A DNA stretch of 64,000 nucleotides. Source: Arthrobacter zhangbolii (GTDB taxonomy: Bacteria > Actinomycetota > Actinomycetes > Actinomycetales > Micrococcaceae). The position numbers were made by a program, and so were the translations under genes. How positions within the stretch are numbered: the first letter of the stretch is position 1; every line of letters starts with the position of its first letter. The stretch spans positions 1,984,001 to 2,048,000 of the forward strand of contig NZ_CP094984.1 in NCBI RefSeq assembly GCF_022869865.1, written 5' to 3'. The notes beneath the pieces were generated by a model. It saw nothing but the letters and a program-made list of their open reading frames with translations. It had not been told where the DNA came from and made no database searches. Below, in pieces: positions 1 through 64,000 of this stretch.

Positions 1-771
1 CACCGCGGCACGGACCTTTCCGGTCCGGCCGGCAATATCCTCCTGCACCAGTTCGGCCAGCCGGGCCAGCGCTTTCGGGGCGGTGCGGACACGTTCCAGC
101 GGGACCACCCGCCCGTCACGGATCACCAGGATCGGTTTGACGGCCAGCAGGGTACCCAGCCAGCCGGCGGCAGCCCCGATGCGCCCTCCGCGGCGCAGCT
201 GGTCCAGGCTGGGCACGTAGAAAAGTATGTTTGAGTCCGCGGCCACGGCGCGTGCGCACGCGGAGACGGTCTCTGCCGAGTTGCTGCTCCGGGCACTCTC
301 GGCAGCCGCGGCCACGGCAAAACCCAGTCCCATGGCCGCCGTCGTGCTGTCGATCACTTCCACCGGAACGGATGCGGAGCGGGCGGCCAGCCTGGCGGAG
401 TCCACGGTGCCGGAGAGCTGCCCGGACAGGTGCACGGAAACCACCGAGGTGCAGCCGGCGGCTGCCAGCTCGGCATACGCAGCCTCAAACCGGCCCGGCG
501 CCGGACGGGAGGTGCGTACCGGGTGCCCCTGGGCCAGGGCCATGGCCAGTGCCGGGATCAGGTCTTCGGAGCCTTCCCCGTAGATCTGGTCGCCGATCAT
601 CACCGGCATCGGAACAACCCGCACGAACTCCGACACCTTCGCCGCTTCGGCCCACCCCGCGGGCAGGGCGGCTGCCGAGTCGGTGACTATGCCCACGACC
701 GGCCCGGGGGCGGCGGCAGTTGCCCGCTGCCGCCCCCTGGCCCGCAGTGCGAGCCGTTCCAGCCAGTCCAT
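1..771 (-). CDS. DegV family protein, C-terminus cut by window edge
   Basis: The visible part encodes about 257 residues from an ATG at 771. The N-terminal half has the DegV-type opening GIVTDSAAALP, then EVIDSTTAAMGLG and, further on, LRRGGRIGAAAGWLGTLLAVKPIL, split here as LRRGGRIGAAAG and GTLLAVKPIL. These are hallmarks of DegV/EDD proteins. In Gram-positive bacteria members of this family bind fatty acids and can serve as FakB subunits of fatty-acid kinase; the ligand of this copy is unknown. It starts 12 bp after the leuS stop codon on the same strand, so it is probably co-transcribed with leuS. The 3' end lies beyond base 1. Confidence 0.85.
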   Translation of the reverse strand, partial: MDWLERLALRARGRQRATAAAPGPVVGIVTDSAAALPAGWAEAAKVSEFVRVVPMPVMIGDQIYGEGSEDLIPALAMALAQGHPVRTSRPAPGRFEAAYAELAAAGCTSVVSVHLSGQLSGTVDSARLAARSASVPVEVIDSTTAAMGLGFAVAAAAESARSSNSAETVSACARAVAADSNILFYVPSLDQLRRGGRIGAAAGWLGTLLAVKPILVIRDGRVVPLERVRTAPKALARLAELVQEDIAGRTGKVRAAV

Positions 772-782
772 GGTTCCGGTGC

Positions 783-3281
783 CTAGGCCGGAACGATGTT
801 CACGAGCTTGGGCGCCCGGACAATCACGGTGCGGATGCCGCGGCCGTCCAGGGTGCGCTGCACGGCCTCGGAGGCCAGCGCGGCCTCACGCAGGTCATCC
901 TCGGAAATGTCCGCGGCCACCTCGAGCCGGTCACGGACCTTCCCCTGGACCTGGACCACGGCGGTGACCGTGTCCTGCACCAGCAGGGTTTCATCCACAG
1001 TCGGCCATCCGGCGTTCACCACGGAGGCGTCGCGGCCCAGCAGGTTCCACAGATCCTCGGCCGTGTACGGGGCGAAGAGGCTCAGGATCACCGCAACCGC
1101 CTCGGCCGCTTCGCGTACTGCCGGGTCGGCACCGCCCACGCCGGAATCGATGGCCTTGCGGGTGGCGTTGACCAGCTCCATCAGCTTGGCCACCACCACG
1201 TTGAACTTGTTGTTCTCCAGCAGTTCGGTGGCGTCCGCGACGGTCCGGTGGGTCATGGCACGGAGTTTTTTGTCCCCGCCCGTGAAGGCGATGCCGGGTT
1301 CGCTGCTGACGTCCTGGCCGAGGCGCCAGGCGCGGGCCAGGAACTTCGCAGAGCCCGACGGCGAGACGTCCGCCCAGTCGACGTCGTCCTCCGGCGGGGA
1401 CGCGAAGATCATGGTCAGGCGCACGGCGTCGACGCCGTACTTATCCAGCTGCTGGCCCAGGTCCACGCCATTGCCCAGGGACTTGGACATGGCCTTGCCC
1501 CCGTTGAGCACCTGGCCCTGGTTCAGCAGCGAGCTGAAGGGCTCACTTGCCGGCAGCAGGCCCATGTCATGGACCACCTTGGTGAAGAACCGCGCGTAGA
1601 GCAGGTGCAGGATGGCGTGCTCGACGCCGCCCACGTACTGGCCAACGGGCATCCAGTTCTTCGCAGCCTCGGGATCGAACGGGCCCTCGGTGAAGTGCGG
1701 GGAGACAAAGCGCATGAAGTACCAGGACGAGTCCACGAAGGTGTCCATGGTGTCGGTGTCGCGCTTGGCGGGGCCGGCACACTTCGGGCAGGAGACGTTG
1801 ACCCATTCCTCGGCCGAGGCCAGGGGTGAGGTGCCCTTCGGCGCCAGGGCCTCGCCCTTCAGCCCGGTGGGCAGGGTGACGGGCAGCTGGTCATCCGGAA
1901 CCGGAACCTCGCCGCACTTTTCGCAGTGGATGATCGGGATGGGCGTGCCCCAGAAGCGCTGGCGGGAGAGCAGCCAGTCCCGCAGGCGGAAGTTCACGAA
2001 CTTCTCCCCCGTGCCCTGCTCTTCGAGCATGGTGATGGCGGCCGGGATCGCTTCGGACTTCGGCAGTCCGTCGAGGGTGCCGGAGTTGATCAGGGTGCCT
2101 TCGCCGGTGGTGGCCACGCCGCTGACGGCGGGATCCTCTTCGCCGGTGTCCAGGACCGCCTTCACGGGCAGGTCGAAGGTCCTGGCGAAGTCCAGGTCAC
2201 GCTGGTCGTGCGCCGGGACCGCCATGATGGCGCCCGTGCCGTAGTCGGCCAGCACATAGTCGGCGGCCCAGACGGGCAGCTTTTCGCCGTTAAGCGGGTT
2301 CACTGCGTAGCGGCCGGTAAAAACGCCGGTCTTGGTGCGTTCGGTGGACTGGCGCTCGATGTCCGAGAGGGCCTTGACCTGTTCCCGGTACGCCGTCAGC
2401 GCATCGCGGTTCTCATCGGTGACCAGGTCCATCGCCAGCGGTGCGTCTGCCGCCACGACAAAGAACGTGGCACCGGCCAGGGTGTCCGGGCGGGTGGTGA
2501 AGACGGTGACCTGCTCTTCGCCCTTGCCGCCGGCGGCTTCGATGACGAAGCGGACGTGGGCACCTTCGGAGCGGCCGATCCAGTTCTTCTGCATAGCCAG
2601 CACGCGCTCGGGCCAGTGGCCCTTGAGCTGCTCCATGTCATCGAGCAGGCGGTCCGCGTAATCGGTGATCTTGAAGTACCACTGGTTCAGGGACTTCTTG
2701 GTGACCTGGGTGCCGCAGCGTTCACAGGCGCCGTTGACTACCTGTTCGTTGGCCAGCACGGTCTGGTCCTTGGGGCACCAGTTGACCGGGGAGTTCTTCC
2801 GGTAGGCCAGACCACGCTCGTAGAAGCGCGTGAACAGCCACTGGGTCCAGCGGTAGTACTCCGGGTCCGAGGTGTGGATGCGGCGGGACCAGTCAACACT
2901 GATGGCGTAGCGCTTGAAGGATTCAGCCTGGGTTTCAATGTTGCGATAGGTCCAGTCGCTGGGGTGCGCGTTGTTCTTGATCGCGGCATTCTCAGCCGGC
3001 AGGCCGAAGGAATCCCAGCCGATCGGGTGGAGCACGTCGTAACCGAGCTGGCGCCAGTAACGGGCGACGACGTCGCCCATGGCGAACGCTTCGGCATGGC
3101 CCATGTGCAGGTCACCCGACGGGTAAGGGAACATGTCCAGGACGTAGCGGCGCTCGCGCGAGCCGTCGTCGGCAGGGGTGAATACGCCAAGGTCCTCCCA
3201 GACCTGAGGCCATTTCTGCTCGATGGCCGCGAAACTGTAGACGGCCTCTTCCTGCTGATCAGTCTGTGACTGCGTGCTCAC
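783..3281 (-). CDS. leuS: Leucyl-tRNA synthetase
   Basis: This 832-residue class I synthetase charges tRNA(Leu) in the cytoplasm. The HIGH-type motif reads HMGHA at residues 59-63 and the KMSKS-type motif reads MSKS near residue 597. The CP1 editing domain carries TTRPDTLAG near residue 260. The length fits bacterial LeuRS. I chose the GTG at 3281 (protein begins MSTQSQTD) because GAGG lies just upstream; a longer reading frame from 3410 would run through the leader hairpins and has no family similarity. The 5' leader holds a leucine-rich peptide and terminator-like hairpins, so expression probably responds to charged tRNA(Leu). A DegV-family gene follows 12 bp downstream. Confidence 0.97.
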
Positions 3282-3375
3282 TATGCTTCGCCTCTGTCCT
3301 GAAAGAAAAATGTTGATCCGCGCATTCCGGGCCCGTGTTCCCCGTCCCGGAAAACCGGGTCCTCCCCAGACACAC

Positions 3376-3400
3376 AAAAGCCCCTCGACAAGCAAGGGGC
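3376..3400 (-). terminator. Attenuator terminator hairpin in the leuS leader
   Basis: On the minus strand a 6-bp GC stem (GCCCCT at 3395-3400 paired with AGGGGC at 3380-3385, 9-nt loop) is followed by UUUU at 3379-3376 and a GU-rich tract. It lies between the leader peptide and the leuS start, where an attenuator terminator would be expected. The U-run is short, so its strength is uncertain. Confidence 0.6.
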
Positions 3401-3402
3401 GG

Positions 3403-3423
3403 CCGCGCACGGACGGTGCGCGG
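3403..3423 (-). promoter_or_regulatory. Pause/antiterminator-type hairpin in the leuS leader
   Basis: This is a perfect 8-bp stem, CCGCGCAC at 3403-3410 against GTGCGCGG at 3416-3423, with a 5-nt loop. It starts right after the leader-peptide stop codon and two bases before the terminator hairpin. That position suits a pause or 2:3 hairpin in classical attenuation, but I could not work out the exact alternative pairings. Confidence 0.55.
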
Positions 3424-3450
3424 CTAGCTAAGGAGGAGTACTGCGCTCAT
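3424..3450 (-). CDS. Leucine-rich leader peptide upstream of leuS (MSAVLLLS)
   Basis: This 8-codon open frame reads MSAVLLLS and ends in TAG. Three consecutive leucine codons (CTC CTC CTT) precede the stop. Two hairpins and then leuS follow on the same strand. The layout is that of a transcription-attenuation leader, where ribosome stalling at Leu codons reports charged tRNA(Leu). Comparable leuS attenuators were predicted in some Streptomyces. GGAG lies 2 nt before the ATG, and TAAAGT ends 6 nt before it, so the mRNA may be leaderless. Confidence 0.7.
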
Positions 3451-3456
3451 TTCTCC

Positions 3457-3462
3457 ACTTTA
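3457..3462 (-). promoter_or_regulatory. Putative -10 box for the leuS leader transcript
   Basis: TAAAGT on the minus strand ends exactly 6 nt before the leader-peptide ATG. The start of transcription would then fall on or next to the A of the ATG. No good -35 box is visible. Confidence 0.45.
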
Positions 3463-3632
3463 CAACAGAGCGTGCGCTCCGGAAGCAGGATGACGGGGTG
3501 AGCCGCAGCGGGAAATTCCGACCGGCAGCGTATCTTTTTGCCGGCTCCGTGCGTCTACCGGTTAAAGACTCTGGCGCAATGCCATTGTTGGTTCAGGACC
3601 GCCGGGGGCGGCCCGGGAAAAGGAGCGGAGAA

Positions 3633-4715
3633 ATGTCAGTGGAGACAACCCCTGCTGTGTCATTGGCGGGCATGGAAAGCAACAGTGCGGGACTGGGCGG
3701 GATTCCGCATCGGCTGCGGCAGGTCCGGCGCGATTTCCTGCTCGCATTGGAGCCGGTTCGTCCTTCCGTTTACCGTTACTGCCGAAGCCTGGCCGGAAAC
3801 GTGTGGGACGCGGAGGATCTGCTCCAGGACACCCTGGCCAAGGCACTGGCCGAGGCATCCCAGCGGCACGAACCCATCCGGAACCCTCAGGCCTGGCTGA
3901 TCCGCATTGCCACCAGCACCTGGCTGGACACCGTCCGGCGCAGCAACCGGAGCACGACGGCGGATTTCAGCACACCGGAGATGGACCGGCCCGACCACGG
4001 CGCCGCCGATCCCCTTACAGCCGTGGCCGTGGAAGCCGCCCTGCGGCGCCTGGTGCTTCTTCTGCCCCCGAGGGAGCGCGTCTGCGTGGTCCTCAAGGAC
4101 GTCTTCGGCTATTCCCTGGCCGAAACCGCTGACGTGCTTGAGACCAGTGCCGGTGCGGTGAAATCGGCCCTCCACCGCGGCCGGAGTACGCTGGCTGCCG
4201 CGCAGGAGCCGTCCTCCCGTGCCGATAGTCCGGCCGACGGTTCGGCCCGCAGTTCCGCGGGCACTCCAGCGGGCAGTTCCGCGGCAGGCGCTCCTGCCGG
4301 GCACGCCGACTTGCTGCGCCGGCTGGCGGATGCGTTCAATTCCTACGACATTGAGTCCATGGTCAGCCTGTTCCTTGCAAACGGCCGGACCGAGGTGGTG
4401 GGCAACGTCAGCGAAACCGGACACGAGGAAATCCGTACCGGTTCGCTGGACCACACGTTCGGTCCGGATGCGCCCGAGATCTACCGGGCCACCGTGCATG
4501 CGTTCGACGGCGAGGAAGTTATCCTGCTGTGGGAGCGGCCCAAGGACAGTCCGCACGCTGCGGACGTGGTGGCCGACGTCGTCCGGATGCGCGCAGCCGA
4601 CGGCGTGCCGCTGATTGCCGAAACCAAGGTCTATTACTTCTGCCCGGAACTGCTGGCGGAAGTGGCCGGCGGCCTGGGACTGCCTTTCAAAACCAACGGA
4701 GTGTCCTACTTCTGA
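3633..4715 (+). CDS. ECF-type RNA polymerase sigma factor with SnoaL-like C-terminal domain
   Basis: This 360-residue protein has sigma region 2 at about residues 30-105 (DAEDLLQDTLAKAL, then NPQAWLIRIATSTWLD) and sigma region 4 at about 137-187 (LPPRERVCVVLKDVFGYSL). A proline/serine-rich linker leads to a SnoaL/NTF2-like domain from about residue 222. That arrangement is the SigJ/ECF41-like class, in which the C-terminal domain modulates the sigma factor without a classical anti-sigma. No anti-sigma gene is adjacent. The ATG at 3633 has a strong AAAAGGAG site; a frame open from 3498 adds 45 residues with no domain. The regulon is unknown. Confidence 0.85.
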   Translation: MSVETTPAVSLAGMESNSAGLGGIPHRLRQVRRDFLLALEPVRPSVYRYCRSLAGNVWDAEDLLQDTLAKALAEASQRHEPIRNPQAWLIRIATSTWLDTVRRSNRSTTADFSTPEMDRPDHGAADPLTAVAVEAALRRLVLLLPPRERVCVVLKDVFGYSLAETADVLETSAGAVKSALHRGRSTLAAAQEPSSRADSPADGSARSSAGTPAGSSAAGAPAGHADLLRRLADAFNSYDIESMVSLFLANGRTEVVGNVSETGHEEIRTGSLDHTFGPDAPEIYRATVHAFDGEEVILLWERPKDSPHAADVVADVVRMRAADGVPLIAETKVYYFCPELLAEVAGGLGLPFKTNGVSYF

Positions 4716-4747
4716 CCGGCGGTGCTGCGGCTCCTGACCGGCAGCGC

Positions 4748-4777
4748 TGCGGCGCCGGGGAATTTCCCGGCGCCGCA
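4748..4777. terminator. Bidirectional hairpin between convergent genes
   Basis: TGCGGCGCCGGG at 4748-4759 pairs with its complement at 4766-4777. It lies between the ends of the sigma-factor gene and the convergent epimerase gene. There is no U-tract. Confidence 0.5.
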
Positions 4778-4807
4778 GGCCCGTCCGTCATCCAAGTGCA
4801 CCCGGCC

Positions 4808-5812
4808 CTAGCGTGCAGCCGCGTCCCGGCGTCTGCGGGCTCCCTGCGCTTCCCCGGCTTCCTGTGCCTCGCGCGCCGCCCGAAAGGCCAGGAACGCTTC
4901 CCTGCTCGTGCGGCCGGGGGTGTAGCCGAACTCCTCTTTAAGTGCCCTGTTGTCCAGCACCGGCCGATAGCGCAGGAACCGCACCCGTTCCGGACCGTGC
5001 ACCGTCAGCCAGAGCCTGCTGCCGAGCCAGAGCGCTGCGGCCAGCACAGGAGCCGGGACCGTGATGGTGCCCCGCCGCTGGAGCGCGGCGATCTCCCGGA
5101 CGGTCAGTGCGCCGTCGCCGGCCACGTTGTAGATGCCGCTGCGGCCGGTGACGGCAGCCTGCACCATCACCCCGGCAACGTCTTCGTCCCAGACAAAAAC
5201 GAAGGGTGACTCGCTGCCCGCCACCCTCAGCAGCCGCGGGGCGTCCAGCAGGGCGGTGATCTGGTTGCGGACCCGTTCCCCCAGGATGGTGCCGATCCGG
5301 AAAACTGTCTGCTTCAGTTCCGGATGCTCAGCGCGGACCCGGGCCAGCTCCTCCTCCACCAGGCGTTTGTGCTGTGAATAGGCGAATTCGTCGTTGCCGC
5401 GGATCGGGTCGGCTTCGGTCAGCCACGGGGAGTTATCCGGGTGGTAGCCGTAGGCGGCCCCGGAGGAGGAAATGATCACGTGTTTGACGCCGGCGGCAAT
5501 GCAGGCCGCCAGGACGTTGCGTGACCCGTCCACGTCCACCCGGTATTCCTGTTCCCGGGTGGTGCTTTTCCCGGGGTTTACGATTGCCGCCAGGTGCACC
5601 ACCGTGTCTATCCGGTGCTCTGCCAGTAGCCGCGCGACCTCCGGTGAGCACACGTCTGCGAGGGCGTAGGCGACGCCGTCGAGCCGTCGCTCCGGAGCCG
5701 GTTCCCGGATGTCGAGGCTCAGCACATGGGTGATATCGGGGTGTTCGGCCAACCGTGCCACCACGGCACTGCCCAGGAACCCGTTGCCGCCCGTGACGCA
5801 GACGCGGGTCAC
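4808..5812 (-). CDS. NAD-dependent epimerase/dehydratase family protein (extended SDR)
   Basis: This 334-residue extended short-chain dehydrogenase/reductase has the Rossmann motif TGGNGFLGS at residues 7-15. Asp34 in the SLDIRE strand suits NAD binding, and the catalytic pair is YxxxK at Tyr145/Lys149 with SSSGAAYG just before it. The substrate cannot be deduced; family members act on nucleotide sugars or other hydroxylated compounds. Its ATG overlaps the stop of the BASS transporter gene by 4 bp, so it is the last gene of a three-gene operon with a flavin monooxygenase. This suggests modification of a small molecule rather than sugar-nucleotide metabolism. Confidence 0.85.
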   Translation of the reverse strand: MTRVCVTGGNGFLGSAVVARLAEHPDITHVLSLDIREPAPERRLDGVAYALADVCSPEVARLLAEHRIDTVVHLAAIVNPGKSTTREQEYRVDVDGSRNVLAACIAAGVKHVIISSSGAAYGYHPDNSPWLTEADPIRGNDEFAYSQHKRLVEEELARVRAEHPELKQTVFRIGTILGERVRNQITALLDAPRLLRVAGSESPFVFVWDEDVAGVMVQAAVTGRSGIYNVAGDGALTVREIAALQRRGTITVPAPVLAAALWLGSRLWLTVHGPERVRFLRYRPVLDNRALKEEFGYTPGRTSREAFLAFRAAREAQEAGEAQGARRRRDAAAR

Positions 5813-6789
5813 CGGTCTGCTCCGTTTGTTGCCGCGGCCGGCGGTTCAGCAGCCGGCGGTTCAGCATCCGGCGGTTGGGCCGCTGCCCTGCCTGCCCGGG
5901 CGTCCCTGCGCCGCCACCAGGCGGCCAGCAGGAGTCCGGCCAGGATGTCCCAGATGCCCCACCAGGCAGCAACCATGGCCATACCGCCCAACCCGGCGAA
6001 AAAGGTCAGGGTCAGGCCGAGGCCCAGGCCGGTATTCCGGGCTCCCACTTCGAAGGCGAAGGCCCTCCGGCTGGGCTCGTCCAGCCGGACGGCTGCCGCA
6101 GTCCAGTAGCCCACGGCCAAAGCCACGGCGTCGTGCAGCAGTACCACCAGGAAGATGGTGCCCAGGTGTTCGCGCAGCGGCCCGAGGTTGCTCGCCGTGC
6201 CCGAAACAATAAAAACCAGCAGGGCGATCAGGCCGATGCGCTGGACCCAGGGCCGCACTTTATCGGTAATGCGCGGGTAACGCCGGGCCAGCGGCATCCC
6301 CAGGGCGAAGGGAAGTCCGATGATCAGCAGGACCTGGATCAGCATCTCCCACCGGTCCAGCGAGAATTCCCGCATCAGGGATTCGGTGCCAGGGTTCAGC
6401 CGTGCCCACAGGGCTACGTTCAACGGCATCACTGCAATGGCCACCAGGTTCGACACCGCGGTCATGGACGCCGAGAGTGCCACGTTTCCGTGGGCCCGGT
6501 GCGTCAGAACGTTGGATATCCCGCCGGGCGGGCAGCACGCCACCAGGATCATGCCCAGCGCAATCGACGCCGGCACATTCAGGAGCAGAGCCAGCCCCAC
6601 GGTTACTGCCGGCAACACCAGGTACTGGGCGGCAATGCCCACCAGTACCGCCTTGGGGCTGCGCAGCACGGTTTGGAAATCAGCCGGCCGGACTTCCAGG
6701 GCGATGCCGAGGATGATGACCGCAAGGACCACGTTCAGGATCACCAGGGACCCCGGGGTGAAACTCAGGACAACGTCGTCAATGGACAT
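5809..6789 (-). CDS. Bile acid:sodium symporter (BASS) family transporter
   Basis: This 326-residue integral membrane protein has roughly nine hydrophobic segments. It carries the family hallmark CCPPGGISNVLTHRA followed by GNVALSASMTAVSNL near the middle, and a polar tail rich in Ala/Pro/Glu at the C-terminus. BASS proteins couple Na+ to uptake of organic anions such as bile acids, pantothenate, keto acids or glucosinolate intermediates. The substrate here is unknown. The gene sits between a flavin monooxygenase gene (1-nt overlap, TGATG) and an epimerase gene (4-nt overlap), so the three are translated from one mRNA. Confidence 0.88.
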   Translation of the reverse strand: MSIDDVVLSFTPGSLVILNVVLAVIILGIALEVRPADFQTVLRSPKAVLVGIAAQYLVLPAVTVGLALLLNVPASIALGMILVACCPPGGISNVLTHRAHGNVALSASMTAVSNLVAIAVMPLNVALWARLNPGTESLMREFSLDRWEMLIQVLLIIGLPFALGMPLARRYPRITDKVRPWVQRIGLIALLVFIVSGTASNLGPLREHLGTIFLVVLLHDAVALAVGYWTAAAVRLDEPSRRAFAFEVGARNTGLGLGLTLTFFAGLGGMAMVAAWWGIWDILAGLLLAAWWRRRDARAGRAAAQPPDAEPPAAEPPAAATNGADR

Positions 6790-8135
6790 CAGGCATTCAC
6801 CTCGTCCCGTGCCGGGGCGGGCGCAGCCAGCTGTTCCAGGTGGGCGTCCAGTTCGGCCCGGTACGCGTCTTTGTTGACGTAGTAGCTCATTCTGTCGAGG
6901 CCGAGGTAGCGGTACCCGCCCGTGACGTCCGGGCCGGGCCCGGCGATGCGCCGGGCGAACCGCTCCGCCGACGCCGGATCGTCGCGTTGGGCCGCAAGAT
7001 AGGCCGCGGCCAGCTCGGCCTGCCGGTACCGGCCTTCCCAGCCCAGGCCCGAGGCTTCCACCATGCCGATCATCAGCAGGTTGGCTGCCTGCCGGCTGAA
7101 GATGTTCAGGTACAGCGACGGTGACGGTCCGGTCCAGCCCAGCAGCTGTGGGTCCAGGAACGGATAGTCCAGCAGGTACCCCGTGGACAGCAGGATCAGG
7201 TCATACTCCCCCGATGTGCCGTCCCGGAAGTGCACCGTGTGCCCGTCCAGCCGGTCTATGTCCGCCCGGACCCGGAGATCGCCGTGTCCCAGGTGGTGCA
7301 GCACCAGGGAGTTCACGACCGGGTGCGACTCGTAGATACGGTAATCCGGCTTCGGAAATCCGTACCGCTGCGGGTCCCCGGTGAACATGCGCAGGAGCCG
7401 CTTGTCCAGGAACTGCTTCAGGGGGCGCGGCAGTGGCCGGCCCTGGTTGAGGGTGTCCGTCGGCCGGCCGAAAACATACTTGGGCACGAAGTAATAACCG
7501 CGGCGGACACTGATATCAACGGCGGCTGCGTGATGCACGGCGTCCACCGCTATGTCGCAGCCGCTGTTGCCTGCCCCGACTATCAGTACCCGCTTCCCGG
7601 CCAGCTCAGTTGCCCGCTTGTAGGCCGCGGAATGAAGGATCTCGCCGGCAAACTGTCCGGCGAAACGCGGAACCGACGGGGTGTGCAGTGTTCCGGATGC
7701 GACCATCACCGCGCTGAACCTGCCGTTTCCGGGCCCGTCGGGACCGTCCCAGCTGACGGTCCAGGCATCCCCTGACGGGACTGCGGACGTGACCGCTGTG
7801 CCGAAGCGGATTCGGTGGCTCAACCCGAAGTGCTCGGCATAGGCCGTGAAGTAGGCCTTCAGGTGCCTATGCCCGGGATAGTCCGGGGTTCCCTCCGGCA
7901 TCGGGAACTCGCTGAACTGGGTGGTGGACTTGGAGGAGATCAGATGCGCGGACTCATAGACCGTGCTGGCCGGATTCCCGATGTTCCAGAGCCCGCCGAC
8001 CTCGGTGTGGCGTTCGAAGCCCACAAAGTCGAGTCCCTGTTTTGCCAGTGCACGCATGGCCGCAAGGCCGCTGGGCCCGGCGCCGATAACGGCAACCGGA
8101 AGCGCCGTATGTGTTGTATTGGATTCGGAAGACAC
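6789..8135 (-). CDS. Flavin-containing monooxygenase-like NAD(P)-binding protein
   Basis: This 448-residue protein has an FAD-binding GAGPSG motif at residues 18-23, an FMO-type fingerprint F-x-G-x3-H-x3-Y at residues 162-172, and an NADPH-binding GAGNSG motif at 187-192. This is class B flavoprotein monooxygenase architecture, which oxygenates nitrogen or sulfur centres or acts as a Baeyer-Villiger enzyme. The substrate is not evident. It is the first gene of an operon with a BASS transporter and an epimerase. The start is a GTG with AGG upstream. A long palindromic terminator separates it from glpK. Confidence 0.87.
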   Translation of the reverse strand: MSSESNTTHTALPVAVIGAGPSGLAAMRALAKQGLDFVGFERHTEVGGLWNIGNPASTVYESAHLISSKSTTQFSEFPMPEGTPDYPGHRHLKAYFTAYAEHFGLSHRIRFGTAVTSAVPSGDAWTVSWDGPDGPGNGRFSAVMVASGTLHTPSVPRFAGQFAGEILHSAAYKRATELAGKRVLIVGAGNSGCDIAVDAVHHAAAVDISVRRGYYFVPKYVFGRPTDTLNQGRPLPRPLKQFLDKRLLRMFTGDPQRYGFPKPDYRIYESHPVVNSLVLHHLGHGDLRVRADIDRLDGHTVHFRDGTSGEYDLILLSTGYLLDYPFLDPQLLGWTGPSPSLYLNIFSRQAANLLMIGMVEASGLGWEGRYRQAELAAAYLAAQRDDPASAERFARRIAGPGPDVTGGYRYLGLDRMSYYVNKDAYRAELDAHLEQLAAPAPARDEVNA

Positions 8136-8241
8136 TTCTACCTGTTTCTGTGATCTGCATCACCATTGATGCTGACCGAACGCTACCGAACCTGTCCCGG
8201 GGCCGCCAACCAACGCGCCGAATGTGACGAACTCCGGGTAC

Positions 8242-8277
8242 GCAAATGCCCCGGCGGATATCCGCCGGGGCATTTGC
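8242..8277. terminator. 36-bp perfect palindrome, terminator downstream of glpK
   Basis: The arms 8242-8259 and 8260-8277 are perfectly complementary, and the hairpin has an ATAT loop. It lies 44 bp past the glpK stop and ahead of the monooxygenase gene on the same strand. The stem bases are A/T-rich at the foot, but no separate U-run follows. Confidence 0.65.
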
Positions 8278-8320
8278 CAGCCGTTACCCGACGAGCTCTG
8301 TCGCCGGTTGGGACCGTAGG

Positions 8321-9844
8321 TTACTGGACGTCGTCATCAACCCAGTCGAAGGTCTTGGTGACGGCCTTCTTCCACAGGCGCATCTGGCGCTGCCGCTCGG
8401 AATCTTCCATCTGCGGGCTCCAGCGCTTGCCTTCATCCCAGTTCTGGGAGAGTTCCTCGGTGTCATTCCAGAATCCGACGGCCAGGCCGGCGGCGTAGGC
8501 GGCACCCAGCGCGGTGGTTTCAATGACCTTCGGGCGGACAACGTCCACGCCGAGGATGTCGGCCTGGAACTGCATGAGCTCATCATTGGCCACCATGCCG
8601 CCGTCAACGCGCAGCTCGGTCAGCGGAACACCGGAGTCAGCGTTCACGGCGTCAAGAACCTCGCGGGTCTGGAAGGCGGTAGCCTCCAGGGCGGCGCGTG
8701 CAATGTGGTTCTTGTTCACGTAACGGGTCAGGCCAACGATGGCGCCGCGGGCGTCGGAGCGCCAGTACGGTGCAAAGAGGCCGGAGAATGCCGGGACGAT
8801 GTACACGCCGCCGTTATCCTCCACCTTGCGGGCCAGTTCTTCGATTTCCGGAGCGCTGTCGATCATCCCCAGGTTGTCCCGCAGCCACTGGATCAGGGAC
8901 CCGGTAACCGCAATGGAGCCTTCCAGTGCGTAGACCGGCTTGGCGTCACCCAGCTGGTAGGCAACCGTGGTGATCAGGCCGTTCTCCGAACGGACAATTT
9001 CCTCGCCCGTGTTGAAGATCAGGAAGCAGCCCGTGCCGTAGGTGTTCTTCGCAGCACCCTTGGTGAAGGCTGCCTGGCCGAAGGTCGCGGCCTGCTGGTC
9101 ACCCAGGATGCCGGCCACCGGGGTTTCGCGCAGCAGCTGCGAACCGGCCACCTGGCCGTACACCTCGGAGGAGGAACGGATTTCCGGCATCATGGACTTC
9201 GGAACGCCGAATTCCCGAAGGATGTCCTCATCCCAGGTCAGGGTTTCCAGGTTCATGAACAGCGTGCGGGACGCGTTGGTCACATCGGTGATGTGGACAC
9301 CGCCGTCGGGTCCGCCGGTCAGGTTCCAGACGATCCAGGAATCGGTGTTGCCGAAGATGAGGTCCCCCGCCTCGGCCCGCTCCCGGGCCCCTTCGACATT
9401 GTCCAGGATCCACTTGATCTTTGTGCCGGAGAAGTACGTTGCCAGCGGCAGGCCAACGGTGTCCTTGAAGCGGTCCAGGCCGCCGTCCTTGGCCAATTCG
9501 TTGACGATCGGCTGGGTCCGGGTGTCCTGCCAGACAATGGCGTTGTACACCGGCTCGCCGGTCTTGCGGTCCCAGACAACGGCGGTTTCGCGCTGGTTGG
9601 TGATGCCCACCGCCGCGATGTCGTGCCGGGTCAGGTTTGCCTTGGACAGCGCGGTGCCGACAACCTCGCGCACATTGGTCCAGATTTCCTGCGGATCGTG
9701 CTCCACCCATCCGGCGTGCGGGAAGATCTGCTCGTGTTCCTTCTGCCCGGTGGAAACAATGCTTCCGTCATGGTCGAACACGATAGCCCGGCTGCTGGTG
9801 GTGCCCTGGTCGATGGCGATGATGTACCTGGGATTGTCAGGCAT
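8321..9844 (-). CDS. glpK: Glycerol kinase
   Basis: This 507-residue FGGY-family kinase phosphorylates glycerol to sn-glycerol 3-phosphate with ATP in the cytoplasm. The N-terminus reads [15 protein letters not shown], the diagnostic FGGY phosphate-binding start. [18 protein letters not shown] and [11 protein letters not shown] follow as further family motifs. The length is typical. It lies 56 bp downstream of glpF, so uptake and trapping of glycerol are co-expressed. No glpD or glpR is present in the window. Confidence 0.97.
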
Positions 9845-9900
9845 TGGTTCTGCTCCTTGAGTGGGGGTTTAGACGTATGGCCGGGCTGCGGCCGTGTGGG

Positions 9901-10650
9901 TTACAGCGGAAGGACGGGAAGGGGGATCTGGGCCCCCAGCAGACCGCCCAGGGCGCCGCCGATGAGCGGACCGACAACCGGAACCCAGGAGTAGGACCAG
10001 TCGCTGTTGCCCTTGTTGCGGATGGGCAGCAGGGCGTGGACGATGCGGGGTCCGAGGTCACGTGCAGGGTTGATGGCGTAGCCGGTGGGGCCGCCGAGGG
10101 AGGCACCGATACCGAGAACGACCAGCGCGACGGCCAGCGGGCCGAGGCCCGACGGGGTACCTGCAAAGGCGACGATGGTGAAGACGAGGACAAACGTGCC
10201 CACGACCTCGGTGACAACGTTCCATCCGTAGGAGCGGATGGCCGGGCCGGTCGAGAAAACGCCCAGGATGTTGGCGGCGTCGGGTTCGTCGTCGAACTGC
10301 TTTTTGTACGCGAGCCAGGCGACAAAGGCGCCGATCATCGCGCCGACCATCTGTCCGGCGAAGTACACCAGCGTTGAGGCAAAGGAAACTTCGACACCGG
10401 GGGCATACTCGTCGGCGCCGCTTGCCCACAGGCCCACGGTGACGGCGGGGTTGATGTGCGCGCCGGAAATGGCGGCAGCGTAGACACCGGCAAATACACC
10501 GATTGCCCAACCAAAGTTGACCATCAGGAAGCCGCCGCCGGCTCCCTTCGTCTTGGCCAGGGCCACGTTGGCAACAACGCCGCAGCCGAGAATAATGAGA
10601 ATGGCGGTACCCGCCAGCTCACTGATGAAAACTTCACCCAGAGTCACCAT
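9901..10650 (-). CDS. glpF: Glycerol uptake facilitator (aquaglyceroporin)
   Basis: This 249-residue MIP-family channel has two NPA boxes: GAHINPAVT with NPA at residues 67-69, and YAINPARD with NPA at 194-196. The aspartate after the second box (Asp198) is typical of glycerol-conducting aquaglyceroporins rather than water-only aquaporins. About six membrane segments are visible. GGAGGAG precedes the ATG. It is the first gene of the glpF-glpK operon. An inverted repeat (10704-10722) about 55 bp upstream could be the operator. Confidence 0.94.
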   Translation of the reverse strand: MVTLGEVFISELAGTAILIILGCGVVANVALAKTKGAGGGFLMVNFGWAIGVFAGVYAAAISGAHINPAVTVGLWASGADEYAPGVEVSFASTLVYFAGQMVGAMIGAFVAWLAYKKQFDDEPDAANILGVFSTGPAIRSYGWNVVTEVVGTFVLVFTIVAFAGTPSGLGPLAVALVVLGIGASLGGPTGYAINPARDLGPRIVHALLPIRNKGNSDWSYSWVPVVGPLIGGALGGLLGAQIPLPVLPL

Positions 10651-10703
10651 CGACTCCTCCGATCATTCGTATCTGTCCACAACCCAAGCGGGTGTGCGGA
10701 CTC

Positions 10704-10722
10704 TTGGTTTCTATGCAACCAA
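10704..10722. promoter_or_regulatory. Inverted repeat upstream of glpF, candidate operator
   Basis: TTGGTT and AACCAA flank a 7-bp spacer, 54 bp upstream of the glpF start and about 120 bp upstream of the divergent aldo-keto reductase gene. The binding protein is unknown. Confidence 0.35.
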
Positions 10723-10833
10723 TCTTTTGCAAGAAGCGCCATTACCTTAGCCGACCTGTTTGTCGGCGCGCCAATCTTAGGGGAATGAAACAGGTAGTCA
10801 GGGCAGGATTTCAGCGCTGTGCCCCTGCCTCGG

Positions 10834-10839
10834 TAAAGT
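10834..10839 (+). promoter_or_regulatory. Putative -10 box of the aldo-keto reductase gene
   Basis: TAAAGT ends exactly 6 nt before the ATG at 10846, and no ribosome binding site is visible. This suggests a leaderless mRNA. Confidence 0.5.
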
Positions 10840-10845
10840 CGTCCT

Positions 10846-11682
10846 ATGCAGCCGGCACCGAAAATCCCGCTCAATAACGGCGTCCTTATGGACCAGGTTG
10901 GCTTCGGCACCTACAAGGTGCCGTCCCAGGATGCCGCCGGACTGTGCCGTGAGGCCCTCACCGCCGGGTACCGCCATGTGGACACCGCGGCCCTGTACGG
11001 CAACGAAGCGGGCGTGGGTGAGGCTGTCCGTGGCTTCGTGGCGGACGGCGGTGCCAAGCGCAGCGATGTGTTTGTCACGTCGAAGGTCTGGAACACCGAT
11101 CAGGGCTACGACACCACTCTGCAGGCCTTCGATGCTTCGATGTCCCGGCTGGGCCTGGACTACTTGGATCTCTACCTCATCCACTGGCCATGCCCTCAGC
11201 GCGGCGAGTATGTGAACACGTACCGGGCACTCGAGGAGCTCTACGCTTCCGGCCGGGTCCGCGCCATCGGGGTCTCCAACTTCCAGCCCGCCCACCTCGA
11301 GCAGCTGCTGGAGGCAACAGGTATTGTTCCTGCGGTAAACCAGATTGAACTGCATCCCTGGCTGCAGCAGGACCAACTGCGCAGCCTGCATCAGCGGCTT
11401 GGCATTCAGACCGTGGCATGGAGCCCGCTCGGCCGCGGCGCCGTCCTGGCGGATCCGGTGGTTCTGCGGATTGCGGCGGAGCTGAACCGGACCCCTGCCC
11501 AGGTGATCCTGCGCTGGCACCTGGATTCGGGAAATGTGGTGATCCCCAAGGCCAGCACGCCGGAGCGGATCGCGGGCAATCTGGATGTTTTCTCCTTCGA
11601 ACTCTCCGATGAACAGCGAGCCGCCATTAGCGGCCTGGACCGGGGGCAGCGCTCGGGATCCCACCCGGACGAGGTCAACTGA
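10846..11682 (+). CDS. Aldo/keto reductase (2,5-diketogluconate reductase-like)
   Basis: This 278-residue AKR-superfamily (beta/alpha)8 barrel reduces aldehydes or ketones with NADPH. The catalytic tetrad is visible: Asp46 and Tyr51 in HVDTAALYG, Lys80 in VFVTSK, and His113 in LIHWPCP. GVSNFQPAHL is the other family signature, and the C-terminal VIPKAS binds the cofactor. The closest group is the AKR5-type reductases, but the substrate is not clear. The gene appears leaderless. Its TGA overlaps the ATG of the following hydrolase by 1 nt, so the next two genes are likely translationally coupled to it. Confidence 0.92.
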   Translation: MQPAPKIPLNNGVLMDQVGFGTYKVPSQDAAGLCREALTAGYRHVDTAALYGNEAGVGEAVRGFVADGGAKRSDVFVTSKVWNTDQGYDTTLQAFDASMSRLGLDYLDLYLIHWPCPQRGEYVNTYRALEELYASGRVRAIGVSNFQPAHLEQLLEATGIVPAVNQIELHPWLQQDQLRSLHQRLGIQTVAWSPLGRGAVLADPVVLRIAAELNRTPAQVILRWHLDSGNVVIPKASTPERIAGNLDVFSFELSDEQRAAISGLDRGQRSGSHPDEVN

Positions 11683-12626
11683 TGCCGGGCACCACGGCGG
11701 ACCCGGCGTCGCATGCCGTCCCCGTGCAGCTCTCCCGGACAGCTGAGGTCCGCCCCATCACAGTTGCCGGAACGGCGCAGCGGTGCTGGGACTTCGCCCC
11801 CGCGGATACCGGCGCCGCAGGCAGTGCCGGGGACGACGCCGGCCTTCCGCCGGTTTTTATGGTCCACGGCTTTCGCGGCGACCACCACGGCCTGCTCCGT
11901 ATTGTGGAGGCCCTCCCCCGCCACCGCGTACTCGTACCCGATCTGCCCGGCTTCGGCGAAGGCAGCCCGCTGCCCGGCCGGCATGATGTGCCGGCCTACG
12001 CCGGATTTGTCCGCACGGCCCTGGCGGAACTGGGCCTGGGCGCGGAAACGGTTCTGCTCGGGCACTCATTCGGATCCATCATCGCCTCCCGCGTTGCCGC
12101 TGAGTCCCCGGAGCTGATCAGCGAGCTGGTGCTGGTAAACCCCATCTGCGAGCCTGCCCTCGAAGGACCGAAGGCCATAACCAGCAAGGCTGCGGAGCTG
12201 TATTACCGGGCGGCAGCGGCGCTGCCGGAGAAACCGGGCATGGCGCTGCTGCGCAGTCCGCTGATTGTCCGCGGCATGAGCATGCTGATGGCCAAGACCA
12301 GGGAACCGGGGCTGCGCCGGTGGATCCACGGCCAGCACGATGCCTACTTCAGCGCCTTCGCCAACCGCACCGTGGTCCTTGATGCGTTCCGGGCGTCCAT
12401 CTCCGAAACGGTGCGGGATGTGGCGGCCCGGCTTTCCATGCCCGTGCTGCTGGTGGCCGCTGAACTGGATGACATCGGTTCGGTTCGCGGGCAGCAGCAT
12501 CTGGCCCGGACCATCCCGGATGCCGAACTGGTGATGCTGCCCGGCGTGGGGCACCTGGTGCACTACGAAAAGCCGAACGAAGCGGCGGCAGCCATCGAGG
12601 ATTTCCTGGCCCGGAGGCATTCATGA
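11682..12626 (+). CDS. Alpha/beta hydrolase
   Basis: This 314-residue alpha/beta-fold hydrolase has the oxyanion-hole segment VHGFRGDHHG near residue 62 and the nucleophile elbow GHSFGS with Ser129. The likely acid is in AAELDDIG, and the catalytic His lies in PGVGHLVHYEKP near the C-terminus. The substrate is unknown; it could be an esterase, a lipase-like enzyme or a C-C bond hydrolase. The ATG overlaps the stop of the aldo-keto reductase gene, and its TGA overlaps the next ATG (ATGA). These three genes form a tight unit with a glycosyltransferase, which may point to processing of a lipid or glycolipid. Confidence 0.88.
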   Translation: MPGTTADPASHAVPVQLSRTAEVRPITVAGTAQRCWDFAPADTGAAGSAGDDAGLPPVFMVHGFRGDHHGLLRIVEALPRHRVLVPDLPGFGEGSPLPGRHDVPAYAGFVRTALAELGLGAETVLLGHSFGSIIASRVAAESPELISELVLVNPICEPALEGPKAITSKAAELYYRAAAALPEKPGMALLRSPLIVRGMSMLMAKTREPGLRRWIHGQHDAYFSAFANRTVVLDAFRASISETVRDVAARLSMPVLLVAAELDDIGSVRGQQHLARTIPDAELVMLPGVGHLVHYEKPNEAAAAIEDFLARRHS

Positions 12627-13720
12627 GGATGCGGCTGGCGGTGGACGCCCGGTTCACCCGCACCGACCACCATGACGGCATCAGCCGGTACGGCGCCAGC
12701 CTGATCCGGGCGGTCAGCGAGCATGCCGACGTGCTGATGCTGATTTCGGACGAGCGCCAGCTGGCGCTGCTGCCGGATCTGCCGTGGGTGAAGATCAACA
12801 GCCCGATCTCCCCTGCCGAGCTCTTCGTAGCGCTCCGCGTTAACCGGCTGGGGGCTGACGCCGTTTTCTCGCCGATGCAGACCATGGGCAGCTGGGGGCG
12901 CAGGTATCCGCTGATTCTCACCCTGCACGATCTGATCTATTACCAGAACCCCACGCCCCCGGGGTTCCTGCCGCTGCCCGTGCGCGGACTGTGGCGCCTG
13001 TACCACCTGGCGTACTGGCCGCAACGGCTGCTGCTGAACCGCGCCGATGTTGTGGCCACCATCAGCGAAACCACCCGCGGCCTGATGGCCCGGCACCGGC
13101 TCACGCGCCGTCCGGTCAGGATGGTGGCCAACGCGCCGCAGGAGGGTTCGACGCCGAGGAACCCGGATGCCCCGGTGGAGAAGTCCCTGCTGTATATGGG
13201 CTCGTTTATGCCGTACAAAAACGTGGAAACCGTCATCCGGGGCATGGAGCACCTGCCGGGCTTCACGCTGCATCTGCTGAGCCGGATCAGTGACGAACGG
13301 CGTGCCGAACTGGAGGCGCTGGTACCGGCCGGCGCCCGGGTCCGGTTCCACAACGGCGTCAGCGATGAGGACTATGACCGGCTGCTGCGCCGGGCAACGG
13401 CCCTGGTCACGCTGTCCAGGGCCGAGGGCTACGGTCTGCCGGTCATCGAGGCGATGGCGGTAGGCACTCCCGTGGTGGCGAGCGACATTCCGATTTTCCG
13501 GGAGGTTTCGGGCGGCGCGGCACTGCTGGTGGACCCGGACTCCCCTGCCGGATTCGCGGACGCGGTACGTGCCCTGGCCGAGCCGGACCGGTGGCGAAAG
13601 GCGTCCGACGCCGGTATCCGGCGGGCGAACGATTACGGCTGGGACGTCTCTGCCCGCCAGCTCATGGCAGCGGCCGGGGAGGCTGTCCGCCTGTTCCCCG
13701 GCCGCCGCCGTCGTTCGTAG
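12623..13720 (+). CDS. Glycosyltransferase family 4 protein
   Basis: This 365-residue GT-B fold enzyme has the GT4 E-x7-E signature in EGYGLPVIEAMAVGTPVVA near residue 270, and a nucleotide-sugar-binding region LLYMGSFMPYKNVETVI before it. The N-terminus VDARFTRTDHHDGISRYG resembles mannosyl- or glucosyltransferases. Donor and acceptor are unknown. The ATG overlaps the stop of the hydrolase gene by 4 nt. A second in-frame ATG two codons later is an alternative start. Convergent with the enone reductase gene, with 37 bp between the stops. Confidence 0.9.
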   Translation: MRMRLAVDARFTRTDHHDGISRYGASLIRAVSEHADVLMLISDERQLALLPDLPWVKINSPISPAELFVALRVNRLGADAVFSPMQTMGSWGRRYPLILTLHDLIYYQNPTPPGFLPLPVRGLWRLYHLAYWPQRLLLNRADVVATISETTRGLMARHRLTRRPVRMVANAPQEGSTPRNPDAPVEKSLLYMGSFMPYKNVETVIRGMEHLPGFTLHLLSRISDERRAELEALVPAGARVRFHNGVSDEDYDRLLRRATALVTLSRAEGYGLPVIEAMAVGTPVVASDIPIFREVSGGAALLVDPDSPAGFADAVRALAEPDRWRKASDAGIRRANDYGWDVSARQLMAAAGEAVRLFPGRRRRS

Positions 13721-13757
13721 TCCCTCGTCCGTAGTCCCCCGCCAGCTGTCCTGCTGC

Positions 13758-14774
13758 TCAGCCCAGGTTGACGATCATCTTGCCCTTGTTGGCGCCCTTC
13801 ATCAGGTCAATGAAGGCCTGGGGCGCATTTTCGAGGCCGTCCACGAAGGTTTCGTCATAGCTGACCGCGCCTTCCTGCAGCCACGTGGCCATTTGGGTGT
13901 TGAACTCGTCCACATACCGGCTGTAGCTGCCCACAATGAATCCGCGCAGGGTGATTTCCTTGCCGATGGCGAGGGCCAGGTTGCGGGGGCCGGAGGCGGC
14001 ACCCTTGTCGTTGTACTGGGAAATCGCACCGCACATGGCCACCCGGCCGCCCTTGTTCATCACCGAGAGTGCGGCTTCAAGGTGCTCGCCTCCCACGTTG
14101 TCGAAGTAGACGTCAATGCCGTCCGCACCGGCAGCCTTCTTCAGGGAGTCCTTCACGGGACCGTCGTGGTAGTTGAAGGCCTCGTCGAAGCCGAGGTCTA
14201 GCAGGCGCTGGACTTTTTCCGCCGAACCGGCGCTGCCAATGACCTTCTTTGCTCCCATGACCTTCGCGATCTGGCCGACCAGTGAGCCAACGGCGCCGGC
14301 TGCCCCGGAGACGAACACCACGTCCCCTTCCCGAAACTCTGCCACCTTGGTCAGGCCGATGTAGGCGGTTTCACCCGGCATGCCGAGCACACCCAGATAC
14401 GCACTGGCCGGGGCCAGATCGGTATCGATGACACGTGCACGGGCCCCGTCCAGGACTGCGTAGTCGCGCCAGCCGAGCCAGTGAACCACCTTGTCGCCGG
14501 GCTTGTGCGCGTCCGAACGGGATTCCACCACTTCACCGATGGCTCCGCCTTCCAGCGGGGCGTCGAGCTTAAAGGGCGGGACGTATGATTTCACGTCGTT
14601 CATGCGCCCGCGCATGTAGGGGTCCACGGACATGTGCAGGTTGCGCACAAGCACCTGCCCGTCCTGCAGTTCCGGGACCGTCACCTCGGTGAGGCGGAAG
14701 TTCTCTTCCGACGGCCACCCCGTGGGGCGGGAAGCAAGGTGGATTTCACGGCCGGTTTCGGGGTACGTGCTCAT
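13758..14774 (-). CDS. NADP-dependent MDR oxidoreductase (enone/prostaglandin reductase type)
   Basis: This 338-residue zinc-free medium-chain dehydrogenase/reductase resembles leukotriene B4 12-hydroxydehydrogenase and curcumin/enone reductases. Visible signs are the VDPYMRGRM segment near residue 55, the nucleotide-binding SGAAGAVGSLVGQIAK, and YFDNVGGEHL. Such enzymes reduce alpha,beta-unsaturated carbonyls with NADPH and so detoxify electrophiles. I chose the ATG at 14774; one codon earlier is a TTG. It lies 40 bp downstream of an OhrR-type regulator gene on the same strand, so it is probably controlled by that regulator. Confidence 0.9.
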   Translation of the reverse strand: MSTYPETGREIHLASRPTGWPSEENFRLTEVTVPELQDGQVLVRNLHMSVDPYMRGRMNDVKSYVPPFKLDAPLEGGAIGEVVESRSDAHKPGDKVVHWLGWRDYAVLDGARARVIDTDLAPASAYLGVLGMPGETAYIGLTKVAEFREGDVVFVSGAAGAVGSLVGQIAKVMGAKKVIGSAGSAEKVQRLLDLGFDEAFNYHDGPVKDSLKKAAGADGIDVYFDNVGGEHLEAALSVMNKGGRVAMCGAISQYNDKGAASGPRNLALAIGKEITLRGFIVGSYSRYVDEFNTQMATWLQEGAVSYDETFVDGLENAPQAFIDLMKGANKGKMIVNLG

Positions 14775-14814
14775 CAAGTGAACCTAACTGTTGGGATGGA
14801 TGGTGCGGATGGTC

Positions 14815-15270
14815 TTACCGTGACGGTGCCTCATGGTCCTTCACCACGGCCTGCCGCAGTGCCGAATTCACCTTCGCCAGCGTGTCCTGCAGGCTGCGCA
14901 GTTCCTCCGGGTCGAGGCCGGCAGCCGCCGCAACGCGGTCAGGAAGGTCCCGGGACTTCTGTTCCAGGGCGCGGCCGGCAGCAGTGAGGTGGACCCGGAC
15001 CCGTCGTTCGTCCTCGACGGCGCGGTGGCGCTGCACCAGTGCTGCCGCTTCCAGGCGTTTAATCAGCGGCGAGAGTGTGCCCGAGTCCAGTTCCAACGCC
15101 TGCCCCAGGTCCCGGACGCTTTGCCCGTCCTGTTCCCAGAGCAGGGTCATCACGAGGAACTGCGGGTAGGTGAGGTTCAGTTCCTCGAGCATGGGCCGGT
15201 ACAGGGACGTGGCCGCACGGGAGGCGGAGTACAGCGAAAAGCACACCTGACGCTGCAGTGATTCGTTCAT
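14815..15270 (-). CDS. OhrR-type MarR family redox-sensing repressor
   Basis: This 151-residue winged-helix regulator opens with QVCFSLYSASRA, the OhrR signature. Cys10 aligns with the peroxidatic Cys15 of Bacillus OhrR, and Tyr24 and Tyr35 align with its Tyr29 and Tyr40, so the thiol-sensing site looks intact. The wing region contains EDERRVRVHLT. OhrR usually sits beside ohr; here the neighbour is an enone reductase, so it may sense organic peroxides or electrophiles. No ribosome binding site is visible. TAGGGT ends 6 nt before the ATG, so the mRNA is probably leaderless. Three GTGCAC palindromes upstream are its likely operator. Confidence 0.88.
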   Translation of the reverse strand: MNESLQRQVCFSLYSASRAATSLYRPMLEELNLTYPQFLVMTLLWEQDGQSVRDLGQALELDSGTLSPLIKRLEAAALVQRHRAVEDERRVRVHLTAAGRALEQKSRDLPDRVAAAAGLDPEELRSLQDTLAKVNSALRQAVVKDHEAPSR

Positions 15271-15276
15271 CCGCCC

Positions 15277-15305
15277 ACCCTAGGACACGATTCAATTGTG
15301 CACAA
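15277..15305 (-). promoter_or_regulatory. Putative promoter of the OhrR-type gene
   Basis: On the minus strand TTGTGC (15300-15305) and TAGGGT (15277-15282) are separated by 17 bp. The -10 box ends 6 nt before the ATG at 15270. The -35 box overlaps the first GTGCAC palindrome, so repressor binding would block it. Confidence 0.6.
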
Positions 15306-15337
15306 CCAAGTGGTGCACCAACCGTGGGTGCACCACA
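15296..15337. promoter_or_regulatory. Three GTGCAC palindromes at exact 15-bp spacing, candidate OhrR operator array
   Basis: GTGCAC occurs at 15298-15303, 15313-15318 and 15328-15333, each within a wider palindrome (ttGTGCACaa, tgGTGCACca, ggGTGCACca). The 15-bp period is exact, and CCA follows the second and third sites. The array lies between the divergent OhrR-type gene and the phosphotransferase gene and covers the promoter of the former. Confidence 0.6.
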
Positions 15338-15399
15338 GCTGTGCCGGACATACTTCCGGGACCGGCCGTTGGTTCCCGGCTACAGCACCCTCCGGCGCA

Positions 15400-15405
15400 T
15401 AGGCT
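15400..15405 (+). promoter_or_regulatory. Putative -10 box of the phosphotransferase gene
   Basis: TAGGCT ends 6 nt before the ATG at 15412, and no ribosome binding site is present. This points to a leaderless start. Confidence 0.45.
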
Positions 15406-15411
15406 GTGCGG

Positions 15412-16392
15412 ATGCACTCCCCTACAGTTCCGGTCACCGATTACCGCCGCACCGCCAGCCGCCGGCCCTGGGCCGGCCTGCCCGCGCCCGTCCGGCAGGA
15501 ACTGACGGACCTGCTGGGCGGCAGCGTCACGTCCGTACGGCCGGCCGGCGGAGGGTTTACGCCGGGATTCGCCGCAGTGCTCTCCCACGGCGAAGGGCGC
15601 AGCATTTTCGTGAAGGCGGCACCGGCGTCGGACGCGTTTGTCTACCCCGCCTACGCACGGGAGGCCCAGGTGGCCCCGCTCCTGCCTCCGGACATGCCGG
15701 CGCCCCGCCTGCTGGGTACCCGCACCGTCACCGCCGCGGACACGGACTGGCTTCTCCTGGCCTACGAGGCCGTGGACGGAACAATGCCCGGGCACCCGTG
15801 GACCGGGACGGACCTCGCCGCGATAGAGGCATCCTGCACCGCATCAATCCGTCTCCTGTCGAACTTCCCGGGGCACCTCTCCGGCAGCCCGGTTTCACAG
15901 GACATCACCGCGGTTCCGTCCCCGTTCCAGGCTGTGGCCGACGGCGGGGCGGCGCCCTGGTTCCTGCCGTCCCTCACAGCCGGTGATGCCCGCCGCCTCC
16001 AGGAGCTGTGGGAGCTCAGCCCGGAAGCCCTGGCCGGGGACTCCGTGCTGCACGGTGACCTTCGGCCGGACAATATCCTGCTGCGCTCGGGCAAGGCCCT
16101 GTTCTGTGACTGGAACTTCCTGGGCACCGGTGCGGCGTGGATCGACTGGGTGGGGGTGCTGCCCTACGCGCGCGGCGGCGGTCTCGACGTCGATTCCTGG
16201 CTAACGCGGTCCGCGCTCACCCGCGGGGTTCCGCCCGAGCATATCGATGCATTCCTGGCGGCACTGCTGGCCTACATGATCCATTCCGGATGCCAGCCGG
16301 AGGTCGAGTCGAGCCCGCAACTGCGCAGCCACGGGCGGCACACCGCACAGCTGATCCACGCCTGGACCTTAAGCCGTTGGGCACAGAAATAG
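15412..16392 (+). CDS. Aminoglycoside phosphotransferase (APH) family kinase-like protein
   Basis: This 326-residue protein has the APH/choline-kinase fold. The catalytic loop is HGDLRPDN beginning at about His214, followed by the metal-binding Asp in LFCDWNF. The N-terminal lobe has a glycine-rich GGGFTPGF and a lysine in IFVKAAP. Such proteins phosphorylate small molecules; antibiotic resistance is one possibility but cannot be claimed here. The ATG at 15412 is preferred because a -10-like box ends 6 nt upstream; a GTG at 15406 is in frame. It is divergent from the OhrR-type gene and may share its operator. Confidence 0.82.
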   Translation: MHSPTVPVTDYRRTASRRPWAGLPAPVRQELTDLLGGSVTSVRPAGGGFTPGFAAVLSHGEGRSIFVKAAPASDAFVYPAYAREAQVAPLLPPDMPAPRLLGTRTVTAADTDWLLLAYEAVDGTMPGHPWTGTDLAAIEASCTASIRLLSNFPGHLSGSPVSQDITAVPSPFQAVADGGAAPWFLPSLTAGDARRLQELWELSPEALAGDSVLHGDLRPDNILLRSGKALFCDWNFLGTGAAWIDWVGVLPYARGGGLDVDSWLTRSALTRGVPPEHIDAFLAALLAYMIHSGCQPEVESSPQLRSHGRHTAQLIHAWTLSRWAQK

Positions 16393-16395
16393 CAC

Positions 16396-16422
16396 TTGGC
16401 ACTCTAGCCATGAGAGTGCTAA
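16396..16422. promoter_or_regulatory. CIRCE element (HrcA operator) upstream of hsp20
   Basis: TTGGCACTC, a 9-bp spacer and GAGTGCTAA match the CIRCE consensus TTAGCACTC-N9-GAGTGCTAA with one mismatch. It begins 4 bp after the phosphotransferase stop and lies about 90 bp before the hsp20 start. Confidence 0.88.
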
Positions 16423-16433
16423 TCTCTTTTCGC

Positions 16434-16458
16434 AAGTTGAGTGACACTGACTCAACTT
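16434..16458. promoter_or_regulatory. HAIR element (HspR operator) upstream of hsp20
   Basis: AAGTTGAGT, a 7-bp spacer and ACTCAACTT form a perfect 9-bp inverted repeat. It matches the HspR-associated inverted repeat consensus CTTGAGT-N7-ACTCAAG at all but the outer base of each core arm. It starts 12 bp after the CIRCE element. Confidence 0.82.
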
Positions 16459-16510
16459 TGAAACCGGATACCGCTTGTCTCAAGCGATCGAATGGAGGAG
16501 TTGATTTTCT

Positions 16511-16957
16511 ATGGCTATGAAGTTTGATCCGTTCCAGGAACTCGACCGGATGGCACAGGCCCTGCGCGGCGAAGGTTCCCTGCGCGGCATGCCCATGGAC
16601 CTCTACCGGCAGGGTGACCACTACATTCTTGCGGCCGATCTCCCGGGCATCGACCCCGGATCCATCGACGTCGACGTTGACGGCCAGCTCCTGACCATCC
16701 GTGCCCAGCGCACGCTGCACGGCGCTGACGGGGTGAAGTGGCTGACCCGGGAACGTGAAAGCGGATCCTTCCTGCGCCAGCTGAACCTGGGCCAGGGCAT
16801 CGACACCGAAAGGATTGCCGCCAGCTACGAGAACGGCGTCCTGAGCGTGACCATTCCGGTGAGTGAGAAAGCCAAGCCGCGCAAGATTGCCGTCCAGGCG
16901 CCGACGGATGGCGCGGTAATCCAGCAGGACGAACAGCGTGAGGCGGTATCCGCCTAG
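16511..16957 (+). CDS. Small heat shock protein, Hsp20/alpha-crystallin family
   Basis: This 148-residue ATP-independent holdase chaperone binds unfolding proteins in the cytoplasm. The alpha-crystallin domain spans about residues 33-135: ADLPGIDPGSIDVDV at its start and ENGVLSVTIPVSE near its end, the latter containing the conserved GVL motif. GGAGGAG precedes the ATG by 10 nt; a second ATG two codons on is possible. The upstream region carries both a CIRCE and a HAIR operator, so HrcA and HspR probably both repress it. A strong terminator follows about 57 bp after the stop. Confidence 0.95.
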   Translation: MAMKFDPFQELDRMAQALRGEGSLRGMPMDLYRQGDHYILAADLPGIDPGSIDVDVDGQLLTIRAQRTLHGADGVKWLTRERESGSFLRQLNLGQGIDTERIAASYENGVLSVTIPVSEKAKPRKIAVQAPTDGAVIQQDEQREAVSA

Positions 16958-17014
16958 CGGCACGGACGCAAAAGGGAACGCCCGTCCGGCGGGCGGGACA
17001 CGGATAGGCGCCAA

Positions 17015-17047
17015 GGGGCCCGGGAATATCTCCCGGGCCCCTTTTTT
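17015..17047 (+). terminator. Rho-independent terminator of hsp20
   Basis: An 11-bp GC-rich stem (17015-17025 with 17031-17041, 5-nt loop) is followed by six T residues. It lies 57 bp downstream of the hsp20 stop. Confidence 0.92.
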
Positions 17048-17152
17048 GCCCGCCGCAGGCGGTGGCCAATGTCACCGGCAGCGGATTCGGGCACGGCCTC
17101 CGGATGGCGGGATACTGGGTGTTAATCGGCTTTTTCTCCACGGGAAAGAGGG

Positions 17153-17308
17153 ATGACGTTGCGAATGCCCACCATCAACCGTCCAGGCTGGATGATCCAC
17201 GGCGTGCCCCGCGGGCTCCTGGGCCGGCTCTCCCGGCTGGCTACCGCAGCCCAGCTCTCGCTGCTGTCCCTGCTGGGTGCGGCAGCGGTGCTGCTGGAAC
17301 TGTTGTAG
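17153..17308 (+). CDS. Putative 51-residue small protein with hydrophobic C-terminus
   Basis: The ATG at 17153 is preceded by AAAGAGGG, a good ribosome binding site. The peptide begins MTLRMPTINRPGW, has a basic middle (RGLLGRLSRL), and ends in a leucine/alanine-rich hydrophobic stretch of about 20 residues closing in LLELL. This could be a small membrane-associated or amphipathic protein. It lies between the hsp20 terminator and the convergent end of priA. I do not recognise the family, and the frame may be spurious. Confidence 0.4.
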   Translation: MTLRMPTINRPGWMIHGVPRGLLGRLSRLATAAQLSLLSLLGAAAVLLELL

Positions 17309-17321
17309 CCGTGGGCCCGGG

Positions 17322-19466
17322 TTAGAGAACGTCTATTCCGTCTACCCGTACGTAAACAGGATCTCCGGTACGCCTGGCAGATGCTGCGGCTTTGGTGGAG
17401 CGCAGGGCAGCCGTAACGGCCGGTGCCGCCGCATAGGGGAAGAAAAGCAGTGTGCGGAAGCGGCCGCCTGCCCCGCCGAGCTGGCCGTCCCGGACCTCCC
17501 GTGCCTCCGGACCCGTACCCGCATCCGCCAGCGGCGCCGGTCCCACGGTTCGCGTGCCGTCCGGCAGCCCAAGCCGTGCAATGAAGGCATCGAGGCCTTC
17601 CCTGGACCCGGTCAGTTCCGCATAGCGGACAGCAGGGGGCAGCCCGAGTTCGCGCCGCAGTTCCAGCTCCCGTTCGGCTGCGCCGGCCGGGTCCCAGCGC
17701 AGCAGGTGTCCCACGGTGGTGCTGTCATCGGCGGTGACCACCACCAGCCCCTTTTCGCCAGCCGGCCGCACCAGTGCCGCAGCACTGAACCAGCGGCGCA
17801 GCGTATCCTCGCCGGCCCGCAGCGATTCGCGGGAAAGCATCGCGTTGCCGTCCAGCAGGATGGCTGCAGCGTAGCCGCCCGGCGCCACCGGCTCCGCGCC
17901 GGGCGTGGCAACCACCAGTGCCGGGGCGTCGGGAATCTCGGCACGGACGTGGTCTCCGGCCGATGAGATCACCGTGGTGGAGGGAAACGCGCGGCCCAGC
18001 TCTTCGGCTGTGCGTCCTGCCCCCGCAGTGGAGCCGCGAAGGTGCACTCCCCCGCAGTTGCTGCAGTGCCACATAGGCTCCGGCCGGCCACACCAGCGGC
18101 AGGCCGGAGTACCGTTGCGGCTGGCCAGCCCCAACGGGCCCGAGCAGTTCCGGCACCGCGCCGGTTCCCGGCAGTCCTGGCAGGACAGTGCCGGCGAAAA
18201 GCCGGTGCGTGCCACCTGGACCAGCACCGGACCGCGGGTCAGCCCGTCCTGTGCCGCTTTCCAGGCGGTGTGCGGTATCCGTGCCCTGGCAGCCAGCGGG
18301 TCCCGCTCCATGGTGAAGGAATCAGCGGTGCTGACCACCCGGGGCGCCGAGGCACGCACCGTGGAGCGCTCCGCAGCAATCCCTGCGGCCCAGCCGCTGG
18401 CCACCAGCCGCTGGGCCTCCGTGCTGCGCGAATGCGATGCCAGGAGCAATGCTGCCCCCTCCAGCTCGGCCCGCAGCAGCAGCACATCACGGGCATGCTG
18501 ATAGGGTGCCCGCTGTTCGGCATGCAGATCATCGGCGTCGTCCCAGATCACGGCCAGTCCCAGATCCACCACCGGAGCATACGCGGCGGAACGGGTGCCG
18601 ATAGCCACCCGGACATCCCCGTGCAGCAGCTGCAGGAAACTGCGGTAGCGCGGGGTGGGGCCGTCTTCGGCGGTGAGCCGGACGAAGGCGTCGGCGCCTA
18701 TCCGGGCGGTGAGCGCCGTTTGCAGCCGGGCAAGATCCTTGTTGTCGGGCACCACCACCACGGCGCCCCGGCCGGAGATCAGCGTGGACCGGACCGCTTC
18801 GGCCACTTCAGCGGGCCAGTCGCGCGGGCCGTAGCCGCCCAGCGAGGAGAGTACGGCGCGCGGACTGTGCCCGGCGGCAAGATGGGTCAGGAAGCGGGGA
18901 CCGTGCGGATACCGCGCAAACGGGTTGACTCCGGCGCCCTCCGGGCCGGGCAGGACATCTTCCGTTCCGCCCGGAACCCCGGCCGGAGGCTCCCCCGCCC
19001 GGGTCTGCAGCCGGGCCTCGGGGGTGAACTCCTTATCCACCCTGGCGGCCCGGGGCGGGATGGCCACTCGCAGTACGTCATGCACGGTGCCGGCATAGCG
19101 GGCGGCAACTGCTTCGGCCAGGCGCAGGATCCGGGGGGTCAGTACAGGCTGGGGGGAAATAACCTTTCCCAGCGGCATCAGCCGCGCGGTGGTATCCGCT
19201 TCGGCGGCACGTTCGGTGATGAAGCCCGGCAGTTCCTGGCCTCCGAACCGAACCTTCACGCGTGCTCCCGGCACGGCATCCCGGTCGAGTTCGTCAGGAA
19301 CCAGATAGTCGAACGGCCGGTCCAGGTGCGGCAGCGGCGAGTCCAGCAGCACGCGGGCAATCGGGAGCACCGATGCAGGCCGGGCCTTGCCTACGGGCTT
19401 GGCCGACGGCGCGAAGCCGTGCAGCAGGGAAAGCTGCACGGCTTCATCGGAGCGATCCGCGGCCAT
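17322..19466 (-). CDS. priA: PriA-like primosomal protein N', helicase motifs lost
   Basis: This 714-residue protein follows the PriA plan: an N-terminal DNA-binding region (DRPFDYLVPDEL, GARVKVRFGGQELPGF), a degenerate helicase core, and a zinc module with four CxxC pairs between about residues 425 and 475. The Walker A GKT is absent and the DEEH box is replaced by WDDADDLH, so ATP-driven unwinding is unlikely. Helicase-less PriA is known across Actinobacteria, where a role in replication restart is assumed rather than proven. The ATG at 19466 lies 7 bp after the metK stop; longer upstream frames overlap metK. It is co-transcribed with metK. Confidence 0.9.
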   Translation of the reverse strand: MAADRSDEAVQLSLLHGFAPSAKPVGKARPASVLPIARVLLDSPLPHLDRPFDYLVPDELDRDAVPGARVKVRFGGQELPGFITERAAEADTTARLMPLGKVISPQPVLTPRILRLAEAVAARYAGTVHDVLRVAIPPRAARVDKEFTPEARLQTRAGEPPAGVPGGTEDVLPGPEGAGVNPFARYPHGPRFLTHLAAGHSPRAVLSSLGGYGPRDWPAEVAEAVRSTLISGRGAVVVVPDNKDLARLQTALTARIGADAFVRLTAEDGPTPRYRSFLQLLHGDVRVAIGTRSAAYAPVVDLGLAVIWDDADDLHAEQRAPYQHARDVLLLRAELEGAALLLASHSRSTEAQRLVASGWAAGIAAERSTVRASAPRVVSTADSFTMERDPLAARARIPHTAWKAAQDGLTRGPVLVQVARTGFSPALSCQDCREPARCRNCSGPLGLASRNGTPACRWCGRPEPMWHCSNCGGVHLRGSTAGAGRTAEELGRAFPSTTVISSAGDHVRAEIPDAPALVVATPGAEPVAPGGYAAAILLDGNAMLSRESLRAGEDTLRRWFSAAALVRPAGEKGLVVVTADDSTTVGHLLRWDPAGAAERELELRRELGLPPAVRYAELTGSREGLDAFIARLGLPDGTRTVGPAPLADAGTGPEAREVRDGQLGGAGGRFRTLLFFPYAAAPAVTAALRSTKAAASARRTGDPVYVRVDGIDVL

Positions 19467-19473
19467 GGCGGTA

Positions 19474-20697
19474 CTACACGTTGAAGTAGCTGCGGAGGTC
19501 CTCGACCTTGTCCTTGCGCTCCCAGGTGAAGCCTTCATCCTCGCGGCCGAAGTGGCCGTGGGCGGCTGTGCGCTGGTAGATGGGACGCTTCAGGTCCAGT
19601 CCGTTGATGATGCCCAGCGGGCGCAGGTCAAAGACTTCCTGCACGGCGTCGGCAATACGGGCCGGGTCCACCGTTTCGGTGCCGAAGGTCTCCACGTAGA
19701 TACCCACGGGGCGGGCCATGCCGATGGCGTAGGCAATCTGGATTTCCGCGCGCCGGGCCAGGCCGGCGGCCACCACGTTTTTGGCCACCCAGCGCATGGC
19801 GTAGGCCGCGGAGCGGTCCACCTTGCTCGGATCCTTGCCGCTGAACGCTCCCCCGCCGTGGCGGGCGAATCCGCCGTAGGTGTCCACAATGATCTTGCGT
19901 CCGGTCAGTCCGGCGTCCCCCACCGGCCCGCCGATAACAAAGGGACCGCCGGGGTTGATGATGTGCTGGACCTCGGAAATGTCCAGGTCGGTGCCTGCCA
20001 GCACCGGATTGATGACGTGGGCCGCCATGTCGGCGCGCAGCTGCTCAAGATCAAGATCGGCGGCGTGCTGGGTGGAGACCACCACGGAGTCCACGGATAC
20101 GGGGCGGTCTCCGTCGTAGCCGATGGTGACCTGGGTTTTCCCGTCCGGGCGCAGGTACGGGAGCGTTCCGTCCTTGCGGACGGTGGTGAGCCGCTCCGAG
20201 AGACGGTGGGCCAGCCAGATGGGGGTGGGCATCAGGACGGAGGTTTCGTCGCTGGCGTAGCCGAACATGATGCCCTGGTCCCCGGCGCCCTGGGCGTCAT
20301 AGGGGTCCTCAACCTTGCCGGTGCGGTTCTCCAGTGAGTTGAACACGCCGGAGGCAATTTCCGGGGACTGCTGGCCGATGGATACGGAAACGCCGCAGCG
20401 GGCGCCGTCAAAGCCGTTGGCCGAGGAGTCATAACCAATGTCCAGGATGGTGTCACGGACCAGCTGCGGGATCTCAACGTATCCCTCGGTGGTCACCTCG
20501 CCGGCTACATGGACCAGGCCGGTGGTTACGAGTGTTTCGACGGCTACCCGGGATTCGGGATCAACCTTGAGCAGGCCGTCGAGGATTGCGTCACTGATCT
20601 GGTCACAGATTTTGTCCGGGTGGCCTTCAGTGACGGATTCCGAGGTGAAAAGGCGCAGGTTGGACTGCGTCTTGGGAGAGGCGGAAGTAGAAGTCAC
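19474..20697 (-). CDS. metK: S-adenosylmethionine synthetase
   Basis: This 407-residue enzyme makes S-adenosylmethionine from methionine and ATP. Clear motifs are [21 protein letters not shown], here split as [10 protein letters not shown] and [10 protein letters not shown], then [12 protein letters not shown] and the glycine-rich [12 protein letters not shown]. Length and motif order match bacterial MetK. I chose the GTG at 20697, giving [17 protein letters not shown] lies 7 nt before it and there is no good ribosome binding site, so it may be leaderless. coaBC lies upstream and priA directly downstream. Confidence 0.96.
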
Positions 20698-20704
20698 AGC
20701 ATTT

Positions 20705-20710
20705 ACTCTA
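20705..20710 (-). promoter_or_regulatory. Putative -10 box of metK
   Basis: TAGAGT on the minus strand ends 7 nt before the proposed GTG start of metK, in the 63-bp gap after coaBC. Confidence 0.4.
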
Positions 20711-20760
20711 CCGGGCGGCCCGGACACTCCCCGAACCGCCCGGATGCGTGCTCAGGTCTG

Positions 20761-22008
20761 TCAGGGGCGGCGGGCAGCCAGTTCGGCGGCAATCCTTGCA
20801 ATGATGCGTGCCGAAACCTCGGTTTTGCTGCCGGCCGCGCTTTCCCCGGCGGACCCGGCGGGCTCTGCCGGTGAGAGAATCCTCACCTCGGTCTGGTCCT
20901 GGCCGAAGACCAGCGACTTGCCAACCTGGTTCAGGACCAGCAGGTCGCAGCCCTTGCGGGCCAGCTTCCGGCGGCCGTATTCCAGGACATCAGTGGTCGC
21001 GTCGCCGGTTTCCGCAGCGAACCCCACGATAAGTGCCGGTGTGGCACCGGTTCCCCGGGCCTGCACGATCTCCTGGAGAATGTCCGGGTTGCGCACCAGC
21101 GTGATCACCGGGTCGGCAGTGTCGTCGCTCTTTTTGATCTTGGTCTCCACCACCTTGTCCGGGCGGAAGTCGGCGACGGCGGCAGCCATCACCACGACGT
21201 CGGAGTCGGCGGCAGCCTTGTGTACCGCCTCGCGCAGTTCAAGGGCGGTTTCCACCCGCACCAGTTCGATGCCGCCGGGCGCCGGAACCTCCATGTGCGC
21301 GGCGATCAGCCGTACCCGGGCACCGGCGGCGAGGGCTGCCTCGGCCAGTGCGGTGCCCTGTTTCCCCGAGGAACGGTTGCCCAGGAACCGGACCGGATCC
21401 AGGGGCTCACGGGTTCCGCCGGCCGTGACCGTGACGGTAATGCCGGACAGCAGGCCGGAAAGCTCTCCGGCCGAACCGGCGGCCTCTTCCACAGCGGCAA
21501 GGGCGGCGGTGAAGATGGTTTCAGGTTCGGGCAGGCGGCCCGGGCCGGAATCCCGGCCGGTCAGCCGGCCCACTGCGGGATCGATCACGACGGCGCCGCG
21601 GCTGCGCAGGGTGGCCACGTTGGCCACGGTGGCGGGATGCGCCCACATCTCAGTGTGCATGGCCGGGGCAAACACCACCGGGCCGCGGGCCATCAGCAGG
21701 GTGTTGGTCAGCAGGTCATTGGCCTGCCCCGTTGCAGCCCGGGCCAGCAGATCCGCGGTGGCCGGAGCCACCACAATCAGGTCCGCCTCATGGCCCAGGC
21801 GCACATGGTTGACTTTGTCCACCTCGTCGAACACCGACGTGGACACGGGGTTCCCGGAAAGTGCTTCCCAGGTGGCAACCCCGACAAACCGGGTGGAGGA
21901 TTCGGTGGGGACAACGGTGACGTTGTGCCCGGCCTCGGTAAAAAGCCGCAGCAGCGACGCAGCCTTGTAGGCGGCGATTCCGCCGCCCACACCCAGAACT
22001 ATGCGCAC
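20761..22008 (-). CDS. coaBC: Bifunctional phosphopantothenoylcysteine decarboxylase/phosphopantothenate-cysteine ligase
   Basis: This 415-residue fusion carries out two steps of coenzyme A synthesis. The N-terminal flavin-dependent CoaC half opens with LGVGGGIAAYKAASLLR and has APAMHTEMWAHPAT, the family PXMNXXMW-type motif. The C-terminal CoaB half starts near residue 190 with ITVTAGGTREPLDPVRFLGN, then SSGKQGTALAEAA. The start is a GTG. It follows rpoZ closely on the same strand, in the conserved actinobacterial order gmk-rpoZ-coaBC-metK. Confidence 0.96.
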   Translation of the reverse strand: MRIVLGVGGGIAAYKAASLLRLFTEAGHNVTVVPTESSTRFVGVATWEALSGNPVSTSVFDEVDKVNHVRLGHEADLIVVAPATADLLARAATGQANDLLTNTLLMARGPVVFAPAMHTEMWAHPATVANVATLRSRGAVVIDPAVGRLTGRDSGPGRLPEPETIFTAALAAVEEAAGSAGELSGLLSGITVTVTAGGTREPLDPVRFLGNRSSGKQGTALAEAALAAGARVRLIAAHMEVPAPGGIELVRVETALELREAVHKAAADSDVVVMAAAVADFRPDKVVETKIKKSDDTADPVITLVRNPDILQEIVQARGTGATPALIVGFAAETGDATTDVLEYGRRKLARKGCDLLVLNQVGKSLVFGQDQTEVRILSPAEPAGSAGESAAGSKTEVSARIIARIAAELAARRP

Positions 22009-22040
22009 GCTGCTGCCTTCCCCCGGTGAACTGCCGCTGC

Positions 22041-22292
22041 TTATTCGGCGGTCTCGTTCGGGCGGACCACCAGCATGCCGTCATTGATCTCGCGCAGGGC
22101 GATGGACAGCGGCTTTTCGTTCAGCTTGGTTTCCACGAGCGGGCCGACATACTCGAACAGGCCCTCGTGCAGCTGGGAGTAGTAGGCGTTGATCTGGCGG
22201 GCACGCTTGGCACCGTAGATGACCAGCGCGTACTTGGAATCGGCTGCTTCGAGCAGGTCGTCGATCGGCGGGTTGATGATGCCTTCAGACAC
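22041..22292 (-). CDS. rpoZ: RNA polymerase omega subunit
   Basis: This 83-residue protein is the smallest RNA polymerase core subunit and helps fold and hold beta'. It contains [27 protein letters not shown] (here recognised as [14 protein letters not shown] and AKRARQI) and the C-terminal [12 protein letters not shown] chose the GTG at 22292 because GGAG lies 7 nt upstream; the frame also opens at a TTG at 22304. It sits between gmk and coaBC. Confidence 0.95.
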
Positions 22293-22330
22293 AGGGTTCT
22301 CCAAAATTCTTGAACGGGATTCGCGGTTTG

Positions 22331-22900
22331 TCAGCGCTGGCGCGGACTGATTCCCATGAGTGATACAAGCTCAGCTGCAGCCCGCTGGACGTCATCATTA
22401 ATGACGGTGTGATCGAACTCGGACTCGGCAGCAAGTTCCAGTTTAGCTGTTTCCAGCCGTTGCTGCTGCTCTTCGGGCGTTTCCGTGCCGCGCCCGACCA
22501 GACGGCGGACCATTTCGTCCCAGGTGGGCGGGGCCAGGAAGACGAAATTTGCCTCCGGCATGGACTTCTTGACCTGCCGGGCACCCTGCAGGTCAATCTC
22601 CAGGAGCACGCTGCGGCCTTCGGCCATGGCGGCCTCAACGGTGCGGCGAAGGGTTCCATAGCGGTTGCGGCCGTGGACTACGGCCCATTCCAGCATCTGG
22701 TCCTGCTCGATCATGGAATCGAACTCTTCGGCGCTGACGAAGAAGTAGTGCACACCGTCTTCTTCGCCGGGGCGCGGGGCCCTGGTGGTGGCGGATACGG
22801 AAAGCCAGACCTCGGGATAGTTGTCCCGGATGTAGGTGGATACAGTGCCCTTGCCAACTGCGGTTGGACCTGCCAGAACTGTCAGCCGCGGTTGCGACAC
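22331..22900 (-). CDS. gmk: Guanylate kinase
   Basis: This enzyme of about 189 residues converts GMP and ATP to GDP and ADP. The P-loop reads [10 protein letters not shown], with Thr where many homologues have Ser. [21 protein letters not shown] (seen as [13 protein letters not shown] and GVHYFF) forms the GMP-binding region, and [13 protein letters not shown] carries conserved catalytic residues. A GTG at 22900 has TGAGG just upstream; a GTG at 22915 adds five residues and cannot be excluded. It lies between mihF and rpoZ in a conserved order. Confidence 0.95.
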
Positions 22901-22943
22901 GTAAACCTCATTCACTCGGTGTTTCTTTGGTGGTGCCGGGACC

Positions 22944-23261
22944 TCAGTGGTGATCCAGCAGGTCGATCAGCGCCTTGCGCTGATGCACTCCCAGCCCCCG
23001 GACCCGGCGGGTAGGCGCTATACCTACCGTAGCCATTATTCCAGCTGCGCGGCGTTCCCCGACACCAGGCAGTGCGCGGAGCAGATCCATCACTTTCAGC
23101 CTGCCCACTGCTTCCTCTCCGGAACGGGAAAGAATGACTTCTTCAATGGAGAGGTCCCCGGATTTAATACGTGACTTGATGTCGGCGCGGACAGCCCGGG
23201 CCGCTGTGGCTTTTTCCCGGGCCCGGGTGCGCTCGGCTTCTGTCAGTGGCTTGAGGTTCAA
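22944..23261 (-). CDS. mihF: Actinobacterial integration host factor (mIHF)
   Basis: This 105-residue nucleoid-associated protein belongs to the mIHF family, unrelated to HU/IHF. The N-terminal helix is charged ([20 protein letters not shown]). The C-terminal helix-hairpin-helix-like DNA-binding part contains [21 protein letters not shown] and [14 protein letters not shown] in segments. In mycobacteria and Streptomyces mIHF bends DNA and affects supercoiling. The start is a TTG with GGGAG 7 nt upstream. A plausible promoter lies at 23316-23345. It sits between pyrF and gmk as in mycobacteria. Confidence 0.94.
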
Positions 23262-23315
23262 AAGACACTCCCGAACGAAGACGTACCGCTGTCAGCGGCT
23301 CTGCTGGTAGCTCCG

Positions 23316-23345
23316 AACCTATCCGCATTGGAAGCCCAATTGCAA
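23316..23345 (-). promoter_or_regulatory. Putative promoter of mihF
   Basis: On the minus strand TTGCAA (23340-23345) and TAGGTT (23316-23321) are 18 bp apart, ending 54 bp before the mihF start in the 122-bp gap after pyrF. Confidence 0.45.
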
Positions 23346-23383
23346 TGGAGCCGCCTCAGCGGTCCGTGCCACTCCGTCCGCCG

Positions 23384-24245
23384 TTACCCTGCGGCCGCCA
23401 GCTCCCGTCCGGTCTGCAGGGCGGCTTCCCGCAGCTTCTGCGGATCGGGTCCGGCCCGCAGGATTCCACGGCTGGAGGTGGCCAGCACATTGGGATAGGC
23501 GGCCCCGAAGGTCACGGCCAGATCTGCTGCCGTGGCCCCCTGCGCACCCAGGCCGGGCGCCAGCAGCGGCGCGCGCGTGGCAGCGAGGTCAATTCCCAGA
23601 TCCGTGAGCGCGGTACCCACCGTAGCCCCCACCACCAGGCCCACGGAGCCCAGGCCGCCGTCCGCGGTGCACTCAGTGCCAGTGCCGTTCTCTGCCGCTG
23701 CGGCGGCCGCAATCCCGGCGGCTACGGAGCGCCCCGCGCCGCCGCCGGCATGCTGCACGGAGGCGCCTTCGGGGTTGGAGGTCAGGGCGAGGACGAACAC
23801 TCCCCGCCCCGTCCCGGCGGCAAGGTCCAGGGCCGGGCGCAGGGATTCAAAGCCCAGGTACGGGCTGAGCGTCACAGCATCGGCGGCCAGCGCCGAACCG
23901 TCCCGCAGCCAGGCATCGGCATATGCGGCCATGGTGGATCCGATGTCCCCGCGCTTGGCGTCGGCGATGCTCAGCACGCCGGCATCCGCGCAGGCGGCCA
24001 GGAGTTTCTCCAGCACTGCCAGCCCGGCGGAGCCATGCCGTTCGTACAGGGCCACCTGCGGTTTCAGTGCTGCAGCGTGCTCCCCCACCGCGTCCAACAC
24101 GGTGAGGGAGAAGCGCTCCAGCCCGGCGGCGTCGTCGTTCAGTTCCCAGCCAGCCAGCAGCGCCGGGTGCGGATCGATCCCGACACACAGCGCTCCGCGG
24201 CTGTCCATGGCCGCCCGCAGGCGCGCCCCGAAAGGCTGTACCGGC

Positions 24246-24253
<8 letters not shown>
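23384..24253 (-). CDS. pyrF: Orotidine 5'-phosphate decarboxylase, type 2
   Basis: This 289-residue enzyme decarboxylates OMP to UMP, the last step of the pathway encoded here. The catalytic segment [19 protein letters not shown] carries the DxKxxD-type charged network, and LTSNPEG is typical of the longer type 2 (mycobacterial-type) enzymes. I chose the GTG at 24253 ([12 protein letters not shown]); it overlaps the carB stop by 8 nt, which suggests translational coupling. It is the last pyr gene before mihF. Confidence 0.94.
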
Positions 24254-27541
<3,288 letters not shown>

Positions 27542-27542
<1 letters not shown>

Positions 27543-28720
27543 TAGATGCTCTCCTTGTTCTTGCTGGAGGCCATAAGCTCCACGAAACGGTCAAAGAGGT
27601 AGGCGGAGTCGTGCGGTCCGGCAGCGGCTTCGGGGTGGTACTGCACGGAGAAGGCCGGGATATCCAGGCAGGCGAGGCCTTCCACCACGTTGTCGTTCAG
27701 GGACACGTGGCTCACCTCCACCCGCCCGTAGCGCTCTTCCGGTGCGGTGACGGGTCCGTCCAGCGGCGCGTCAACGGCGAAGCCGTGGTTCTGGCTGGTG
27801 ATCTCCACCTTGCCGGTCCGGCGGTCGAGCACCGGCTGGTTGATGCCGCGGTGTCCGTAGCGCAGCTTGTAGGTGCCGAAGCCCAGGGCACGGCCGAGGA
27901 TCTGGTTGCCGAAGCAGATGCCGAAGAACGGGATCCGGTGGTCCAGCACCTCGCGCAGCATGGCGACCTGCACGTCCGCGGTCGCCGGGTCGCCGGGTCC
28001 GTTGGACATAAACACGCCGTCCGGGTCCAGGGCCCGCAGGTCCTCGAAGGTGGTGGCGGCGGGCAGCACATGGGTGCGGATGCCCCGCTCGGCGAGGCGT
28101 ACCGGGGTCATGGACTTGATGCCCAGGTCAATGGCGGCGACGGTGCCCAGCGGTTCGCCGGCCCAGCCGTGGTCGGCGGGGTCAATCACATAGGCTTCGT
28201 CCACGCTGACCTCTTCGGCCAGCCGCGCCCCTGCCATGCCCTGCTGCGCGCGGACCTCGGCAAGCAGCTCGGCGTCCGGACGCCCGGCGTCGGCACCGGA
28301 GAAAATGCCGGCCTTCATGGCGCCGCGTTCACGCAGGTGGCGGGTGACGGCGCGGGTGTCGACGCCGGAGATTCCGACCACGCCCTGTTCCGCCAGCTGT
28401 TCGTCCAGGGTGGATTCGGACCGCCAGTTGGAGGGGCGCCGGGCGGCGTCGCGCACAATGTAGCCGGCCACCCAGATGCGCCGGGACTCGGCGTCGTCGG
28501 CGTTGACGCCGGTGTTGCCGATGTGGGGTGCCGTCTGCACCACCAGCTGACGGGCGTAGGAAGGATCCGTGATGGTTTCCTGGTAGCCGGTCATGCCGGT
28601 GGCGAAGACCGCTTCACCCAGGGCTGTTCCCTGCGCGCCGTAGGCACGGCCGCGGAAGGTGCGCCCGTCCTCCAGCATCAGGACGGCGGGCGTGGGGTTG
28701 ATGATCTCGTGCACTGTCAC
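27542..28720 (-). CDS. carA: Carbamoyl-phosphate synthase small (glutaminase) subunit
   Basis: This 392-residue class I glutamine amidotransferase hydrolyses glutamine and channels ammonia to CarB. The C-terminal half has [10 protein letters not shown], the nucleophile elbow [15 protein letters not shown] with its cysteine, and the His-Glu pair in [11 protein letters not shown]. The N-terminal half has the CarA-specific [15 protein letters not shown] region. The start is a GTG whose first bases overlap the previous stop (GTGA). It lies between the PH-like gene and carB in the pyr operon. Confidence 0.97.
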
Positions 28721-29232
28721 AGTTGTTCCTCGCTAGGGGTCGCCGATGCCGGCAGAAGTTTCGTGATTGCGTTTACCAGGGGTGTCTTCTCATCGGCGGC
28801 GCGGGTGCGGAAACCGGTGTCCACGCGTTTGGGGCCCAGCTGCCATGTCACGGTGACGAGTCCGTCCTTTTCAACGAACTTGCCGGCCATGCCGCGTTCC
28901 AGGCGGACGCCGATCAGGTCCCCGCGCGGGATCCACAGATCCTCCGCGCCGGAGCGGGCGAAGAGCACGCCTTCGGGGAAGACGGCGGCGGTGGCGTTGG
29001 ACTTTACGCCGAGCCCGTAGAGGGCCACGCGGTCCAGCCAGTCCCCCGCACTGGTGGTCACCACGTACTGGCCCAGGGCCTGGAACGTCGGCTCCTCCAG
29101 TTCCGCGGGCAGGGCCCTGGGCCGGGGAATGTCCTGCTGCCGGCGTCGTCGGCCCCTCCAGCCCAGGGCGAACAGGCCCAGGACAAGGATGAGGAGGGCG
29201 GCCAGGCCCAGGAAGAAGTACAACAGTTCCAT
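28717..29232 (-). CDS. PH-like domain membrane protein of the pyr operon
   Basis: This 171-residue protein has one membrane segment at residues 3-24, an arginine-rich stop ([10 protein letters not shown]), and then a soluble PH-like domain facing the cytoplasm ([20 protein letters not shown] onward, with [18 protein letters not shown]). A gene of this kind sits between pyrC and carA in many Actinobacteria (Rv1382 in Mycobacterium tuberculosis). Its role is unknown; the conserved position suggests a link to pyrimidine synthesis at the membrane. It overlaps both neighbours by 1-4 nt. Confidence 0.8.
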
Positions 29233-30584
29233 CAGGATTCCTTTGCGGCAACAGGGTGGGGCGTATTGAGTCTGCCGTCGCGGACCGTGGGGTGTCCGTT
29301 ATAGAAGACGGTCTGCACCACTCCGGGCAGTTCCAGCCCGGCGAACGGACTGTTGCGCCCCTTGGTAGCCATCTTAGAAGGGTCCACCGTCCGCGACGCA
29401 GTCGGGTCCACCAATATGACGTTGGCCGGTTCGCCCGCTGCAATGGGCCGTCCCTGGCCGGGGACGTCACCGATCAGCGCGGGCGTAAAGGACGTGATCC
29501 GGGCGAAGTCCGCCCAGCTCATCAGTCCGGTGTCGATCATGGTGTGCTGCACTACGGACAGGGCGGTTTCCAGTCCGGTCATGCCCATGGCGGCCTGCGC
29601 CCATTCGCATTCCTTGTGCTCGCTCGGATGCGGGGCGTGGTCGGTGCCGACAATGTCGATGGTCCCGTCCGCCAGTCCGCGCCGGACGGCGTCGACGTCG
29701 GCCGCGGTGCGCAGCGGCGGGTTCACCTTGTAGACCGGGTCGTAGCTGCGCACCATCTCGTCGGTCAGGAGCAGGTGGTGCGGGGTGACTTCGGCCGTGA
29801 CGCGAATGCCCTGTGCCTTGGCCCAGCGGAGGATGTCCACGGATCCTGCGGTGGAGACGTGGCAGACGTGCAGGCGCGAGCCGGTGTGGCGGGCCAGCAG
29901 TACGTCGCGGGCAATGATGGCTTCCTCGGCGACGGCGGGCCAGCCGGCCAGGCCGAGGACCGCGCTGACGTCACCCTCGTTCATCTGGGCGCCTTCGGTC
30001 AGCCGGGGCTCCTGCGCATGCTGGGCGATGACGCCGCCGAAGGCCTTGACGTATTCAAGGGCCCGGCGCATCAGCACCGGGTCCGAGACGCACATGCCGT
30101 CATCGGAGAAGACCCGGACCCGGGCCCGGGAATCCGCCATCGCGCCGAGTTCGGCCAGGCGTTCGCCGGCCAGCCCGACCGTGACGGCGCCTACGGGGCG
30201 GACATCCACCCAGCCGGCGCGTTCGCCGAGGCTCAGGACCTGTTCCACCACGCCGGCGGTGTCCGCCACCGGCATGCTGTTGGCCATGGCGTGGACGGCG
30301 GTGAAACCGCCCAGGGCTGCGGCGCGGCTGCCGGTTTCCACGGTTTCAGCGTCTTCCCTGCCGGGTTCACGCAGGTGGGTGTGCAGGTCCACCATGCCGG
30401 GCAGGGCGATCAGGCCGCTGGCGTCGATCACCTCGGCGCCGTCCGGTGCCTGTGTCTCAGCTTCCGGGCCGACGGCGGTGATGGTCCCGTTTTCCAGCAG
30501 GATGTCCGCGGTTTCGAGCCCGAGGATGGTCGCGCCGCGGATCAGGTAGGAACCGGTCGGGGACGGGTTTCCGGGGTTGCTCAT
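29232..30584 (-). CDS. pyrC: Dihydroorotase
   Basis: This 450-residue class I amidohydrolase interconverts carbamoyl-aspartate and dihydroorotate. The metal-binding [20 protein letters not shown] appears near residue 65 as [10 protein letters not shown], and later metal ligands fall in [10 protein letters not shown] and in [12 protein letters not shown] with its conserved Asp. Length and motif order fit the long bacterial type. Its ATG overlaps the pyrB stop by 4 nt, and its stop touches the start of the PH-like gene. Confidence 0.96.
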
Positions 30585-31576
30585 CGCTTCTGCTCCTGCA
30601 GTGTACGTTCGGAGCTGCTCTCGCCGGAGAGCAGCAGGTAGAGGGCGGCCATACGGACGGAAACGCCGTTGCTGACCTGGTCCAGGATGGTGGACCGCGG
30701 GGAATCGGCGGCACGGGCTGAAATTTCCAGCCCGCGGTTCATCGGCCCCGGGTGCATGATGATCGTGTCCTCCAAGCCCAGGGTGTCGAGACGGTCCAGG
30801 CGGACGTCGTCCAGGCCCCAGCGGCGGGAGTATTCGCGGACGGACGGGAAGAAGGCGGAGTGCATGCGTTCGCCCTGCACCCGCAGCATCATCACGGCAT
30901 CCGGCCGGGCGGCCAGCGCTTCATCCAGGTCATAGCTGACCGTGCACGGCCAGGACTCGACGCCGAACGGCAGCAGCGTGGGCGGGGCCACCAGGGTGAC
31001 TTCCGCACCGAGGGTGCGCAGCAGCCAGAGGTCCGAACGGGCTACCCGGGAATGCAGCACGTCCCCGACAATCACCACCTTCATGCCGGCCAGGTCGGTG
31101 CCCGCCGAGTCGGTGCCGTGCAGCCTGGCCCAGTGCCGGCGCATGGTGAAGGCGTCCAGCAGGGCCTGGGTGGGGTGTTCGTGCGTACCGTCTCCGGCGT
31201 TCAGGACGGCGGCATCAATCCAGCCCGAGGTTGCCAGGCGCGCCGGTGCCCCGGAGGAACCGTGCCGGATCACCACGGCGTCGGCGCCGATGGCGGCGAG
31301 GGTCTGGGCGGTGTCCTTCAGCGATTCGCCCTTGGAGACCGAGGACCCCTTGGCGGAGAAGTTGATGACGTCTGCGGACAGGCGTTTGGCGGCGGCCTCG
31401 AAGGAGATCCGGGTGCGGGTGGAATCTTCGAAGAACAGGTTCACCACGGTGCGTCCGCGCAGGGCGGGGAGCTTTTTGACCTCCCGCTCCCCCACCGCCG
31501 CCATCTGCTCCGCTGTGTCCAGAATCGCCAGGGCGTCGGCCCGGCTCAGGTCCAGTGTGGAAAGCAGATGCCTCAT
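30581..31576 (-). CDS. pyrB: Aspartate carbamoyltransferase catalytic subunit
   Basis: This 331-residue enzyme condenses carbamoyl phosphate and aspartate. The carbamoyl-phosphate site is [13 protein letters not shown] near residue 50; the conserved Lys lies in [14 protein letters not shown], and the aspartate side carries ALLDAFTM and [11 protein letters not shown]. No pyrI gene is present, so the enzyme is probably the unregulated trimer type. Start and stop overlap pyrR and pyrC by 4 nt each. Confidence 0.97.
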
Positions 31577-32148
31577 GCAGTGCCCTCGATAACCACTTCG
31601 TCGACGGCGGGAAGGTCGCTTTCGACCAGGCGGACGCGTACCTGTTCGCGGGAGGCGGTGGGCAGGTTCTTGCCTACATGGTCGGCGCGGATGGGCAGCT
31701 CACGGTGGCCCCGGTCCACCAGAACGGCCAGCCGGACGATGCGGGGGCGGCCGAGGTCCACCAGGGCATCCAGGGCGGCGCGGATGGTGCGGCCGGAGAA
31801 CAGGACATCGTCCACCAGCACCACGACTTTGTCGTCAATCCCGGAGACCGGTTCACGGGTGGCATACGGCGGCCGGGTGGGGCGGCGCGAGAGGTCGTCA
31901 CGAAACATCGTGACATCAAGCTGGCCGGTAATGGCTGCGGGGTCAACGCCCGGTGCCGCCGCAGCGATTTTCGCTGCCAGGCGTTGTGCCAGCGGATATC
32001 CGCGGCGGGGAATGCCCATCAGGACCAGATCTTCCGGGCCCTTGTTGGCCTCGAGGATCTCGTGGGCAATGCGCGTCAGCGCGCGGTCAATGTCAGCTGA
32101 AGACAGAACGGTACGGCTGGGTACCTGGACGGCATCTGTGCCAGTCAT
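31573..32148 (-). CDS. pyrR: PyrR pyrimidine operon regulator / uracil phosphoribosyltransferase
   Basis: This 191-residue PRTase-fold protein carries the PRPP-binding motif [18 protein letters not shown] near residue 105. PyrR binds a stem-loop in pyr mRNA when UMP is high; some members also have uracil phosphoribosyltransferase activity. It is the first gene of pyrR-pyrB-pyrC-carA-carB-pyrF. AGGAGG lies 8 nt before the ATG, and a PyrR-binding loop motif sits just upstream of it, so autogenous translational repression as in Mycobacterium smegmatis is likely. Confidence 0.95.
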
Positions 32149-32165
32149 TTCCGCTTCCTCCTTCC

Positions 32166-32181
32166 CCGCCTCACAGGACGG
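32166..32181 (-). promoter_or_regulatory. PyrR-binding loop next to the pyrR ribosome binding site
   Basis: The transcript reads CCGUCCUGUGAGGCGG, with CCG/CGG arms and a UCCNGNGAGG loop as in known PyrR sites. It ends 3 nt before the AGGAGG of pyrR (32157-32162), with no terminator between. The same 10-mer TCACAGGACG recurs at 32213-32222. Confidence 0.72.
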
Positions 32182-32265
32182 AATTTAAAGGTTGAATGCG
32201 TGCAAGACGCTATCACAGGACGCGCGGCGGTCCCCTGCCGGCGGCCGTGTGCGACCTTGTGTGAC

Positions 32266-32271
32266 TATTCT
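32266..32271 (+). promoter_or_regulatory. Putative -10 box of the PrsW-type gene
   Basis: TATTCT ends 7 nt before the ATG at 32279, with no ribosome binding site. A leaderless mRNA is plausible. Confidence 0.45.
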
Positions 32272-32278
32272 GACTGCT

Positions 32279-33532
32279 ATGGACAGCCCTCCTTCGCCGA
32301 CCGGCCAACAGCACCCCGTTCAGCCGGCCCCTGCACCCCTTGGCCACGGGCCGGCCGGCAGTGCTGCCGGCCCGCCCCACGGGGCCCGGAGCCACGGTAC
32401 TGCGGTTGCACCGGCCTGGGCCCGCCCGGCACCGCGCCGGGACAGGGGCCTGACGGCCACGGTGGTGATGATTGTGGCCTCCTCGGCCGTGCTGGCGTGG
32501 GTTGGCATGTTCCTGCTCGACCGGCTTGGCCCGCCGGCCTTTATTATCTGCGGGATCCTCGCCCTGGTTCCGCTGGGCATTTGTGTCCTGGGCATCTGGT
32601 GGGTGGACCGGTGGGAGCCGGAGCCGCGCAGCACCCTGGTGTTCTGCTTCCTGTGGGGCGCCGGAGTATCCGTGGGCATCGCCCTGCTGGTGGGGCCCTA
32701 TTTCACCCTGGCACTGCTGGAGCTGGTGCCCTCCGGTTCGGCGGACCTGCTGGGCATGGTGATCCAGGCGCCGGTGGTGGAGGAGATTGCCAAGGGCATG
32801 GGTATCCTGCTGCTCCTGCTGGTCCGCCGGCGGATCTTCGACGGGCCGGTGGACGGCATTGTCTTCGCCGCCGCGGTGGCTGCGGGATTCGCCTTTACCG
32901 AGAACATCCTCTACTTCGGATCAGCGCTCCTGACCGCGGGCGGGGCCACGGTCTATCAGCTGGGCTTCACCTTCATCCTGCGCGGTCTGCTCTCCCCCTT
33001 TGCACATGTGCTGTTCACTGCCTGCACCGGCCTGGCCCTGGGCCTGGCCGCCCGGCGGGCGGGCAACGCCTGGATCGCTCCGGCGTTTGTGCTGGGACTG
33101 GTTCCGGCCATCCTGGGCCACATGCTGTGGAACGGCGGGCCGGCGCTTCTGTTCGGGGATTTCTTCGTTTTCTATTTCCTGCTCCAGGTGCCCTTTTTCG
33201 TCCTGGCGGTCACCGGCGTCTGGTTCCTCCGCCGCAGTGAGCAGCGCCTGACGCAGCGCCGGCTGGGTGAATACGCCGGGGCAGGCTGGTTCAGCGACGC
33301 CGAGGTGCAGATGCTGGCCACCGGCGCGGGCCGGCGCAGGGCCATGGCCTGGGCACGGGCACATCACACGGCGGCGCCCATGAAGGAGCTGATCCGGCGT
33401 TCCACGCGCCTGGCCCTGACCCGCCAGCAGATTGTCGCAGGACGGGAGGTGGAGGCCAACCGGGAATACGAGCGGACCCTGCTGGGTGAAGTCTCCGCCA
33501 TCCGCTCCGCCCTGCTGGCTGGAACCGCCTAG
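32279..33532 (+). CDS. PrsW-family intramembrane metalloprotease
   Basis: This 417-residue membrane protein has a Pro/Ala-rich N-terminal tail of about 55 residues, then about eight hydrophobic segments and a charged cytoplasmic C-terminus. The PrsW/CAAX-protease-like motifs are EEIAKG near residue 168, FAFTENILYF near 204 and HVLFTACTGL at about His242. In Bacillus, PrsW cleaves an anti-sigma factor; targets in Actinobacteria are mostly unknown. I chose the ATG at 32279 rather than 32192, since the latter adds 29 unconserved residues lying over the pyrR leader. It is divergent from the pyr operon. Confidence 0.88.
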   Translation: MDSPPSPTGQQHPVQPAPAPLGHGPAGSAAGPPHGARSHGTAVAPAWARPAPRRDRGLTATVVMIVASSAVLAWVGMFLLDRLGPPAFIICGILALVPLGICVLGIWWVDRWEPEPRSTLVFCFLWGAGVSVGIALLVGPYFTLALLELVPSGSADLLGMVIQAPVVEEIAKGMGILLLLLVRRRIFDGPVDGIVFAAAVAAGFAFTENILYFGSALLTAGGATVYQLGFTFILRGLLSPFAHVLFTACTGLALGLAARRAGNAWIAPAFVLGLVPAILGHMLWNGGPALLFGDFFVFYFLLQVPFFVLAVTGVWFLRRSEQRLTQRRLGEYAGAGWFSDAEVQMLATGAGRRRAMAWARAHHTAAPMKELIRRSTRLALTRQQIVAGREVEANREYERTLLGEVSAIRSALLAGTA

Positions 33533-33545
33533 CGGCAGGACGCAC

Positions 33546-33577
33546 GAAAGGACCGGCCCCGAGGGGCCGGTCCTTTC
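33546..33577. terminator. Bidirectional terminator between the PrsW-type gene and nusB
   Basis: Perfect 15-bp arms (33546-33560 and 33563-33577) with CTTTC/GAAAG at the foot give U-rich ends on both strands. The flanking genes are convergent. Confidence 0.88.
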
Positions 33578-33595
33578 AACATTGAGGCGTACGGA

Positions 33596-34006
33596 TCAGG
33601 CGAGCAGCGAGGGCTTCAGTTCCTGCAGCCGTCCAAGCAGTCCGTTGATAAAGGCCGGGGACTCGTCCGTGGACAGGGTCTTGGCCATTTCCACGGCTTC
33701 GCTGATGGCAACCTTGTCCGGAACGTCGTCGTTGTAGAGCAGTTCCCAGGCGCCCAGGCGGAGGATGATGCGGTCCACCGAAGGCATGCGTTCAAGCGTC
33801 CAGCCCTGCGAATACGTGCTCAGGAACTCGTCAATCTGTTCCTGCATCGCAACCACGCCTTCCACCAGGTCCATGGTGTAGGGGTTGATGGTCTGGTCGG
33901 TCCGTTCGCGGCGGGCCCGGATCACATCGAAGGCTGAAGCCGAACGCTGTTCGGCTTCGAAAAGGACCTCCAGTGCGCGGGTCCGTGCTTTACTGCGTGC
34001 ACTCAC
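33596..34006 (-). CDS. nusB: Transcription antitermination factor NusB
   Basis: This 136-residue all-helical protein binds boxA RNA with NusE (S10) and supports rRNA antitermination. It opens with [19 protein letters not shown], seen as [17 protein letters not shown], and has [27 protein letters not shown] in segments near the C-terminus. The start is a GTG overlapping the efp stop (GTGA), so efp and nusB are translationally coupled, as in many Actinobacteria. A bidirectional terminator follows. Confidence 0.95.
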
Positions 34007-34566
34007 TCGTTAACGCGTCCCAGGTAGTCGCCGGTGCGGGTGTCAACCTTGACCTTGGTGCCCTGTTCCAGGAACAGCGGCACCTGGATCTCGTAGCCGG
34101 TCTCGATGGTGGCGGGCTTGGTGCCACCGGTGGACCGGTCACCCTGCAGGCCGGGCTCGGTGTAGGTGATTTCCATGGTCACGGACGGCGGCAGCTCGAT
34201 GTAGAGCGGGGAGCCTTCGTGGATGGCGATGGTGACCATCATGGATTCGAGCATGAAGTTGGCGTTATCGCCAACGATCTTGCCCGGAACCGTGAGCTGG
34301 TCGAAATCGGAGGTATCCATGAAGACGTAGTCTTCGCCGTCCTGGTACAGGTACTGGTAGTCGCGGCGGTCCACCGTGGCGGTCTCGACCTTGATGCCGG
34401 CGTTGAACGTCTTGTCCACAACCTTGCCCGAGGTCACGTTGCGCATCTTGGTACGGACGAACGCACCACCCTTGCCCGGCTTCACGTGCTGGAACTCAAT
34501 GATGCTCCAGAGGTTGCCTTCAAGCTTCAGCACGGTGCCGTTCTTGATGTCGTTGGTCGTCGCCAC
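34003..34566 (-). CDS. efp: Translation elongation factor P
   Basis: This 187-residue three-domain, tRNA-shaped factor relieves ribosome stalling at polyproline. The tip loop reads KPGKGGAF with Lys32 at the position that is modified in some bacteria. No EpmA- or YmfI-like modification gene is in the window. The C-terminal domain ends [10 protein letters not shown], a standard EF-P ending. The start is a GTG with GGAAGAG upstream; TATAGA further up could be its -10 box. It overlaps nusB by 4 nt. Confidence 0.96.
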
Positions 34567-34652
34567 AGTTTCTCTTCCGTTGTCCGTCTATATGTTGTTC
34601 GTCAAAGTACGTTTAATTCAAGTCCGTCGACTATTCTACCCGCTTCGGAGAA

Positions 34653-35774
<1,122 letters not shown>

Positions 35775-36329
35775 CTAGTCTTCTCCTTTGGTGAGGACGG
35801 AAGTCAGCCGGTCAATAATGGCCGGAACAGTGAGTCCCCTGGTGTCAATGGTGATGTCGGCCAGGGATTCGTAAACGGGACGGCGTGCCGTGGCCAGCTC
35901 CTGCCAGCGCCGGACGGGGTCCGGGGCGAGCATTGGACGGTGTCCGGAACGGCTGATGCGTGGAAGCACTGTGGCAAGGTCCGTATCCAGAAACACTACA
36001 GTGGTCCCGGCCAGGAGTTGCTGTGTGCCGGAGTCCAGCACCGCTCCCCCGCCCAGGGAAATGACTGCCGGAACCGGTGATTCCAGTGCTGCCGCGACGG
36101 TCCGCGCTTCCACTTCCCGGAAATACCGTTCGCCCCTCGCGGTGAACAGGTCCGCGATGGACCCATGGCGTTCCACCACCAATTCGTCAGTGTCCACAAA
36201 CGGCAGTCCTGCCCGGGCTGCATAGCTGCGCCCGACCACGGATTTGCCGGCGGCCATAAACCCGATCAGGACCAGGTGCCGGCGGATGCTGTGTGGTTCG
36301 GGAAGGTGCGGGTCAGGACTGCGGGACAT
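35775..36329 (-). CDS. aroK: Shikimate kinase
   Basis: This 184-residue P-loop kinase phosphorylates shikimate at the 3-hydroxyl. The Walker A motif is [11 protein letters not shown] near residue 25, the shikimate-binding Asp lies in VDTDELVV, and the glycine-rich SLGGGAVL follows. The LID region contains RPMLAP. I chose the ATG at 36329 ([11 protein letters not shown]), which overlaps the aroC end by 17 nt; the frame remains open further into aroC but shows no similarity there. aroB follows without a gap. Confidence 0.95.
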
Positions 36330-37527
36330 CGGTACCAGCGGATTCCAGCGACTGCGGAATTGCCTCCAGGTAGGCACGGAGGTTCCGGGCCGTTTCGGGC
36401 ACCGAATCGCCGCCGAACTTCTCGATCACGGCTTCGGCCAAAACCAGGGCGACCATTGCCTCTGCGACCACACCGGCGGCGGGTACGGCACAGACGTCGG
36501 AGCGCTGGTGATGGGCGCGGGCAGGCTGGGACGTGCTGACGTCCACGGTGCGCAGGGCGCGGGGCACCGTGGCGATCGGCTTCATGGCCGCACGCACGCG
36601 CAGCAGTTCGCCAATGCTCATACCGCCCTCGATGCCTCCGGCACGGTTACCCGAACGGATCACGCGTCCGGAGGCGTCCTGCAGGATTTCGTCATGTGCT
36701 GCGGATCCGCGGCGGGTGGCGGTGAGGAAGCCGTCCCCCACTTCCACGCCCTTGATCGCCTGGATACCCATCAGGGCACCGGCAATCCGTGCATCGAGGC
36801 GGCGGTCCCAGTGCACGTAGCTGCCCAGTCCCGGCGGAAGGCCGTAGGCCAATACCTCAACCACTCCGCCGAGGGTTTCGCCCTCCTTGTGGGCGGCGTC
36901 GACTTCGGCCACCATGGCCGCGGAAACCTCCGGATCGAAGCAGCGCATCGGATCGGCGTCCAGCGCGTCGACGTCGGCAGGCAGCGGCAGCGCTGCGGTC
37001 TCGGGGGCCATCACGCCGGCAATTCCGACGGTGTGGCTGACAAGTTCAATACCGAGCTGGTTCAGGAAGGCGGAGGCAACCGCGCCGAGGGCTACCCGGG
37101 TGGCGGTTTCCCGGGCGCTGGCACGTTCCAGGACGGGCCGGGCCTCATCGAACCCGTACTTCTGCATACCGGTGAAGTCGGCGTGGCCGGGCCGCGGCCG
37201 GGTGAGCGGCGCGTTGCGGGCGGAATCGGCCAGCGTGGCCGGGTCCACGGGATCGGCGGCCATGACCTGTTCCCATTTGGGCCATTCCGTGTTGCCGATC
37301 TCGATGGCCACCGGCCCGCCCTGAGTGAGGCCGTGGCGGACCCCGCCGAGGATGCGGACGGCATCCTGTTCGAACTTCATCCGGGCGCCGCGGCCATAAC
37401 CAAGCCGGCGGCGGGCCAGGGCAGCCTGAATGGCGGCGCTGTCCACTTCGATTCCTGCAGGGACACCTTCAACAATTCCAACCAGTGCAGGTCCATGGGA
37501 CTCACCGGCGGTCAACCAACGCAACAT
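36313..37527 (-). CDS. aroC: Chorismate synthase
   Basis: This 404-residue enzyme converts EPSP to chorismate with reduced FMN. The first signature [18 protein letters not shown] appears at residues 8-25. The others are GRASARET, seen here as [16 protein letters not shown], and [14 protein letters not shown], which contains the conserved GGIEGG. Length and order are normal. It starts 32 bp after the aroE stop and overlaps aroK by 17 nt. Confidence 0.97.
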
Positions 37528-37559
37528 GGTTTCAATACTGCCATGACCGGCGCGGCCGT

Positions 37560-38429
37560 TCAGCGCCGCGGGATACCCACAGCGTCACACATTGCATTTG
37601 TGACGCCGGCTTCGTCATGGAAGGCGTCCCCGGTGAACAGCCGAACCTGTTCCACCGCCTGGTACAGGAGCATTTCGACGCCGGCCACGACGGTGCCTCC
37701 GGCGCCGGACCAGGCTGCGGCGATACGGCTGGGCCAGGGGTCGTAGGCAACGTCCAGCAGGACGCCGCCCGGCACCACGCGGGCGAGCTCCCCGGCCAGC
37801 CCGTCCGCCGCGCGGGGCGGCAGGGTGGATATCACGACGTCGGCCTTCGAGCAGGCCTGCGCAGCATCCTCCCAGTGCCGTGACTGAACCCGGATGCCCG
37901 TGCGCTCCCCGGCCGCATGTACGCCCGCGGTGCCGGGCGCAGGATCGGGGAACCGGCGGGCGCAGACCTCCACGCCGGCGGCACCAAGCTCGGCCAGGGC
38001 CGCCACCGCGGCGCAGGCGGTACCGCCGGCGCCAAGCACCACGGCGCGCGGACGTTCGCGGACACCGGCATGGCGCAGGGCCCGGACAATCCCGTCCACG
38101 TCGGTGTTGTGACCGGTCAGGACGGTGCCGGAGCCCGCACGCGAAAACGTCACGGTGTTGAGTACGCCCAGGGCCTGGACGCGACGGTCCAACCGGTCCA
38201 TTTCGCCGACCATTACTGCCTTCAGCGGCATGGTGACCGACAGGCCGGCCCAGCCCCCGCCGTCGTGCAGCGAGGCTGCGAAGGCGGGGGCTTCGGCGGC
38301 GGTGAGGTCGATCGCCGCATAGTCGCAGGGGTAGCCCAGGTGGTCATACGCTGCCTGGTGGAGCAGCGGCGACTTGGAGTGGCTGATCGGGTGCCCCAGG
38401 ACGGCTGCGCGCAGCCGGGTCCGGTCCAC
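37560..38429 (-). CDS. aroE: Shikimate dehydrogenase
   Basis: This 289-residue NADP-dependent enzyme reduces 3-dehydroshikimate. The substrate site is [18 protein letters not shown] near residue 10, the catalytic Lys lies in [10 protein letters not shown], and the cofactor site is [15 protein letters not shown] near residue 130. The C-terminal [16 protein letters not shown] is typical. The start is a GTG placed directly after the mltG stop codon, so translation is probably coupled. It heads the aro genes. Confidence 0.95.
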
Positions 38430-39644
38430 CTATCCGCACCGCCCCGGCTTCTGGGTGCCGCACCAGTCCTGGTATTCCTGCACGTACTTGGCGTGTTCAG
38501 CCAGGGTGGAGGAGAACTTGGTCTCGCCGCTGTCCAGGTTCACCGTGACCCAGTAGAAGTACGGGACATCCGCCGGGTTGGCAGCTGCATCAATGGCCTC
38601 GCGGCTGGGTGAGCCGATCGGGCCTACCGGCAGGCCCGGGTTGGCGTACGTGTTGTACGGGTTGGACTTGTCCGCCTTCTCCTCGGGCGTCAGCTCATAG
38701 CTCTTCCGGTCCAGGCCGTAGGTTACCGTTGCATCGGACTGGATCAGGCCGTTGGTTTCGGTGTTGTTCGGGCCCAGCCGGTTTTCGATGGAACCGGCAA
38801 CCGTGGCGTAGTCAGCCTCCCCCGCCTCGGCCTGGATGATGCTGGCCTTGGTCAGGATCCGGTACTGCTCCGCCGGATCGGTGATGCCTGCCTCCTCGAG
38901 CTGCGCGAAGGTGTTGGCGGTCATCTCCTTGACGATCTCCTCGGCCGTCATTTCGACGTCGAACCGGTATTCGCCCGGGTGCAGGTAACCCTCCAGGGAT
39001 ACGGCCTGCTCCGGCAGTCCGAACTGCTGCGGGTTCGCGGCCAGCGCCTGGAATTCGGAGAGCGGGATACGCGTGGAGGTGTTAAGGATTTCGAAGACCT
39101 CGCCCTGTCGGAGGTCGCGTGCAACGGCGGCATAGTGCACCTGGCCGCTGCCGTCACCCAGCAGGGCATCCACCGCTGCGGAGGAGGACATCTGGTACTT
39201 CATTTCGTAGGTGCCGGGCTGGATCTCCCGGCCGTCGGACTGCGCGGTGAACGCGTTCACGAATTCCTTCGAGGTGGCCACGATGTCTTCGGCCTCAAGT
39301 TTGCCGCCGATCAGCAGCGGGCCGTCGCCCTCGGCCACCGTGAAGGCCACGGAACCGTTACCGGCACCTTCGTAGTCCTTGATTTCGTTCATGCCCAACA
39401 GATCCCGCAGGAACATGGTCAATCCGAAAACGACGCCGGCGAAGAGTGCCAGCACCACCACCATCACAATGGTGCGGCGCCGGCGCCGGCGCTGCTTTTC
39501 CCGCGAAGGCCGCTGGCTCCGGCGGGTGGGAGCTTCAGCGGGTTCGGTGAAGAACTGTCCTACGGGAAGCTCCTCTGCCTGGCGCTGCCCCGGTTCATAT
39601 TCCGGTTCGGCCATGGCAGGGTACTCGGGATACCTGTGGCTCAT
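38430..39644 (-). CDS. mltG: Endolytic murein transglycosylase MltG
   Basis: This 404-residue inner-membrane protein has an acidic/proline N-terminal cytoplasmic part, a basic stretch (RRRRRR at about 52-57), one membrane helix at residues 58-79, and an extracellular YceG/MltG domain. The catalytic glutamate region reads IIQAEAGEADYATVAGSIENRL in segments, and the closing substrate loop has PYNTYANPGLPVGPIGSP. MltG cleaves nascent glycan strands and may end their growth. It overlaps the ruvX stop by 4 nt and is followed at once by aroE. Confidence 0.94.
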   Translation of the reverse strand: MSHRYPEYPAMAEPEYEPGQRQAEELPVGQFFTEPAEAPTRRSQRPSREKQRRRRRRTIVMVVVLALFAGVVFGLTMFLRDLLGMNEIKDYEGAGNGSVAFTVAEGDGPLLIGGKLEAEDIVATSKEFVNAFTAQSDGREIQPGTYEMKYQMSSSAAVDALLGDGSGQVHYAAVARDLRQGEVFEILNTSTRIPLSEFQALAANPQQFGLPEQAVSLEGYLHPGEYRFDVEMTAEEIVKEMTANTFAQLEEAGITDPAEQYRILTKASIIQAEAGEADYATVAGSIENRLGPNNTETNGLIQSDATVTYGLDRKSYELTPEEKADKSNPYNTYANPGLPVGPIGSPSREAIDAAANPADVPYFYWVTVNLDSGETKFSSTLAEHAKYVQEYQDWCGTQKPGRCG

Positions 39645-40222
39645 GGCGTGTTACCGCCGTCGCGCTCGATGTCCTGCGAAATTGTGAACTCCTCATTCGG
39701 GGCCGGCAGCGTTCCGCAGGTGCGGTGCGGCCGGCGCGGTGTAACCAGCTCCCCCACGTCCCTGTTCAGGGATCGTTGTGTGTCAATAGACTGCTGCAGA
39801 ATAGCTACAGCTGCCGCTTGATCAACCACTGTACGGTGGTTTCGGCTGTTCATTCCAGCTTCGTGCAGTGAACGGTGTGCGGAAACCGTTGTGAGACGCT
39901 CGTCCACAAGCCGTACCTGCTGGGTCTGCCCGGCATCTGCCAGGGCCTGTGCCAGGGCCTGCGCGTAGTCCCGGGCCATTTGCGTGGAGGCGGTTTCTCC
40001 CCCGCGCATACTGCGCGGGAGGCCCACAAATACCTCCACTGCATTCCGCTCGGCGGCCTCACGGACCACCACGCGGATGTCGCTGTTTTTCTTTGCGTCC
40101 CGCTTCAGCGTCCTGACCGGCATGGCCAGGACGCTGTCGGGATCACTGGCTGCCAGGCCGACCCGTACCAGGCCGACATCAACACCCAATTTGACCCCTG
40201 CGGGGGGCGCAGCACCGGACAA
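39641..40222 (-). CDS. ruvX: RuvX/YqgF family putative pre-16S rRNA nuclease
   Basis: This RNase H-fold protein has GVDVGLVRVGLAASDP at its start, GLPRSMRGGETASTQMA in the middle, and VDERLTTVSAHRSL followed by VDQAAAVAILQ at the end, carrying the conserved acidic residues. YqgF processes the 16S rRNA 5' end in E. coli and was long annotated as a Holliday-junction resolvase. The start is uncertain: a TTG at 40222, just after the alaS stop, gives 193 residues; an ATG at 40285 inside alaS would add 21. It lies between alaS and mltG, an order common in Actinobacteria. Confidence 0.88.
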   Translation of the reverse strand: MSGAAPPAGVKLGVDVGLVRVGLAASDPDSVLAMPVRTLKRDAKKNSDIRVVVREAAERNAVEVFVGLPRSMRGGETASTQMARDYAQALAQALADAGQTQQVRLVDERLTTVSAHRSLHEAGMNSRNHRTVVDQAAAVAILQQSIDTQRSLNRDVGELVTPRRPHRTCGTLPAPNEEFTISQDIERDGGNTP

Positions 40223-40223
40223 G

Positions 40224-42917
40224 TCAGCTTCGCCCGGCCACGGCCCCGCGGATCGCCGTGAGGGCCTCCGCGATCTTGCCTGCATCGGAGCCGCCGCCCT
40301 GGGCGACGTCATCCTTGCCCCCGCCGCCGCCGCCAAGCACGCCGGCAGCGGTCTTGACGAGGGCTCCGGCCTTCACGCCGGCAGCGCGTGCGCCTTCGTT
40401 GGTGGCCACAATGACCACCGGCCGGTTGTTGGACACCCCGGCCACGGCAACGGCAGCGGGTTCGCTGCCGAGCCGGGAACGAAGATCCAGGGCCAGGGTG
40501 CGCAGGTCATCGGCGCCGCCAACTTCGCCGGCGTTGTGGGCCAGCAGGCGGACCCCGTCCACGTCTGCCGCGGTGCCGACCAGCGCCGCTGCGGAGGCGG
40601 CCAGCTGCTCACGGCGCAGCTTCTCGAGCTCCTTCTCCGTCGCCTTCAGCTTGGCCAGGGTGGCGGCCAGGCGGTCCGGCAGCTGCACGGAGGGAACCTT
40701 GAGCATTTCGGAGAGTTCGTTCACCAGTGCCCGCTCGGCGGCCAGGTGGCGGAACGCGTCCATGCCCACGAAGGCCTCGACCCGGCGGTTGCCTGATCCC
40801 ACGGACTGTTCGCCCAGGAGTGTCAGGCTGCCGATGCGGGAGGTGGACGCCACGTGCGTGCCGCCGCAGAGTTCCCGGGACCAGTCGCCGTTCATCTCCA
40901 CCACACGCACGGTGTCGCCGTAGGCTTCCCCGAACAGTGCGGTGGCGCCCAGTGCCTTGGCTTCGTCGAGCGACATGATCTTGGTCTCGACCTGGTAGTT
41001 GCTGCGGATCGCGAGGTTGGAGACCTCTTCGATCTCGGACTTCGCGGCGTCGGAGAGTCCCTCGCCCCAGGAGAAGTCAAAGCGCAGGTAGCCGGCCTTG
41101 TTGAAGGAACCGCGCTGCAGCGCCTCCGGGCCGAGGATCTGGTGCAGGGCGGCGTGCACAATGTGCGTGCCGGAGTGTGCCTGCTCCGCCTCGTGGCGGC
41201 GCTGGGCGTCGACGGCGGCCAGCACGTTGGCGCCGGCGGCGATTTCGCCTTCACGGACAATCGCCTTGTGCACGCTCAAACCCTTGACCGGACGCTGGAC
41301 GTCCTGCACTTCCAGCACAAAACCGTCACCGGTGATCAGGCCCGTGTCAGCCGCCTGGCCGCCGGCTTCGGCGTAGAACGGGGTTTCGTCCAGGACCAGG
41401 GAGATTTCCGATCCCTGGCCGGCGTATTCCACGCGGGAACCGCCGGAGATGATGCCGCGCACCTTGGACTCGGTGCTCAGCTCGTCGTACCCGGTGAAGA
41501 CGGTGTTTCCGGCCGCGAGCATTTCGTTGAAGACGGAGAGGTCCGCGTGGCCGTGCTTTTTGCCGCGGGCATCGGCCTGGGCGCGCTTGCGCTGCTCGGA
41601 CATCAGCGACCGGAAGCCGGCCTCGTCAACCTTCAGCCCGGCTTCCTCCGCCATTTCAAGGGTGAGGTCGATCGGGAATCCGTAGGTGTCGTGCAGGGCG
41701 AAGGCCTCTTCGCCGCTGAGCGGGGTGCCGGCGGCCTTGGAGACCTTTACGGCTTCCTCCAGGCGTTCGGTGCCGGAGGCAATGGTGCGCAGGAACGCTT
41801 TTTCCTCGGCATAGGCAATGCGGCTGATCCGGGCGAAGTCGGCTTCCACCTGGGGGTAGACACCCTTCATGGCGTCCCGGGAGACGGGCAGCAGTTCAGG
41901 CAGGACGGCCGTTTCCACACCCAGCAGGCGCATGGCGCGCACCGCACGGCGGATCAGGCGGCGCAGCACATAGCCGCGGCCTTCGTTGGACGGGCTGACA
42001 CCGTCGGAGATGAGCATCAGGGCCGAACGGATGTGGTCGGCCACCACGCGCATGCGCACGTCATCGGTGTGGTGCGGATCCGAGGGGTCTTCGGCGCTGG
42101 TGTAGGTCCTGCCGGAAAGCTCGGCGGCCTTGTCCAGGACCGGACGGACCTGATCCGTCTCGTACATGTTCTCCACGCCCTGGAGGATCATGGCGAGGCG
42201 CTCGAGGCCGAGGCCGGTGTCGATGTTCTTCTGCGGCAGTTCGCCGGCCACGTCGAAGTCGGTCTTGGACCGGACGGCGGAGAGCTGGTACTGCATAAAG
42301 ACCAGGTTCCAGATTTCGATGTAGCGGGTCTCATCGACGGCGGGGCCGCCTTCCTGCCCGTACGCCGGTCCGCGGTCGTAGTAGATCTCCGAGCAGGGGC
42401 CGCCGGGGCCGGCCTGGCCGGTGTTCCAATAGTTGTCCGCCTTGCCGGTGCCGATGATGCGTTCGTTCGGGACACCGATCTTGTCGCGCCAGATCGAACG
42501 CGCCTCGTCGTCGCGCTCCTCGCCGTCTTCGTAGACAGTGACCCAGAGACGCTCGGGGTCCAGGCCGAAACCGCCCTTTTCGACGTCGGAGGTCAGCAGC
42601 TCCCACGCGTAGGTGATGGCTTCTTCCTTGAAGTAGTCGCCAAAGGAGAAGTTGCCGGCCATCTGGAAGAACGTGCCGTGGCGGGCGGTCTTGCCCACTT
42701 CCTCGATATCCGCGGTGCGGATGCATTTCTGCACGCTGGTAGCGCGGCTGTAGGGCGCCTTTTCCCGGGCCGTGAGGTAAGGGATGAAGGGCACCATGCC
42801 TGCCACGGTGAACAGCAGCGAGGGATCGTTGGAGACTAGTGACGCCGAGGGCACCACCGTATGCCCCTTGGAGCTGAAGTAATCCAGCCAGCGGCGTGCA
42901 ATCTCGTGGGACTTCAT
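40224..42917 (-). CDS. alaS: Alanyl-tRNA synthetase
   Basis: This 897-residue class II synthetase charges tRNA(Ala) and hydrolyses mischarged Ser- and Gly-tRNA(Ala). The N-terminal part has RWLDYFSSKGHTVVPSASLV (seen as YFSSKGHTVVPSASL) and RHGTFFQMAGNFSFGDYFK. The editing domain zinc site is HSGTH near residue 575 with CGGTH about 100 residues on. The C-terminal tail is glycine-rich (GGGGGGKDD). TATAGA ends 6 nt before the ATG, which suggests a leaderless mRNA, although GGAAGGG lies nearby. ruvX follows. Confidence 0.97.
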   Translation of the reverse strand: MKSHEIARRWLDYFSSKGHTVVPSASLVSNDPSLLFTVAGMVPFIPYLTAREKAPYSRATSVQKCIRTADIEEVGKTARHGTFFQMAGNFSFGDYFKEEAITYAWELLTSDVEKGGFGLDPERLWVTVYEDGEERDDEARSIWRDKIGVPNERIIGTGKADNYWNTGQAGPGGPCSEIYYDRGPAYGQEGGPAVDETRYIEIWNLVFMQYQLSAVRSKTDFDVAGELPQKNIDTGLGLERLAMILQGVENMYETDQVRPVLDKAAELSGRTYTSAEDPSDPHHTDDVRMRVVADHIRSALMLISDGVSPSNEGRGYVLRRLIRRAVRAMRLLGVETAVLPELLPVSRDAMKGVYPQVEADFARISRIAYAEEKAFLRTIASGTERLEEAVKVSKAAGTPLSGEEAFALHDTYGFPIDLTLEMAEEAGLKVDEAGFRSLMSEQRKRAQADARGKKHGHADLSVFNEMLAAGNTVFTGYDELSTESKVRGIISGGSRVEYAGQGSEISLVLDETPFYAEAGGQAADTGLITGDGFVLEVQDVQRPVKGLSVHKAIVREGEIAAGANVLAAVDAQRRHEAEQAHSGTHIVHAALHQILGPEALQRGSFNKAGYLRFDFSWGEGLSDAAKSEIEEVSNLAIRSNYQVETKIMSLDEAKALGATALFGEAYGDTVRVVEMNGDWSRELCGGTHVASTSRIGSLTLLGEQSVGSGNRRVEAFVGMDAFRHLAAERALVNELSEMLKVPSVQLPDRLAATLAKLKATEKELEKLRREQLAASAAALVGTAADVDGVRLLAHNAGEVGGADDLRTLALDLRSRLGSEPAAVAVAGVSNNRPVVIVATNEGARAAGVKAGALVKTAAGVLGGGGGGKDDVAQGGGSDAGKIAEALTAIRGAVAGRS

Positions 42918-42923
42918 GGTGCT

Positions 42924-42929
42924 TCTATA
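42924..42929 (-). promoter_or_regulatory. Putative -10 box of alaS
   Basis: TATAGA on the minus strand ends 6 nt before the alaS ATG. It is the best-looking -10 box among the leaderless-type starts in this window. Confidence 0.5.
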
Positions 42930-42994
42930 CCCTTCCGGTAATTCTGGTTTCGCACGGCAGATGGGGCGTCGTGCGGTACTGCTGGTGCCGCGGC

Positions 42995-43249
42995 TTAGCG
43001 GCGGACGGTCCGCATGCTGTCAACGGCCGAGTCGGGGGTGTCCAGGCCCAGGGCGGCGCGCAGGTCTCCCTCGCGCTGGCTCATGCCTTCGCGCAGGGCC
43101 TCGGCAAAGCTCTGCACCGCATCCGCGGCAGTGTCCACGGCACGGTTGATCCCGGCCTGCTTCAGGTTGGTCTTGGTTTCCGAAACCCGGCGCACGGCGA
43201 TCACACCGATAGCGACGCCGATGGACATCCAAAATACGCGCTTAATCAT
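42995..43249 (-). CDS. Small membrane-anchored protein, DUF6167-like
   Basis: This 84-residue protein has an N-terminal hydrophobic segment (VFWMSIGVAIGVIAV, residues 5-19), a short basic stretch, and an amphipathic helix-rich tail (AVDTAADAVQSFAEALREGM) ending in RTVRR. I associate it with the DUF6167 group found next to alaS in Actinobacteria; no function is known. AGGAG precedes the ATG. It is followed by alaS and preceded by a DUF948 protein gene on the same strand, so the pair is probably co-transcribed. Confidence 0.72.
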   Translation of the reverse strand: MIKRVFWMSIGVAIGVIAVRRVSETKTNLKQAGINRAVDTAADAVQSFAEALREGMSQREGDLRAALGLDTPDSAVDSMRTVRR

Positions 43250-43284
43250 GGCTGGCTCCTGATCTGTGGGGATGTGCTTGCGTG

Positions 43285-43659
43285 CTAGCGGCTGCGGCGG
43301 CCGCGGCCGCTGCTCCGGCGGGAGGCGATGGCGGAACGCACGCCGTAGCTGAACGCCGAGACCTTGATCAGCGGCGATCCTACGGTGGCTGCCACCAGGG
43401 AGGACAGGGCGGAGAGGTTGGCCGAGGCATCGGAGACATTCGAGGAAATGCCGTCCACCTTCTGCAGCTGCAGGTTGGTGGTGGACACCGTGGTGGTGAC
43501 CTCGTCAATCAGCGGGGTGGTCTCCTCGCTGAGGGTTCGGATGGCACCGCGCATCTCATCGAAAACCTTCCCGAGTTTCCAGACGGGCACGGCCAGCAAC
43601 GCAACCAGCACGGCAAACACGCCCGCTGCAATCAGACCGGCTATATCTCCACCCGACAT
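43285..43659 (-). CDS. DUF948 domain membrane protein
   Basis: This 124-residue protein has an N-terminal membrane helix (IAGLIAAGVFAVLVALLAVPVW, about residues 6-27), then a helical part rich in Thr/Ser (SEETTPLIDEVTTTVSTTN) typical of DUF948 and methyl-accepting-like coiled coils. The C-terminus is very basic (RRSSGRGRRSR). DUF948 proteins are conserved beside alaS in Actinobacteria, but their role is unknown. GAAGGAG precedes the ATG. It lies 35 bp upstream of the DUF6167-like gene. Confidence 0.78.
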   Translation of the reverse strand: MSGGDIAGLIAAGVFAVLVALLAVPVWKLGKVFDEMRGAIRTLSEETTPLIDEVTTTVSTTNLQLQKVDGISSNVSDASANLSALSSLVAATVGSPLIKVSAFSYGVRSAIASRRSSGRGRRSR

Positions 43660-43791
43660 GGGACTCCTTCGGAAAAAACTTTCATGATTTACAGAACTCG
43701 GCTGGTTCCGCCATAAGTACCTTACCTACTGCAGCGCTGCGGCACTTACTTTTGCCGCATGCGCCACGGCGTGCAAGGGGTCCGGATAACG

Positions 43792-43824
43792 GAACAGCCC
43801 GCGGCACGGGGCCGCGGGCTGTTC
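43792..43824. terminator. Terminator downstream of rpsD
   Basis: A perfect 14-bp stem (43792-43805 with 43811-43824, 5-nt loop) lies 24 bp after the rpsD stop on the minus strand. A/T-rich bases at its foot are followed by mixed sequence rather than a long U-run. Confidence 0.75.
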
Positions 43825-43847
43825 AGTAAACGGGGATAGTCCCGTTA

Positions 43848-44474
43848 TTAGCGTGCGTAGTATTCCACCACGAGCTGCTCTTCGCAGGTCACGGGGACTT
43901 CCGAACGCTTCGGGCGACGCACAAGGCGTGCCTGCAGCTTGTCCAGGGAAACATCGAGGTAACCCGGAACGGCGGGCAGGACGTCGCGGTGGGCGCCGGC
44001 TGCGGCAACCTGGAACGGCGTCATGGTCTCGCTGCGCTGGTGCACGTGGATGAGCTGGCCTTCGGAAACGCGGAAGGACGGGCGGTCCACGCGGGCACCG
44101 TCAACCAGGATGTGGCGGTGCACAACCAGCTGGCGGGCCTGGGCGATCGTGCGGGCGAAGCCTGCACGCAGCACGAGTGCGTCGAGACGCATTTCGAGCA
44201 GTTCGATCAGGTTTTCACCGGTCAGGCCTGCGGTGCGGCGGGCTTCTTCGAAGACACGGGTCATCTGTGCTTCGCGGATGCCGTACTGGGCGCGCAGACG
44301 CTGCTTTTCGCGCAGACGTACGGCGTAGTCGCTGTCCTGCTTGCGACGGGCGCGGCCGTGCTCACCCGGGGGGTAAGGCCGACGCTCGAAGTACTTTGCT
44401 GCCTTGGGGGTCAAAGCAATGCCGAGGGCGCGCGAAGCGCGGGCCTGACGGCGTGCACGTGTGTTGTTAGCCAC
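43848..44474 (-). CDS. rpsD: 30S ribosomal protein S4, zinc-free form
   Basis: This 208-residue primary 16S rRNA-binding protein nucleates 30S assembly. The S4 RNA-binding domain reads MRLDALVLRAGFARTIAQARQLVVH in segments, followed by HILVDGARVD. The N-terminal zinc-binding cysteines of the C+ form are absent; the only Cys is near the C-terminus (VTCEEQLV). I chose the GTG at 44474 (MANNTRARRQ) because AAAGG lies 6 nt upstream; another GTG lies two codons earlier. Here rpsD is a single gene away from the main ribosomal operons, with a 235-bp untranslated region upstream. Confidence 0.95.
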   Translation of the reverse strand: MANNTRARRQARASRALGIALTPKAAKYFERRPYPPGEHGRARRKQDSDYAVRLREKQRLRAQYGIREAQMTRVFEEARRTAGLTGENLIELLEMRLDALVLRAGFARTIAQARQLVVHRHILVDGARVDRPSFRVSEGQLIHVHQRSETMTPFQVAAAGAHRDVLPAVPGYLDVSLDKLQARLVRRPKRSEVPVTCEEQLVVEYYAR

Positions 44475-44709
44475 GTTCACCTTTCACTGTTTGGCGGTTT
44501 GGCCACGGCAGAAATAAATCCCTGCTGTGACTGCTGCGAAATATGCTGGCCTCCATGTGGGAGAGCTCCGGCCAACCGCTGCCGTCTGCTACAGACCCGG
44601 ACTCCGGACGCACCGCTGCCGCCATAATTTTCACTACGGGGAAGAGGGGGCCGGCGTTTGGGCTTGCCAGTCAACCATCAATGCTAACACGGCCGTACCG
44701 CCGTCCCGG
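44475..44709 (-). promoter_or_regulatory. Upstream/leader region of rpsD
   Basis: These 235 bp between rarA and rpsD hold the rpsD promoter and leader. TTGACT at about 44669-44674 is the best -35-like string, but I find no convincing -10 at the right distance and no known S4-binding leader structure. Confidence 0.3.
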
Positions 44710-46122
44710 TCAGGGCTTTTCGCCCCGGATGATTCCGCGCAGCCGTTCCAGCCGTGCCGAGATGTCGCGTTCCACGCCGTTGCCGGTGGGCTCGTAGTAA
44801 TTCCGTCCCACCAGGTCATCCGGCGCGTACTGCTGCCGGGCCACACCGTGCGGGGCGTCGTGGGAGTATTTGTAGCCCTTGCCGTGGCCCAGCTGCTTGG
44901 CGCCGGGATAGTGGGCGTCCCGCAGGTGAGACGGGACCCCCTGGCCGCGCCCGGCCCGCACATCGGCGATTGCCGCGTTGATGCCGTTGTAGGCGGCGTT
45001 GGATTTGGGGGCGGTGGCAATGTGTACCACGGCCTCCGCCAGGATGATCCGGCCTTCGGGCATGCCGATCAGCTGAACCGCCTGTGCCGCGGCGACGGCG
45101 GTCTGCAGCGCCGTTGGATCCGCCATGCCAACATCCTCGGAGGCTGAGATGATCAGGCGCCGGGAAATGAACCGGGGGTCCTCCCCCGATTCCAGCATCC
45201 GGGCCAGATAGTGCAGCGCGGCATCGACGTCCGAGCCCCGCAGGGACTTGATGAACGCGCTGGTGATGTCATAGTGCTGGTCACCGGCACGGTCATAGCG
45301 CAGTGCCGCGACGTCCAGGGCCTCTTCCGCGTGCTTGAGCGTAACTTCGGGAACCTCTGTGTCCTGGTCGCGCTCCGAGTAGGCGACACCTGCCGCGGCC
45401 TCCAGTGCGGTCAGCCCGCGCCGGGCGTCGCCCGCTGCCAGCCGGACCAGGTGCTCCAGTGCCTCTCCGCTGAGGGTCACCCGCCCGGCGAGTCCGCGTT
45501 CATCCTCCACGGCACGCAGAAGCAGGGCGGAAATATCCGCCTCGGTCAGCGGCTTCAGGGTCAGCAGCAGGGAACGGGAGAGAAGCGGTGACACCACGGA
45601 GAAGGACGGGTTTTCCGTAGTGGCCGCCATCAGGACCACCCAGCGGTTTTCCACGGCCGGCAGCAGTGCGTCCTGCTGGGCCTTGTTGAAGCGGTGAATC
45701 TCGTCCAGGAAGAGGATGGTGGTGACACCGTGCAGGTCCCGGTCTGTCAGGGCCTGGTCCATCACCCGGCGCACGTCCTTGACTCCGGCCGTAATGGCAG
45801 AGAGTTCCACGAATTTGCGTCCCGTGCCGCGTGCAACCACATGGGCCAGCGTGGTCTTTCCGGTCCCCGGCGGGCCCCAGAGCATCACCGAAGACGGTCC
45901 GGCCGGGTTGCGTTCGTCTGCGGACTGCGCCAGCGTCCGCAGCGGCGAGCCTGGTCCGAGCAGGTGCTGCTGTCCCACCACCTCGTCCACCGTGCGCGGG
46001 CGCATCCGCACGGCCAGCGGGCTGCGCGGCCGCAGCCGGACAGCTCCCGGGGACCCGGCGTCGTCGTACTCTTCGTCGTCCCCGTCAGCGCTGAACAAAT
46101 CATTCCCCGGCAAACCATTCAC
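44710..46122 (-). CDS. rarA: Replication-associated recombination protein A (MgsA/RarA)
   Basis: This 470-residue AAA+ ATPase acts at stalled replication forks with SSB. Walker A is GPPGTGKT at residues 83-90, and Walker B is FLDEIHRF near residue 140, with sensor 1 in ATTENPSF. The C-terminal MgsA tetramerisation domain contains [22 protein letters not shown] in segments. The acidic N-terminal 30 residues precede the core [13 protein letters not shown]. The GTG start has TAGCCT ending 6 nt upstream and no ribosome binding site, so it may be leaderless. It is divergent from the acVLRF1-like gene. Confidence 0.95.
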
Positions 46123-46128
46123 GCTTCA

Positions 46129-46134
46129 AGGCTA
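46129..46134 (-). promoter_or_regulatory. Putative -10 box of rarA
   Basis: TAGCCT on the minus strand ends 6 nt before the GTG start of rarA. Confidence 0.4.
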
Positions 46135-46189
46135 CTCGTGCCGTAACCTGAGCTGGTCCACCCCCCGCCGGCTGAAAGCAGACTCCGCC

Positions 46190-46777
46190 ATGCCTGGCTC
46201 GCGCACCGTTTATGTCACCGCCGAACGGCTGGCCGGCTGGGTGGAGCGGTTCGGGGCGGCCCAGGGCGGGATCGGCCTCGTGCCGGAACACGACGGTTTC
46301 TCCCTGCAGGCTGCCTCCGGCGCGCGGGCCCGGTTGTACGCGCCGTGGCCCGCGGACGGGCGTCCGGGGCGGGGAGCCGACGACGTCGAACGCCTGGTCT
46401 CCCTGGCTGCACAGGCACGGACCGTGGGCCTGGTGCTGGTGCGCCGCGGCGGTTATGCCGTGGGCGTGGCCCGCGAGGGCAGGCTGACGGCTTCGAAAAC
46501 CGGTTCCCCCAATGCCCGGCGCGCCAATGCCGCCGAAGCCCTGGCCGGCACTGCGGCGGAGCAGGCGGGGCTCATTTTTGCAGGCACACAGCCTGAGTAC
46601 GTGGTGACCGGCGGGGACCGGACACTGGCCGATCTGGTGGCCAGGCAACGGGCGTTTTCCCGCTGGGCCGGGCTCCCCCGGCTGCGCCCCCTGGACGTTC
46701 CCGACCCGAAGGCCGCCGTCCTGGCCCGGGCTGCCCGGGACGCCTGCTCGGTACTGGTCAGGATCACCCTGCCCTAG
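46190..46777 (+). CDS. acVLRF1-like (Vms1-type) protein apparently lacking the catalytic loop
   Basis: This 195-residue protein resembles acVLRF1, the actinobacterial relatives of the eukaryotic peptidyl-tRNA hydrolase Vms1/ANKZF1. Matching parts are VLVRRGGYAVGVAREGRLTASKTGS (seen as VLVRRGGYAVGVA and LTASKTGS, ending at residue 106) and VVTGGDRTLADLV. From memory, the family normally continues with a glutamine-bearing loop of about 17-18 residues before an arginine cluster. Here TGS is followed directly by PNARRANAAEA. The loss looks like a clean in-frame deletion, so release activity may be gone. I chose the ATG at 46190; it is divergent from rarA. Confidence 0.65.
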   Translation: MPGSRTVYVTAERLAGWVERFGAAQGGIGLVPEHDGFSLQAASGARARLYAPWPADGRPGRGADDVERLVSLAAQARTVGLVLVRRGGYAVGVAREGRLTASKTGSPNARRANAAEALAGTAAEQAGLIFAGTQPEYVVTGGDRTLADLVARQRAFSRWAGLPRLRPLDVPDPKAAVLARAARDACSVLVRITLP

Positions 46778-46794
46778 CCGGGGCTCCCCTTACG

Positions 46795-47976
46795 TCAGGA
46801 GTTCCCGCCGAGCCGTTGCACCACTGCTGCCGCGGGTTCGGCGGCCGCGCTCCGCCAGCCGGTTCCGGCCCAAAGGCTGGTCCCGTGCGGATCCCCGGCG
46901 GCGGCCGAGCGGGCCCGGATGGTCCTGGTGATCTGGTTGACCAGCGGGTAGGCGGCCGGGGCATGGGGATACGCGGCCATGAAGTTATTCGCCAGCCCGC
47001 GGGCAGTGCGGCCGGAAAAGGACCGGCTCAGCGCCGTCGTGGCAAACTGCGGGTCCTGCAGGGCCGCCCGGTGCACGGCAGCGGTGCCCGCTTCGGGGCT
47101 AAGCAACAGGGCGGTGCCAATCTGGACGGCGTCCGCTCCGGCATCGCGCAGCATCCGGGCATCCCGGGCCGTGCTGATGCCTCCGGCAGCGATCAGTTCC
47201 GTCCGGGCCCCCGTATGTCCGCTGTCCAGCTGCGCACTGTCCCGCTGTGCACCGTCCAGATGTCCACTGTCCCGCTGTGCACCGTCCAGATGTCCACTGT
47301 CCCGCTGTGCACCGTCCAGCTGCGCACTCCCCCGTTGTCCACTGTCCAACAGTCCGCGGACAGTCCGGACCAGCTCGAGCAACGGCTGGTCCCCGGGCTC
47401 CGCAGCAGCGTCGAAGCTCCCGCGGTGGCCGCCGGCGTCCGGGCCCTGCAGGCAGAGGATGCGTGCTCCGGACGCGACGGCAAGCTCGGCTTCGGCGGCT
47501 GTGGTCACAGTGACCGCCACGGCCGTGCCGGCGTCGGCCAGTGACGCGATGATGTCCCGGCCCGGCAGCCCGAACGTGAAGGAGACCACCGGGACCTGCA
47601 GCCTGCGGACCAGGTCCAGCTTGGCCTCCCAGCCGTCGGTATCCGCGGGGTCCGGCATCGGCAGCAGGTCCGCAGGGTACCTGCCGGCCAGCTCCGTCCG
47701 GTAAGCCAGCGCTGCGGCCAGGTTTCCGGCGGTGCCGGCGGCAGCCGTGTTAGCCGTATCCGGCACAAACAAATTGACGCCGTAGGCGCCGCCGCCTCCG
47801 GTGAGCTCCCGTACGGCGTTGATTTCAGCAGCCGTCGCCTCCGCGCTTTTATACCCGGCGGCAAGGAAACCCAGGCCGCCCGCGTTGCTGACGGCGGCGG
47901 CCAGCGCGGGCGTGGACGGTCCGCCCGCCATCGGGGCACCGACGACGGCGTGCTGCAGTGAACCGAGAGTGAACAT
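46795..47976 (-). CDS. Nitronate monooxygenase with internal repeat insertion
   Basis: This 393-residue FMN-dependent TIM-barrel enzyme has VVGAPMAGGPSTPALAAAVS near residue 11, SFTFGLPG in the middle, the hallmark GPDAGGHRGSF with His184 as likely catalytic base, and ELIAAGGIS near 260. Family members oxidise alkyl nitronates or propionate 3-nitronate. Between residues 210 and 254 sits a hydrophilic insertion of about four copies of LDGAQRDSGH. I chose the ATG at 47976, 8 bp after the phzF stop. An operon with phzF is likely. Confidence 0.9.
   Translation of the reverse strand: MFTLGSLQHAVVGAPMAGGPSTPALAAAVSNAGGLGFLAAGYKSAEATAAEINAVRELTGGGGAYGVNLFVPDTANTAAAGTAGNLAAALAYRTELAGRYPADLLPMPDPADTDGWEAKLDLVRRLQVPVVSFTFGLPGRDIIASLADAGTAVAVTVTTAAEAELAVASGARILCLQGPDAGGHRGSFDAAAEPGDQPLLELVRTVRGLLDSGQRGSAQLDGAQRDSGHLDGAQRDSGHLDGAQRDSAQLDSGHTGARTELIAAGGISTARDARMLRDAGADAVQIGTALLLSPEAGTAAVHRAALQDPQFATTALSRSFSGRTARGLANNFMAAYPHAPAAYPLVNQITRTIRARSAAAGDPHGTSLWAGTGWRSAAAEPAAAVVQRLGGNS
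47231..47350. repeat. In-frame 30-bp tandem repeat inside the nitronate monooxygenase gene
   Basis: Four 30-bp units lie at 47231-47260, 47261-47290, 47291-47320 and 47321-47350. The second and third differ only at the last base, the first differs at two bases from them, and the fourth is more diverged. Each unit encodes ten residues of the LDGAQRDSGH type, so copy-number change would keep the frame. Confidence 0.92.
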
Positions 47977-47983
47977 ATGGCGG

Positions 47984-48820
47984 CTAGATCCGGACGGTAC
48001 CGTCGATGCAGGTTGCGGTTTCCCCGCCAATCCAGATTTTCCGGTCCCTGGAGAAGATTCGGATCAGCCCGTCGCGTCCCAGCACGGTTCCCTGTGTAAC
48101 GGTGTACCGGTCCGGGGCCAGGCCCGCGCCAATAAGCCACTGCGCCAGCCCGGCATTGAGGCTTCCAGTGACCGGGTCTTCGGGAACTCCGTGGCCGGGG
48201 GCAAAGGCACGGACTTCGAAGTCCGTGTCACCGCCGTCGCGCTGCGGACCGATCACTCCCACCGCGAGGGAGCCCAAGGCTGCGGCGTCCGGTTTGAGGG
48301 ACAGGACAGTCTCGGCGTCGGACAGCAGCAGGCCGAGCCAGCCGGGACCGTTATCTATCCAGTTCGAAGCCTTCACCTGTTCCGGCTTGAGCCCGAGCGC
48401 CTTTGTGGCCTGGGCCAGCACGGAGTCCTCCAGGTCTCCGGAGCGGATCAGCGGAGGTGCACCGAAGGCTGCCATCCCCGCCGAGGCGTGCAGCGTCACC
48501 AGTCCCACGCCGCACTCCTGGATAACCACGCCCGGGTAGTGCGGGGTGTTGCCGGCTTCCAGCCATGCGTGGCAGCTGCCCAGGGTGGGGTGGCCGGCAA
48601 AGGGAATCTCTCCGCCCGGGGTGAAGATCCGCACCCGGTAGTCCGCCTCACTCTGGGTGGGCGGCAGCAGGAACGTTGTCTCGGACAGATTGGTCCACCG
48701 AGCGAACGCGGCCATGGCGGACTCGGAGAGCCCGTCCGCGTCCAGCACCACGGCCACCGGGTTACCCAGATAGGGCCGGGTGCCAAATACATCCACCTGC
48801 TTGAACCAGCGATCTCTCAT
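47984..48820 (-). CDS. PhzF family isomerase-like protein
   Basis: This 278-residue protein has the diaminopimelate-epimerase-like fold of PhzF. It opens KQVDVFGTRPYLGNPVAVVLDA (seen as VDVFGTRPYLGNPVAVV), the catalytic Glu is Glu47 in NLSETTFLLP, and RIFTPGGEIPFAGHPTLG is the second active-site segment. The C-terminal half has DPVTGSLNAGLAQWL. PhzF isomerises a phenazine precursor, but most homologues have unknown substrates and no phenazine genes are present. The ATG at 48820 has TAGAGT ending 6 nt upstream, which suggests a leaderless mRNA. The nitronate monooxygenase gene follows. Confidence 0.9.
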   Translation of the reverse strand: MRDRWFKQVDVFGTRPYLGNPVAVVLDADGLSESAMAAFARWTNLSETTFLLPPTQSEADYRVRIFTPGGEIPFAGHPTLGSCHAWLEAGNTPHYPGVVIQECGVGLVTLHASAGMAAFGAPPLIRSGDLEDSVLAQATKALGLKPEQVKASNWIDNGPGWLGLLLSDAETVLSLKPDAAALGSLAVGVIGPQRDGGDTDFEVRAFAPGHGVPEDPVTGSLNAGLAQWLIGAGLAPDRYTVTQGTVLGRDGLIRIFSRDRKIWIGGETATCIDGTVRI

Positions 48821-48826
48821 GTGCAA

Positions 48827-48832
48827 ACTCTA
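48827..48832 (-). promoter_or_regulatory. Putative -10 box of the phzF-type gene
   Basis: TAGAGT on the minus strand ends exactly 6 nt before the ATG at 48820. Confidence 0.5.
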
Positions 48833-48919
48833 GCGGTTACCCCGGTCCGGCACCGGGCAAGGACCCGCTGGCGGCCGGCAGTGCAGTGCCGGCAGTGCAG
48901 TGCACGGGAGAACGCGTAC

Positions 48920-48959
48920 AAAAAAGAAGTGCCCGGCCCGCCAATGGCGGGCCGGGCAC
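48920..48959 (-). terminator. Rho-independent terminator of aspS
   Basis: A perfect 14-bp GC-rich stem (48946-48959 with 48929-48942, 3-nt loop) is followed on the minus strand by TTCTTTTTT. It begins 17 bp after the aspS stop. Confidence 0.92.
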
Positions 48960-48976
48960 GTACGCAGTGCTGCGTC

Positions 48977-50788
48977 CTACTTCTTTTCGTCGGCCTTCTT
49001 TTCGTCAGCCTTCTTCTCCTCGGCCTTCTTGGCCTCCGGCTTGAAGTCCACACCGGCTTCCTTGCGCTGCTGGGCGGTGATCGGTGCCGGAGCGGCGGTC
49101 AGCGGATCGTAGCCGCCGCCGGACTTCGGGAACGCGATCACGTCGCGGATGGAGTCGGTACCGGCCAGCAGGGCCACCACGCGGTCCCATCCGAAGGCGA
49201 TACCGCCGTGCGGCGGGGCACCGTACTTGAAGCCCTCGAGCAGGAAGCCGAACTTCTCCTGGGCATCTTCCTGGCTCAGGCCCATCACCTTGAAGACACG
49301 CTCCTGCACGTCCCGCTGGTGGATACGGATGGAACCGCCGCCAATCTCGTTGCCGTTGCAGACAATGTCGTAGGCGTAGGCCAGGGCGGACTCAGGATCC
49401 GTGTCGAAGGTATCCATGAACTCGGGCTTGGGCGAGGTGAAGGCGTGGTGCACGGCCGTCCAGGCCCCGCCGCCCACGGCTACGTCGCCGGCAGCTACTG
49501 CTGCCGAGGCAGGCTCGAACATGGGGGCGTCAACAACCCAAACAAACGCCCAGTCCTTGGGATCGATCAGACCGGTGCGGTGGCCGATCTCCACGCGGGC
49601 GGCGCCCAGCAGGGCACGTGCCTCGCTCTTGTCGCCGGCAGCGAAGAAGATGCAGTCGCCCGGGTTGGCGCCCACCTTTTCCGCCAGGTTCTCCCGCTCG
49701 AAGTCGGTGAGGTTCTTGGCGACGGGGCCGGTCAGCGTACCGTCTTCCTGGACCAGCACGTAGGCCAGGCCCTTCGCGCCGCGCTGCTTGGCCCATTCCT
49801 GCCAGGCATCCAGCGTGCGGCGGGCCTGGGAGGCGCCACCCGGCATCACCACGGCACCCACGTACGGGGCCTGGAAGACGCGGAAGGTGGTGTCCTTGAA
49901 GAACTCGGTGAGTTCGGTCAGCTCCAGGCCGAACCGCAGGTCCGGCTTATCCGAGCCGTAGCGGGCCATGGCATCGGCGTAGGTCATGCGCGGGATCGGC
50001 GTCGTGATCTCGACGCCGATCAGCTTCCACAGCGACTTCACGATCTGCTCGCCGAGGGCAATGATGTCGTCTTCCTCAACGAAGCTGGCCTCGATGTCCA
50101 GCTGCGTGAACTCCGGCTGGCGGTCCGCGCGGAAGTCCTCATCCCGGTAGCAGCGGGCAATCTGGTAGTACTTTTCGAAACCGCCCACCTGCAGCAGCTG
50201 TTTGAACAGCTGCGGGGACTGCGGCAGGGCATACCAGGAACCCGGGGCCAGGCGTGCCGGGACCACAAAGTCACGGGCGCCTTCCGGGGTGGAACGCGTC
50301 AGCGTGGGGGTTTCGATTTCCACGAAACCTTCATCATGCAGCAGTTCGCGGGCAACCCGGTTGGCTTCGGAGCGCAGGCGCATGGCTGCGGCGGGTGCCG
50401 GGCGGCGCAGGTCGAGGTAGCGGTGGCGCAGGCGCGCCTCTTCGCCAACTTCCACGTGCTCATCGATCTGGAAGGGCAGCGGATCCGAGGTGTTCAGGAT
50501 GACGGTCTTGTCCGCAATGACTTCAATCTCTCCGGTGGCCAGCGCCGGGTTCTCGTTGCCCTCGGGCCGCTTCTGCACGGTGCCGGTGATCTGCAGGACG
50601 TACTCGTTGCGCAGTCCGTGGAAGACATCCTCTTCACGCACCACTACCTGGGCCACGCCGGAGGCGTCGCGCAGGTCAAGGAAGGCGACACCGCCGTGGT
50701 CGCGCCGCCGGGCGACCCAGCCTGCAAGAGTAACGGTCTGTCCAATATGCTCGGCCCTCAGGGAACCAAGGGCATGAGTGCGCAGCAC
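48977..50788 (-). CDS. aspS: Aspartyl-tRNA synthetase
   Basis: This 603-residue class IIb synthetase charges tRNA(Asp). The N-terminal OB-fold has [24 protein letters not shown] (seen as [13 protein letters not shown] and FLDLRD). Motif 2 is [22 protein letters not shown] in segments and motif 3 is [16 protein letters not shown]. The bacterial GAD insertion lies between them. The last 15 residues are a lysine/glutamate repeat, [16 protein letters not shown] chose the GTG at 50788, with AAGG upstream; the frame stays open for another 31 codons. A strong terminator follows. Confidence 0.97.
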
Positions 50789-50912
50789 AGCTGTCCTTTC
50801 GAAAAACTTGCGGAAACCATTGTTTCCGCCCATTGTGAATACACTGTCTCCTTCAGAGTTTACCGGTGAACCACCCCCCACCCTGCCAAGTCCCTACCGA
50901 TTGGAAGGTCAT

Positions 50913-52211
50913 TTGTCCGGCAACACCCAGCCGCGCGTTCCCCTCGGCGGCTTTGATGCCACCACTGCCGGCATTGGATCCATCGTAGGTGCAGGTGCAT
51001 TTGTCGCCTTCTCCCCCGCAGCAGCCGCCGCGGGGCCGGCCCTCGCGCTCTCGCTAGGCATCGCCGCTTTCGTGGCGCTGCTATGCGCCATGTCCACGTT
51101 CCAGCTCAGCCGGGCGGTGTCCCGCCGGCTCCCCGAAGACCGGGGCGGGGACGCAACGGCCCGCACGGCCGCGAGGATTCTGCTGGGCCCTTACAGCGGT
51201 TTCTTCTCCGGCTTCACCCTGCTGTGGGGGCTGCTGCTTTCCACCGCCGTCCTTGCCCTGGCGTTCGGCGCCTATATTGTCCCCGAGCATCCGGTTGCCG
51301 GGGCCGTGGGCGCCGTCGTCCTGATGTCCGCGGTGAACCTGGCAGGCGTGAGCCGGGGGAACTGGGCCACCCGTTTTATCCTGGCGTTCGTTTTCGCCGT
51401 CCTTGCCTTTACGGTGGTGGTTCTCTTCAACGAGGCGCCCAACCAGCCGGTCCGGGTCGGTGCGGAAATTGAGCCGTCCGCGGCAGGGATGCTGCAGGGC
51501 GCCGGCCTGCTGTTCTTCCTCTTCTCCGGCTACACCAAGCTCGCCACCCTGGGCAAGGGTGTGCGCAATCCCTCCCGCAACCTCCCGCTGGCCATCCCGG
51601 CTGCCATTGCCGTCTCGTTTGCCCTGTATCTGCTGATGGGGCAGTCTCTGCTGGCCTACTACGGGGCGGCGGCGCTGGCAGCGGAACCCGCCCCGCTGCT
51701 GGAGCCCCTGCAAAGCGTTGGCGCAAACGTCGGGACCGGGGCCCTTGTCCTGGCCGCTGCGGCCGCGGCGCTGGGCGGGATCTGGGTACTGCTGGAATCG
51801 GCGGGCCGGACTGCTGCCGCCATGGCAGCGGACCGTGACCTCCCCTCCCTGTTCGGCCGGAGCCGGCCGGGCCGCGCCGGGTCGGATATCCCCTGGGCTG
51901 CGGAGATTTCGGGCGCCGCCGTAGTGATTGTGCTGGTGCTGATCGGGGACCTGGACGGCCTGATCGGGATGGCCTCGTTCGCCCTGCTGTTTTATGCCGC
52001 CATCACCACGGTGTGCGCTTTTATGCTCAAGGACCGGAGCCGGTACGCTCCCCGTGCGCTGAACGTTGCGGGCACGGCCGGGGCACTCCTGCTGGCGCTG
52101 GCGCTTCCGCCGCTGTCCATTTCGCTGATGCTGATCATCCTCGTGGCCGGCCTGGTGGTGCGGCTCAGCTTCCGCCGGCCGCGTTCCACCAAGCCGGACC
52201 CGACCCTCTAG
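50913..52211 (+). CDS. APC-superfamily amino acid permease
   Basis: This 432-residue membrane protein has about 12 hydrophobic segments. The first reads FDATTAGIGSIVGAGAFVAF, with the GSIVGAG unwound-helix motif of APC transporters; LLFFLFSGYTKLATLGKGVRNPSRNLP (seen as FSGYTKLATLGKGVRNP) is the family motif after helix 6. The substrate is probably an amino acid or amine. The start is a TTG at 50913 with GGAAGG 4 nt upstream; longer frames overlap aspS. Its TAG overlaps the stop of the convergent adenine deaminase gene at CTAG. Confidence 0.88.
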   Translation: MSGNTQPRVPLGGFDATTAGIGSIVGAGAFVAFSPAAAAAGPALALSLGIAAFVALLCAMSTFQLSRAVSRRLPEDRGGDATARTAARILLGPYSGFFSGFTLLWGLLLSTAVLALAFGAYIVPEHPVAGAVGAVVLMSAVNLAGVSRGNWATRFILAFVFAVLAFTVVVLFNEAPNQPVRVGAEIEPSAAGMLQGAGLLFFLFSGYTKLATLGKGVRNPSRNLPLAIPAAIAVSFALYLLMGQSLLAYYGAAALAAEPAPLLEPLQSVGANVGTGALVLAAAAAALGGIWVLLESAGRTAAAMAADRDLPSLFGRSRPGRAGSDIPWAAEISGAAVVIVLVLIGDLDGLIGMASFALLFYAAITTVCAFMLKDRSRYAPRALNVAGTAGALLLALALPPLSISLMLIILVAGLVVRLSFRRPRSTKPDPTL

Positions 52212-53224
52212 GCGCCTGCGGCCTCCCAGCGGCGCACTTCGTGCAGCAGTTCCGCCCGGCGTCCCGGCGGGGCGAAGGACGCCTCGATGGAATTCGCCGC
52301 CAGCAGGCCCAGCTGCGCCCGGTCCAGCCCGAAGGCTTCCTGCACGGCCCGGAAGTTGTCATCCGCGTAGCCGCCGAAGTACGCCGGATCATCGGAGTTC
52401 ACGGAAATGTTCAACCCGTGTTCCAGCATCTGCGGCAGGGGATGCGCAGCAAGGCTGTCCACCGCCTGCAGCCGCACATTCGACAGCGGGCAGATGGTCA
52501 GCGGGATCTTCTCATGCACCAGGCGCTGCACCAGCTCCGGATCGTCAAGGCAGCGGATGCCATGGTCGATCCGGTCCACCAGCAACAGGTCCAGGGCCTG
52601 CTCAATGTAGTGCGAAGGCCCTTCCTCCCCGGCGTGTGCAACGGTCCGCAGGCCGGCCTCCCGGGCCCGCCGGTACAGCCCGATGAAGGCTTCGGGCGGG
52701 TTGCCCACCTCCGCGGAGTCCAGCCCGATGCCGATGATGGGTGCCTCCATGGCGAGCAGGTCCTCCAGAACATCCAGCGCCTCTTCTGCCGGGCGGTCCC
52801 GCAGGAACGCGGCGATGAGGGCGGTGGAGATCCCGAACTCCTCCTCACTGGCGGCCAGGGCGGCACAAACGCCCCGTACGGAGGTTTCCAGCGGTATGCC
52901 ACGGACCAGATGCGCTTGGGGGTCCATCATCATTTCCACGTGCCGCACACCGGCAGCTGCCGCGCGGCGAAGGTACGCGCGGGTCATATCGGCAAAGTCG
53001 GCCTCTGTACGGAGCACATCCATGTTTGCGTAGTAGAGGTCCAGGAAGGACTGCAGATCAGTGAACCGGTAGCGTGCCCTCAGCTCGTCCAGTGATGCAT
53101 ACGGCAGGGTGATGCCGTTGCGCCCGGCCAGCTCGAAAATCAGTTCCGGTTCAAGGGTTCCCTCAATGTGCAGATGCAGCTCGGCGCAGGGCGGGGTGGA
53201 GGAAAGTGCGGGAGTGGTAGGCAT
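52208..53224 (-). CDS. Adenosine deaminase family protein, adenine deaminase-like
   Basis: This 338-residue metal-dependent amidohydrolase has HLHIEG (His17, His19) as metal ligands, VAHAGEEGP, DRIDHGIRCLDD, and NSDDPAYFGGY. The last motif is typical of the adenine deaminase branch (yeast Aah1 type), while true adenosine deaminases differ there, so adenine to hypoxanthine is the likelier reaction. No ribosome binding site is seen; TAGGCT ends 6 nt before the ATG. Four 13-bp repeats lie just upstream of that box. Its stop codon overlaps that of the convergent permease gene. Confidence 0.9.
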   Translation of the reverse strand: MPTTPALSSTPPCAELHLHIEGTLEPELIFELAGRNGITLPYASLDELRARYRFTDLQSFLDLYYANMDVLRTEADFADMTRAYLRRAAAAGVRHVEMMMDPQAHLVRGIPLETSVRGVCAALAASEEEFGISTALIAAFLRDRPAEEALDVLEDLLAMEAPIIGIGLDSAEVGNPPEAFIGLYRRAREAGLRTVAHAGEEGPSHYIEQALDLLLVDRIDHGIRCLDDPELVQRLVHEKIPLTICPLSNVRLQAVDSLAAHPLPQMLEHGLNISVNSDDPAYFGGYADDNFRAVQEAFGLDRAQLGLLAANSIEASFAPPGRRAELLHEVRRWEAAGA

Positions 53225-53230
53225 GCTTTA

Positions 53231-53236
53231 AGCCTA
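53231..53236 (-). promoter_or_regulatory. Putative -10 box of the adenine deaminase gene
   Basis: TAGGCT on the minus strand ends 6 nt before the ATG at 53224, with no ribosome binding site. Confidence 0.5.
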
Positions 53237-53254
53237 GGCTTCCCGCCCGGCTGC

Positions 53255-53306
53255 AGCTAAACCGCGCGGCTAAACTCCGCGGTTAAACCCGGCGGCTAAA
53301 CCCCGC
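53255..53306. repeat. Four tandem 13-bp repeats upstream of adenine deaminase
   Basis: Units at 53255, 53268, 53281 and 53294 follow the pattern GGCTAAACnCCGC with one to three changes each. They lie in the 168-bp gap between hisS and the adenine deaminase gene and start 18 bp upstream of its -10 box. Confidence 0.75.
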
Positions 53307-53392
53307 GGCTGCGCCCAAGATGCGGGGCGTCTCCCAGGGTGCGGGCGGCCATTACCTACCGGAACGGCCGCCCGTCCTTCGGGCCGCTGACG

Positions 53393-54733
53393 CTAGGCCG
53401 GGGCAACCGTCACGGTCAGGTCCTCGGCCGGCGGGGTCCACAGCGCCGGATCGGCGGGGACCTGCTCGCCGGAGCGGATGTCCTTCACCTCATGGCTTCC
53501 GTCTTCGGCAGTGAACCAGACAAACGGGATGCCGCGGCGGTCCGCGTACTTGATCTGCTTGCCGAACTTCTCCGCCTTGGGCGCAACCTCCACGGAAATT
53601 CCCCTGCCGCGCAGCTGCGCAGCTGTGTCCTGGGCTGCGGACCAGGACTCGTCAGTGGCCAGGGTCATCAGCACTGCGGTGGGTACGCTGCGTGAGGCCT
53701 GCGCGAAGTCCTGGCTGAGGATCCGCATGACCAGCCGGGTGACACCGATGGACAGGCCCACGCCGGGGAAGGTCCTGCTGCCTTTGCTGGCCAGCGCGTC
53801 ATAGCGGCCGCCGGAGCAGATGGAGCCCAGCGCCTCGTGCCCCACCAGGACAGTTTCGTACACGGTACCTGTGTAGTAATCCAGGCCGCGGGCAATACTC
53901 AGGTCTGCCAGCACCCGGCCCGGTGCCCGCCGGGATGCTTCCCTGATGACTTCCGCCAGCTCGCCGAGTCCCTCTTCGAGCAGCTCGTTGCTGACGCCGA
54001 GGGCACGGACCTCATCCACGAAGGAGACGTCTTCGGCGCGGATGGAGGCCAGTTTCAGGGCAGCGGCTGCCTGCTCCGGGGTGGCCCCGAGTTCCTCCTG
54101 CAGCAGTTCGGCAACCCTTTCGGCGCCGATTTTCTCCAGCTTGTCGATGCTGCGCAGCACCCCGGCGGTGTCTTCCAGCCCGATGCCGCGGTAGAAGCCT
54201 TCGGCAAGCTTGCGGTTGTTGACCCGGATCTTGAATTCGGGGATGGGCAGGGCACCAAGCGCCTCAGCGATGACCAGCGCCAGCTCGACGTCGTACCGGA
54301 ACGGCAGCGCGCCGTCGCCCACCACGTCAATATCCGCCTGGGTGAACTCGCGGGCCCGGCCTTCCTGCGGGCGCTCCCCGCGCCAGACCTTCTGGATCTG
54401 GTAGCGGCGGAACGGGAAGGAGAGGTGGCCGGCGTTTTCCACCACGTACCGGGCAAAGGGCACGGTCAGGTCAAAGTGCAGGGCCAGCTGGTTCGGATCC
54501 TCCTTGCCGGAGGCCTCCCCCTCTTCTGCCTGCAGCCGGCTCAGTGCGTAGACTTCCTTGTCGATTTCGCCCTTGCGCAGCAGCTGGCCCACCGTCTCCA
54601 CCGCGCGCGTTTCAATGTTGGAGAAGCCGTGCAGTTCAAAGGTGCGGCGCAGCACGTCCAGGACATGGAGTTCAACCAGGCGCTCCTGCGGTAGCCATTC
54701 GGGGAAACCGGACAGTGAGGCCTTGCGTGCCAT
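53393..54733 (-). CDS. hisS: Histidyl-tRNA synthetase
   Basis: This 446-residue class IIa synthetase charges tRNA(His). Motif 2 is RYQIQKVWRGERPQEGRAREF in segments, and the histidine-binding HisA motif is RGLDYYTGTVYE near residue 295. The C-terminal anticodon-binding domain starts near residue 350 (VPTAVLMTLATD). I chose the ATG at 54733, preceded by AAGGAG; the frame stays open for another 32 codons with cysteine-rich, unconserved residues. It is divergent from the membrane cyclophilin gene. Confidence 0.96.
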   Translation of the reverse strand: MARKASLSGFPEWLPQERLVELHVLDVLRRTFELHGFSNIETRAVETVGQLLRKGEIDKEVYALSRLQAEEGEASGKEDPNQLALHFDLTVPFARYVVENAGHLSFPFRRYQIQKVWRGERPQEGRAREFTQADIDVVGDGALPFRYDVELALVIAEALGALPIPEFKIRVNNRKLAEGFYRGIGLEDTAGVLRSIDKLEKIGAERVAELLQEELGATPEQAAAALKLASIRAEDVSFVDEVRALGVSNELLEEGLGELAEVIREASRRAPGRVLADLSIARGLDYYTGTVYETVLVGHEALGSICSGGRYDALASKGSRTFPGVGLSIGVTRLVMRILSQDFAQASRSVPTAVLMTLATDESWSAAQDTAAQLRGRGISVEVAPKAEKFGKQIKYADRRGIPFVWFTAEDGSHEVKDIRSGEQVPADPALWTPPAEDLTVTVAPA

Positions 54734-54910
54734 GGTGGCGAACTCCTTAGCTGGGCGATGGCACGGGCAGCAGCGCTCCCGGCCGAAACAGAAATGCACA
54801 CGCTGACGTGCGTAAACTATGTGCGGCACTCATTTTAGCCTCTTGGATGCAGACCGCGTTTCTGCCAGGGCGCGGACCCGGGAGGCCCGACCCTGCTCAA
54901 GGAGGCAACG

Positions 54911-55669
54911 GTGGCGGCAAACCGCACCAACCGCGAAGACAGGCGCCGGGTGGCCCGGATCCAGGCCCGCCGGGCGTTCGACGCATCGCGGACCCAGCGC
55001 CGGAAACGGGACAACCTGTTCGCGGGTGCCGCTGCGGCCGTGGTCCTGGCCCTGGCCGTCTCCCTGCAGATCAGCTGGTTCAGTTCCAACCCCACGGCCG
55101 AGGAACTGGCGCTGGTGAAGGAACAGGCCGCGTCGGGGCTGCCGAGGGAGATCCCGGATAAGTCGCTGGCAGAGGGCAGGACCTTCACCGGGTCACTGGC
55201 ATTGGGCCAGGGCGAGGTGGGAGTGGAGCTGGACGGTAATGCAGCCCCGCAGGCTGCAGCAGTGTTCAAGACCCTCGCGGATGACGGGTACTTCGACGGC
55301 AAGGACTGCCACCGCCTGACGGCCACCGAGCAAATGGGTGTGCTGCAGTGCGGTTCCGAGAACGGTGACGGCAAGGCCGATCAGGACTTCCTTTGGGGGC
55401 CGGTGGAGAACACGCCGGAGGATGGTTTCTACCCGGCAGGCAGCATCGCCGTGGCCCGCGGAGCTGACGGCGACAGCCACGGCACACAGTTCTTCATCGT
55501 TTACAAGGATTCGGTGATAACGCAGGAAACCGGCGGCTACACGATAATGGGTAAGGTAACGTCAGGTCTTGACGTAGTGGAGTCCATCGCATCCCGGGGC
55601 ATTGCTTCCGGGGCGGACGATGGGCAACCGAATGACCGGGTGACGATCAATTCGTTCACCCTGAATTAA
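54911..55669 (+). CDS. Membrane-anchored cyclophilin-type peptidyl-prolyl isomerase
   Basis: This 252-residue protein has a very basic N-terminal cytoplasmic part (NREDRRRVARIQARR), one membrane helix at residues 36-57, and an extracellular cyclophilin domain. The domain contains KDCHRLTATEQMGVLQCGSENG (seen as CHRLTATEQMGVLQCG), SIAVARGADGDSHGTQFFIVY in segments, and GYTIMGKVTSGLDVV. It probably assists folding of exported proteins. The GTG start has AGGAGG 5 nt upstream. It is divergent from hisS and followed 53 bp on by the DUF349 gene. Confidence 0.93.
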   Translation: MAANRTNREDRRRVARIQARRAFDASRTQRRKRDNLFAGAAAAVVLALAVSLQISWFSSNPTAEELALVKEQAASGLPREIPDKSLAEGRTFTGSLALGQGEVGVELDGNAAPQAAAVFKTLADDGYFDGKDCHRLTATEQMGVLQCGSENGDGKADQDFLWGPVENTPEDGFYPAGSIAVARGADGDSHGTQFFIVYKDSVITQETGGYTIMGKVTSGLDVVESIASRGIASGADDGQPNDRVTINSFTLN

Positions 55670-55722
55670 GTGGCGGCGCGGGCTTCGCAAACTGCCATCC
55701 ATCGAGTGAAAGACTTTTAGCG

Positions 55723-57153
55723 GTGACAGACAGTCAGAAATCCGACGAAACAGCAGGCCAGACCGCTCCGGAGACGAGCCGGCCTGCCGCTCCCAGCCCG
55801 GCAGCCCTCGCAGGTCGCCGCCCCACCCCTGCCGCCGCGGGCCCCCGGCCCGCCGCTGCCGCACAGCCGGTGGTAGCGGCTCCCGCAGCCCACTCCACGC
55901 CGCTGGCGGAAGCAGCCCGGTTTGCCCGCGTCGAAGAGGACGGCCACGTCTTCCTCCTGGTTGACGGCGAGGAATTCCCCGTTGGCCAGTTCCCCGATGC
56001 GTCCAAGGACGAAGCGCTGGCCTACTTCGTCCGCAAGTACGACGACGCCGCCAGCCAGCTGCTGCTGCTGGAACAGCGGATCCAGGTCAAGGCCCCGGCC
56101 GCCGATATCCGCAAGACCCTCAAGCACCTGGCCCAGCAGATCGCCGAGCGCAAAATGGTGGGTGACGTGCTGGCACTGGACGCCCGGGTCGAGTCGCTGG
56201 AAACCGCCCTGAAGGAGGCCGAGGCCGCCGAGCGCGCCGAAGCCGAAGCCATCAAGGCCCGGGAGCTTGCCGCCCGCGAAGCCATTGTTGCCGAAGCTGA
56301 AGAGATTGCTGCCAAGGACCCGGCGAGCATCCAGTGGAAAACCAGCAGCAACCGGATGAACGAGCTCTTCGACGCCTGGAAGTCCGCGCAGAAGAACGGT
56401 CCGCGGCTGGGCCGCAGCGCCGAGGATTCCCTCTGGAAGCGTTTCCGCTCCGCCCGGACGGTGTTCGACCGGCACCGCCGCGCCTACTTCTCCCAGCTGG
56501 ACAGTGAAAACGCCTCCGCCAAGTCCGCGAAGGAAGCACTGATTGCCCGTGCGGAAGAGCTGTCCACCTCCACGGACTGGGGCAACACCGCCGCTGAGTA
56601 CCGGCAGCTGATGGACGAGTGGAAGGCCTCCAAGCGGGCCAGCCGCAAGGACGACGACGCCCTGTGGGCTCGTTTCCGTGCTGCCCAGGACAAGTTCTTT
56701 GCCGCCCGCCAGGCCGCGAATGAAGTCATCGATGAGGAGTTCGCCGCCAACCTGGTGGTCAAGGAAGAACTGCTTGCCGAAGCCCAGGGGCTGCTGCCGG
56801 TCACTGACCTGGCCGCCGCCCGGAAGGCTCTTCAGTCCATCCGTGAGCGCTGGGAGGACGCCGGTAAGGTGCCCCGCGCCGACATGGGGCGAATGGAAGC
56901 CGGAATCCGCAAGGTGGAAGAGGCAGTAAAGGCCGCCGAAGACGAGCACTGGCAGCGAAGCAACCCCGAGACGAAGGCACGCACCAACTCTGCGCTGTCC
57001 CAGCTCGAGGCGACCATCGCGTCCCTGGAGCAGGATCTTGCCGATGCCGAGAAGGCCGGCAACGCCAAGAAGATCGCCGACGCACGCGAGGCCCTCGAGG
57101 CCCGTCAGCAGTGGCTGGCCATGCTGCAGAAGTCCGCACAGGACTTCGCCTAG
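55723..57153 (+). CDS. DUF349 domain protein
   Basis: This 476-residue protein has a Pro/Ala-rich disordered N-terminus of about 60 residues, a small domain with RVEEDGHVFLLVDGEEFPVGQF in segments, then long charged helices with at least three DUF349 units. Each unit contains the W-x-K motif region: WKTSSNRMNELFDAWKSAQK, YRQLMDEWKASKRASRKDDDALWARF and related segments. DUF349 proteins are widespread in Actinobacteria; the function is unknown. The length and coiled-coil character suggest a structural or RNA-linked role. The start is a GTG. A terminator follows 21 bp after the stop. Confidence 0.9.
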   Translation: MTDSQKSDETAGQTAPETSRPAAPSPAALAGRRPTPAAAGPRPAAAAQPVVAAPAAHSTPLAEAARFARVEEDGHVFLLVDGEEFPVGQFPDASKDEALAYFVRKYDDAASQLLLLEQRIQVKAPAADIRKTLKHLAQQIAERKMVGDVLALDARVESLETALKEAEAAERAEAEAIKARELAAREAIVAEAEEIAAKDPASIQWKTSSNRMNELFDAWKSAQKNGPRLGRSAEDSLWKRFRSARTVFDRHRRAYFSQLDSENASAKSAKEALIARAEELSTSTDWGNTAAEYRQLMDEWKASKRASRKDDDALWARFRAAQDKFFAARQAANEVIDEEFAANLVVKEELLAEAQGLLPVTDLAAARKALQSIRERWEDAGKVPRADMGRMEAGIRKVEEAVKAAEDEHWQRSNPETKARTNSALSQLEATIASLEQDLADAEKAGNAKKIADAREALEARQQWLAMLQKSAQDFA

Positions 57154-57174
57154 CAGCTACCTCCGAAGCATCCG

Positions 57175-57215
57175 GCCCCGCCTCTCCGTTATCCACAACG
57201 GAGGGGCGGGGCTTT
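57175..57215 (+). terminator. Terminator of the DUF349 gene
   Basis: GCCCCGCC-T-CTCCGTT at 57175-57190 pairs with AACGGAG-G-GGCGGGGC at 57197-57212 over a 6-nt loop, with TTT following. It lies 21 bp after the stop. Confidence 0.8.
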
Positions 57216-57248
57216 CGCATTGCCGGGCCACGGACCACGCTGGTGTCC

Positions 57249-57866
57249 ATGCCGGTCCAGCTTTTCCCTTCGCCGGGAGCACTCCCCCAGGTCACGTCCA
57301 CGGGCGGGGCCCTGTTTACCGCGGGTGTGCCGTTCGGCCACGCCGAACTGCAGGCAATGGCCATGGATGGCTTGCTGCGGCATGTGTACGCCGAGACCTA
57401 CGTTCGCTGGGATGTCCGGCCGGACCCGGTGATTCGCGCTTTGGCCGCTTCCCGGGTACTGCCCGCCGGACTGCGGCCGCGGCTGACCATGGGCAGGATG
57501 ACGGCGGCATGGATCTTCGGATGCGCCCCGCGGCCGCTGCGGCTGGATGTGATGGCGGACCGGCGCAGCCGCACGGGTGCGCTGCGCCCCTTCAGCACGG
57601 CGGTCCTGCACGAAGTGCTCCTCGGTCCGGCGGACCGTGTCCTGGTGGGAACGGTGCCGGTGACGTCTCCGTTGCGAACCGCCGTCGACATAGCCCTGCA
57701 TGCGCGCACCGTGGACGCTGTCCCGGCACTGCGCCGGCTCGCTGCCCACCCCGCGCTGGGCTGCCGGCTGGAACTGGTCCGGCGGGCGCTGGACGCAGGC
57801 CGGCGGGTGCCGGGCAAAGCCGCCGCGCTGGAACGCATCGATGCCGCGTCGGCGCCGGGCGGATAA
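57249..57866 (+). CDS. AbiEi antitoxin-like hypothetical protein
   Basis: This 205-residue protein has a short winged-helix-like start (AELQAMAMDGLLRHVYAETY) followed by a region resembling AbiEi/DUF559-type proteins (LTMGRMTAAWIFGCAPRP and VTSPLRTAVDIALHA). Such proteins are numerous in Arthrobacter relatives and are labelled type IV antitoxins by similarity. No AbiEii toxin gene is adjacent, so a toxin-antitoxin role is unsupported. I chose the ATG at 57249, which follows the DUF349 terminator; an earlier ATG at 57111 lies inside the DUF349 gene. It converges on rel with 21 bp between the stops. Confidence 0.65.
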   Translation: MPVQLFPSPGALPQVTSTGGALFTAGVPFGHAELQAMAMDGLLRHVYAETYVRWDVRPDPVIRALAASRVLPAGLRPRLTMGRMTAAWIFGCAPRPLRLDVMADRRSRTGALRPFSTAVLHEVLLGPADRVLVGTVPVTSPLRTAVDIALHARTVDAVPALRRLAAHPALGCRLELVRRALDAGRRVPGKAAALERIDAASAPGG

Positions 57867-57887
57867 GCCGGCACCGTCATCCGGCGG

Positions 57888-60248
57888 CTAGACCCGGCGC
57901 TGGGACCCCGTGGTGCGGTAGACGTCGAACACGCCGTCGATCTTCCGGACGGCGCTGAGGATGTGGCTGAGGTATTTCGGATCGCCCATCTCGAACACGA
58001 ACTTCGACATGGCCACCCGGTCACTGGAGGTATTCACGCTCGCAGAGAGGATATTCACGTGGTTCTCGGACAGCACCCGCGTGACGTCCGAGAGCAGGCT
58101 CTTGCGGTCCAGCGCCTCGACTTGGATTTCGACCAGGAAAACACTGGACTGGGTCGGAGCCCATTCCACCGGCACAATGCGGTCCGGCACGGCCCGCAGT
58201 TCCTGGACGTTGCGGCAGTCGCTGCGGTGCACCGAGACGCCGGAGCCCCGGGTCACGAACCCGATGATCGGATCCGGCGGCACCGGGGTACAGCAGCGGG
58301 CCAGCTTGATCCACACATCGCCGGCACCGCGCACCGTAACGCCGGAGTCGGTGAACTTGGGACGCCGGGCGGCCGTGGACACCGGCGTTTCGGCCAGGTC
58401 CTCTTCGGCGCCCTGGTGCCCGCCCATCAGGTTGACCAGATGCTCAATGACATTCTGGGCCGAGGTGTGCCCGTCGCCGACGGCTGCGTAAAGCGCGGAA
58501 ATGTCCTGATGGTGCAGTTCCTCCGCCACAGCCACCAGCGCGTCATGGGTCATCAGGCGCTGCAGCGGCAGGTTCTGCTTGCGCATACCGCGGGTGAGCA
58601 GGTCCTTGCCCTTTTCGATCGCCTCTTCACGGCGTTCCTTGGTGAACCACTGGCGGATCTTGTTGCGTGCCCGCGGGCTCTTGACGAAGCCCTGCCAGTC
58701 CTGGCTGGGACCGGCACCTTCAGCCTTGGACGTGAAGATCTCCACCCAGTCGCCGTGCTGGAGTTCGCTGTTCAGCGGAACCAGCTTCCCGTTGACCCGT
58801 GCGCCAATGGTCCGGTGACCCACCTCGGTGTGCACCGCGTACGCAAAGTCCACCGGCGTCGACCCGGCAGGCAGGGCCATAACCTCGCCCTTGGGGGTAA
58901 AAACAAACACTTCACGGGCATTGATTTCGAACCGCAGGGAGTCCAGGAACTCGTCCGGATCCGAAGTTTCCTGCTGCCAGTCCACCAGGCTGCGCAGCCA
59001 GCCCATGTCATCAGCGGTTTCGGGCGCCTTGTTCCCGTCCTTGTACTTCCAGTGCGCGGCCACACCGTACTCGGCACGGCGGTGCATGTCATGCGTACGG
59101 ATCTGGATTTCCACCGGCTTGCCGCCGGGCCCGATCACCGTGGTGTGCAGCGACTGGTACATGTTGAACTTCGGCATCGCGATGTAATCCTTGAACCGCC
59201 CGGGCAGCGGATTCCATCGCGCGTGCAGGGCACCCAGGGTCGCATAGCAGTCACGCACCGAGTCCACCAGGACGCGCACGCCCATCAGGTCATGGATATC
59301 GTCGAAGTCTTTGCCCCGCACAATCATCTTTTGGTAGATGGAGTAATAGTGCTTGGGCCGGCCCGTAATGGTGGCCTTGATCTTCACCGCGTGCAGGTCA
59401 TCGGCAATCTGGGACCGCACGGTGCTTAGGTACTTCTCCCGCTCGGGGGTCCGGTCGCCGACCATTCGCACAATTTCGTCATACACCTTGGGGTGCAGCG
59501 CTGCGAAGGAGAGATCCTCCAGCTCCCATTTGATGGTGTTCATACCCAGGCGGTGTGCCAGCGGGGCGAAGATTTCGAGGGTTTCGCGGGCCTTTTTGGC
59601 GGAGGACTCCGGGGAAACGAAACGCCAGGTCCGGGCGTTGTGCAGTCTGTCGGCGAGCTTAATAACCAGGACGCGGATGTCCTTGGCCATGGCGACCACC
59701 ATTTTGCGGACGGTCTCGGACTGCGCGGCGTCGCCGAAGGTGACCTTGTCCAGCTTGGTCACGCCGTCCACCAGCATGGCCACTTCGGGGCCGAACTCGC
59801 GGCGGAGCTCTTCCAGCGTGTAGCTGGTGTCCTCCACGGTGTCATGCAGCAGGGCGGCGGCCAGTGTTGTACCCGTCATCCCCAGTTCAGCGAGGATGGT
59901 GGCTACGGCAACGGGGTGGGTGATGTAGGGATCGCCGCTCTTGCGTTTCTGGCCCTCGTGGCTGCGCTCGGCCACCACGTACGCCCGCTGGATCAGGTCC
60001 AGGTCTTCCCTCGGGTTATTGACCCGGACAGTGCGCAGCAGCGGCTCCAGCATCGGCGAGTAGCCGGGGTTGCCGCGGCCGGCCAGGCGGGCAAGGCGCG
60101 CCCGGGTGGAGTGGCGCCGGCCTGCTGCCGGCCTGGGAGCAGGCTCCACCGCCGCAGCCTCAGTACCTGCGGCGCTCTCCGTGCCACTGGCAATCCCGGT
60201 GGTACGGCCGTTTCCTGCCTCATTGGCAGGCGTTGCACTGTTGGCCAC
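57888..60248 (-). CDS. rel: Bifunctional (p)ppGpp synthetase/hydrolase
   Basis: This 786-residue RSH protein controls the stringent response. The HD hydrolase domain carries LLHDTVEDT near residue 135 and the conserved [12 protein letters not shown]. The synthetase domain has [12 protein letters not shown] and [19 protein letters not shown] in segments; RFKD fits the RxKD motif of bifunctional enzymes. TGS ([20 protein letters not shown]), a cysteine-bearing zinc-finger-like region ([10 protein letters not shown]) and a C-terminal ACT domain follow. I chose the GTG at 60248 with AAAGG upstream; an ATG at 60266 is six codons earlier. It lies downstream of secF. Confidence 0.95.
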
Positions 60249-60357
60249 TGCCGACCTTTCTTCCATGCTTTAAAAGCTGGTGCTCAACGTTCACGTGACG
60301 GCTGCACAAAAATGCCCTGTCCACCAGTCTAAGCCTGCCTGTGCCGCACTTAAACCG

Positions 60358-60393
60358 CAGGTTCCGTACTCCTTGGGCGGAGTACGGAACCTG
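60358..60393 (-). terminator. Hairpin downstream of secF
   Basis: A perfect 15-bp stem (60358-60372 with 60379-60393, 6-nt loop) lies 24 bp after the secF stop. GCGGTTTAAG follows on the minus strand, so the U-run is weak. Confidence 0.75.
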
Positions 60394-60416
60394 GCAGGTG
60401 GATTGATGCTCCCGGG

Positions 60417-61430
60417 CTAGGCGTTGACCGTCTCGGTCTTTGCTTCCAGGGCCCGGCGTTCGGCTACCCGCTTGGCCTGCTTGCGGATATCCGGCTCGTT
60501 CCGGCGCAGCCATGCATACATGGGCGCCGCAACGTAGATGGTGGCAATGGTGCCCAGGATGATCCCGACAAACAGTGCCAGGGACAGGTCCTTCAGGGTG
60601 CCGGCGCCCAGCAGCAGGGCACCGATGAACAGGATGGATGCCACCGGTAGTACCGCCACCACGGAGGTGTTGATGGACCGGACCAGGGTCTGGTTGACGG
60701 CCAGGTTCACCTCCTCGGCGAAGGTGCGCTTGGTTCGCTTGTCCAGGTCCTTGGTGTTTTCCCGGACCTTGTCGAAGACCACCACCGTGTCATAGAGCGA
60801 GTAGCTCAGCACCGTCAGGAAACCGATAATGGCGGACGGCGTGACTTCAAAGCCGATCAGCGCGTACACCCCGGCGGTCACCACCATCACCACCAGCAGT
60901 CCGGTAACGGCAGCCAGGGACATTTTCCAGGTCCGGAAATACAGCGCCATCAGCACCGCGGCCAGGGCCACGAAAACAATCAGGCCCACCAGTGCCTGCC
61001 GGCTCACATCACTGCCCCAGGTGGGGCCGATGAAGGTCGAGGTCACCTCGTCCTGGCTGACATCGTAGGTGTCCGCCAGCGATTCCTTGACCTGGATGGT
61101 CTGGTCATCGCTGAGCTTTTCGGTCTGGATCCGCATGGTGCCCGGGGCGATGTTCGTGACCTTGGGGTCGGAGCTCCCGGCCACTTCGGCGACGGCTTCC
61201 TCACCGCGGCTGACGTCCGTATTGCTGACGTTGGAGACGGTGAACTCGGAACCGCCGCGGAATTCGATACCGAGGTTGAATCCACCCTTGGCTACCGGGA
61301 TCAGGATGGAAAGCAGTACCGCGGCAGCCGCGATCAGGAACCACAGCTTCGCTTTGCCAACGAAGTTGTAGGAACGCTTTCCGGTGTACAGATCATTGCC
61401 GAATGCGGCGAAACTGGGGAGCTTGCTCAT
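60417..61430 (-). CDS. secF: Protein translocase subunit SecF
   Basis: This 337-residue RND-type membrane protein has six membrane segments. It works with SecD to pull translocating proteins across using the proton gradient. The first periplasmic region begins after helix 1 with FNLGIEFRGGSEFTV. FLTVLSYSLYDTVVVFDKVREN (seen as SYSLYDTVVVFDKVREN) is the family motif, and LVRSINTSVVAVLPV follows. The ATG overlaps the last base of the secD stop (TAATG). A hairpin terminator closes the operon. Confidence 0.96.
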   Translation of the reverse strand: MSKLPSFAAFGNDLYTGKRSYNFVGKAKLWFLIAAAAVLLSILIPVAKGGFNLGIEFRGGSEFTVSNVSNTDVSRGEEAVAEVAGSSDPKVTNIAPGTMRIQTEKLSDDQTIQVKESLADTYDVSQDEVTSTFIGPTWGSDVSRQALVGLIVFVALAAVLMALYFRTWKMSLAAVTGLLVVMVVTAGVYALIGFEVTPSAIIGFLTVLSYSLYDTVVVFDKVRENTKDLDKRTKRTFAEEVNLAVNQTLVRSINTSVVAVLPVASILFIGALLLGAGTLKDLSLALFVGIILGTIATIYVAAPMYAWLRRNEPDIRKQAKRVAERRALEAKTETVNA

Positions 61431-63157
61431 TACTCGCCGTCCTTTTCGGAGCTGCGGCCGCTGCCGGCCATGGAGTTCTGCTTCTCGGCAAGCCGCCGCT
61501 CTGCGATGGTCAGGCGCCGTTCAGCTTCCTTCGCGGCGGCCTTGTTCTTGCCGCGCAGTGCCGGAGAATCTCCTGGCTCACGCAGGCGTCCGGCACCCCG
61601 GTACAGCGGCACCGCGCCGAGTTTGGTGGTATCCAGGCCGGAGAACCGGTGCCCTTCGCCGAAGAACCTGGTCCGGGCCAGCAGCACCATGGTCGGGTGG
61701 GTAAACATAAACACCACAATGAGGTCGGCAATAGCCGTCAGCCCCAGGGTGAACGCGAACCCGCGGACATTGCCAACGGCCACGAAGTAGAGCACGACGG
61801 CGGCAAGAATGTTTACTGCCTTGGACGCCAGCACGGTGCGCTTGGCGCGCTTCCAGCCGTTGTCCACTGCCGAGACCAGGCTGCGTCCGTCACGGAGCTC
61901 ATCACGGATGCGTTCAAAGTAGACGATGAACGAGTCAGCGGTCTGGCCGATGGCGACAATCAGACCGGCCACCCCGGCCAGCGAGAGCCGGTAGTTCTGG
62001 CTCCAGCCCAGGATGGCGATGGCCAGGTAGGTCAGCACACCGGCGACCACCAGCGAGGCGATGGTCACCAGCCCGAGGGCCCGGTACTGGAACAGGGAGT
62101 AGACGGCCACCAGAATCAGGCCGATCAGGCCGGCAATGATGCCCATCCGCAGCTGGTCGGCACCGAGGGTGGCGGAGACCTGCTGTTCGCTCTGGATTTC
62201 GAAGCTGATGGGCAGTGCGCCGTACTTCAGCTGCTCGGACAGCGCCTCGGCGCTTTCCTGCGTGAAGTTGCCGGTGATCTGCGGCTTGCCGTCGGTGATG
62301 ACGGCGTTGACCGTGGGGGCCGAGATGATCTGCCCGTCCAGGACAATCGCGAACTGGTTCCGCGGATCGCCCTGCGGGAACGCGAACAGCCGCTCGGTGA
62401 CCTGGCGGAAGGTGTCCGTACCTTCACGGTTGAACTCGATGTTGACGGCCCACTGGTTGGTGGAGATGCCGTTGTTTCCCTGCGCCATACCGAAGCTGGC
62501 CGTGGAAATCTCGGCACCGGGAACTTCCACCGGGCCGAGGATGTACTTGCCGGCGGTGCCGGGCTCGCAGGCGACCATGGGCTGGTCGGCAGCGGCCTGT
62601 TCAGCATTGGCCAGGGTGTCCGGGTTCAGGCAGTCCGTGGTTTCGAACTCGGTCTGCAGTTCCGGGGAGATCCAGTTCGGATCGGATCCGTCCGTGGGCT
62701 CCGCCGTGGGCGTGGGCAACTGCTCCGCCGGTGTCGGATCGGTGACTGCCGCACCCTGCCCGCCGCCGCCGGCCAGGACCGGGCGGAACTCCATCTGCGC
62801 CGAGGCCTGGATCAGCTCACGTGTCTCTGCATCGGGAACACCCGGCAGGGAGACCACCACGTTGCGGTTGGACTGCGTGCTGATCTCGGCTTCGGAGACA
62901 CCGCTGCCGTCCACACGCTGGCGGATGATCTCCACCGCCTGCTCCAGCTGTTCGGCGTTGATATCGGAGCTGGCTCCCTGAACCTTGGGAGCAAGGATCA
63001 TCTGGGTGCCGCCCTCGAGGTCGAGGGCAAGTTTTGGGGTCCAGCTGGCGTTGCTCCACATGGAGCCGCCACCAAGCAGGAGGGCCAGGGCAGCAAAAAT
63101 GACGCCCAGCCAAATGAGCGTCTTTTTCGCGGCCGAGCCGGGGCCGGTACGGGGCAT
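61430..63157 (-). CDS. secD: Protein translocase subunit SecD
   Basis: This 575-residue SecF partner has a first membrane helix (TLIWLGVIFAALALLLGGGS, from about residue 13), the LDLEGGTQMIL motif, a large extracellular P1 domain and five C-terminal helices. Near the end are RALGLVTIASLVVAGVLTYL and GQTADSFIVYFERIRDELRDG in segments. The P1 domain includes a Pro/Thr-rich stretch (PTPAEQLPTPTAEPTDG), common in actinobacterial SecD. I chose the ATG at 63157 with AAGGAAA upstream. It lies between yajC and secF. Confidence 0.96.
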   Translation of the reverse strand: MPRTGPGSAAKKTLIWLGVIFAALALLLGGGSMWSNASWTPKLALDLEGGTQMILAPKVQGASSDINAEQLEQAVEIIRQRVDGSGVSEAEISTQSNRNVVVSLPGVPDAETRELIQASAQMEFRPVLAGGGGQGAAVTDPTPAEQLPTPTAEPTDGSDPNWISPELQTEFETTDCLNPDTLANAEQAAADQPMVACEPGTAGKYILGPVEVPGAEISTASFGMAQGNNGISTNQWAVNIEFNREGTDTFRQVTERLFAFPQGDPRNQFAIVLDGQIISAPTVNAVITDGKPQITGNFTQESAEALSEQLKYGALPISFEIQSEQQVSATLGADQLRMGIIAGLIGLILVAVYSLFQYRALGLVTIASLVVAGVLTYLAIAILGWSQNYRLSLAGVAGLIVAIGQTADSFIVYFERIRDELRDGRSLVSAVDNGWKRAKRTVLASKAVNILAAVVLYFVAVGNVRGFAFTLGLTAIADLIVVFMFTHPTMVLLARTRFFGEGHRFSGLDTTKLGAVPLYRGAGRLREPGDSPALRGKNKAAAKEAERRLTIAERRLAEKQNSMAGSGRSSEKDGE

Positions 63158-63250
63158 AGGGAATTTTCCTTTGGGGCGAAGATCACCGGCGCCGAGCGGG
63201 CTCCGGTGAGGCAAGCAGGGCGGCAATGCCCTGCTTAGCTCGTGGAGAGT

Positions 63251-63688
63251 CTAGTTCTCTTTTGTATCGTCGCGGCTCAGGCGCTTGAGTGTTTCTTCAG
63301 GCGTCTCATTCCGGGCGGAGGCATCCTGATTGGCGTCGGCATCCCGTGCCGCACCCTTGCCCAGGGTCAGGGAGGACGCATCGTCGGGAACCTGCGGGGT
63401 TTCCTCGGCCTCTGCCTCTTCAGCGGGCTGCTGCACAACTACCTTGGTCAGCGCCTGCAGGTGCACGGTGGCGGTGTTGCCCGGGGAAAGTTCCAGGACT
63501 GCCTTGTTTTCCTCCTGGTCCACGGAAACGATCCGTCCGAAAAGCCCGAACTGGGTCATGACCTCGGTGCCCGGAACCATCTGGGAGCGCTGCTGGGCCA
63601 CCGACTGCGTCGTCTTCTTCTGCTTGCGGAACATCATGATGACGAAGACCGCCAGAAGCAGGGGAATGAAGAGATCAGCGATATTCAC
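63251..63688 (-). CDS. yajC: Preprotein translocase subunit YajC
   Basis: This 145-residue protein has one N-terminal membrane helix (IADLFIPLLLAVFVIMMF, residues 3-20), the basic stop RKQKK, and the conserved VPGTEVMTQFGLFGRIVSVD. The acidic C-terminal tail (EEAEAEETPQVPDD) is longer than in E. coli. YajC associates with SecDF. I chose a GTG at 63688, which puts the helix at the N-terminus as in homologues; an ATG at 63736 would add 16 polar residues. The order ruvB-yajC-secD-secF-rel is conserved in Actinobacteria. Confidence 0.93.
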   Translation of the reverse strand: MNIADLFIPLLLAVFVIMMFRKQKKTTQSVAQQRSQMVPGTEVMTQFGLFGRIVSVDQEENKAVLELSPGNTATVHLQALTKVVVQQPAEEAEAEETPQVPDDASSLTLGKGAARDADANQDASARNETPEETLKRLSRDDTKEN

Positions 63689-63791
63689 GTGGGGAAATCC
63701 GTTTCTTTTGAGGAAGGTTGTGGCAGATCCGGGCATCCGGGCCGAGACCGTGCCTAGGGCCAGTCTAAGGGGAAAACGTGAAAGGCTCCTG

Positions 63792-64000
63792 TTAAGTTTC
63801 CGGGACCAGTCCGTCGCCGGGCGAAGAGGACGTGTTTATCCCCGGTCCGGAGAACATGTTTGCCGGCATTGCCGCAGCGACGTGTTCAGGCATCTGCAGC
63901 CCCAGGTGCTCCCAGGCGGCACGGGTGGCAATCCGTCCGCGCGGGGTCCTGCCCAGCAGGCCTTCGCGGACCAGATACGGTTCGGCGACGGTTTCCACGG
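63792..64000 (-). CDS. ruvB: Holliday junction branch-migration helicase RuvB, 5' part beyond window
   Basis: Only the last 68-69 residues are visible. They match the C-terminal winged-helix DNA-binding domain of Ruv[21 protein letters not shown] followed by [12 protein letters not shown] short tail of about 35 residues ([17 protein letters not shown]) follows. RuvB is the hexameric AAA+ motor that drives branch migration with RuvA. The ATPase part lies past base 64000. yajC follows on the same strand. Confidence 0.9.

Follow-up and report, generated by a model that had tools for sequence, protein, structure and literature searches.

The leuS gene of Arthrobacter zhangbolii is preceded by an element that probably works as a ribosome-mediated transcription attenuator, which would sense charged tRNA-Leu, apparently with no textbook hairpin swap. 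Sequence comparison shows a position before leuS, a leader that codes for a peptide, a bias in the codons of this leader, and two hairpins, the second of which is terminator-like. In the window (the whole stretch of 64,000 nucleotides analysed here), the original prediction had placed at 3376-3462 of the minus strand a TAAAGT box, an 8-codon leader, an 8-bp hairpin and a terminator with UUUU, followed by leuS, and both its coordinates and its description of this order are right.

All parts of the element lie on the minus strand of the window. The -10 box TAAAGT (3457..3462) of a probable leaderless promoter ends 6 bases before the ATG of the leader ORF (3424..3450), which reads ATG AGC GCA GTA CTC CTC CTT AGC TAG and encodes the 8-codon peptide MSAVLLLS*, with the putative regulatory Leu codons CTC CTC CTT at 3430..3438. 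Hairpin 1 (CCGCGCAC/GTGCGCGG, 3403-3423) is a perfect stem of 8 bp with a 5-nt loop. It can be counted as 9 bp (GCCGCGCAC/GTGCGCGGC, 3402..3424), a stem with covariation support that starts in the stop codon, the ninth pair being G3424:C3402, in which the G is the last base of that codon. Hairpin 2 (GCCCCTTG/CGAGGGGC, 3380..3400) is preceded by C3401 and has an energy of its own of -12.9 kcal/mol; its stem is supported by covariation and looks from its sequence like an intrinsic terminator. It is followed by TTTT (3376-3379), which opens the conserved termination tract TTTTGTGTGTC (3369..3379). The presumed regulated gene, leuS, extends over 783..3281 and starts with the GTG at 3281; its product is a leucine--tRNA ligase, which scores 978.5 bits with TIGR00396 (cut-off 548.4). 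Few shuffles fold as well as the 93-nt stretch (z -2.75, with 3 of 200 equally good), and the 184-nt stretch does not clearly stand out from its own shuffles (z -1.59, 12 of 200). No Rfam family matches the window at its gathering score. The best weak match is anti-hemB, and with 22.4 bits, far under the gathering cut-off of 49.5, we rejected this identity for the element.

Directly upstream of the element, on the plus strand, a divergent ORF at 3498-4715 appears by reading to be sigma-factor-like. At the locus L006 the sequence 5' of the element instead resembles the end of the window's epimerase-like ORF (4808-5812), and because of this difference the sigma-like gene may represent an insertion or a loss.

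Relatives were located through LeuS, and most Arthrobacter-type loci found this way show the same order of parts before leuS; because it is conserved in relatives with its parts in the same order, the element is beyond what chance would give. Conservation among close relatives was the ground on which the original prediction could have failed, and there the Leu codons and both hairpins are conserved, and both hairpins covary. From 67 of 115 loci we chose 58 distinct sequences by a pattern that required AGCCG, CCCC, GGGG and TTTT, and 49 of these, of Micrococcaceae type, form the alignment A1 from which a covariance model was built. The invariance of these four motifs in A1 is therefore partly by construction, and the score of the window's own element is not independent, since its sequence helped to build the model. 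At an E-value of 0.01 the model matches all 24 genomes sampled from the window's genus and, in the family, 161 of 295 genomes spread over 19 of 32 genera, so that the arrangement first proposed for one locus, a Leu-codon leader peptide and an intrinsic terminator upstream of leuS, recurs by comparison in these genomes. Matches were also found in 73 of 297 genomes of the order and 92 of 296 of the class; the four samples overlap, and the family, order and class counts are lower bounds, because scans of more than 40 genomes use stricter filters.

Further regions were picked non-randomly from the listed model matches, and 93 of the 96 sources matched. Among the 186 model matches examined, 179 have leuS downstream on the same strand, in 139 cases nearest to the window's LeuS and in 40 to a second type of LeuS that is about 40% identical to it. 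The remaining seven lie before acetolactate synthase (three), before citramalate synthase (three) and at a contig end (one). Control of leuS through this element is not general, as by eye the 300 nt before leuS lack such an element in the loci of Kocuria, Rothia and Yaniella, and 134 of the 295 family genomes had no model match in the stricter-filter scan. Glutamicibacter-type loci (L039-L042, L048, L054) carry what seems by eye to be a degenerate version before leuS, in which a CCCCC/GGGGG hairpin and TTTTGTTGTGTC follow short ORFs (e.g., MNPKRNLA*) that contain one CTA, which is very rare among Leu codons. L069, which is among the 49 rows of A1, comes from a record titled Sporosarcina beigongshangi and has the full element and a LeuS 85% identical to the window's; this assembly is probably mislabelled or contaminated. 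At L290 a run of N follows the terminator. A second model hit in the window's own genome (L117; 18.7 bits, E 0.83) opens an ORF that reads as helicase-like, and we took it as a chance match.

The leader was parsed in 177 cases, after exclusion of L291, L294 and L295 and with 6 of the other 183 left unparsed; one row from before citramalate synthase (cimA; L297) is still included. In 168 of the 177, 6 or 7 nt separate the end of a -10 box TANNNT from the start codon, and because of this spacing the mRNA is probably leaderless, with the RNA beginning at or next to the start codon (ATG in 128 leaders, GTG in 49). The run of three leucines is present in 149 of the parsed leaders and broken in 28, and synonymous changes occur at all three Leu codons. 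The third codon is biased: among the 149 leaders with the run it is CTT in 126, CTA in 11, CTC in 11 and CTG in 1, and counting each of the 126 distinct sequences once gives 109, 7, 9 and 1, respectively. By comparison, the 68 Leu codons of the window's leuS comprise 51 CTG, 15 CTC and 2 CTT. Over the 31 ORFs of the window with a GC3 of at least 0.75, a filter that leans against CTT, CTG makes up 70% and CTT 6.5% of Leu codons, and with the filter removed (33 ORFs, not all of them real genes) these values are 56% and 14%. Rare codons at regulatory positions are linked with particular isoacceptors and their charging. Stop codons fall mostly at two sites, either a TAG that immediately precedes hairpin 1 (the case in the window) or a TGA three codons further on, and the latter lies inside the 5' arm of hairpin 1 in many other families (e.g., LLLTEPR* and LLLTGPR*). 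From these patterns the leader looks translated, and its codons look as if they matter.

Both hairpins are supported by covariation. We compared A1 and two alignments fitted to the covariance model, A2 (93 rows, Micrococcaceae) and A3 (93 rows, mostly other families), with shuffles, and the cells changed on both sides numbered 58 vs 19 for A1, 123 vs 34 for A2 and 164 vs 32 for A3, with none of 500 shuffles as high in any of the three. In A1 two of the five covariation measures were no higher than in the shuffles (both-side-changed pairs reached by 241 of 500, further pair types by 189 of 500), and in A2 the measure of pairs changed on both sides was reached by 41 of 500. If the partners are shifted by 1-3 columns, the fraction of paired cells drops from 92-95% to 32-64%. 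When every pair of columns was scanned and those canonical in more than 80% were listed, pairs of hairpins 1 and 2 came out at the top, and no third helix was seen. The isolated A2 pairs 84-91, 33-78 and 5-33 occupy ranks five to seven, ahead of some true pairs, and do not stack into a helix.

Hairpin 1 varies widely in sequence and in length, from 17 nt (L050) to more than 50 nt (L009), with its foot a few bases after the Leu codons and its end near the terminator; the spacing from GCGGC to the CCC run is 2-3 nt in 153 of 186 rows, different in 12 and unparsed in 21. By sequence and covariation, an intrinsic terminator lies between the leader and leuS. With up to two mismatches the 16-mer GGGGCTTTTGTGTGTC has one other site in the genome, at a hairpin terminator after a gene that is GroEL-type by a reading of its last residues, and because this site follows a hairpin at a gene end it supports hairpin 2 as a true intrinsic terminator; the number of hits is at chance level, since a backward control pattern also matched the genome once. 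We had considered the conserved tail UUUUGNNUGUCNGG as a separate regulatory site; since this tail is also present at another gene end of the genome, the simpler view is that it belongs to the terminator.

A layout resembling that of the Escherichia coli leaders, and the antiterminator and terminator hairpins that Seliverstov et al. gave to the Streptomyces leuS leaders (PMC1262725), speak for a textbook attenuator, in which a ribosome stalled on the Leu codons would leave part of hairpin 1 free to pair with the 5' arm of the terminator as a 2:3 antiterminator. We consider this unlikely for the element described here. We folded the RNA left free by a ribosome placed at each Leu codon or at the stop codon, assuming a footprint of 10 nt beyond the A-site codon; the readout was whether the terminator 5' arm is already engaged before the 3' arm is made, and the contrast is the value at the stall minus that at the stop. 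Stall and stop values for the E. coli controls were 0.62 and 0.01 for trpL, 0.67 and 0.01 for leuL, and 0.90 and 0.01 for thrL, so that all three reach a contrast of at least 0.5 (0.61, 0.66 and 0.89). In contrast, none of 175 leuS-type elements does so; two reach 0.3, and the mean is -0.02 [for this set 9 of 186 rows were dropped, 2 of the 177 left had no computable stop value, and the rows from before acetolactate synthase (ilvB) and cimA were kept in]. For the window, a ribosome on the Leu codons gives an engagement of the 5' arm of 0.17-0.24, and one on the stop codon gives 0.45. An engagement above 0.5 occurs in 8 of 63 elements with the ribosome at the third Leu codon, yet in 12 of 63 with the ribosome at the stop codon.

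The energies agree with this. Stalling narrows the gap to terminator-free structures from 13.6-16.3 to 4.4-7.9 kcal/mol at the lowest in the E. coli leaders, and only from 12.4 to 11.1 kcal/mol on average in the elements described here. The equilibrium probability of the terminator is high in both sets (about 0.9 or above in the E. coli controls) and does not discriminate between them. When segments were permuted among representatives, matched pairing between arm 2 of hairpin 1 and the terminator was no better than mismatched pairing (z +1.2), whereas the positive control, the two arms of hairpin 1, gave z -18.9. An antiterminator formed by arm 2 of hairpin 1 and the 5' arm of the terminator is therefore unsupported by the permutation, by the stalled-ribosome folding and by the covariation scan, and in these predictions nothing competes with the terminator on stalling. 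Since the covariation scan shows no such pairing and none is favoured at a stall on the Leu codons, a competing antiterminator in its textbook form may not exist. Of the attenuator first proposed for this locus, the leader, the terminator and the link to leuS are conserved, and the classical antiterminator switch finds no support.

The same leader could also act after termination. In the window, the Leu codons can form a 10-bp helix with CTGGGGAGGA (3360..3369), which is present in both the minimum-energy fold and the centroid of the 184-nt stretch, and other species have possible helices of the Leu run at differing positions. Somewhat as in the LEU element of leuA, the read-through RNA would then pair its Leu run with a segment 3' of the terminator, and a stalled ribosome would free this segment and raise leuS translation or RNA stability. 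Matched pairing of the leader with the post-terminator segment beats permutation in 71 representatives (z -5.5, 0 of 2000) and in 60 representatives (z -2.6 to -3.5). However, the signal becomes small within groups, where matched pairs are only weakly better than mismatched ones (z about -2, p 0.02-0.03); it is seen within Micrococcaceae (p 0.012-0.014, with a null reversed-leader control) and is absent outside this family (p 0.35). Of 95 sequences taken singly, only 7 do better than their own shuffles at p<0.05. Common descent can produce a similar signal and may account for part of it. Over the 40 nt directly upstream of leuS, which include the ribosome site, matched pairing with the Leu run is no better than mismatched pairing, and we dropped this site as a partner of the run, with the qualification that a site paired in all species would escape the comparison. 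A helix between the Leu run and the post-terminator segment is tentative and carries no weight in our preferred explanation, and control of leuS by this route seems to us improbable.

Elements of the same kind precede other genes of branched-chain amino acid metabolism. The three matches before acetolactate synthase have branched-chain codons in the leader (e.g., VHRILVVSEHVV), and the three before citramalate synthase have leaders with Leu and Ile codons (e.g., VAHPALLIT). NCBIfam confirmed one protein of each kind (at L291 and L295), and the others were identified by reading the translation. The cimA-type layout was seen at L295:3037-3142 (-), L297:322-426 (-) and L298:95-175 (+), in genomes of the order, with leaders VAHPALLIT or VAHKALLIT and TTTTGTGTGTCCGG tails. 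Among the papers searched we found none joining an attenuator, a leader peptide and citramalate synthase. Outside the window, the genome of A. zhangbolii carries at about 2320750-2321200 (-), in L343, a leader MQIVPVVLIKRVA before ilvB, followed by a hairpin over the end of the ORF and then a terminator CCCCT..AGGGG TTTTTTT. The hairpin and terminator stand in the same order as before leuS, and the folding behaves like that of the leuS elements, with no classical contrast. A search of this genome, run with no positive control, gave no cimA match.

These leaders also bear on the simplest alternative, a constitutive partial terminator behind a translated leader that does not sense leucine, with hairpin 1 there to stabilise the RNA or to bind a protein. 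Our analysis found no switch in the folding, and in Streptomyces coelicolor changes to the ilvB leader codons are reported to have left regulation unaltered (PMC1262725), both of which are in line with such a terminator. It would, however, leave unexplained the Leu run and the link to leuS (179 of 186), the branched-chain codons before ilvB and cimA, and a third codon that is hardly ever CTG. In Mycobacterium tuberculosis, moreover, replacing the LVVI codons of the ilvB1 leader by alanine codons is reported to give a low, inhibitor-independent reporter signal (PMC13236596). We regard a constitutive terminator as very improbable.

For the ribosome-mediated attenuator that we prefer, the -10 spacing suggests that transcription would start at or next to the leader AUG and that a ribosome would begin on the 5' end of the nascent RNA, a leaderless start having been shown for the homologue in Streptomyces lividans (PMC8079986). 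With plentiful charged tRNA-Leu the ribosome would clear the three Leu codons and end translation, and the polymerase would stop at hairpin 2 and its UUUU; in the window the terminated RNA would end in the tract UUUUGUGUGU. A shortage of charged tRNA-Leu, and especially of the species that read CUU and CUC, would stall the ribosome so that its leading edge lies close to the foot of hairpin 1; termination would then fail, and leuS would be made. As no antiterminator is predicted, folding alone gives no reason for stalling to relieve termination. Our working proposal is that the stalled ribosome acts directly on the terminator: hairpin 1, as a compact spacer, would buy time for the ribosome and, once it has stalled, keep it packed against the terminator and the polymerase, and the packed ribosome would itself hinder the terminator hairpin or the release step. 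We favour this unproven hypothesis because the ends of hairpin 1 are fixed and its length is not. A broader idea, which we put forward as possible though doubtful, is that leuS, ilvB and cimA of Actinomycetia share a second kind of attenuation, defined by a leaderless ORF, a hairpin variable in length and fixed in position, a nearby terminator and no antiterminator, in which either the stalled ribosome itself blocks termination or a coupled ribosome carries the polymerase through. If so, attenuation of these genes would need no RNA pairing switch. How a stalled ribosome would prevent termination with no visible antiterminator is a sharp question for leuS, and the same question applies to the ilvB leader of this genome and to the cimA leaders, with possible shared control of several branched-chain amino acid genes.

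As in leuL, trpL and thrL of E. coli, the control codons lie in a leader peptide that is followed by an intrinsic terminator. The E. coli leaders have a competing antiterminator that folding detects, whereas the leuS elements do not, and the leuS leader described here is probably leaderless and has only 8 codons. With the LEU element before actinobacterial leuA the element shares a Leu-codon leader peptide and a possible pairing of the Leu run downstream; for the LEU element a pseudoknot and pairing with the Shine-Dalgarno sequence are described (PMC1262725), whereas the leuS element has a terminator and gives no matched-pair signal at the ribosome site. Codon changes in the leuA leader of S. 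coelicolor are reported to have acted in a non-classical way (PMC1262725). The ilvB attenuators of Corynebacterium (PMC10272879) and M. tuberculosis (PMC13236596) likewise combine a leader ORF of branched-chain codons with an intrinsic terminator, but they concern another gene and other codons, and antiterminators are proposed for them in the same two reports.

The closest known system is leuL2-leuS of Streptomyces. As the original prediction stated, leuS attenuators were already predicted for some Streptomyces: in 2005 for S. coelicolor and S. avermitilis, where the account given calls them classical, with an antiterminator (PMC1262725). The folding analysis presented here, unlike that account, finds no antiterminator. 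In S. lividans TK24 the transcript of LeuL2 (MRAVRLLLSEPR) was mapped in 2021 and reported to be leaderless (PMC8079986), and in the window the -10 box ends 6 nt before the ATG. Both elements lie directly before leuS and consist of a short ORF with LLL, a hairpin and a U run; the window differs in that its ORF stops at a TAG before hairpin 1 and not three codons later inside it, and in that its hairpin 1 has another sequence. The original prediction knew of no description in Arthrobacter-type bacteria, and we likewise found none for a leuS attenuator there in the open-access literature, although Lopatovskaya et al. (2010) may list more leuS leaders. As far as the literature searched shows, four points are new: how far the family extends, that it has Arthrobacter-type members, its codon signature, and that no competing antiterminator can be detected. 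The leader is exactly MRAVRLLLSEPR in seven loci (L186, L321-L323, L326, L331 and L332), whose genomes we take from this peptide to be Streptomyces. Because a model built from Micrococcaceae-type sequences finds members with a leader identical to LeuL2, we conclude from sequence homology that the element in the window is a member of the Streptomyces leuL2-leuS attenuator family, and what was a prediction for two Streptomyces becomes a family across many actinobacterial families, with a covariance model and a codon signature of its own.
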